31,681 nucleotides of DNA from a virus: IMG/VR virus record IMGVR_UViG_3300025131_000247, positions 1-31,681 of that record, one strand, 5' to 3'. The position numbers and the translations under genes are program-made. Shown here one piece after another: positions 1-31,681 of the stretch. The notes beneath the pieces are model-generated. The model worked only from the letters and a program-made list of their open reading frames with translations. It made no database searches and was not told the DNA's origin. Every line of letters starts with the position of its first letter. Position 1 is the first letter of the stretch.

Positions 1-234
1 GCCGGCTGGACTCTCGGCACCGGAAATCCCGCCGCAGGAGCCGGCGCTACTATAGATTATCTTGGCCTAACAAACATAGACTTAAGCGGAAATGCGCGCA
101 ATGATCCGCCTAGTATGGGGTGTTTTGAGGGAGCAGCAGGCTATGGCCATGGCGTTTTAGGAGTTGCATCGGGAGACATTGTAAAAGTTATAGGAGTCGC
201 CGCCGCAGACATTGTGAAAGTGACAGGTGTTTAA
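1..234 (+). CDS. C-terminal end of a surface/fibre-type protein (partial)
   Basis: The reading frame is open from the window edge to a TAA at 232-234 and encodes 77 residues. The N-terminal part is missing. It contains DLSGNARNDPPSMGCFEGA, which resembles the closing segment of many right-handed beta-helix surface proteins (a D-x-x-G-x-x-R ... GA-F/Y-E pattern). It ends in two 11-residue units, GVASGDIVKVI and GVAAADIVKVT, followed by GV. A closely similar pair closes the LamG protein at 10252-11079, so both probably belong to one set of virion adhesion or decoration proteins. The beta-helix assignment is inferred from this short tail only. The next gene begins at the base after the stop, so the two are probably co-transcribed. 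Confidence 0.6.
   Translation, partial: AGWTLGTGNPAAGAGATIDYLGLTNIDLSGNARNDPPSMGCFEGAAGYGHGVLGVASGDIVKVIGVAAADIVKVTGV
160..231 (+). repeat. Tandem 11-residue C-terminal repeat (two copies)
   Basis: Two in-frame 33-nt units (160-192 and 193-225) encode GVASGDIVKVI and GVAAADIVKVT, followed by a truncated third unit, GV. The units are more alike in protein than in DNA, which suggests selection on the peptide. The pair at 10999-11064 has the same period and pattern. Confidence 0.75.
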
Positions 235-630
235 ATGAAGCCAAAAAACCTTAATAAAGTAGCAGAGATCGAAAAAGCGATTGCTAAAAAATATGGCACA
301 GAAACAATTATAAATCCCAAGTCTTTCTGGAGCGACGAAAAAGAAGAAGAATATTTAAAGCAACTCAAAGAATTTTATAAAGAACAATATAAAAAGAAAG
401 AACAAAAAGAGAAAGTTGAGAAAGACGGCTTTTTCCTCCCAAAGAATCTAATTACTAAGGAGAATAAAAGAAATTGTCCTGTGTGCGGGGTGTTTTCTTT
501 TAAGGTGAAAGACGACTTGTACATGACTAAATTCGATTGTTGTTATGATTGCTATATACAACATGTTGAGTTCAATGAAGAGAAGTGGTTAAACGGATGG
601 CGACCAAATATGAATGAGGAGCAAAATTAA
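235..630 (+). CDS. Small C4 zinc-ribbon protein upstream of terminase
   Basis: This 131-residue protein is not assigned to a named family. Residues 1-65 are strongly charged and probably helical, with Lys/Glu-rich runs. The C-terminal half carries CPVC (C81, C84) and, 17-21 residues later, CCYDC (C102, C103, C106), a spacing that fits a four-cysteine zinc ribbon. A conserved-looking EEKWLNGWRPN tail follows. The gene starts directly after the previous stop and its TAA overlaps the next ATG by one base, so it is the first member of a tightly coupled trio with the 198-residue protein and the large terminase. That position suggests a packaging role, but nothing in the sequence proves one. No function is claimed. 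Confidence 0.8.
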   Translation: MKPKNLNKVAEIEKAIAKKYGTETIINPKSFWSDEKEEEYLKQLKEFYKEQYKKKEQKEKVEKDGFFLPKNLITKENKRNCPVCGVFSFKVKDDLYMTKFDCCYDCYIQHVEFNEEKWLNGWRPNMNEEQN

Positions 631-1226
631 TGGCAACTGTATACGAAATTATAAAAGGGCTCAACCAAGCAGCCGCAAACGCTTACGACGGTTCGCAGTA
701 TGAAAAATATGCGGCCGACGGGAAAGCTCGGGACTGCGGCTTAAATCGCGAGAAGGGCGACGCTGTGCTCGATTCAAGAGTGATCGACGGGTTTAATGTG
801 CGCATAGCAGGTCCAAAGCTTATCGTCACTTATCAGACGGAATTAAGAATGAAAGAGTTCCACAACTCTAAACTCGATGAAGAAATCGAACGCGTCTATA
901 AAGGCATTATAAAATTCTTGAAAAAAGAGTATAAAGCAATCACTGGAAATACTATCGCACTCACTCCGGACGACCCCGCCGAGATTTTAGTTCAAAACAT
1001 GTCCAAAATTCGTACATGGGCGGAAGCCAAAAAAGTTTATACAATTGGCGGCCTTAAGGATGTCAAAGACATCGAAGAAGAAAATCTCAGTACGTCGGAT
1101 GAAAAACTGCGCAGCGCTATTGAAAAGTTTTTGGCAATAGGTAAAGATACATACCCAGGCGCAAAAAAGCCCAGCAACGTCAAAGCGCAAAAAGGCGCTA
1201 AGAAAACAAACAATGCCAAAGCGTAA
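630..1226 (+). CDS. Basic-tailed protein directly upstream of terL; possible packaging partner
   Basis: This 198-residue protein has no family that I recognise. It looks like a mixed alpha/beta globular domain (about residues 1-170) followed by a Lys/Ala/Asn-rich tail (PGAKKPSNVKAQKGAKK), the kind of flexible basic tail often used to touch nucleic acid. The ATG at 630 overlaps the preceding stop and has a GAGGAG ribosome site at 616-621. Its own TAA overlaps the terminase ATG (TAATG), so translation is coupled. It sits where many phages place the small terminase subunit, and no other candidate for that subunit is visible in the window. A small-terminase role is positional inference only; no T4 gp16 signature was seen. 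Confidence 0.8.
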   Translation: MATVYEIIKGLNQAAANAYDGSQYEKYAADGKARDCGLNREKGDAVLDSRVIDGFNVRIAGPKLIVTYQTELRMKEFHNSKLDEEIERVYKGIIKFLKKEYKAITGNTIALTPDDPAEILVQNMSKIRTWAEAKKVYTIGGLKDVKDIEEENLSTSDEKLRSAIEKFLAIGKDTYPGAKKPSNVKAQKGAKKTNNAKA

Positions 1227-2812
1227 TGAGCTACAAATTAACAAAAAAAGAGATTCTAAAGGAAGCATTAAAATGCGGCAAAGACCCTCATTACTTTATT
1301 AATAACTACACAAAAATACCGCACCCGGGCCATGGCCTAATTCCCTTCAAAACTTATGACTATCAAGCAGACCTTCTAGAAGTGTTTGCTGATCACCGAT
1401 TTTCAATTATTTTAAAAGCGCGCCAGCTTGGAATTTCTACGATTGTAGGTGGCTATATTGCATGGCTCTTGCTTTTTCATCGTGATAAAAATGTGCTTGT
1501 AGTCGCAACCAAGCTGAGCACTGCGGCCAACTTAGTGCGAAAAGTTAAAGGAATTATTAAGTATTTACCACCATGGCTTTCCCTGTCCAGCATTACTGTA
1601 GATAACAAAAATTCATTTGAATTAGACAATGGGTCTCAAGTAAAAGCCTCTTCCACTTCGGTGGACGCCGGCCGCTCTGAGGCCTTATCTCTTTTAGTAA
1701 TCGACGAGGCTGCTCACGTTGATAACTTGGCTGAATTGTGGACGGCCCTTTATCCTACAATCTCGACAGGCGGCCGCTGCATATCTCTCTCAACACCCAA
1801 CGGTGTCGGCGACTGGTTTCATGAAACGTACACTAAGTCTGACGCAGGTCAAAATGAATTTTTTCCTGTGAAGCTTCATTGGGACGTGCACCCCGAAAGA
1901 GATCAGGAATGGTTTGAGACAGAAACTAAAAACATGAGCAAAAGACAAATAGCCCAGGAGTATGAATGTAATTTTAATACATCGGGCGAAACTGTTATCG
2001 ACGGGGACGACATCCAAGTATTGAAAGAAAAGATTCAAGAACCTAAATACAGGACAGGCGTCGACAGGAACTATTGGATCTGGGAAGAACACAATCAGGA
2101 AAATACTTATTTGCTTGTTGCAGATGTCTCGCGCGGGGACGGTGCTGACTTTTCTGTTTTCCACATCTTTAAACTAGAGACGATGGAAATCATAGCAGAA
2201 TATCAAGGAAAAGTAACTCCGGATTTATTTTCTGAAATAGTTTTTAATGCCGGCCACGAATACGGAAATGCCATGATCGTTGTAGAGAATAACAGCGTTG
2301 GTTTCGCCGTATTAGACAAATTAATAGACAGAGCGTATCCTAACATATACCATTCAATCAAGTCTACGCATGAATATATTGACCAGTATCAGGCAGAAAC
2401 GACATCTAGTGCGGTCGCTGGCTTCACAACCTCTCTTAAAACGCGCCCACTGATAATCGCTAAATTCGAAGAGTTCATAAGAAATAAACTTTTAACTATT
2501 TATTCTAAAAGGTTAATCAACGAATTGGATACTTTTATTTGGAAAAATGGCAGACCCCAAGCTCAGCGTAGTTATAATGACGACTTAATTATGGCTTGCG
2601 CCATCGGCTGCTGGGTGAGAGATACAGCTTTAATTGAGAATCAACGTGATTTAGAGTATAAAAAAGCTTTTTTAAATTGTATAATAACAAATAAAACTCA
2701 TCTCGACACTAAAATTAGCGGGATGCAAAAGCCGGCTCACACTGAAGCCTTTGAAAAAATGGTGGATCAAAAAAATAAAATGAAAGAATTTCTCTGGCTG
2801 CTAAAAGGATAA
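1226..2812 (+). CDS. terL: Large terminase subunit (T4 gp17-like): packaging ATPase and nuclease
   Basis: This 528-residue protein is the motor that threads DNA into the prohead and cuts genome ends. The ATPase domain shows a Walker A-type loop KARQLGIST (64-72), Walker B LLVIDEAAH (156-164, D160 and catalytic-type E161) and a coupling motif LSTPNG (188-193). The RNase H-like nuclease domain shows acidic residues at D300 (LLVADVSRGDGADF), E354 (VVENNSVG) and D452/D453 (DDLIMACAIG), matching the acidic triad of the gp17 family. T4 gp17 is 610 residues, so this is a somewhat shorter but apparently complete version. Its ATG overlaps the upstream stop and the portal gene follows after 5 nt. The identification is secure. 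Confidence 0.97.
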   Translation: MSYKLTKKEILKEALKCGKDPHYFINNYTKIPHPGHGLIPFKTYDYQADLLEVFADHRFSIILKARQLGISTIVGGYIAWLLLFHRDKNVLVVATKLSTAANLVRKVKGIIKYLPPWLSLSSITVDNKNSFELDNGSQVKASSTSVDAGRSEALSLLVIDEAAHVDNLAELWTALYPTISTGGRCISLSTPNGVGDWFHETYTKSDAGQNEFFPVKLHWDVHPERDQEWFETETKNMSKRQIAQEYECNFNTSGETVIDGDDIQVLKEKIQEPKYRTGVDRNYWIWEEHNQENTYLLVADVSRGDGADFSVFHIFKLETMEIIAEYQGKVTPDLFSEIVFNAGHEYGNAMIVVENNSVGFAVLDKLIDRAYPNIYHSIKSTHEYIDQYQAETTSSAVAGFTTSLKTRPLIIAKFEEFIRNKLLTIYSKRLINELDTFIWKNGRPQAQRSYNDDLIMACAIGCWVRDTALIENQRDLEYKKAFLNCIITNKTHLDTKISGMQKPAHTEAFEKMVDQKNKMKEFLWLLKG

Positions 2813-2817
2813 ACTAA

Positions 2818-4815
2818 ATGGTATCAAACAACGAAAAAAACCCTCGAAACCCAAACTCGTCGCTTTATAAAAAATTAACTAAATTATTTTCAGGGCCACT
2901 GATTAATTATCGTTCACAGAATACTCGACAGCTACGCCGTCGCCGCCTAGACAAATATGCAAAATCTTTTAAAGATGTCGCAGGCCAAAAATTTGAAAGA
3001 GTGGGATATAGCCCCTTTGATAATCATTCATCTTACATGATGGGAACTCAGTCGCGGCTACAGCGTTATGCAGATTTTGATCAAATGGAGTTCACACCGG
3101 AAATTGCATCAGCATTAGATATATATGCGGATGAAATGACCACCCACACCGGTATCAAGAAGGTTCTTCAAATTGAGTCCAACGACGAGGAAGTAAAAGC
3201 AATTTTGCACACGCTTTTTTACAACGTTTTAAATGTTGAATTTAATTTATTCGGTTGGTCGCGGACGATGTGTAAATATGGTGATTTTTATTTATATCTT
3301 GATATCGACGCGGAGTTGGGGATTAAACAAGTTATTGGTCTTCCTAGCCAGGAGATCGAGCGCCTAGAAGGCAAAGATAAAAGCAATTCAAACTACGTAC
3401 AGTTTCAATGGAATTCTGGGGGCGTCACATTTGAGAACTGGCAGGTTGCTCAATTTAGAATTTTAGGGAATGATAAGTTTGCTCCATATGGAACATCCAT
3501 TTTAGACGGAGCAAGGAGAATTTGGCGTCAATTGGTTTTGTTAGAGGATGCAATGATGGCGTACCGTATCGTACGAGCCCCCGAAAGAAGAATTTTTAAA
3601 GTGGACGTAGGAAATATCCCTCCCCAAGATGTTGAACAATATATGCAACGCATCATCACTTCCATGAAACGCAATCAGGTTGTAGACCCAGAGTCTGGTC
3701 GCGTCGATTTGCGCTACAATCCGATGAGCATTGAAGAGGACTATTTTATTCCTGTACGCGGTGGAGTCGGCACTGAAATCACAAGTCTCCCCGGGGGCAC
3801 CTACACGGGCGATATCGACGATGTTAAATATTTGAGAGATAAGTTATTTTCCGCTCTCAAAATTCCGGCCTCCTATCTGTCTCGCGGCGAAGGCGGCGAC
3901 GAAGACAAAGCAACGTTGGCCCAAAAGGATATTCGTTTTGCCAGAACGGTGCAGCGGCTTCAGCGGTCTGTTATAACGGAATTAGAAAAAATTGCCATTA
4001 TTCATTTATATACTTTGGGTTATCGCGGCGATGACTTGCTAACTTTTAACCTTAAGCTTCATAACCCCTCTAGAATCGCAGAAATGCAAGAGCTTGAACA
4101 GTGGAGTACCAAGTTTACGACTGCTACATCGGCTATGGAAGGGTTCTTTAGCAAGCGATGGATCGCCCGAAATCTATTTGACATGTCCGAAGAAGAGTTT
4201 TTGCGCAATCAGAGAGAGCTATTTTATGATTCGGCTATAACTCAAGCACTTGAAATGGGCGCCGCTGCCGGCGCCCCCGGCGGAATGGGCGGGGGAGGTC
4301 TAGGTGCCTTTGGTGCCGATATGGGCGCCCTTGGAGGCGAAGAGCTGGGTCTACCCGAAGAAGGGGGCGAGCCAGGAGCAACATCCCCCGAAGAGGGGCC
4401 AGGCCCAGAACCCGGCGCCACGGGCGAGTCCGGAGCCGACACGGCCCTCTTAGCGGCACCCGGCAAGCGTGACGATGCTGGCTGGACGCGAGTAAAAGTT
4501 AAAAGGGACGGCTCGTATGTCACACCCAAGTCAAAAGGAAAAGCGTATACCCCCGTAAAAGCGGACAAGCGGCATGCCGGCGCCAGGAAGCGACACTTCC
4601 GCGCGCAAGGCGCCCATGAGTTGGCGCGCCTTCCGCGCCGCCAAGTCAGCGCGCTCCCCGACGGCGCTTCGGAATTACTTGGGCTTGGAAAAGGCATTTC
4701 TGAAAATAAAGAAACTAATTATAATAATGAAGAGCGTAAGTTGTTTGAAATGAATCAGAGCATAAAGAACTTAATAGACGAACTGGAACAAAAAGATGAT
4801 GCTAAAGCACAATAA
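2818..4815 (+). CDS. gp20: Portal vertex protein (T4 gp20-like)
   Basis: This 665-residue protein is the expected dodecameric portal through which DNA enters and leaves the head. Residues about 90-470 carry a gp20-type core: FTPEIASALDIYADEMTT near residue 100, then a clip/stem region ending in KIPASYLSRGEGGDEDKATL and QKDIRFARTVQRLQRSVI. It is about 140 residues longer than T4 gp20 (524). The extra part is at the C-terminus: a Gly/Ala/Pro-rich run, a basic stretch (residues about 555-625) and a final helical segment. The DNA encoding the extension (about 4255-4680) is visibly richer in G+C than the rest of the gene. The last 20 nt overlap the next gene. The core identification is secure; the role of the extension is unknown. 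Confidence 0.95.
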   Translation: MVSNNEKNPRNPNSSLYKKLTKLFSGPLINYRSQNTRQLRRRRLDKYAKSFKDVAGQKFERVGYSPFDNHSSYMMGTQSRLQRYADFDQMEFTPEIASALDIYADEMTTHTGIKKVLQIESNDEEVKAILHTLFYNVLNVEFNLFGWSRTMCKYGDFYLYLDIDAELGIKQVIGLPSQEIERLEGKDKSNSNYVQFQWNSGGVTFENWQVAQFRILGNDKFAPYGTSILDGARRIWRQLVLLEDAMMAYRIVRAPERRIFKVDVGNIPPQDVEQYMQRIITSMKRNQVVDPESGRVDLRYNPMSIEEDYFIPVRGGVGTEITSLPGGTYTGDIDDVKYLRDKLFSALKIPASYLSRGEGGDEDKATLAQKDIRFARTVQRLQRSVITELEKIAIIHLYTLGYRGDDLLTFNLKLHNPSRIAEMQELEQWSTKFTTATSAMEGFFSKRWIARNLFDMSEEEFLRNQRELFYDSAITQALEMGAAAGAPGGMGGGGLGAFGADMGALGGEELGLPEEGGEPGATSPEEGPGPEPGATGESGADTALLAAPGKRDDAGWTRVKVKRDGSYVTPKSKGKAYTPVKADKRHAGARKRHFRAQGAHELARLPRRQVSALPDGASELLGLGKGISENKETNYNNEERKLFEMNQSIKNLIDELEQKDDAKAQ

Positions 4816-5617
4816 AAAAAGAAATACAGCCTTTCTTTACGAGGTTTTGATAAGAGAGGTAACTAAGCTATCCGTAGAAAAAGATAAAAACTATAGGGAT
4901 AGAGTTATATCTATTTTAAAGCACTCCTTTCATAAAAATACGGAGATGGGCAAAGAGCTGCGCCTGTTTAAAGACCTTTTGGAAACGCGCGCCATGAGCG
5001 CGCGCGCCGCAGACAAGTTAATCCAAGAGACGAAACAAGAATATGAAATGCTGGATACAAAAAAGATCTTTGAGGAACAGAGCAGCCTAATCGGCCTTGT
5101 TAACAAAGAGTTTTCTAAAGAAGTGTTTTCTAATTTTGTGCCTAATTATAAAGATATCGCTACCTTATCCCAAATATTTGGAAAAAGTGTCACTACAAAA
5201 AAACGTGTGATCCTAGAAGAAAAAGTTCTGAACAAAATGACGTCAGAAAATGGGGCCGCGACAGCAAAAGGCACCCCTCTATCGGGATTGGTAGTAAAGA
5301 AGTTTGTCGAAAGATTTAATAACAAGTATAGCACCTCTCTTTTGGAGAATCAGAAAAAATTGTTAAATAAGTTTATTCTTTCTTTCTTAGACAGCGGCGC
5401 AGATTTTAAAGTTTATTTAAACGAGGAGCTTCATTCTTTAAAGGAAAAGATTGGGACCTCTTTTGACCTTCCCGAGTTAAAAGAAGATGAGGGCCTATCT
5501 TTAAAAATGAAAAAAGTTAAAGAACTTTTAGAACAATCCCACACAATACCCACAGATAGGGCTTTTCTTGAACAAGTTTTAAAAATACAAACTTTAGCTA
5601 GTGAGATTGATTCCTGA
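4796..5617 (+). CDS. Unrecognised helical protein after the portal gene
   Basis: This 273-residue, lysine- and glutamate-rich protein looks almost entirely helical and has no transmembrane segment or enzymatic motif that I can see. Two ATGs stand at 4796 and 4799; both lie inside the portal gene, giving an overlap of about 20 nt and suggesting coupled translation. In T4 the genes between portal (20) and protease (21) are 67 and 68, which encode prohead-core proteins. The location and composition fit a core or head-assembly factor, but there is no sequence match I can point to. The N-terminus (KRNTAFLYEVLIREV) looks like a conserved block. Function not assigned. Confidence 0.85.
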   Translation: MMLKHNKKRNTAFLYEVLIREVTKLSVEKDKNYRDRVISILKHSFHKNTEMGKELRLFKDLLETRAMSARAADKLIQETKQEYEMLDTKKIFEEQSSLIGLVNKEFSKEVFSNFVPNYKDIATLSQIFGKSVTTKKRVILEEKVLNKMTSENGAATAKGTPLSGLVVKKFVERFNNKYSTSLLENQKKLLNKFILSFLDSGADFKVYLNEELHSLKEKIGTSFDLPELKEDEGLSLKMKKVKELLEQSHTIPTDRAFLEQVLKIQTLASEIDS

Positions 5618-6153
5618 TGGCACTTAAAGTAACAGTTGAAAATCCAATCGATGCTCGCGTAAGATTAAAAGCACGCAAAACATTAGATGGAAATATATTG
5701 ATTTTAGACCACCCAGAAATAGACATCGTGTTGGCGCCCAAAAATAAAAAAGTTTTAGCATTGCCGAAGAAAAAATATGGCGACCACATTTATGCCACGC
5801 AATCACGGTTGTTTGATCATTTGGCCAGGCAGGGCGTCATCGACCCGGGCTCCGTTCATAGCGGAAATATTTATGGGTCGTTGGAGGGGGTCATTCTGGA
5901 GAGTACTGATGCGACTCAAGTGGATTCTGTTCAAATGACATTTTATTCTGTTGCTAACTTTTTAATCCAAGAAAAGCCACATTATGATGCCATCGAGAGA
6001 TATGAAGTTGATTTTGAGGAAGAGCTATTAGAGCCCACCGACGCAGATTCTACGCGTCTCGGCCAGGTCCCGCATAAAAAACGACAAGGCACCATGACAC
6101 AGTATGCCGGTATCAACACTGCATATGGTTTATATGGAATGTATGAAGAATAA
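5617..6153 (+). CDS. Unrecognised protein between portal and prohead protease
   Basis: This 178-residue protein is not recognised. The first half looks beta-rich (VTVENPIDARVRLKARKTLDGNILI), the middle is mixed, and the end is acidic then Gly/Tyr-rich (YAGINTAYGLYGMYEE). Its ATG overlaps the preceding stop by one base (TGATG), so it is coupled to the upstream helical gene. Its position between portal and protease suggests a head-assembly or virion role by context only. No cysteine motif, signal peptide or membrane segment is apparent. Confidence 0.85.
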   Translation: MALKVTVENPIDARVRLKARKTLDGNILILDHPEIDIVLAPKNKKVLALPKKKYGDHIYATQSRLFDHLARQGVIDPGSVHSGNIYGSLEGVILESTDATQVDSVQMTFYSVANFLIQEKPHYDAIERYEVDFEEELLEPTDADSTRLGQVPHKKRQGTMTQYAGINTAYGLYGMYEE

Positions 6154-6162
6154 GAGGTATAA

Positions 6163-6492
6163 ATGCAATTAATATATTTTATCTTAGCAGCTTACGGCTT
6201 AACTCAAATTTTAATTTTCGGTTCAATTTTCAATAAAATACGCCCCTCAAAAAATTGGCTACATGGTTTTGGAAAACTATTTCATTGCCCTTTATGTATG
6301 GGCTTCTGGTCCGGAGCGTTTTTGTTTGGAATTAATAGATACACAGAACTATTTACTTTTGAGTACAACTTAACTAATGCACTTATTTTAGGTTGCTTAA
6401 CCTCTGGGACTACTTATTTAATGGGAGTTCTAGTTAATGATTTCGGGTTTAAAATAACCCACAAAAACGAAGGAGAATGTAATCATGATTAA
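6163..6492 (+). CDS. Small membrane protein, DUF1360-like
   Basis: This 109-residue protein has hydrophobic segments at about residues 3-25, 43-57 and 71-92, so it is probably an inner-membrane protein with three passes. The motif HCPLCMGFWSG (residues 41-51, C42 and C45) resembles the CxxCxxFW signature of the DUF1360 family of small bacterial and phage membrane proteins, whose function is not known to me. An AAGAGG-type ribosome site precedes the ATG. A membrane protein inside a head-morphogenesis cluster is unusual. It could anchor prohead assembly to the membrane or act in superinfection exclusion; both are guesses. The last 8 nt overlap the next small ORF. Confidence 0.8.
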   Translation: MQLIYFILAAYGLTQILIFGSIFNKIRPSKNWLHGFGKLFHCPLCMGFWSGAFLFGINRYTELFTFEYNLTNALILGCLTSGTTYLMGVLVNDFGFKITHKNEGECNHD

Positions 6493-6577
6493 GAAAAGAT
6501 GGATGTTACGACCGGTTGCCCATTGTTGTGGCGGCTCCAGTATCGCGCGGGTAACGCCCGCTTTAGAGGAAAAATAA
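6485..6577 (+). CDS. 30-residue ORF, MIKKRWMLRPVAHC...
   Basis: A complete 30-codon frame runs from ATG at 6485 to TAA at 6575-6577, and the prohead protease ATG begins at the next base. A strong Shine-Dalgarno sequence GAAGGAG (6469-6475) lies 9 nt upstream and serves no other start. The ORF overlaps the preceding gene by 8 nt. The peptide begins with a basic stretch, contains CCGGSS in the middle and ends acidic (EEK). Without this ORF, the 85 nt before the protease gene would be an isolated gap in an otherwise gapless cluster. No family is recognised. It could be a tiny prohead-core component, as T4 has very small proteins in this interval. Confidence 0.6.
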   Translation: MIKKRWMLRPVAHCCGGSSIARVTPALEEK

Positions 6578-7180
6578 ATGTCAAAAACACTTTTACGAGA
6601 GTTTTATCAATTAAAATGCGATGACCGGGGCTGCCAAGATTTACTGACGGAATCTGAAAAGAAGCAAGTTAGCGAAGGCGCCCTCATCTTTCCGGCCAAG
6701 CTGCAAGAATCAGATGCAGTAAATGGCAATGGCCGCGTATACCCTCATAATGTCTTAACACGTGAAGTCAAAAATTATATGAAGCTCGTGGAAGAGGGCC
6801 GCGCCATCGGAGAGTGTGATCATCCCGACGAAAGCGTGATTAATTTGAAGAATGCCTCTCACATGGTCAATAGGCTTTGGTGGGATGGCAAAAGCCTGCT
6901 GGGGTCTATCAAGGTTCTCAACACCCCATCGGGAAACGTTTTGCGGGGCCTATATGAAAGCGGCGTAATGTTCGGTTTTTCATCTCGCGCATTAGGATCC
7001 CTAAAAGAGGACAAAGGTTCACAAATAGTACAAGAAGATCTTCAATTAATTTGTTTCGACGCTGTGTCCGAGCCCTCTGCGCCCGGAGCCTATATGATAC
7101 GCGAGGGCATGGAAAAAGGCTTGAATCAAATTTTCACAAAAGGGGACAGAATTAACCGCGCCCTCAATAATATATTATAA
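6578..7180 (+). CDS. gp21: Prohead core protease (T4 gp21-like)
   Basis: This 200-residue protein is close to T4 gp21 in length (212). Gp21-type proteases are serine proteases with a herpesvirus-assemblin fold. They degrade the scaffold and trim capsid proteins after L/I-x-E. The expected catalytic histidine is in GECDHPDE (H82), and the serine block is GVMFGFSSRALGS (S135/S136, the FSSR pattern). Other family-like blocks are NGNGRVYPHNVL (residues 49-60) and NASHMVNRLWWDGKSLLG. The ATG at 6578 directly follows the stop of the 30-residue ORF and has an AGAGGA ribosome site about 9 nt upstream. The likely targets, scaffold and major capsid, lie downstream with matching L-x-E sites. Confidence 0.95.
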   Translation: MSKTLLREFYQLKCDDRGCQDLLTESEKKQVSEGALIFPAKLQESDAVNGNGRVYPHNVLTREVKNYMKLVEEGRAIGECDHPDESVINLKNASHMVNRLWWDGKSLLGSIKVLNTPSGNVLRGLYESGVMFGFSSRALGSLKEDKGSQIVQEDLQLICFDAVSEPSAPGAYMIREGMEKGLNQIFTKGDRINRALNNIL

Positions 7181-7189
7181 GAGAGTAAA

Positions 7190-7618
7190 ATGAAAAGAGC
7201 AGAACTAAAAACCATCCTTAAACCACTCATCACACAATGCGTCAAAGAGGTTCTTCTGGAAGAAGGCGTCCTTTCTAGTGTCGTTGCCGAAGTTGTAAGG
7301 GGAGTATCGCCAGTCCTAACAGAGAGGCGGCAATCAACACCACCAGACAACTCTAAACAACAAGCACTCCTCGAACAACAGCGACGCCAAGTGGAAGAAG
7401 AAAAACACCAGAGGCTAAAAGAGCAGAAAAGAAAAGTGCTTGACGCCACCGGCTTCGGCAGCGAAATATTCGAGGGTGTAAGGCCACTCACAGAGGGGGG
7501 AAACCCTGGCAGTGGCCCTTCACCGGGCGCCCTAGCGGGTACTGACCCTGGCGACGCTGGCATAGATATAAGCGGCATCATGGCGCTCGGAGGCGACAAG
7601 TGGAAAAATCTTGTCTAG
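7190..7618 (+). CDS. Small helical protein following the protease gene
   Basis: This 142-residue protein is not assigned to a named family. Residues 1-40 look helical (MKRAELKTILKPLITQCVKE). Residues about 53-88 are a Gln/Glu/Lys/Arg-rich probable coiled coil. The C-terminal third is Gly/Pro-rich and ends in a motif-like block, IDISGIMALGGDKWKNLV. A short helical N-terminus, coiled coil and flexible tail are compatible with a scaffold or minor virion component, and the position after the protease supports a head-related role. Nothing catalytic is visible. It ends 20 nt before the bS21 gene. Confidence 0.8.
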   Translation: MKRAELKTILKPLITQCVKEVLLEEGVLSSVVAEVVRGVSPVLTERRQSTPPDNSKQQALLEQQRRQVEEEKHQRLKEQKRKVLDATGFGSEIFEGVRPLTEGGNPGSGPSPGALAGTDPGDAGIDISGIMALGGDKWKNLV

Positions 7619-7638
7619 ACACAGAGAGGAAGCAGTAA

Positions 7639-7866
7639 ATGGCAGTAAGACCTATTAATGTTGAAGTAAAACCAAGGTACGAAAATGAAAATATAGAAAG
7701 AATGGTGCGGAGATTTACAAAAAAATGTAAAAAGGAGCGCATTATTGAAAATTTTAGGAATCGTACTCGATATGAAAAGCCATCTGTTAAGAGAAAGAAA
7801 GAGAAGGCGCGCCGCAAAAAAGTTTTAGAGAAATTAAGAATCGAAAGAGAAAAGAAATTAAACTAA
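7639..7866 (+). CDS. rpsU: Ribosomal protein bS21 homologue encoded by the phage
   Basis: This 75-residue, strongly basic protein aligns along its length with bacterial bS21 (E. coli, 71 residues). The block ENENIERMVRRFTKKCKK matches E. coli ENEPFDVALRRFKRSCEK, and YEKPSVKRKKEKA matches YEKPTTERKRAKA. bS21 sits on the 30S platform next to the anti-Shine-Dalgarno helix and takes part in translation initiation. bS21 genes are known in other aquatic phages. Here the gene lies inside the structural cluster, preceded by an AGAGAGGA ribosome site (7622-7629). The first copy of the recurrent CTATTTA leader motif begins at the base after its stop. Late expression with virion genes is inferred from position. 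Confidence 0.93.
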   Translation: MAVRPINVEVKPRYENENIERMVRRFTKKCKKERIIENFRNRTRYEKPSVKRKKEKARRKKVLEKLRIEREKKLN

Positions 7867-7876
7867 CTATTTAATA
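7865..7876 (+). promoter_or_regulatory. AACTATTTAATA leader motif, copy 1
   Basis: The motif begins at the last two bases of the bS21 stop codon and lies 25 nt (from CTATTTA at 7867) upstream of the ATG at 7892, just before a perfect GAAGGAG site. The same core appears before other late genes. It may be a T4-late-type -10 element without a -35 box, or an RNA-level leader element. Confidence 0.45.
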
Positions 7877-7891
7877 AGAAGGAGATTTAAA

Positions 7892-8302
7892 ATGGTATTT
7901 AACCCAGGACACGGCGTTGGATTAAGAAACGTTGGCTCATATCAAATATCAGGACACCCTTATTTAACAGGATCTACGCTAGCAGCGGGCGAAGAATTTT
8001 TTGTTCGTTTTCCTTTCGTAACAAGGGACTTTACAGTGATTAATTCTGGCTCGGGTGTCGGGCCCGTGTTGCGGGTGCATTTTAACTCGACTTCATCGGA
8101 AGGCCGTGTCGTCGGTGGCCACCATTTTGTTACATTAGAATCGGATGACCAGAGCTACACCTTCCATCATAGGTGCACCGGCGTTTATATCAGCTGCGCG
8201 TCCGTTACAAATGCTGATAACGGCTTTGAAGTAATTGCAAATTTAACCGGAATTGATGCCGCTCATATGTATGACCTCACGGGCTCCGGGCTGACTGATT
8301 AA
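7892..8302 (+). CDS. Small probable virion protein (136 residues)
   Basis: The protein is not assigned to a named family. It looks all-beta (repeated short hydrophobic strands such as FFVRFPFVTRDFTVINSG and GHHFVTLESDDQSYTF) and ends in LTGSGLTD. The start has one of the best ribosome sites in the window (GAAGGAG, 7878-7884) under a leader-motif copy, so high expression is likely. It is followed after 14 nt by the long fibre gene. A small beta-sandwich protein made in quantity beside fibre genes suggests a head or fibre decoration protein, but this is inference. No catalytic residues or membrane segments are apparent. Confidence 0.85.
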   Translation: MVFNPGHGVGLRNVGSYQISGHPYLTGSTLAAGEEFFVRFPFVTRDFTVINSGSGVGPVLRVHFNSTSSEGRVVGGHHFVTLESDDQSYTFHHRCTGVYISCASVTNADNGFEVIANLTGIDAAHMYDLTGSGLTD

Positions 8303-8316
8303 GGGAACCAAACAGT

Positions 8317-10248
8317 ATGTCAGATTTTTCTTCAGGCGATAAGACAACTAAGGGCTCAACTATCGCGGCCGGCGATGCTAGCACAAGCCACCAATTTACT
8401 GGCAGTGTTTTTATAGAGGGAAGCCTCTCCGCGTCCGCGGAAGTTTCAGCCAGCGCCTTTTTTGGAGACGGCGGAGGCCTCACAAATCTTCCGGGCGGCG
8501 GTGGCGGCGGCGGCATCTCTTGGGACGGATCAACAGCAAATGGCGTTGCAACATATAAAGATGGCGATGAAGCAACTGTAGAGTCTAAGTTCACATATGA
8601 CGGCGACGGCGAAATGCTGTCTCTCACGGGCACTCTCAACCACACCGGATCCCACTATTTAAGCGGGACATTGACAATAACAGGTGTCGAATCTACACCA
8701 ATGTTAGTCATGGACGATTCAGATGCATCCGCTCAAATTGGCCGCGCCCACGTTGGCTATGTCGGCAGCTCTGATTATGCAGCATTTGCACACCAGGATA
8801 ATGCCAACACCTCCAACTATTGTATAAGTCAGCGAAGCACTGGTCAAACCGATATCAACACCAGGGCCGGCACAAACATGACTTTCAGGTATGCTTCGGC
8901 TGTTAGAATGCAACTAGACCAAAACGGCGGGGTCGCCATTGGAGCTAATTATGCCCCGGCCGCATATAAATTCGATGTATCCGGATCCGCGCGCCTGGGT
9001 ACGGATCTTGGCGGCGACGGCTATTCTGCTGACAAACTTTTTATTACCGGCGCGATTATCCAAACAGGAAGCACCTCGGAGTTTCACATACCAGGCGGCC
9101 GCGACGGCGCGTGGGTCATCTCCGGAAGCGGGGACACCGGGCAGGGCGACCCGGCAAATGGCCTCTATTTTGGTGTTAACACAGCTATTAAAAACGTGCG
9201 ACTACCGGCTGGCGCCATTATTGATCTCAATAAAAAGCTTTGGTTTGGCACAGGAAGCCTCCTTAGCGACCAAGAAAGTGGGGTAGGTGATACCTCTATT
9301 CACTACGCCGCTGGGCAAGCTCAACTTGTAATTTCAGGATCCGACAACGGCGTACAAATTGAGGGATCAATTTCTGCGCCCAATCTTGCTAGCGGAACGC
9401 TCGCCGGCGCCGACAGTTACGTTGGTATTAGTAACAGCAATCAATTAGTTATAGTAACTGCTTCAGCCGGCGGTGGCGGCGGAACAGCAGCCGGCTCAGA
9501 TACTCAAATTCAATTTAATGATGGCGGTAGCTCGTTCGGCGGCGCGCCCAATCTTACTTATGATAAAACTCAGTCGCGCTTTTTTGTTAGTGGGTCGACT
9601 CTCCTTACTGGGTCGGTTAGGATATCGGGTTCCGCAGCTGTAGGAGTAGCCCCGAACTATGATGGACAGGGCGCCAATGGAGTTGTATTCAGAATTGAAG
9701 GAGGCGCAGTACATCAAGACAATGGCAAATCAGCTCTTATATGTCAGATCACTGGAACCAATTCTGGTGACGCCGCCCGCATCGGTGTTGCCACAACTAG
9801 CCCAAAAGTTGCCTTAGATGTTCGCTGGTCCCCGGACCTAGACAACAACGCCGGAGGCGGTGACGTCGTTACTTTTGGTAACGATACGGGACTCCTTTCT
9901 GGCGCCATTTATTACCTAGACAGCAGCGGCCAATGGATGAGCGCGTCCGCTCACGCAACCGGCTCCGGCAATAACAGCCTATTGGCAATTGCGCTGGGCG
10001 CTAGCGCGCAAGGATCCGAATCAGACGCCGGCGGTATGTTAATCCGCGGCTGGGTTAACACTACGAGATTTAACGGCGACTTTATACCAGGCGGTGCAGT
10101 GTATATCGAGTCAGGATCCGGAGGTGGTTTCATGAGCGGCGCGGCACCCACTGCAACGGACAGTTATGCGCGCATTGTGGGTTATGCAGGCACAGATCCC
10201 AATCTCATTTATTTCAACCCCGGAACTAACTGGGTCGAGCTGAGCTAA
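8317..10248 (+). CDS. Large fibre-type virion protein (643 residues)
   Basis: The protein is Gly/Ser/Thr-rich with many short beta-repeat segments and no hydrophobic core segments, as in trimeric phage fibres. Residues 47-63 carry the FFGDGGGLTNLPGGGG block, a common repeat/linker in phage fibre proteins, and a second Gly-run leads into AAGSDTQIQFNDGGSSFGG around residue 390. The C-terminal domain (about residues 525-643) has the layout AIYYLDSSGQW ... LLAIALG ... GGMLIRGWV ... YFNPGTNWVEL, which I recognise as a recurrent fibre C-terminal domain in aquatic phages. No S74 chaperone domain is visible. The 10252 gene starts 3 nt later. It is likely used for host adsorption as a tail or head fibre; which one is not shown. 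Confidence 0.85.
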   Translation: MSDFSSGDKTTKGSTIAAGDASTSHQFTGSVFIEGSLSASAEVSASAFFGDGGGLTNLPGGGGGGGISWDGSTANGVATYKDGDEATVESKFTYDGDGEMLSLTGTLNHTGSHYLSGTLTITGVESTPMLVMDDSDASAQIGRAHVGYVGSSDYAAFAHQDNANTSNYCISQRSTGQTDINTRAGTNMTFRYASAVRMQLDQNGGVAIGANYAPAAYKFDVSGSARLGTDLGGDGYSADKLFITGAIIQTGSTSEFHIPGGRDGAWVISGSGDTGQGDPANGLYFGVNTAIKNVRLPAGAIIDLNKKLWFGTGSLLSDQESGVGDTSIHYAAGQAQLVISGSDNGVQIEGSISAPNLASGTLAGADSYVGISNSNQLVIVTASAGGGGGTAAGSDTQIQFNDGGSSFGGAPNLTYDKTQSRFFVSGSTLLTGSVRISGSAAVGVAPNYDGQGANGVVFRIEGGAVHQDNGKSALICQITGTNSGDAARIGVATTSPKVALDVRWSPDLDNNAGGGDVVTFGNDTGLLSGAIYYLDSSGQWMSASAHATGSGNNSLLAIALGASAQGSESDAGGMLIRGWVNTTRFNGDFIPGGAVYIESGSGGGFMSGAAPTATDSYARIVGYAGTDPNLIYFNPGTNWVELS

Positions 10249-10251
10249 GCC

Positions 10252-11079
10252 ATGGCCCTCGGTACTTCAAAGCCAGTTTGTTATTATCAATTCGAGAACA
10301 ACGCAAATGACACTTCAAATGCCGGAAACGGCATGGACGGTACCATGGTCGGCGGCAGCTATGAAACAGCAGAGAAAGTTCGCGGCTCTTATTCTTACAA
10401 GGGGGATCGCGATGCCCTCCCCGTTGATTGTATTCACTCATGTGGTGATTATGATGATATTTCTTTCATAAACAGCGGTGTTTTTACCATATCATATTGG
10501 ACTAAGCTCCAGTACGCCAACAGCAGTGATTATGTTATGGGCACCGATGTCGGCGGCGGCGCAAAAAATATTTTAATCGGCTGGGTGAGCAAAAAAATAA
10601 GATTTAAGCGATATGGGCACCCATCGGACACCGATGTAGATTGGTACAGTGACGTTACAACTGCCGGTAACGACACGACGGCCTTCCATCATATAGTAAT
10701 CACATGTGATGGGAGCAACATGAAATTTTATGTTGATGGCGCACTCGACTCCACCAGGGCCACCGCCGCCTGGAGCGCCGGAACGATGGGTTGCACATTA
10801 ATGCTCGGCGGCGGCCCGAATACAACCTGTTCTACTCCGTGGTCGTACAACTATCGAGGATATCTTGATGAAGTTTCTCTCTGGGACGAAACAGCCACGG
10901 CCGATGAGGTAGCTAGCCTTTATAATAGCGGAGCAGGGCTGGATTTAAGCGACGGCCTCGGTGGAGGAGGCGGACTGCCCTCGGGTCTTAAAGACGTTGG
11001 CGGAGTTTCCGGAGACAGCGTAAAAACTGTGGGGGGAATATCCGCCGCAAGCATCAAAACTATCATGGGTATTAGTTAA
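10252..11079 (+). CDS. LamG/concanavalin-A-like lectin virion protein
   Basis: This 275-residue protein is dominated by a LamG-type jelly-roll domain (residues about 5-232). It opens with VCYYQFENNANDTSNAGN and has core strands FTISYWTKL and FHHIVITCDGSNMKFYVDGAL. It closes with YRGYLDEVSLWDETATADEVASLYN, the typical ending of this fold. Such domains bind glycans. After a Gly linker it ends in two 11-residue units (GGVSGDSVKTV, GGISAASIKTI) like those at the window start. Four cysteines (C10, C61, C65 and others in strands) are unusual for a cytoplasmically made protein. Probably a receptor-binding or decoration protein on head or tail; the attachment site is unknown. The ribosome site is weak, so coupling to the fibre gene is likely. 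Confidence 0.88.
   Translation: MALGTSKPVCYYQFENNANDTSNAGNGMDGTMVGGSYETAEKVRGSYSYKGDRDALPVDCIHSCGDYDDISFINSGVFTISYWTKLQYANSSDYVMGTDVGGGAKNILIGWVSKKIRFKRYGHPSDTDVDWYSDVTTAGNDTTAFHHIVITCDGSNMKFYVDGALDSTRATAAWSAGTMGCTLMLGGGPNTTCSTPWSYNYRGYLDEVSLWDETATADEVASLYNSGAGLDLSDGLGGGGGLPSGLKDVGGVSGDSVKTVGGISAASIKTIMGIS
10999..11064 (+). repeat. Tandem 11-residue C-terminal repeat of the lectin gene
   Basis: The two in-frame 33-nt units encode GGVSGDSVKTV and GGISAASIKTI and are followed by the partial unit MGIS. Period, glycine start and the V/I-K-T/V pattern match the units at 160-225, although the genes are otherwise different. Confidence 0.75.
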
Positions 11080-11110
11080 TCAATTAATAAGGGAATTTTA
11101 TAAACAAAGA

Positions 11111-11120
11111 AACTACTTAT
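11111..11120 (+). promoter_or_regulatory. AACTACTTAT leader motif variant, copy 2
   Basis: A one-mismatch form of the AACTATTTAT motif lies in the 75-nt gap before the scaffold gene, 42 nt upstream (from CTACTTA at 11113) of the ATG at 11155. A strong GAAGGAG site (11141-11147) follows. The variant is weaker evidence than the exact copies. Confidence 0.3.
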
Positions 11121-11154
11121 TGTGATGAGATACCTGTAACGAAGGAGAAGATTT

Positions 11155-12453
11155 ATGTCTAGCATGCTCGAAGAAGCCATTATCGATGCCGAGGCTTTAA
11201 AAGAAGCGGCCAAAAAGAGTGCCGAAGAGAAAATTATTGAACATTTTTCTAAGGACATTAAGGAGGCAGTTGATTTAATTTTAGAGCAAGACCCTACGAT
11301 GGATCCCACAATGGCACCTGCACCGGGCCTAGGTGCTTCCATGGCGCCCACCGACCCGTTCGCCGCGGAGCCCACAATGCCCGGAACGGCCGTCCCTGAT
11401 CCTGGATTAATTGACATCGAATCAGATACTCAAGTAACGGATGCAACCAAGTTTGTTGTAGATCAAGCTCCTTATGCTGCCACCACGTCTGACAAAGACT
11501 TCGTCAGTATCGACCTGAACAGACTGGAAGAAGCAATGGGGGGCATCCTGCAGGAAACAGGCCCGGAATGGGAAGCTGGCCGCGCCGAGTGTGACCGCCT
11601 AGGCGGCGGCGAAGCCGCGGTAAAAGACTGCAAGGGCGAGTGTGGAGAGCAAGCATTCGAGGAAGCGACAAGCTTCGATATCGACGAGAATCTCCTCTTA
11701 GAAGATGATGATATATTAGAAGAATCCGGCGCCGTCTGCGACGATGACGATGACGAAGGCGCCGACGAAGACGACGATGAGCCTGCACCTGGAAAGAGAA
11801 ATCCTCGGGATAATATGGGCGGCGGCCATGGCGACTACAAGACCGCAGCCGAGTTCCCCAATTATCCCTATAAAGAAAGCGTCGAAAGAATAGTTGAGGA
11901 TCTTGAAGATGACGAAACTTTGGAAGAAATGATACGCAACATCCTCGCAGAAGACTCTGAGGAGCTAGAAGACGTAAAGCTGGAGGAGGCCCGCGCGCCC
12001 CAACGACGGCCAAAGACGGCCGCGCCTACAAAGAAGAATGCCAAGCTGCTTAAAGAACACAAACAATTAAATGAAAAAGTAAAACTTTTAGAACAGAAAC
12101 TAAATAAATACCAAGAGGTTTTTCCCCAATTGAAACACCAGTTGGAGGAAAGTAATCTGCACAATGCCAGATTACATTATCAAAATCGCGTTTTAAATAG
12201 CGACTCGTTGAATGAGCGGCAAAAAGATAGACTTGTCGAGACTATTTCGAAAGCGAAGACAGTTGAAGAAGCAAAAATTATATACGAAACTCTTCAAAGT
12301 GCAGTGGGTGCCAGTGCGTTTAAGCATAAGCCAAAATCACTGAACGAAGTTGTGACAAAACGTTCTTCAGCCTTTATGCCTCGTAAAGAGGAAAAGAGGG
12401 GCGACCCTCTTGCAGCAAGAATGAAAGCTCTTGCTGGGATAACTGATAAATAA
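11155..12453 (+). CDS. gp22: Prohead scaffold/core protein (T4 gp22-like position)
   Basis: This 432-residue acidic protein lies directly upstream of the major capsid gene, where T4 has gene 22. Residues 1-45 are helical; 46-110 are Pro/Met/Ala-rich; 120-280 are very acidic, with an Asp run at 196-200. Residues about 294-340 form a Lys/Glu/Leu coiled coil (KLLKEHKQLNEKVKLLEQK), and 345-432 are a helical tail ending in MKALAGITDK. Multiple L-x-E tripeptides (for example in the 250-278 region) suit gp21 cleavage. Four cysteines at 146, 159, 163 and 195 are odd for a scaffold. T4 gp22 is much shorter (269), so the middle looks expanded. The role comes from position, composition and the coiled coil, since scaffolds diverge quickly. 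Confidence 0.82.
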   Translation: MSSMLEEAIIDAEALKEAAKKSAEEKIIEHFSKDIKEAVDLILEQDPTMDPTMAPAPGLGASMAPTDPFAAEPTMPGTAVPDPGLIDIESDTQVTDATKFVVDQAPYAATTSDKDFVSIDLNRLEEAMGGILQETGPEWEAGRAECDRLGGGEAAVKDCKGECGEQAFEEATSFDIDENLLLEDDDILEESGAVCDDDDDEGADEDDDEPAPGKRNPRDNMGGGHGDYKTAAEFPNYPYKESVERIVEDLEDDETLEEMIRNILAEDSEELEDVKLEEARAPQRRPKTAAPTKKNAKLLKEHKQLNEKVKLLEQKLNKYQEVFPQLKHQLEESNLHNARLHYQNRVLNSDSLNERQKDRLVETISKAKTVEEAKIIYETLQSAVGASAFKHKPKSLNEVVTKRSSAFMPRKEEKRGDPLAARMKALAGITDK

Positions 12454-12467
12454 AGGAGAAAAATAAA

Positions 12468-14249
12468 ATGTCAGTACTTCAAAAATTAACAGAAGGGATT
12501 GTTAATCGCGATCTCAAAAAGGAAGGCGCGGCGCTGCTTGACAAGTGGAGTAAAACGGGCCTTCTTGAAGGGCTTGGAGAGGCCAATGGCAAGCATAACA
12601 TGGCGCGCCTCCTTGAAAATCAGGCCAAGGAGCTTCTTCGCGAAGCTTCAACGATGGCCGGCGGAGATGTTGAGGGTTTTGCAGCCGTCGCGTTCCCCAT
12701 CGTTCGTCGTGTATTCGGTGGCCTGGTTGCTAACGAAATTGTTTCGGTCCAGCCGATGAGTTTGCCTTCCGGGCTTATTTTCTTTATGGATTTCACATTT
12801 AATGAAACTCGATTGGGCGCTACTGCCAATGCATCGCTTTACGGCGGTGGGCGTGTAGGCCAAGAAATTACCGGCGGTGTTACTTTGTCGGGCCTTAACG
12901 AAGAAACAAGTTTTTATAGCCTTAACAATGGATATTCGTCTCCAAGCGGAAGCGCTAACGTGACGCAAACATATGCTGCCTCCGGTACTTGGGGCGCGAA
13001 TGGAGCGGTCAAGGACGGCGGCTCCCTGACGTTGGCGGAGATCAACGATGTTTTGCGCTATGATCCATCATTTGTTTCGGGTACAACCCAGTTTGCAATT
13101 GCTACGGTTAATCTTACTGGAACGGCCAACCGGCTCGACCAGTTTAGTATGGAAAACCTCATTGCCCTCGTGGCAACGGACGGCACTGCGCAAGGGACAT
13201 ACCAAGCGTCGCCAGCCATTAACCAAGTTCGTCGTTTGACGCAACTATCCGGTACTAACAAGCAAGATAGAACCGTTTTTGTTGTGGCCACAGCGACAGA
13301 CCATGGCGGCACCGGCGCAGCGAAATTTGATATCACAGGTACAATTGGTACAGTTAATGTTAACTATCAATTCCCGATGACGGATGATTTCGCAGGTACA
13401 CCGGCCGCAGGCACAACCAATGCTATTGGTGCTGTAGTTGGCCAAGACGCCTGGGGATTGGAAAATAATACCAATATCCCCGAAATCGACCTTAAGGTTG
13501 ATTCGGTGTCTGTCACCGCGCTCACCAAAAAGTTGAAAGCTAAGTGGACTCCCGAACTTGGTCAGGATCTTAATGCCTACCATAACTTGGATGCTGAAGT
13601 TGAACTTACGTCGATTCTTTCAGAGCAAATTGCTCTTGAAATCGACCGAGAGATCATGGAAGATCTTATCAAAGGCGCAACGGCTTCTACTTATTACTGG
13701 TCGCGTTCACCAGGCCTCTTTGTAGAAAGAGATACGGGCGTAGAAGTGGGTGCTTCATCGAAAGCCCCAGACTTCACCGGTACTGTTTCTGAGTGGTATG
13801 AAACTCTTATTGAAACCCTCAATGACGTTTCCGCCCAGATTCACCGTAAGACGCTACGTGGTGGGGCCAACTTTGTTGTTACCTCCCCAGAAGTAGCCAA
13901 CATCCTTGAATTCACGGCCGGCTTCCGCGCAAGCGTTACCGCCGATGACAACAAAGGTGTTGCAGGTGCCGAAAAGGTTGGTAGCCTTAGTAAGAAATTC
14001 GACATTTATGTCGATCCTTACTTCCCGCGCAACCTGTGCTTGGTTGGCCGTAAGGGCAATAGCTTCCTTGAAAGTGGCTATGTATATGCTCCTTATGTGC
14101 CGTTGCAAGTTACTCCCACAATCTTCGGTATTGAAGACTTCGTGCCCCGCAAGGGTGTCATGACTCGATATGCCAAGAAGATGGTTCGTCCCGATATGTA
14201 CGGCTTAGTCGTCGTTCGCGGACTGCTTGGTGAGAGTGGCACTAGCTAA
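12468..14249 (+). CDS. gp23: Major capsid protein (T4 gp23-like)
   Basis: This 593-residue protein is the main head shell subunit. The N-terminal region KHNMARLLENQAKELLREAS and the following FAAVAFPIVRRVFGGLVANEIVS are typical of the gp23 family, as is the C-terminal RPDMYGLVVVRGLLGE. L57-R58-E59 followed by A60 fits the gp21 cleavage rule (L/I-x-E) and lies close to the T4 propeptide boundary (after residue 65). T4 gp23 is 521 residues, so some surface loops are longer here. An AAAGGAG ribosome site precedes the ATG. The gene is followed by the only strong intrinsic terminator seen, consistent with very high expression isolated from downstream genes. Confidence 0.97.
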   Translation: MSVLQKLTEGIVNRDLKKEGAALLDKWSKTGLLEGLGEANGKHNMARLLENQAKELLREASTMAGGDVEGFAAVAFPIVRRVFGGLVANEIVSVQPMSLPSGLIFFMDFTFNETRLGATANASLYGGGRVGQEITGGVTLSGLNEETSFYSLNNGYSSPSGSANVTQTYAASGTWGANGAVKDGGSLTLAEINDVLRYDPSFVSGTTQFAIATVNLTGTANRLDQFSMENLIALVATDGTAQGTYQASPAINQVRRLTQLSGTNKQDRTVFVVATATDHGGTGAAKFDITGTIGTVNVNYQFPMTDDFAGTPAAGTTNAIGAVVGQDAWGLENNTNIPEIDLKVDSVSVTALTKKLKAKWTPELGQDLNAYHNLDAEVELTSILSEQIALEIDREIMEDLIKGATASTYYWSRSPGLFVERDTGVEVGASSKAPDFTGTVSEWYETLIETLNDVSAQIHRKTLRGGANFVVTSPEVANILEFTAGFRASVTADDNKGVAGAEKVGSLSKKFDIYVDPYFPRNLCLVGRKGNSFLESGYVYAPYVPLQVTPTIFGIEDFVPRKGVMTRYAKKMVRPDMYGLVVVRGLLGESGTS

Positions 14250-14280
14250 GCCATAGCATAGATTTTTAATCTAGCTTAAA

Positions 14281-14308
14281 GCCTCCACCCCCGGGTGGAG
14301 GCTTTTTT
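14281..14308 (+). terminator. Strong intrinsic terminator after the capsid gene
   Basis: GCCTCCACCC (14281-14290) pairs perfectly with GGGTGGAGGC (14293-14302); with a realistic loop the stem is about 8-9 bp and very G+C-rich. Six T residues (14303-14308) follow, then A and more T. It lies 31 nt after the capsid stop codon. Confidence 0.93.
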
Positions 14309-14352
14309 ATTTTAAAAAAGTGAATATGTCAAATTTTTACGCGGTCAATTTT

Positions 14353-14386
14353 TTGAAATTTTGACTTTTACCAACTATTTAATATA
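14353..14386 (+). promoter_or_regulatory. Promoter-like region with AACTATTTAATATA motif, copy 3
   Basis: The motif AACTATTTA is at 14373-14381, 25 nt (from CTATTTA at 14375) before the ATG at 14400. This copy alone has a sigma70-like hexamer TTGAAA (14353-14358) 17 bp before TATTTA (14376-14381). An overlapping alternative is TTGACT (14361-14366) with TATAAA (14383-14388). A new transcript here makes sense just after a strong terminator. The start site would fall in or beside the ribosome site, which is awkward. Confidence 0.5.
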
Positions 14387-14399
14387 AAGGAGATTTATT

Positions 14400-14549
14400 A
14401 TGGGCAAAGTATGGAAAAGATTATGGCTACGGCGGAAGGCCGCGGCCAAGGAAACAACACAGGAAACTGCAGAAGCTGTAGAAGAAGTGGCGAAGAAAAC
14501 GAAAAAAAAGAAAAAGAGCCCCTTCTGGAAAAAGAAGAAAGAAGATTAA
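14400..14549 (+). CDS. 49-residue highly basic small protein downstream of the capsid gene
   Basis: The frame runs from ATG 14400 to TAA 14547-14549, with an AAAGGAG site (14386-14392) spaced 7 nt. The peptide starts MGKVWKRLWLRRKAAAKE, has an Ala/Glu helical centre (ETAEAVEEVAKK) and ends in a Lys-rich tract with PFWKKKKED. The tryptophan- and arginine-rich start looks amphipathic. A frame at 14411-14596 overlaps it but lacks a ribosome site and has unlikely composition. I recall short basic proteins of this kind near the capsid gene in marine T4-like phages, but cannot assign a function. The strong ribosome site and a dedicated leader motif argue that it is expressed. Confidence 0.75.
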   Translation: MGKVWKRLWLRRKAAAKETTQETAEAVEEVAKKTKKKKKSPFWKKKKED

Positions 14550-14584
14550 TACACCCCCTCTCCGAAGCTTTTTCTAATCTCCCC

Positions 14585-14595
14585 AACTATTTATA
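14585..14595 (+). promoter_or_regulatory. AACTATTTATA leader motif, copy 4
   Basis: This exact copy of the motif is in the 64-nt gap before the gp13-like gene, 27 nt (from CTATTTA at 14587) upstream of the ATG at 14614. GAAGGAG (14598-14604) begins 3 nt after it. No -35-like hexamer is seen. Confidence 0.45.
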
Positions 14596-14613
14596 GTGAA
14601 GGAGCAACAATGA

Positions 14614-15912
14614 ATGGCACAGCCCACCCTCAGACCTATTTCACAGACCAGCACCGTTGTGCTTCCATCGGCCAGTGTACCTGGCGGGGTGGCCAACAAT
14701 ACAGGGCTCCCCTTTCAATTATATTCTGACTCTTCATCGGATTTGTTTTCGCAATATTTCTGTTCTGGCGCAGCAGAACAAGTAGCCTACACGTATAAAA
14801 AACTTGGAGGCGATGTCCTCGACATTGAATTAACGAGTGGCAGCGTTTTTGCTGCATATGAAGAGGCCACACTCGAATATTCTTATTTATTGAACATCCA
14901 CCAGGCTAAAAATACTTTATCTGACTTGCTGGGCGCCACCACAGGCACATTTGATCAAGACGGGCAAATCCAGAGCACTGATGATTTGTATGGAAAGAAT
15001 GTAAATCTTAAATACCCACGTTTTGAGTTCGCATATGCGAGGAGAGTAGGATATGGAGCTTCCACCGAAATTGGTTTCGGAGGGGAAGTGACAATCTATT
15101 CGGCGTCTTTTAGCGGCACCGCCGGCGCCCAAGATTTTGATTTGCAACAAATTATTTCTTCTTCAGCTGCAACAAACACTTCTTCTTCATTCTATGGAGA
15201 GGTTGGCAACAAACGAATTAATGTAACAAAAGTTTATTATAAGACCGCCCAAGCGATGTGGCGTTTTTACGGGTATTATGGAGGTTTAAACACTGTAGGG
15301 GACTTGTCTAGTTATGGCCAGTGGTCCGATGACTCAACGTTCCAAATAATCCCAGTGTGGCAGAACAAAGCACAAGCGATGGCCTTTGAAGACGCTATTT
15401 ATACAAGAAATTCACAATACTCGTATGAGATAAAAAACAACAGATTAAGGATATTCCCTAATATGGTTGACACCAGCCCAGATACGTATTGGATAGATTT
15501 TTTTGTGGATCCGGACCCATGGGAGGCTGGTGACACCTCCGGCCGCGGCGGCGGCACCGCGACAGATGGTGTCAATAACATTAACACTCTTCCTTTCGAA
15601 AACCTCCCATACGAAAATATTAATGCTATTGGTAAGCAATGGATTAGACGTTTTGCGCTATCGCTCTCAAAAGAAACACTAGGCACCATTAGAAGCAAGT
15701 TTAGTACGATTCCTATCCCCGGCGACTCTGTAACTCTAGACGGCAAGGAATTGGTGACACAAGCTCAAACTGAGCAAAAAGATTTACGTGAAGAATTAAA
15801 AACCATTTTAAATGAATTAACATATACAAAGCTGATGGAAGACGATGCGAAGCTGATGGAAGCAGTAAACACCATTGACAAGCACATTCCTTTGAAGGTA
15901 TTTGTGGGGTAA
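14614..15912 (+). CDS. gp13: Neck protein (T4 gp13-like)
   Basis: This 432-residue protein is the probable head-completion/neck factor that seals the portal after packaging. The C-terminal block WIRRFALSLSKETLGTIRSK (343-362), followed by IPIPGDSVTLDGKELVTQAQ, mirrors the T4 gp13 pattern of an ALIKRQWG-type helix, then L-P-G-G-V-T-x-N-G and an Ala/Glu helix. T4 gp13 is 309 residues; the extra length here is in the N-terminal and middle beta-rich parts. The order 13-14-15-18-19 downstream is that of T4-like phages. ATG 14614 is chosen because ATG 14610 is in another frame that soon stops. The ribosome site is GAAGGAG at 14598-14604. Confidence 0.85.
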   Translation: MAQPTLRPISQTSTVVLPSASVPGGVANNTGLPFQLYSDSSSDLFSQYFCSGAAEQVAYTYKKLGGDVLDIELTSGSVFAAYEEATLEYSYLLNIHQAKNTLSDLLGATTGTFDQDGQIQSTDDLYGKNVNLKYPRFEFAYARRVGYGASTEIGFGGEVTIYSASFSGTAGAQDFDLQQIISSSAATNTSSSFYGEVGNKRINVTKVYYKTAQAMWRFYGYYGGLNTVGDLSSYGQWSDDSTFQIIPVWQNKAQAMAFEDAIYTRNSQYSYEIKNNRLRIFPNMVDTSPDTYWIDFFVDPDPWEAGDTSGRGGGTATDGVNNINTLPFENLPYENINAIGKQWIRRFALSLSKETLGTIRSKFSTIPIPGDSVTLDGKELVTQAQTEQKDLREELKTILNELTYTKLMEDDAKLMEAVNTIDKHIPLKVFVG

Positions 15913-15918
15913 CATGAG

Positions 15919-16425
15919 ATGCCTTTAGACAAAAATAAGTGGATCCAGCCGACTTCCCCTCCGCCGCCCCTCTTTTTGGGCAAGAAAGAGCGAGATTTAG
16001 TAAAACAGGTTAATGATGAATTAATTGAGCGCGTAATTGGGCAAGAGGTCATTTACTATCCTATTAGTGTAGAAAATACTAATTTTCATTCGTTATATGG
16101 AGAAGCTATTGAAAAAAACTTTTTGTCTCCCATTAGGGTCCACGCGCTAGTCTCCTGGGAGGGCTATGCTACTACTATAACAAATCTAGGAATTGACAAG
16201 CGCCTGACTATTAATGTTAAGTTTCACCGCCGGCGCCTGACTGAGGATCAAGATCTGTACGTTCGAGAAGGTGATTTTGTTTTGTACGGCCAGGACTACT
16301 TTGAAATTATGACAACCAACTATCCTAAACAGCTATTTGGCCAAGCTTGGGCCGGCTGGGAACGAGTTTTTGAAATTGAAGCAAAATGCGTAAAGGCGAG
16401 GGAGGGCACCTTCGATGCCAGTTGA
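15919..16425 (+). CDS. gp14: Neck protein (T4 gp14-like)
   Basis: This 168-residue protein matches the architecture of T4 gp14 (256). YYPISVENTNFHSLYGEAIEKNF corresponds to the YYVP...IFGEDLKNKF region, SWEGYATTITNLGIDKRLTI to the SFEGYEG...FGMQVQDEVTL region, and REGDFVLYGQDYFEIMTTNY to EGDLIYFPMDNSLFEINWV. The C-terminal extension of T4 gp14 is absent. Gp14 works with gp13 to complete the neck so that a tail can attach. The ATG lies 6 nt after the gp13 stop with only a weak ribosome site, so coupling is likely. An ATG at 15914 is out of frame. The last 11 nt overlap the next gene. Confidence 0.85.
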   Translation: MPLDKNKWIQPTSPPPPLFLGKKERDLVKQVNDELIERVIGQEVIYYPISVENTNFHSLYGEAIEKNFLSPIRVHALVSWEGYATTITNLGIDKRLTINVKFHRRRLTEDQDLYVREGDFVLYGQDYFEIMTTNYPKQLFGQAWAGWERVFEIEAKCVKAREGTFDAS

Positions 16426-17350
16426 TTATTCGTTTACAGGCGTAGAAGACGCCAATAATGTTTTATGGGATGAATTTATACTAGAGCCGTCTAACTTGGA
16501 GACAATCGATTTTGCCTTGCATAGGTTTGTGGACGAGAAAATGGACGTGCGCACGGAGACCAACAAAGGGTGGAAAAAAGTGCCCCTCATTTGGGCTTCA
16601 CCAGAGCGCGCCTATTTCTCAAAGGAGAAGAAAGATTTATACGATCTAGACGGAACGTTGATTTATCCCATTATGAGCATTGAGAGGACTTCTATCGCCA
16701 AGAAGCCCGATAAAAAGGGAAAATATTATGGCGCCGCTCCCTTTGTGCTTCAAGACTCACATCATCACGGCGGCCGCATTATGATCGGAAGACGAATTGT
16801 TCAAGACAAAACAAATAATTTTGGCGTTGCCGACAACCGAAAGAGATTTAAGCAGCCCAAGGTAGGGGGAGACATCACCACCCGAAATCCCGGCCGCCAA
16901 TCGTATTATCCTAAAATTCAAAAAGAGAACAATAAAGTAGTGGTGGAAACCTTGTATATACCGCAACCCGTCTACATCAGTATAGATTATTCTCTTACTA
17001 TCAAAGCCAATTATCAGCAGCAGATAAATCAAATGCTGCAGCCTTTCATAACATTGGGGGGTCATATTAATTCTTTTCTAATCGAACACCTGGGCCATTC
17101 ATACGAAGTGTTTATGAATTCTGAGTTTACCCAAACTAATAATATCAATTCTTATAATGACGAAGAGAGAAATTATCAAACTCAAGTCAACTTTAATGTT
17201 TTAGGATATGTTATTGGAGAGGGCGACGATCAAAAAAGGCCCAAAGTGATTCGCCGCGAAAATGCAGTCGAAGTAAAGATTCCGCGCGAGAGGGTAGTCT
17301 TCGGTGGTTCTCAGCAATTTGATCCACGAAGTGATTTTTATAGAGAATAA
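16415..17350 (+). CDS. gp15: Proximal tail sheath stabiliser/tail completion protein (T4 gp15-like)
   Basis: This 311-residue protein has the landmarks of T4 gp15 (272): an early block VPLIWASPERAYFSK (compare VPITYASKEHF), then LIYPIMSIERTSI. The central YISIDYSLTIKANYQQQINQ and MLQPFITLGGHINSF correspond to the YELSIFTRYEDDMFQIVEQILPYF region, and NYQTQVNFNVLGYVI corresponds to the RIEWSLTFEVNGWMY region. Gp15 forms a ring on top of the finished tail and holds the sheath. A GAGGGAG ribosome site inside gp14 serves the overlapping start. It is the last of the compact neck group; a 78-nt gap with a leader motif follows. Confidence 0.85.
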   Translation: MPVDYSFTGVEDANNVLWDEFILEPSNLETIDFALHRFVDEKMDVRTETNKGWKKVPLIWASPERAYFSKEKKDLYDLDGTLIYPIMSIERTSIAKKPDKKGKYYGAAPFVLQDSHHHGGRIMIGRRIVQDKTNNFGVADNRKRFKQPKVGGDITTRNPGRQSYYPKIQKENNKVVVETLYIPQPVYISIDYSLTIKANYQQQINQMLQPFITLGGHINSFLIEHLGHSYEVFMNSEFTQTNNINSYNDEERNYQTQVNFNVLGYVIGEGDDQKRPKVIRRENAVEVKIPRERVVFGGSQQFDPRSDFYRE

Positions 17351-17381
17351 GGACTTAAAAAGGTTTTTGCTTCGTTTTATT

Positions 17382-17392
17382 ACTATTTATTA
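17382..17392 (+). promoter_or_regulatory. ACTATTTATTA leader motif, copy 5
   Basis: The motif lies in the 78-nt gap before the sheath gene, 46 nt (from CTATTTA at 17383) upstream of the ATG at 17429. AGAGGAG follows near the start codon. This longer spacing leaves room for transcription to start upstream of the ribosome site, so the promoter reading works well here. Confidence 0.5.
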
Positions 17393-17428
17393 AAGAAATA
17401 AGAGTGTCCATTAGAGGAGAACTACACC

Positions 17429-20400
17429 ATGTCTTATAGAAAATTTAAGTTTCTGTCACCGGGTATTTTTATCAAAGAAATTGATAATTCCCAATTACCA
17501 GCAGAACCAACAGCAATGGGCCCAGCCCTGATTGGAAAATTCCAACAAGGCCCTGCTTTAAAACCGATTCAAGTTAATTCTATGGTAGAGTTCACTGATA
17601 TTTTTGGGAATCCCACCGCTGGGGAGACCGGTGACGTTTGGCGCTTAGGAAACAACACCGCGCCTACGTATGCTGCATATGCGGCTCAAGCGTGGCTTCG
17701 AAACAATTCTCCCGTAACGATAGTAAGACTTCTTGGGCAAACCAATTCTAATGCCACCACCAACACTGGGTACGCCGGCTGGGCGACAACACAACTAGAT
17801 TCCAACACGACCGCCGCATCCAACGGTGGCGCCTACGGACTTTTTCTATGTGAAGGGCCAAGCGCTTCGTTTGTGACGGAATCCAGTGCATCCGGTCCTG
17901 ACGGCGGATTCGACGCCAGTATGGCAACCGAGGGAACGCTAGCGGCTGTATGGTACTTAAATAATGGCGCTATTGCTCTTTCTGGTCAGAGTGTTGACCC
18001 AGCGCTTACGTCCGATAAAGGCTTCGCTACATTCATCAGAGCGGTCGATAGTGGGCCCACTTTTAAAGTTATTGTTCAGGATTCAAGCGACAATACGGTT
18101 ATTGACAGCTCCTTCAATTTCGACGAGACGTCACCGCGGTTTATTAGAAAGGTTTTTAATACCAATCCGACGCTCACGAACAGCAACCTCACACCTACAG
18201 GGGGGACTACTCTTAACTATTGGCTTGGCGAAAGCTTCGCCGGAAATCTGAAGAGCTTTAAGGGAACTAATAATACTAATGCACGATTAGGCATTTCTGG
18301 CTCAGTGCCCGCTTCTTGTTATGGCGTTATACTGAGACTGGCTACTCCTGATGGCTCTACTTTAGATGGCGGCGACTTTAGAATGAGTTCAACAAAAAGC
18401 CCGTCCAAACAATTTAGTAAAACAGGCTGGTTTATTTCACAAGATGTGACGAGTGATACAGCATCGTATCAGCCAGGAAACATGCAGAGACTATTTCGGT
18501 TGTGTGCGAGAGAACTAGGGGAAGAGACCCAACGAAAGGTAAAAATTTCTATTAAAAACATTCGGGCTGCCGACCCTGACGCGGGCGACGCATACGGAAG
18601 CTTCACAGTACTCGTACGGCGATTAGATGACTTAGATTCTGCCCCGAAAATTTTAGAGCAATATAACAATTGCAACTTGAACCCGGCCTCTGATCAATAC
18701 ATTGCGAAAAAGATTGGTAATAAATTTGATCAATGGAATGATGACGACCGCCGGTATCGACGACTCGGGGAATACGAAAACGTATCTGATTACGTTTATG
18801 TGGAGACGAACGAGCTTGTAGACAGCCGACGGAGCAATCCGGTATATCTTCCCTTTGGAGTATATGGTCCCCCCCGCTACTTAGGTTTTGCAGTTTCCGG
18901 CACGTCTGCCAAAACATATGATTTTGGCACAGTCCCAACTTCGGGCGGCATTTTCGTTGAAACTGGCAGTGATAATCCCATTAATGCAGCCGGCTCGCCA
19001 TTCGCGACCTCATCGGGAGGTAACGTGGTCCGAGGCCGATATAAGTATCCGGAACTTCGCTTGCGCGCAAGCTCTTCCGAGGGGAGCGTATTAACCGATC
19101 CCCGTGACGCTTATTTTGGAGTCGATACGACGTATGGTAGCTCAAGATATGACCAAAGCGTCATCGACGTTCTGCGCACCAAAGCGGAAGATACGGATAG
19201 CTGGGACGCAGTAGCGAACTTAACAGAAGCAAGTTGGGTTTTTTCACTTGATGATGTAAAGAACGTTAATGTAACTGCTGACACATACAGTGGTAATTAC
19301 GGAGTTAATGGTGTGTACGCGTCAGGCTCGCGCGCAAGCGGCCTTTCTTACACAGCCCACACAGGCTCTGCTAATGCCTCGACGTCCGGCCCTGCTAGTT
19401 CATCTTACCAAAACGTTATTGACCCTGTAAACGGCGGCGTTACCGCAGGATGGGATCAATTTACGGCATGCCTCCACGGAGGAACCGACGGCTTAAAGAT
19501 CACTGAGCGGGATCCTTTTAACAATACCCGTGATTTATCTACGACGGCCACCAATATCAATAAATATGCCTTCAACTCTATAAACGTGGCTATTGATTCT
19601 TTACGAGATCCAGAAATCGTGGAATATAATTTGGTGTCAATGCCCGGCATTGTTAACAACACCCTTAATACAAAATTAGTTCAGATGTGCGAGGATCGAG
19701 GAGACGCGCTGGCGATTATTGACTTGCAAAACGGTTATACCCCTGACACGGAAAATGGGAACAGCAAGGCTGACAGAAAAGGCAACGTTGACAACGTTAT
19801 TAGCAATAAGCGCAACACATTGCGCCTCAATAGTAGCTACGGCTGTGCTTACTATCCGTGGGTGCAAATACGAGATACTATTAATGGCGATATGCTGTGG
19901 GTACCCCCTTCGGTGGTGGCACTGGGAGCGATGTCTTATAGCGAGGCCAATTCGCAACTTTGGTTCGCCCCCGCTGGCTTCACTCGCGGCGGCTTAAGCG
20001 TGAATAGAGCAGGCGGCATCCCGGTTACTGGAGTTGAAGAGAGATTAACTTCTCGTGACCGTGACCGGCTCTACGAAGAAAACATTAATCCAATTGCAAC
20101 TTTCCCGGCGGAAGGGATCGTAATCTTTGGCCAGAAAACCTTGCAACTAGATGCCACCGCTCTAGATAGAATTAATGTACGCCGACTCGTGATTTATTTG
20201 AAAAAACAAATTTCCAGATATGCGGCTACCATTTTGTTTGACCAAAATGTAGCGGCCACTTGGAATCGGTTTAAATCGAAAGTTGTGCCTTTCCTCACTG
20301 ACGTCAAGGCGGGTCTAGGCATTACCGATTATAAATTGATTTTAGATGAGAGCACGACAACACCGGATTTAATTGACCGCAATATCATGTATGCTAAAAT

Positions 20401-20482
20401 ATACGTAAAACCGGCGCGCGCGATTGAATACATTGCAATTGATTTCATTATTACGGATTCAGGAGCATCTTTTGAGGACTAA
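17429..20482 (+). CDS. gp18: Contractile tail sheath protein (T4 gp18-like)
   Basis: This 1017-residue protein is the sheath subunit that contracts to drive the tube into the cell. The N-terminus FLSPGIFIKEIDNSQLP and the C-terminal domain (about residues 860-1017: FPAEGIVIFGQKTLQ, NVRRLVIYLKKQISRYA, AKIYVKPARAIEYIAIDF) are the classic conserved parts. T4 gp18 has 659 residues, so about 350 residues are added, mostly between residues about 110 and 700, where Ser/Thr/Gly-rich segments suggest extra surface domains. A strong AGAGGAG site precedes the ATG. The gene stands in its own gap-bounded unit with leader motifs on both sides, consistent with high expression. Confidence 0.97.
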   Translation: MSYRKFKFLSPGIFIKEIDNSQLPAEPTAMGPALIGKFQQGPALKPIQVNSMVEFTDIFGNPTAGETGDVWRLGNNTAPTYAAYAAQAWLRNNSPVTIVRLLGQTNSNATTNTGYAGWATTQLDSNTTAASNGGAYGLFLCEGPSASFVTESSASGPDGGFDASMATEGTLAAVWYLNNGAIALSGQSVDPALTSDKGFATFIRAVDSGPTFKVIVQDSSDNTVIDSSFNFDETSPRFIRKVFNTNPTLTNSNLTPTGGTTLNYWLGESFAGNLKSFKGTNNTNARLGISGSVPASCYGVILRLATPDGSTLDGGDFRMSSTKSPSKQFSKTGWFISQDVTSDTASYQPGNMQRLFRLCARELGEETQRKVKISIKNIRAADPDAGDAYGSFTVLVRRLDDLDSAPKILEQYNNCNLNPASDQYIAKKIGNKFDQWNDDDRRYRRLGEYENVSDYVYVETNELVDSRRSNPVYLPFGVYGPPRYLGFAVSGTSAKTYDFGTVPTSGGIFVETGSDNPINAAGSPFATSSGGNVVRGRYKYPELRLRASSSEGSVLTDPRDAYFGVDTTYGSSRYDQSVIDVLRTKAEDTDSWDAVANLTEASWVFSLDDVKNVNVTADTYSGNYGVNGVYASGSRASGLSYTAHTGSANASTSGPASSSYQNVIDPVNGGVTAGWDQFTACLHGGTDGLKITERDPFNNTRDLSTTATNINKYAFNSINVAIDSLRDPEIVEYNLVSMPGIVNNTLNTKLVQMCEDRGDALAIIDLQNGYTPDTENGNSKADRKGNVDNVISNKRNTLRLNSSYGCAYYPWVQIRDTINGDMLWVPPSVVALGAMSYSEANSQLWFAPAGFTRGGLSVNRAGGIPVTGVEERLTSRDRDRLYEENINPIATFPAEGIVIFGQKTLQLDATALDRINVRRLVIYLKKQISRYAATILFDQNVAATWNRFKSKVVPFLTDVKAGLGITDYKLILDESTTTPDLIDRNIMYAKIYVKPARAIEYIAIDFIITDSGASFED

Positions 20483-20496
20483 AAATTTAATTTGAT

Positions 20497-20507
20497 TCTA
20501 TTTATTA
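20497..20507 (+). promoter_or_regulatory. TCTATTTATTA leader motif, copy 6
   Basis: The motif is in the 52-nt gap between sheath and tube genes, 37 nt (from CTATTTA at 20498) upstream of the ATG at 20535, which also has an AAGGAG site at 20520-20525. No -35-like hexamer is visible. Confidence 0.45.
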
Positions 20508-20534
20508 GTAGAAGAGCATAAGGAGAAATTAAAA

Positions 20535-21170
20535 ATGTCAGGTAACCAATTTTGGAGCGCAACGACTGTTGACCCTAAGAGAAGTTTTCGGTGGGTATTG
20601 TTCGCAGGCCCCGAAAATCTTCCGACGTACATTGTTAAAACGGCAGCGAAGCCTGGGTTTACGGTGTCTAATGTGCCCCACAGCTATCTTTCTCACAAAT
20701 TTAATTTCCCCGGACGCCTTACATGGGACAACCTTCAGATTACGTTGGTCGACCCAATATTCCCCGACGCATCAGCCACTATGATTAAAATTTTGCAAGC
20801 ATCGGGGTATGCCATCCCAGGCGTAGAATCAGATGCTCAAATATCTTTTAGCAAAGCAGATGCTGTGGATGCCCTAGGCGTCCCAGCCATTGCGCAATTG
20901 GATGGGAGTGGTCGAATAATCGAAACGTGGACATTGCGAAACTGTTGGGTTGAGACTGTTAAGTTTGGCAACTTAGACTATAACACTGAGGATATGGTAA
21001 ACATTACAATAACTTTGCGCTACGACTGGGCCGAATACGCCGGCAACGACGGTTCCATGACCCCCAATGGCGGCGAAGCTAAGCCTATTCTTTCTGCTGG
21101 TCACGACCAGAGATCGCAAATTGAAACTTATCAAAAGCAATTGGGCAAAGTTAAGGGAGCTAGTATTTAG
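20535..21170 (+). CDS. gp19: Tail tube protein (T4 gp19-like)
   Basis: This 211-residue protein is the inner tube subunit. It has the usual order of a tube protein: SFRWVLFAGPENLPTYIVKT near the N-terminus, the KPGFTVSNVPHSYLSHKFNFPGR-type central block, WDNLQITLVDPIF, and a C-terminal WTLRNCWVETVKFGNLDY followed by the NITITLRYDWAEY strand. T4 gp19 is 163 residues, so a moderate insertion is present. It directly follows the sheath gene, as in T4, under its own leader motif. The tube-like paralogue at 21186 follows after 15 nt. Confidence 0.95.
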   Translation: MSGNQFWSATTVDPKRSFRWVLFAGPENLPTYIVKTAAKPGFTVSNVPHSYLSHKFNFPGRLTWDNLQITLVDPIFPDASATMIKILQASGYAIPGVESDAQISFSKADAVDALGVPAIAQLDGSGRIIETWTLRNCWVETVKFGNLDYNTEDMVNITITLRYDWAEYAGNDGSMTPNGGEAKPILSAGHDQRSQIETYQKQLGKVKGASI

Positions 21171-21185
21171 TAACGAGGACATGAA

Positions 21186-21932
21186 ATGACCCAATTTTTT
21201 GCTCCCAAGACCTGGCAATTTTGGAGTAGCCCTCACACACGACCCAAAAGAGTTTATGAAGGGTTGCTGCTCTTCAGCGACCTAATGTTCGGAGGAGAAG
21301 GTGTAGACTCTTTCCCCCCCTTTATAGTTAAAAGATTTAGCAGACCAGGCTATAGCGATATAAAAACAAAAGAAGCGCAATATCAACTAAGAACAGGCGA
21401 TTTCGCCAAAATAGACTATCCAACTCAAGGCTTTAGAACCAACCCGCTAAGAATTGAGTTGGTAGATGTGAACGTGTTCGGATCTACACAAGGCCCTGAT
21501 ACGGCCGGCCACATAAACGCTGGGCTAGCGATGATGCAGAAAACGTGGCACTTTGAAGACGAGGCCGCGGCCCAGGAAGAAGGAGCAGCCAGCAAGGCAT
21601 ATAATTTATTTATAAACGGTTATATTCAAGGAAACCCTAAAATCATTACAATTCTTGAATTGAATGGTCAGGGAGGCATAGGGTCCATCACGGGCACTTG
21701 GAATGTTATTAGGCCAGTTCTAACACGAGTTAACTTTTCAGAGATTAATTATGACTCACAAGGGTTTGGAACTGTAAGTTTAGATTTTGATTATAAAAAT
21801 TTCTACTTTGAACAAGGATGGAGCAACACACAGCTTGACAGGCGCTTAAACGCGGCGACCGTTGAACAAAGAACTTTAATTGCGGATTCAATTGAAAAGG
21901 CCTCTAGATGGGCAACAGTAATAAGATTCTAA
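21186..21932 (+). CDS. Second tail-tube-like protein (possible tube initiator/baseplate ring)
   Basis: This 248-residue protein repeats the layout of the tube protein before it: KRFSRPGYSDIKTKEAQYQL in the place of the KPGFTV...SHKF block, PLRIELVDVNVFG in the place of the LQITLVDPIF strand, and WNVIRPVLTRVNFSEINYDS then VSLDFDYKNFYFEQ matching the C-terminal strands. In T4-like tails gp54 and gp48 have tube-like folds and start tube polymerisation on the baseplate. This protein could be such an initiator or a minor tube ring. The assignment is by pattern and position, not by a specific match. A GAGGA site precedes ATG 21186; ATG 21181 is out of frame. Confidence 0.75.
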   Translation: MTQFFAPKTWQFWSSPHTRPKRVYEGLLLFSDLMFGGEGVDSFPPFIVKRFSRPGYSDIKTKEAQYQLRTGDFAKIDYPTQGFRTNPLRIELVDVNVFGSTQGPDTAGHINAGLAMMQKTWHFEDEAAAQEEGAASKAYNLFINGYIQGNPKIITILELNGQGGIGSITGTWNVIRPVLTRVNFSEINYDSQGFGTVSLDFDYKNFYFEQGWSNTQLDRRLNAATVEQRTLIADSIEKASRWATVIRF

Positions 21933-21964
21933 TTTTAATTTAAAAAACAAAAAATGAGGTGAAA

Positions 21965-22822
21965 ATGAGTACAAGATCGAACGAGGGTAGAATTGGGGCA
22001 AACCCAAACCTTCCAGCAGAAAACGAGTTAAGCGAAACGACAGAGTTAAAGTTTATAACTCCAACGGAATTTGTGGAGCTTCCAAGCAAGGGGCGTTTTT
22101 ATGACGTGAGTCACCCCCTACACAATCAAGATGTGGTTGAGATTAAGCACATGACTACTAAAGAAGAAGATATTTTAAGCTCTGTGACTCTTTTAAAAAA
22201 GGGGTTAGCCCTAGATCGGATGCTATCTAATATTTTAGTGGACAAGAGGGTGAAGGTGGATGACCTCTTTTTGGGCGACAAGAATGCGCTTATTATAGCG
22301 GCGAGGGCCCACGGATATGGGCCATCTTATGATACAGCAATTGTATGTCCACTGTGCAAAGGCTCTCAAGACTATTCTTTCGACCTAAATTCTTTAAAAA
22401 CACAATTCCCCGCAGAAGAGCTTTTAGAGAAGTATAAAGCGAAGATAACAGAGCAGGGCACCCTTTTGCTTCCGTTGCCAAAAATTAACCATCAAATGGA
22501 ACTACGCCTTTTGAGCAGCGGGGACGAGAAAAGAATATCAGAAACTCAAGAGGCGAACAGAAAAAAAAGAGACTTTGTGGAAAGCAGCGTTAGTGATTTT
22601 TTAAATTGTGTGGTCGTAGCAGTTGATGGCATCACTGATAGGCGCCAGCTTCGCGGCTTCGTCGAAACATTACCAGCCCTACAGGTGCGCTACATTCGTA
22701 AAGTATACAATATTTTAGCACCAGAGCTTGATTTGAGTCATGAGTTTAGATGTGCAGAGTGCGACTACGAGGGGGCGATGGAGGTCCCCCTCACCGCGGA
22801 CTTTTTTTGGCCTAACGCATGA
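21965..22822 (+). CDS. gp26: Baseplate/tail assembly protein (T4 gp26-like)
   Basis: This 285-residue protein resembles the gp26-type baseplate proteins of marine T4-like phages: ELPSKGRFYDVSHPL (38-52), VVEIKHMTTKEEDIL (57-71) and LFLGDKNALIIAARAHGYG (101-119). Two cysteine pairs, CPLC (C128, C131) and CAEC (C263, C266), could build one split zinc ribbon. ATG 21965 is chosen over GTG 21959 because GAGG (21956-21959) is spaced correctly for it. The gene ends with a seven-T run inside the codons for Phe-Phe-Trp, 15 nt before its stop, and a second frame continues after it. Its place between tube and tape-measure genes is that of tail assembly chaperones in other tailed phages. Confidence 0.75.
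   Translation: MSTRSNEGRIGANPNLPAENELSETTELKFITPTEFVELPSKGRFYDVSHPLHNQDVVEIKHMTTKEEDILSSVTLLKKGLALDRMLSNILVDKRVKVDDLFLGDKNALIIAARAHGYGPSYDTAIVCPLCKGSQDYSFDLNSLKTQFPAEELLEKYKAKITEQGTLLLPLPKINHQMELRLLSSGDEKRISETQEANRKKRDFVESSVSDFLNCVVVAVDGITDRRQLRGFVETLPALQVRYIRKVYNILAPELDLSHEFRCAECDYEGAMEVPLTADFFWPNA
22802..22808 (+). other. Possible +1/-2 programmed frameshift site (T7 run)
   Basis: In the gp26-like frame the site reads GAC TTT TTT TGG. A slip of +1 (or -2) with Phe-tRNA in the P site keeps full TTT pairing and enters the frame that reads GLTHEYMEKIYEQFF, through to the TAA at 22971-22973. A -1 slip meets a TAA at 22813-22815. The product would be the gp26-like protein extended by about 53 residues. 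The site has not been tested. Confidence 0.35.
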
Positions 22823-22826
22823 GTAT

Positions 22827-22973
22827 ATGGAAAAAATTTACGAACAGTTTTTCTTGTTGAAATACTATAGTAACTGGACTTTAATCGAACTCTATAATTT
22901 GCCGATAGGCCTTCGCCGCTGGTTCTTTGATCGTCTTGTCCAGCAAAAAGAAGAAGAAGCTCAACCCTCCTAA
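22827..22973 (+). CDS. 48-residue ORF between gp26-like and tape-measure genes
   Basis: The peptide MEKIYEQFFLLKYYSNWTLI...LPIGLRRWFFDRLVQQ is helical and amphipathic with many aromatic residues. It looks like a genuine conserved small protein and not a chance frame, and I recall similar short proteins after gp26-type genes in marine T4-like phages. The ATG at 22827 is 4 nt after the gp26-like stop and has almost no ribosome site (GAG only, 3 nt away). It is therefore translated by termination-reinitiation or as a frameshift extension of the gp26-like protein through the T run at 22802-22808. In many tailed phages the small gene just before the tape measure encodes a tail assembly chaperone part. 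That role is inferred. Confidence 0.65.
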   Translation: MEKIYEQFFLLKYYSNWTLIELYNLPIGLRRWFFDRLVQQKEEEAQPS

Positions 22974-23020
22974 AAGACAATTTACACCCCTTAAACATCT
23001 AAGCTAAAAATAAATACCTC

Positions 23021-23030
23021 AACTAATTAT
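23021..23030 (+). promoter_or_regulatory. AACTAATTAT leader motif variant, copy 7
   Basis: A one-mismatch version of AACTATTTAT sits in the 73-nt gap before the tape-measure gene, 24 nt (from CTAATTA at 23023) upstream of the GTG at 23047. AATAAATA (23009-23016), close to the T4 late box TATAAATA, lies just before it, so two candidate late-promoter boxes overlap here. Confidence 0.35.
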
Positions 23031-23046
23031 AGAGAGAGGGTTTATA

Positions 23047-25248
23047 GTGGCTGACAAGAAAACCGAAAGTGCGCGAGAATTAAGAAGCGTTCTAGAAGAA
23101 ATTAAAACAATATTACCGGGTATCCAAGAGGCGTTAACACAGATTGGAAATACCAAACTGACCGGTCTTAACGATGCCGAAGAATTAGCCACGCGCTTAG
23201 CCAAGAACTTGAACGCCGGCGCCGACGCGCAGACGACCTTAACCAGAGCCACCAATGAAACATTAGACGCGTTTAAGGACACCGTTGATACCGGGAATGA
23301 GCGACAAGTTCAGTTACAAGCAGTTCTAAACCTTTTACAAAATGTAAATAAACAATTAAAAACGGAAGGAAATCAAGGCAAGACGAATCTAGCTCAAACC
23401 AAAGAGACTATAAGCCTCTTGGAGACAAAAATCGAACGCCAATTAAAGGCCTTAAATGTTGAACGAAGTAGCACGAAAGAAACAGAGCGCGCCACGGTAG
23501 CAACAAAAAAGTTTGACGCCGCACAAGAAACCGCATCCAAAAACCGGGTCAACAGTTTAAAAGAGCTGCAAATTGGTGCCGGCGAAATCAAAGCCGCCGG
23601 CGTGGCTGACGTTGCCACCAAAATAACTACCAAAATCATTGATAAACTGAAGCCTATTCTAGACGACGTCGCCGGCGTCCTTCTTGAGAAAACAGCCGAT
23701 GGCGCTGAGAAAGCCGCTAGCGGTCTGAAGAACGCTACCGACTCCGTTCAATCGCTTTACGAGGAAGCTAGCAAGTTAACAGCAGAAATACCGCGCATGA
23801 CTGGCCAAGTTCTGTTGACAGATGTTGCTGTTAGAAAGACGGGCACGACGATGGGCACCTTCGGGCAGCGACTAATTAGAATACAAGAGCACACGGCCAT
23901 GCTGGGGATGGGCCTTAAAGATGTCCAAGGGGCGTTCAAGGAGCTAATCACTACATCGGCCGCGTACGCAACTGCCTTTGGCGTATCGGGCGCCGTCACT
24001 AAAGCTCAGATGCAATTTGTCGATGAGTTGGCCCAAATGTCTCTAGAGTTTAAAGCGCTCGGCCTCGAAACAAAAACGTTTGCGGGCGCCCTCGATGTGC
24101 TTGGAAAGACATATAGAGTAGCAGATGTCGTTAAAGAGACAAAGGATTTTGGTGTAGAGCTTGTTCAAATTGCTCGTGTCACTGGCCGTACATCTGATTT
24201 GGTTGGGCAGGATTTGGCCAACAATATGGGAAAACTAGCTGCTTATCAGCTGCCTAAAATGAAGGAAGAGTTTAAAAAATTGTCAGTGCAAGCTGGCGAG
24301 GCAGGTGTTAAGATGGAAGACCTTCTTGAGATAAGTGGAAAATATGATGATATGGATACGGCTGCCAAGAATGTGGGAGAGCTAAACGCACTCTTGGGGG
24401 GCCCGTACCTGAATACTATAGATATGGTTATGGCCAGCGACTCCGACAGAATTGACATGATGCAAAAGGCGATGAAGGCTTCCGGGCAGTCTTTTGATAG
24501 CATGGGCCGCTTTATGAAAAAGGCAGTTGCCGATGTCGTCGGCGGCGATGTACAAAAGGCGATGCGTGTTTTCGGGTCTGACACAGAACTCATTGAGGAA
24601 AAAACAAAGGCGATAAAAACGCAAGTCGGCACCTACGACTTGTTCGTCGCAGGCGCGAAACAGTCAGCAGTCGGATACAAAGAGCAGGGAGACGCCCTTA
24701 AAGAAAGTGTAAAACTACATGAAACCGCCTTTAAGGAGGTAGAAGAGTATGGTCGCGAAGCATCCCGGCTCTTCCGTACGTACGGAAGCCAGATAACTGA
24801 CTTTGTTGGGAAGCAAGTTGTTAGCGCGTTGGGCAAGTTTAAAGATATGTTAACGGAAGTCCGCGTCGCTCTAGAGAGCAAGCACTATGCTAGAGCGCTA
24901 CGAATACTTACGGTCAAGATGGCGACCATTCCAGTTGACATCGCGACGGACGTTCTTGCTGATGTAGCTGCGCCCCCCACATCAACACCATCGTTGTCGA
25001 GGACCCAATCAGTGAAACAGACGAGAATGGAGCTGGATGAGAAAGATAAAGAGATACAAAGACTGAAGGACGCCATGTCCCTCGGCGCCGGGAGAGCCGA
25101 TACGGACGCCCCCACCACAGCCGTCGCGACGGCCACTCAGAGCCCAGTAGAGCTTAAATCTACACACAATATTCATCTTGGGGATACTTTAATCGCGACC
25201 ATTGTTGAGAGCCAGTTAGCGAAAGGAATATTGCCATGGCGCGCCTAA
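23047..25248 (+). CDS. Probable tape-measure protein (T4 gp29-like position)
   Basis: This 733-residue protein is mostly helical, with long Ala/Lys/Glu/Thr-rich stretches. Residues 1-60 and 90-180 are probable coiled coils; a less polar central part (about 250-420) follows, and further helices include a coiled coil at about 660-690 (RMELDEKDKEIQRLKDAM). It ends in a short beta-like tail, NIHLGDTLIATIVESQLAKG. Size, helicity and position after tube and chaperone-like genes fit a tape measure, which sets tail length. T4 gp29 is 590 residues, so a somewhat longer tail is predicted. The start is GTG 23047, with AGAGAGAGGG (23031-23040) as ribosome site. No membrane helix is evident. Direct homology to gp29 was not seen. 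Confidence 0.8.
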   Translation: MADKKTESARELRSVLEEIKTILPGIQEALTQIGNTKLTGLNDAEELATRLAKNLNAGADAQTTLTRATNETLDAFKDTVDTGNERQVQLQAVLNLLQNVNKQLKTEGNQGKTNLAQTKETISLLETKIERQLKALNVERSSTKETERATVATKKFDAAQETASKNRVNSLKELQIGAGEIKAAGVADVATKITTKIIDKLKPILDDVAGVLLEKTADGAEKAASGLKNATDSVQSLYEEASKLTAEIPRMTGQVLLTDVAVRKTGTTMGTFGQRLIRIQEHTAMLGMGLKDVQGAFKELITTSAAYATAFGVSGAVTKAQMQFVDELAQMSLEFKALGLETKTFAGALDVLGKTYRVADVVKETKDFGVELVQIARVTGRTSDLVGQDLANNMGKLAAYQLPKMKEEFKKLSVQAGEAGVKMEDLLEISGKYDDMDTAAKNVGELNALLGGPYLNTIDMVMASDSDRIDMMQKAMKASGQSFDSMGRFMKKAVADVVGGDVQKAMRVFGSDTELIEEKTKAIKTQVGTYDLFVAGAKQSAVGYKEQGDALKESVKLHETAFKEVEEYGREASRLFRTYGSQITDFVGKQVVSALGKFKDMLTEVRVALESKHYARALRILTVKMATIPVDIATDVLADVAAPPTSTPSLSRTQSVKQTRMELDEKDKEIQRLKDAMSLGAGRADTDAPTTAVATATQSPVELKSTHNIHLGDTLIATIVESQLAKGILPWRA

Positions 25249-25266
25249 AAATAAGGAGAAATTTCA

Positions 25267-26187
25267 ATGGTTAGCACCGTATCAAGCTTTAAAGCAGCAC
25301 ATAAAGTTTTTGCGTTTGAGCCTCTTCACGTTGACTTACAAAAAACACCCATAAGAGCTTCAGCATTATTGATACCAGTTGAAGATTTGCGCATCGGCCA
25401 GAGTTTTTCGCCCGAGTATACCCCGGTAGAAGCGTATGGACGAATGGACCCAATTGTAACTTATAAAAACACTAAACGTACCTTAAAGATTGATTTTAAG
25501 TGCCAAGCACATCATATTTTCGATGGTGCGCAAGGAGTCATCAATAATATTCGGAATATAAATATACTCACACAACTTTTATATCCAGCTTATTACGAGA
25601 CGGGCGGCAAAGCCGCAAACGGAGATCCTCTTGCGGTCTTGGGCGCCCCACCTTTTTTTAGGATAAGATATGGAAATTATATTGGAAGCTTCTTAAGCAC
25701 AGGAGACTTTGTAGGAGACGAAGTGACGGGGCTTACAGGCTACATTACAGGCTTTGGGCATCAGATAGGAGCAGTAGCTGAAAATGTTGCTTTTGGAAAG
25801 TCGAGATCTGATGAAGGATATCGTGCGCTTCCAAGAGAAATCGGGGTGAACTTTACATTCAACGTAGTACATGATAAACTAGTAGGATGGTACAATGACA
25901 GATTTAGCAATGAGGACGGCAAAGGTTACGGTTATAACTTTCCGTATAATGCAGGCGAATCAGGACCATCGACCTACGCTTATAATCGAAGCGCGCCTTC
26001 ACGCACCGGCGGTACCATGGCAGCGCCCACCGTATCGATCGGCGCCGCGACAAATGACGGAGTGGATACTGCACAGGCCCGGGAGAATGACCCGTCCGGC
26101 ATCCACCGCGCCGCAGCTAGTACTAGTACAACAACAGCGATAGGCAAAAGCCCCCACGCAATCCCAACTATGGTGGAGGGCGCATAA
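25267..26187 (+). CDS. gp48: Baseplate tail-tube cap-like protein (T4 gp48-like)
   Basis: This 306-residue protein carries EAYGRMDPIVTYKNTKRTLK (residues 57-76). The YGRMDP...Y-x-NT-x-R block is one I associate with gp48-type baseplate tube-cap proteins of marine T4-like phages, which cap the central baseplate hub and start the tube. The core continues to about residue 225 (PREIGVNFTFNVVHDKLVGW). The last 80 residues are low complexity (Gly/Ala/Ser/Thr), and much of this segment is probably disordered. An AAGGAG site precedes the ATG. The neighbours (tape measure upstream, gp53-like downstream) agree with a baseplate role. Confidence 0.65.
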   Translation: MVSTVSSFKAAHKVFAFEPLHVDLQKTPIRASALLIPVEDLRIGQSFSPEYTPVEAYGRMDPIVTYKNTKRTLKIDFKCQAHHIFDGAQGVINNIRNINILTQLLYPAYYETGGKAANGDPLAVLGAPPFFRIRYGNYIGSFLSTGDFVGDEVTGLTGYITGFGHQIGAVAENVAFGKSRSDEGYRALPREIGVNFTFNVVHDKLVGWYNDRFSNEDGKGYGYNFPYNAGESGPSTYAYNRSAPSRTGGTMAAPTVSIGAATNDGVDTAQARENDPSGIHRAAASTSTTTAIGKSPHAIPTMVEGA

Positions 26188-26191
26188 TAAA

Positions 26192-26551
26192 ATGGCTTTT
26201 AATTTTTCCCGATACATTAATAGAAATGTCATAAGAAGTACGTCGTCTCGATATGTAGAACAGCTTTCGAGCAGGGGGGTGGGCTTTATAGACCATTTTG
26301 CAACCGCCAATATACAATATCCTTCCCAAGAGATCTTGAAAGAACTAAACATCGAAAATGAGATTTGGACGGTGGGGAGTCGATTTTATAAATTAGCAGC
26401 CAAACACTACGGGGATCCAAGTTTGTGGTGGATAATTCCTTGGTTCAACAAACTTCCGCTGGAGTCCGACTATGATGCTGGCGAAGTCGTACTTATTCCG
26501 AAACCCCTCAGTATTATTTTAAATTTATTTGAGACGGAGCCCGAGGAATAA
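26192..26551 (+). CDS. gp53: Small LysM-like baseplate protein (T4 gp53-like)
   Basis: This 119-residue protein has the block RFYKLAAKHYGDPSLWWIIP (residues 64-83), followed by N and later GEVVLIPKPLSIIL. It matches the ELANAIYGNPQLYWVLL-type core of T4 gp53 and the general LysM-like pattern of baseplate proteins that join wedge to hub or contact peptidoglycan. T4 gp53 is 196 residues; the C-terminal part is missing here, so it may be a minimal version. The ATG lies 4 nt after the previous stop. The hub-like gene follows after 4 nt. A stand-alone LysM-type tail protein of the gpX class is an alternative. Confidence 0.65.
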   Translation: MAFNFSRYINRNVIRSTSSRYVEQLSSRGVGFIDHFATANIQYPSQEILKELNIENEIWTVGSRFYKLAAKHYGDPSLWWIIPWFNKLPLESDYDAGEVVLIPKPLSIILNLFETEPEE

Positions 26552-26555
26552 AAAC

Positions 26556-29417
26556 ATGACTGAATGTAGAGATGGGGAACCTAGACAAAGCGGAGCGACC
26601 CTACAAGATGCGCGCCTAAAAACGGACGCCTACCAACAAACTTATTTAATGAGCAATTTAAATAATGTGGTGGCGCCTCTCCAGGAGACACCAAGTGTGA
26701 GCAGGCACTTAAAACTGCTCGCCTCTAAGAACAACACGGACGCATTAGTTAACCGGGTCACTGTGCCTCCGGAAGTTATAACTTTTTTTGACGGACGCCC
26801 TATAGACTATGGCCAGCTCGTTCCGCACATCCAAATTTATAAAGTTTATATCAAAAATAGAAAACGCGTATCCGAGGTTTTATTTCCTTTCCGAGCATAC
26901 ACTGATTTTGAACAAATGAAACCACAAAATTTTTTAAGAGCACCTTTCCGCGGCACAGACGCGGGCATCGAAAGTGTGGACTTAAAGCTCGAAGGAAAGG
27001 GGCGGAATCCGGTTTCAATGAGCATCATGCAACTTACGATTAAGCTCGTATTTAATGATGTGAAAACCTTGTTTCGGCCTCTTGGGGGGAGCCCATGGGG
27101 GGTAGGAAACGTCCAGTATTCTGATCTGATGAGATACCCCCCAGGTCAATTAACAGACGACGCCGACCCGCGCACCCTCCCGGCGTCGTTCAGAATAAGG
27201 CTTTCGTTAGGGTGGAATCTCCGCGGCAAAGCCCGGGCCAACGGTTTGAGCGGGTTTTCGATGGCGAAAGGGAACCCTATTTTTGAAGATCAGGGACTCC
27301 TTGCGGGGTATGATTTTGTTGACGCCGTTCTAAAATCAAAAATTAGTTTTATTGGTGATTTGTGGTCACACGATATGGACTTTTTGGAGAACGGCTCTGT
27401 CAAAGTAACTTTAAAATATATGGGAGCATTGGAAAACTCTTTTAAAACGGGCACAGCCGACCTTTTAAAAACTTATAGTTTAGATGGTAACAAAACCATT
27501 AACAAAGTAAAAGATGAGTTGCGCAAGTATGAGCTAACAGCGTGGCGAAAGGCGCTAGGGCAAAATAAAAAATTAAAGAATGTCCTCACTATTCGAAAAA
27601 AAGCTAAAGAAGTTCAAGCCTTGATTAATAACATGGAGGATAAATTACAAAGCACGGAGGAGACAATATTTGTAGATGCAAAGGAGGCCGTAAATAAATC
27701 TTGGACCACGTTCGCAGATGCGAGAAAAGAGTCCGCGGTATTAGGAACCACTAGCGGCAAACTTAATGAAGCAGCCACTGATTTAAAGGTTCATACGATG
27801 GAAAAGGTCTTGCGCAACGAGGTGGCCACCGCTGAAAGTAAGCTGGACCAACTAGCTTTTAGCCAAATGGGCGGCGCCGGCTCTGCGGAGGCCAACGCCT
27901 GGATGGCGGAGCTACAAAAGAAAAGAAAAGAACTCATGCAAAAGATTCAAACGTTTGAAAGTCAACTACGAGCTAAGTACCTATTCTCCTACATCATAAA
28001 ACTTATAGAAGCCAATAAATTAGCCTGGATAGATACGAGCACAGATGAGTTTCAGAGTTTTTTACATCATCGCATACAATACGCGGAAGCAGCCACCAAG
28101 AAACAGCAAGAGAAAGAAATGTCCGGCATGAAACAAGTTAGCAGCACAGTTGCATCTTCAGATGTTGAAACGGTCGAGACGAGTTTTGCCCAGGAACTTG
28201 GAGACCCTTCCGCGGCCTCTGCTGAAAGCGTGACCAAGTCCGACGCCACGCTATTCTTGTCCGAACAATATAAACAGGGCGATAAATTAATGTTTTTTAG
28301 GCTGGGAGATTTGGTATCTATCATGCTTGATCATGCCAACTTTGGCGAAAGCCTTGAAACGCTAGTTCCCGACTTCAAGATTCTCTTTGGAAATTTTGAC
28401 TACTCCCCCATTGGAAGCGACAATCTTCGTCGCGCCAGTTTATATGATTTACCAGTTTCTTTGAAGCTGTTTGAAAAATTTATAGCTATGAAAATTGTAG
28501 GCACCGGTCGCCAAAGTTATTTATTCATGGACTTTGTTGAGGATCTCATTCAATTTTTAATGGACAAGGTTATTACGCCTTCCTCGCCTGACGGCGCGAC
28601 GAGCGCGAACCCAGTGAATAGCGCCTTTAAGATTGGCATCGTGCCCATTGATTTGCCGAAAAAATTGATTAAAAGTAGTTTCGATGCTAATGGGAGACAC
28701 ACAGACTATGAGGTAGATCTCGACGACATCGCTGGCTCTCCGCGCAATCTGAGTGTCACTCAAATTTCAAATACTTTTCTTATACATGCCTATAAGACGG
28801 AACCCTTTGAGGAGCGCATCAAAAATTCTTATACTGGTGATCGCTTTAAGGACAGGAAAGAGGGCATTTTTCACTTTTTGGTCGGCGGCCCGAACAGAGG
28901 GCTTTTGAAAAGCATCACATTTCAACAGATGCAAAACACCAAACATGCGATGGGCATCTTTGAGAAGGCGCAATCAGGGGGAATCGCTTCGAGGCGAGGA
29001 GTTATTAAGCCTGCTATGTTCGGGTGTGAACTCACTTTAGTGGGGAATCCTTATTTTCTAATTGGACAGCAGTTTTATGTTAATACGAGCTTAATAAGTG
29101 CAAACAACTTTGCCAATGAAATGATGATGAATGGCGGGTATTACATGGTTACGTCCGTGGAATCTCACTTTGGCGTGGGAAAGTGGGAAACCAAAGTAAA
29201 AGGTATCCTGCAAGTGGCGGATAGCGTCTTAAAGAATGCGAAAAAAGAAGGCGTTGTTGAAGTATACAATGCCGGGGACCACTTTGTCGATAACGCTAAA
29301 ACAGTCGGCGCCGCCGCCTATAGCATGTGGCAGTCCACCGGAATTCCGGGCGCGGCCAAGTCCGCTTGGGATGGGCTCTCTGGAAACAACGAAGCGCCTA
29401 AGAAGGGATCTGGCTAA
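26556..29417 (+). CDS. Large probable baseplate hub protein (953 residues)
   Basis: No exact family is recognised. Residues about 60-310 look beta-rich with a possible conserved block (VLFPFRAYTDFEQMKPQNFL). Residues about 320-520 are a long Lys/Glu/Gln/Ala-rich helical or coiled-coil section. The C-terminal part is beta-rich again and ends with LVGNPYFLIGQQFYVNTSLI and GGYYMVTSVESHFGVGKWET, a pattern seen at the end of hub proteins of contractile systems (gp27/GpD-like: x-G-N-P-x-x-x-x-G, then Y-x-V-x-S-V-x-H-x-x-x-x-G-x-W-x-T). ATG 26556 with GAGGA (26543-26547) is preferred to TTG 26529, which would overlap the previous gene. Its stop overlaps the next ATG by one base. The hub role is inferred from the C-terminus and neighbours. 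Confidence 0.7.
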   Translation: MTECRDGEPRQSGATLQDARLKTDAYQQTYLMSNLNNVVAPLQETPSVSRHLKLLASKNNTDALVNRVTVPPEVITFFDGRPIDYGQLVPHIQIYKVYIKNRKRVSEVLFPFRAYTDFEQMKPQNFLRAPFRGTDAGIESVDLKLEGKGRNPVSMSIMQLTIKLVFNDVKTLFRPLGGSPWGVGNVQYSDLMRYPPGQLTDDADPRTLPASFRIRLSLGWNLRGKARANGLSGFSMAKGNPIFEDQGLLAGYDFVDAVLKSKISFIGDLWSHDMDFLENGSVKVTLKYMGALENSFKTGTADLLKTYSLDGNKTINKVKDELRKYELTAWRKALGQNKKLKNVLTIRKKAKEVQALINNMEDKLQSTEETIFVDAKEAVNKSWTTFADARKESAVLGTTSGKLNEAATDLKVHTMEKVLRNEVATAESKLDQLAFSQMGGAGSAEANAWMAELQKKRKELMQKIQTFESQLRAKYLFSYIIKLIEANKLAWIDTSTDEFQSFLHHRIQYAEAATKKQQEKEMSGMKQVSSTVASSDVETVETSFAQELGDPSAASAESVTKSDATLFLSEQYKQGDKLMFFRLGDLVSIMLDHANFGESLETLVPDFKILFGNFDYSPIGSDNLRRASLYDLPVSLKLFEKFIAMKIVGTGRQSYLFMDFVEDLIQFLMDKVITPSSPDGATSANPVNSAFKIGIVPIDLPKKLIKSSFDANGRHTDYEVDLDDIAGSPRNLSVTQISNTFLIHAYKTEPFEERIKNSYTGDRFKDRKEGIFHFLVGGPNRGLLKSITFQQMQNTKHAMGIFEKAQSGGIASRRGVIKPAMFGCELTLVGNPYFLIGQQFYVNTSLISANNFANEMMMNGGYYMVTSVESHFGVGKWETKVKGILQVADSVLKNAKKEGVVEVYNAGDHFVDNAKTVGAAAYSMWQSTGIPGAAKSAWDGLSGNNEAPKKGSG

Positions 29418-30766
29418 TGGCCTATTTAGACAAGCCACTTATTGGAAGCAATTCTTTGACCCAGCCGCAGCTGTTCAAGGAGAGGTTAAAGTACAAGGAA
29501 AAGGCTTTTTCTAACTTGTTTGACCCCACCCCCCTGGATACAGTGTACGAGAAGCCATTTTATGGAAAAGTAGACATATATGGCACCCCCATTTATCCTA
29601 CTGAAATTAACATGACCCAACTGCCCGGCGCCGGCCTAATTTTGGCGCACGATTTTGTGGCCGCGGCATTCCAAGATTTCAAGGAATTTATGGACCGCGC
29701 CATCGGCCTCAAAGAAAGAATGTTTGCAGACCTATTTTCTTCCTTCCTTCCTAGATCGGCATTTGTAAGTGTTCATCAAGTGTACAACGATCATTTTGTT
29801 AAAAATGTTTTTGAAGGGTTTGCCAATGATTATATGAATATTCCCAAAATTAATAGAAAAATTAGAAATTTTCATGATCTCGTGAAAGAGTTTTCCCACT
29901 ACACTAGGTTGGTAGCTAATAAGTTTCCTGTTACGAAATCGGGATTTGTTGTCTCCCCCCTCTGCACAAATGCTATAAGTGGCTTGTTTATCGAATTAGA
30001 TCGACTCCCACAGGACGACGATCAGGTTAAGTATGAGCGTTTTCTTGCGAGACCTTCATTCACGAGATATGCGCACGTAGCCAGCGGTTTTGGTTTTTTT
30101 GTAGACAAAAACGCGCCATGGCGCCTCGCTGTTAACATGGGGTCTCCAGTTACGAAAGGGTACATGGACAGATTTGGCATAAGCTTGGAGGACAACAGTG
30201 TATTTTCAACTTATTTTTACGAAAGTGAGTACTACTCTTATGAGAGCATAAAGGTTCGTTTATGGAATATTTACGCAGCTTTAATAGCAAACCCAGCATC
30301 TCGTACGTATGGATCTGTTTACAAAACAAAGAACTGTACCAAGGCTTTGTGGGATAACGTAGCGCACAACAGCTACCACACCACCATTGCGGAAGGTCTC
30401 CGGGCGCCCATTCCTCTTGACTATGAAACTGAATTTAAAAAAGAATATAGTGATGAATATTTTTTACCAATTTACTTAAAACTGAGATGGGATGAGAGTA
30501 AAATTAAAGACGATCAACGGGATTTTAAAGCAGCGCTTAAAAGAATATTAGATTTTTATAAAGTATATGGCATAGAGGCAGCCGTAACGTACTTAGGCCA
30601 TGTGGTAAGGAAAACAAATATTTATGAGAAGCCCAAAGTAAGCAACGCACCCCCCTATAAAATAAAATATTTTGGAGAATCAACTAGTTCAGGGTTGTAT
30701 TCTTATAAAACACCTGCTATAATAAAAAAAGAAAAAACTTCGACGGCGGACAGCACGAAATATTAG
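29417..30766 (+). CDS. Unrecognised virion-cluster protein (449 residues)
   Basis: The protein has no motif that I can name. It looks mixed, with many aromatic residues: an N-terminal segment KPLIGSNSLTQPQLFKERLKYKEKAF, a central helical part (DFKEFMDRAIGLKERMFADLF, HDLVKEFSHYTRLVANKF), a conserved-looking block VASGFGFFVDKNAPWRLAVN (about 227-246) and a Lys/Ser/Thr-rich tail. The block FVDKNAPWRLAVNMGSP with nearby Tyr-rich segments could form a binding pocket, but this is speculative. The ATG overlaps the stop of the hub-like gene (TAATG), so the two are translationally coupled and probably act together in the baseplate. A polymerase gene follows after 5 nt. Confidence 0.8.
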   Translation: MAYLDKPLIGSNSLTQPQLFKERLKYKEKAFSNLFDPTPLDTVYEKPFYGKVDIYGTPIYPTEINMTQLPGAGLILAHDFVAAAFQDFKEFMDRAIGLKERMFADLFSSFLPRSAFVSVHQVYNDHFVKNVFEGFANDYMNIPKINRKIRNFHDLVKEFSHYTRLVANKFPVTKSGFVVSPLCTNAISGLFIELDRLPQDDDQVKYERFLARPSFTRYAHVASGFGFFVDKNAPWRLAVNMGSPVTKGYMDRFGISLEDNSVFSTYFYESEYYSYESIKVRLWNIYAALIANPASRTYGSVYKTKNCTKALWDNVAHNSYHTTIAEGLRAPIPLDYETEFKKEYSDEYFLPIYLKLRWDESKIKDDQRDFKAALKRILDFYKVYGIEAAVTYLGHVVRKTNIYEKPKVSNAPPYKIKYFGESTSSGLYSYKTPAIIKKEKTSTADSTKY

Positions 30767-30771
30767 ATTAA

Positions 30772-31681
30772 ATGATTTTTCAGACCTTTGACGATAAAAA
30801 GAAATGTGTTGCAATTTTTGCAAAAGGTAAAATTCACAAACACAAACTACCCTCCCCTCTCGCAAAAACATGGGATTATTCCGAGATCTTGAGAGATAAA
30901 GATGTGGAATATGCAAAGTACTACTGCGGTGGGAAACGCTTGGACGAAGTTTGTCCTGACCATCTAAGAAAAGAGTGGGAAAATATAAATGGGAAATTAG
31001 AAGCTTTTTATCGCGCTGTTAACGAAGCGAAACTAGATCTTAATGAGCATTGTTTTTTTGATGTTGCTCCTCCACACTTTTTGCTAGAGTATGGTCGCAT
31101 CAAGGAGAAAATTTGCGCCTATGTTTTTTCAAATTTTAAAAAACCACTAGACTATGAAGTTAAAGTTGGGCTTGCAAAAGTATTAGTAGAAATAAAGAAC
31201 ACTAAATTGAACCTTAGCTTGTCTTCCTTGGACGCCCGGCGCCACGAGTTTAAAGTACGACGGTTCCTTCAGAAAATAAATAAAACATCTCCCTACATTA
31301 TATACGACATGAAGGGCACTAAAACTGGGAGACTGACATCGACGGCTTTTCCAATCTTAACGATGGATAAGGGATACAGAACCATATTGCGGCCCAACAA
31401 TAAGTGGTTTCTGGAATTAGACTACAATGCTGCGGAACTGCGCGTCATGCTTGCGCTTTTGGGGCAAGAGCAGCCGCATGGAGACATCCACAGTTGGAAC
31501 ATGCAGAACGTTTTTAAAAATGTCGCCACCAGAGAAGAGGCAAAAAAGAGAGTATTTGCGTGGCTGTACAATCCCGAGTCAAAAGACCGCCTCTTAAACA
31601 AAGAATATGATCGAGACTCTGTGTTACAAAAGTACTACAATGGAAGCCAAGTGACAACCCTTTGGAACAGGACAATTGATT
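30772..31681 (+). CDS. Family A DNA polymerase, 5' part (runs off the window)
   Basis: The frame is open from ATG 30772 to the window end: 303 codons, no stop. An in-frame TAA at 30769-30771 rules out an upstream start. Polymerase landmarks are clear: TGRLTS (185-190; compare TGRLSS), motif A LELDYNAAELRVMLALL (D217, E222), DIHS (238-241), and a motif B helix R254-x3-K258-x3-F262-x3-Y266, whose spacing equals R754-K758-F762-Y766 of E. coli Pol I. The glycine after the tyrosine is N here. Only about 180 residues precede TGRL and no exonuclease motifs are seen, so there is no room for a 3'-5' exonuclease plus thumb of usual size. It probably copies or repairs phage DNA. Motif C lies beyond the window. 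Confidence 0.9.
   Translation, partial: MIFQTFDDKKKCVAIFAKGKIHKHKLPSPLAKTWDYSEILRDKDVEYAKYYCGGKRLDEVCPDHLRKEWENINGKLEAFYRAVNEAKLDLNEHCFFDVAPPHFLLEYGRIKEKICAYVFSNFKKPLDYEVKVGLAKVLVEIKNTKLNLSLSSLDARRHEFKVRRFLQKINKTSPYIIYDMKGTKTGRLTSTAFPILTMDKGYRTILRPNNKWFLELDYNAAELRVMLALLGQEQPHGDIHSWNMQNVFKNVATREEAKKRVFAWLYNPESKDRLLNKEYDRDSVLQKYYNGSQVTTLWNRTID

Follow-up and report, generated by a model that had tools for sequence, protein, structure and literature searches.

A compact family A DNA polymerase without an exonuclease domain in predicted far-T4-type marine phages

We looked at the gene found at the 3' end of a viral contig and found that it encodes a family A DNA polymerase (PolA) without an exonuclease domain. 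The window, meaning the whole stretch of DNA that was analysed, is the entire IMG/VR record of 31,681 bases, and the polymerase open reading frame (ORF 30772-31681) runs off the contig end. The explanation that we consider probable is that this gene encodes a compact, non-proofreading polymerase of the divPolA1 kind, acting as an accessory gap filler in phages whose main replicase would be a family C polymerase (PolC).

The polymerase gene and its full-length relatives

The polymerase, its motifs and the gene that precedes it are located in the window as follows.

29417..30766, + strand: conserved gene directly upstream of the polymerase; matches no family; its homologue occupies this position in 72 of 72 eligible relatives
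30772..31681, + strand: compact family A DNA polymerase, of which the first 303 of about 394 residues are present (motifs, family matches, relatives)
31324..31335, + strand: TGRL, in which R187 is the equivalent of Klenow R668 (motif reading, alignment)
31420..31443, + strand: motif A, DYNAAELR, with the equivalents of D705 and E710 (motif reading, alignment)
31531..31572, + strand: motif B, R-K-F-Y-N, with the equivalents of R754, K758, F762 and Y766 and with N replacing G (alignment)

The ORF starts 5 nt past the stop of the upstream gene, as a first-pass annotation of this DNA had noted. That annotation also called the upstream gene structural, a role that only its position suggests. Since a TAA codon immediately precedes the ATG of the polymerase, the start cannot be farther upstream and the N-terminus is complete in frame. 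TGRL, motif A and motif B were confirmed where they had been placed, motif B having the pattern R-x3-K-x3-F-x3-Y at 31531-31569, followed by N. Pfam and PHROGs both pointed weakly to family A for the window fragment, with E 5e-5 and 22.8 bits for DNA_pol_A (gathering score 34.3) and E 1e-10 for PHROG 17 'DNA polymerase'; full-length relatives were over the DNA_pol_A cut-off in 10 of 10 records. No match was obtained at E 0.01 when the 303-aa fragment was compared with named phage records by tblastn.

A scan of IMG/VR with the window polymerase gave 289 related stretches in viral contigs, from which 80 loci with identities of 47-81% were fetched, and with a profile at least 595 such stretches were detected. 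Between close relatives dN/dS was about 0.06-0.13 (the pair L004-L022 was excluded, its ungapped codons being misaligned), indicating strong purifying selection. With 289 related viral stretches and such dN/dS values, the ORF is not a chance frame. The complete relatives, 79 in number, are 393-399 aa long, which settles the total length that the first-pass annotation had left to be checked. We set twelve active-site positions beside those of E. coli Pol I, T7 gp5 and further phage enzymes. The equivalents of R668, D705, E710, R754, K758, F762, Y766, N845, Q849, H881 and D882 are invariant in the marine clade, D346 (the D882 equivalent) being taken from the relatives; the window itself stops short of motif C. 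The E883 equivalent is Ser in both tabulated representatives and Asn in relative L057, and motif C of the relatives reads H-D-S, not the H-D-E that had been expected. Altogether, the family A motifs A, B and C are present, as are Asp705, Asp882 and the R668/K758/Y766/Q849 set, and every catalytic position for nucleotidyl transfer is kept except E883. The F at the F762 site and the Asn in place of Gly after the motif B Tyr, both pointed out earlier, proved invariant, the former in the compact polymerase family and the latter in a 25-sequence alignment.

The AlphaFold2 model of the 394-aa polymerase had a mean pLDDT of 94.6 and a pTM of 0.91. Its PDB fold matches were dominated by family A polymerases (E 1e-12 to 1e-13), the best being apPOL, Bst, Taq, Klenow, Pol nu and Pol theta with TM-scores, normalised by query length, of about 0.5-0.65. 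A BFVD fold search returned no near-identical fold (best TM 0.65), which is weak evidence as an absence. No exonuclease domain was found in the model, nor by PF01612. Domain lengths were compared with Klenow by hand counts on a sequence alignment, with no coordinate superposition: about 137 residues precede the first polymerase-domain helix (about 211 in Klenow), about 36 lie between the LNID/VKID segment and TGRL (about 118), and the fingers segment from the Y766 to the N845 equivalent has 45 residues (79). By these counts, the enzyme has no exonuclease domain, a thumb truncated by about 80 residues and shortened fingers. The first-pass annotation had judged the roughly 180 residues before the palm too few for the usual exonuclease and thumb; it was right for the exonuclease, but a thumb is present in reduced form. 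Full-length relatives neither lack motif C nor carry an exonuclease domain in the same polypeptide, the two findings that it had named as speaking against its reading. The Ser at the E883 site and the missing domains might suggest a decaying or inactive remnant, which we regard as very improbable given the low dN/dS, the invariant catalytic residues and a gene position that is constant across 79 relatives.

Virion genes and the module headed by the polymerase

Four virion genes of the window are informative about the phage type.

1226..2812, + strand: T4-type large terminase (gp17); family match, collinear with relative G005 and phage immuto
2818..4815, + strand: portal (gp20-like); homologous to the Gp20 annotated in immuto, E 7e-105
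12468..14249, + strand: major capsid protein gp23; family match, the best annotated relatives being far-T4 phages
17429..20482, + strand: tail sheath; homologous to the tail sheath annotated in immuto, E 5e-78

The virion genes of the window are collinear with those of G005 and homologous to those of immuto, and among annotated records the gp23 is nearest to those of immuto, Microcystis phage Mel-JY01 and RM378. The window belongs to a large marine phage whose virion is of the far-T4 type (gp23/gp20/gp17, contractile tail). The earlier claim of a family A polymerase in a T4-like virion cluster is borne out by motifs, family matches, fold and the gp23, gp20 and gp17 genes. The sole match in genome contigs, which lies in the 'chromosome' of the bacterial WOR-3 MAG bin77 (L300, CP070664.1), was rejected as a host clue: runs of 100 N flank the scaffold that carries the module there, and this scaffold is most likely phage DNA that was binned wrongly.

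The compact PolA is the first gene of a replication/recombination module. In G005 it is followed by genes for an FtsZ-like protein, a gp32-type SSB, FKBP, RecA, a 5'-3' exonuclease, a DnaB-type helicase and ribonucleotide reductase. This module is conserved among the loci long enough to be eligible, with the FtsZ-like gene in 79 of 79, SSB in 72 of 74, RecA in 59 of 61, the 5'-3' exonuclease in 40 of 40 and the helicase in 25 of 31. The FtsZ-like protein, of 275-290 aa, lies directly 3' of the compact PolA, past the window end (for example L002:11185-12048 and L071:11188-12024, and 77 further loci), and is without a Pfam, NCBIfam or clear PHROG match. Its AlphaFold2 model (pLDDT 93.2) matches FtsZ and TubZ with a TM of about 0.7 and about 10% identity, and its GTP-binding loops look diverged. 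Judging from the model, it is possibly a new phage tubulin-like protein. Another gene of G005 (L288:3464-4120), the product of which matches the S-adenosylmethionine lyase family, is homologous to Mel-JY01 52405-53691, located within the compact PolA module of Mel-JY01.

Replication genes in long relatives and the probable role of the compact polymerase

T4-like phages normally replicate with the family B polymerase gp43. We searched ten long relatives of 58-193 kb, whose records are classed as linear and possibly incomplete, so that absences are not proof. In these records, DNA_pol_B was found in none of the ten, which answers the earlier question about gp43, DNA_pol_A_exo1 (PF01612) in none of the ten, and RNase_T/DnaQ (PF00929) in none of the seven searched. 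DNA_pol3_alpha was detected in all ten, over the Pfam cut-off in nine and with E 0.004 on a 1,143-aa frame in the tenth, and these family C (DnaE-type) polymerases are about 1,140-1,160 aa long. The six PolC regions that were fetched lie 13-17 kb downstream of the compact PolA on the same strand and encode 1,141-1,156 aa, with the catalytic motif PDIDYD (PDxD) intact in six of six aligned. The PolC of G005 has PHP, NTPase and finger domains and is over the cut-off of the DNA polymerase III alpha superfamily. Near PolC, G005 also carries adenylosuccinate synthetase and IMP dehydrogenase genes, a purine-synthesis pair (L111:16821-17822, L112:1624-2664). G005 encodes a DnaG-type primase, homologous to the DnaG annotated in immuto; a search with PF13155 found no primase in seven records and missed the G005 homologue too.

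Three ideas were set aside on these data. The compact PolA as the missing primase was dropped, given the DnaG-type homologue in G005. A split Klenow with a separate proofreading gene was rejected, PF01612 being absent from the ten records and PF00929 from the seven searched, and no proofreading partner found. A Z-genome polymerase, prompted by the adenylosuccinate synthetase gene, was also rejected, since PurA outscores PurZ and NCBIfam DpoZ scored 24.9 bits against a cut-off of 500.

In the gap-filling explanation, PolC would do the bulk of replication, as its domain completeness and general knowledge of DnaE enzymes suggest, and the compact PolA would fill gaps on the lagging strand or at recombination/repair intermediates. 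Working on template covered by SSB, it would cooperate with the 5'-3' exonuclease encoded by a separate gene, the two being possibly a Pol I split into two polypeptides. Given the missing proofreading domain and the short thumb, the compact PolA should synthesise DNA distributively and less accurately, unless assisted by a partner. The two polymerase genes coexist in the long relatives, and their products probably divide the labour in this way. As a counterpoint, the change of E883 to Ser together with the short thumb could make the activity weak or altered, and it is the compact PolA, not PolC, that sits with helicase and SSB. Of the two roles proposed in the first-pass annotation, the second polymerase holds, with PolC in 10 of 10 long relatives, whereas the replacement replicase for gp43 is not supported, the same PolC being the likelier replicase.

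Pol nu and Pol theta are exonuclease-less family A enzymes, and a polymerase of this translesion/end-joining type would copy damaged DNA or extend RecA-paired recombination intermediates. In line with this role, the compact PolA lacks a proofreading domain, its module includes RecA and SSB, and the PDB fold matches include Pol nu and Pol theta. We nevertheless think it unlikely, though worth keeping in mind: the matches to Klenow, Bst and Taq are just as good, which leaves the fold uninformative on this point, the fingers segment is shorter than that of Klenow, and gap filling accounts better for the constant 5'-3' exonuclease partner. The compact PolA could also be the replicative polymerase of the phage, with PolC in another role, as its place with helicase and SSB and the conserved context of divPolA1 (PMC11348598) would fit. 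This seems improbable to us for an enzyme with no proofreading, a truncated thumb and no recognised processivity factor, in phages that encode an intact PolC with PHP, NTPase and fingers in every long relative.

E710 is the steric gate that excludes ribonucleotides, and it is invariant in the marine clade. This speaks against RNA primers or transcripts being made by a PolA-derived single-subunit RNA polymerase or primase, as proposed for divPolA2, which we find hardly credible. General precedent exists in that single-subunit RNA polymerases share the PolA fold, but the phage has its own DnaG-type primase (G005), RNA polymerases are absent among the fold matches listed, and there is no profile relation to divPolA2. 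We retain the accessory gap filler as the preferred explanation. As a long shot, the compact PolA, the FtsZ-fold protein and the 5' nuclease might form one conserved machine, in which the tubulin-like protein would organise or anchor the gap-filling polymerase at the phage replication site, whatever the replicase family.

Relation to divPolA1 and other known systems

The name divPolA1 was given to an extra PolA with an inactivated exonuclease and a truncated thumb, with immuto as the type case (Yutin et al. 2024, PMC11348598). Its gene context is the conserved replication context while that of the 'regular' DNAP varies, from which Yutin et al. argue that divPolA1 itself participates in replication (PMC11348598). 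In Flavobacterium phage immuto 3-5A, gene 1 is the compact PolA, with the genes for SSB, RecA, 5'-3' exonuclease and helicase after it; the full-length PolA, of 778 aa, is found at 37.9 kb. Mel-JY01 has the same module order including the compact PolA, and also a family B polymerase; its compact PolA, of the divPolA1 kind, is unannotated as such (50397-51623, WWT39333; L123:10398-11624). A 456-aa compact PolA of LR756508 (L095; uncultured phage, 484 kb) groups with divPolA1 as well.

Profile comparison by hhalign links the marine enzymes to the compact PolA of immuto and Mel-JY01 with E 4e-14. In a maximum-likelihood IQ-TREE tree of 289 columns, the marine clade and the immuto/Mel-JY01/LR756508 clade are sisters, each with UFBoot 100, and the two are united at UFBoot 100 against seven canonical enzymes, a small outgroup that, with the long branches, makes the rooting provisional. 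On this basis, the marine enzymes appear as a distinct, widespread sister branch of divPolA1 as represented by immuto, Mel-JY01 and LR756508, the three GOV-bin divPolA1 genomes of Yutin et al. (MK892584, MK892766 and MK892784; PMC11348598) standing outside the comparison. Since one branch of the figure of Yutin et al. carries PolC (PMC11348598), these GOV-bin members may belong to the marine clade; that BFVD holds no near-identical fold was counted against this, as weak evidence.

Three other systems were compared. Like Klenow of E. coli Pol I, the marine enzyme has the palm and O-helix motifs, with 11 of 12 compared positions shared; unlike Klenow, it is without the 3'-5' exonuclease and without about 80 thumb and 35 fingers residues, and has Ser for E883. 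The 5' nuclease, part of E. coli Pol I, is a separate gene in the marine phages. Rhodothermus phage RM378 (far-T4) has related gp23 and gp20-type genes and also keeps polymerase and exonuclease functions on separate genes. It was rejected as a direct precedent because its split polymerase gene is of family B, NP_835611 matching the family B exonuclease domain, and neither PF00476 nor the compact-PolA profile A1 found a compact PolA in RM378. The divPolA2 of Barba-type phages (AUR84708), likewise a small PolA-fold protein that lacks an exonuclease and accompanies a regular DNAP, has a variable gene context (PMC11348598); identity with it was rejected, the hhalign probability against AUR84708 being 0.25 on a 0-100 scale.

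The closest likeness is thus to divPolA1. As there, a compact PolA with no active exonuclease and a truncated thumb occurs besides a regular DNAP in phages of 155-190 kb, heads an SSB-RecA-5' exonuclease-DnaB helicase module, and is monophyletic at UFBoot 100. Unlike the enzymes of immuto, Mel-JY01 and LR756508, which have TSRP/TGRP, H, Y and Y, the marine clade keeps TGRL, E710, R754 and H881, and at position 883 it has Ser where they have A. The H710/Y754/Y881/A883 signature is the one seen here in these three phages, not a published definition. The marine enzyme has a further reduced N-terminal exonuclease region compared with immuto (394 against 441 aa), and its gene is followed by the FtsZ-like one, unlike those of immuto and Mel-JY01. 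With its canonical catalytic set, the marine clade lends itself better to biochemical work than the more diverged divPolA1 enzymes do, and it is abundant in IMG/VR. Finally, the partner replicase is PolC in the marine relatives, PolA in immuto and PolB in Mel-JY01, which suggests that the helper stays while the replicase changes. With the main replicase of family A, B or C across far-T4 phages and the helper constant with SSB, RecA, 5' nuclease and helicase, these phages would offer a testable core accessory function apart from fork replication.
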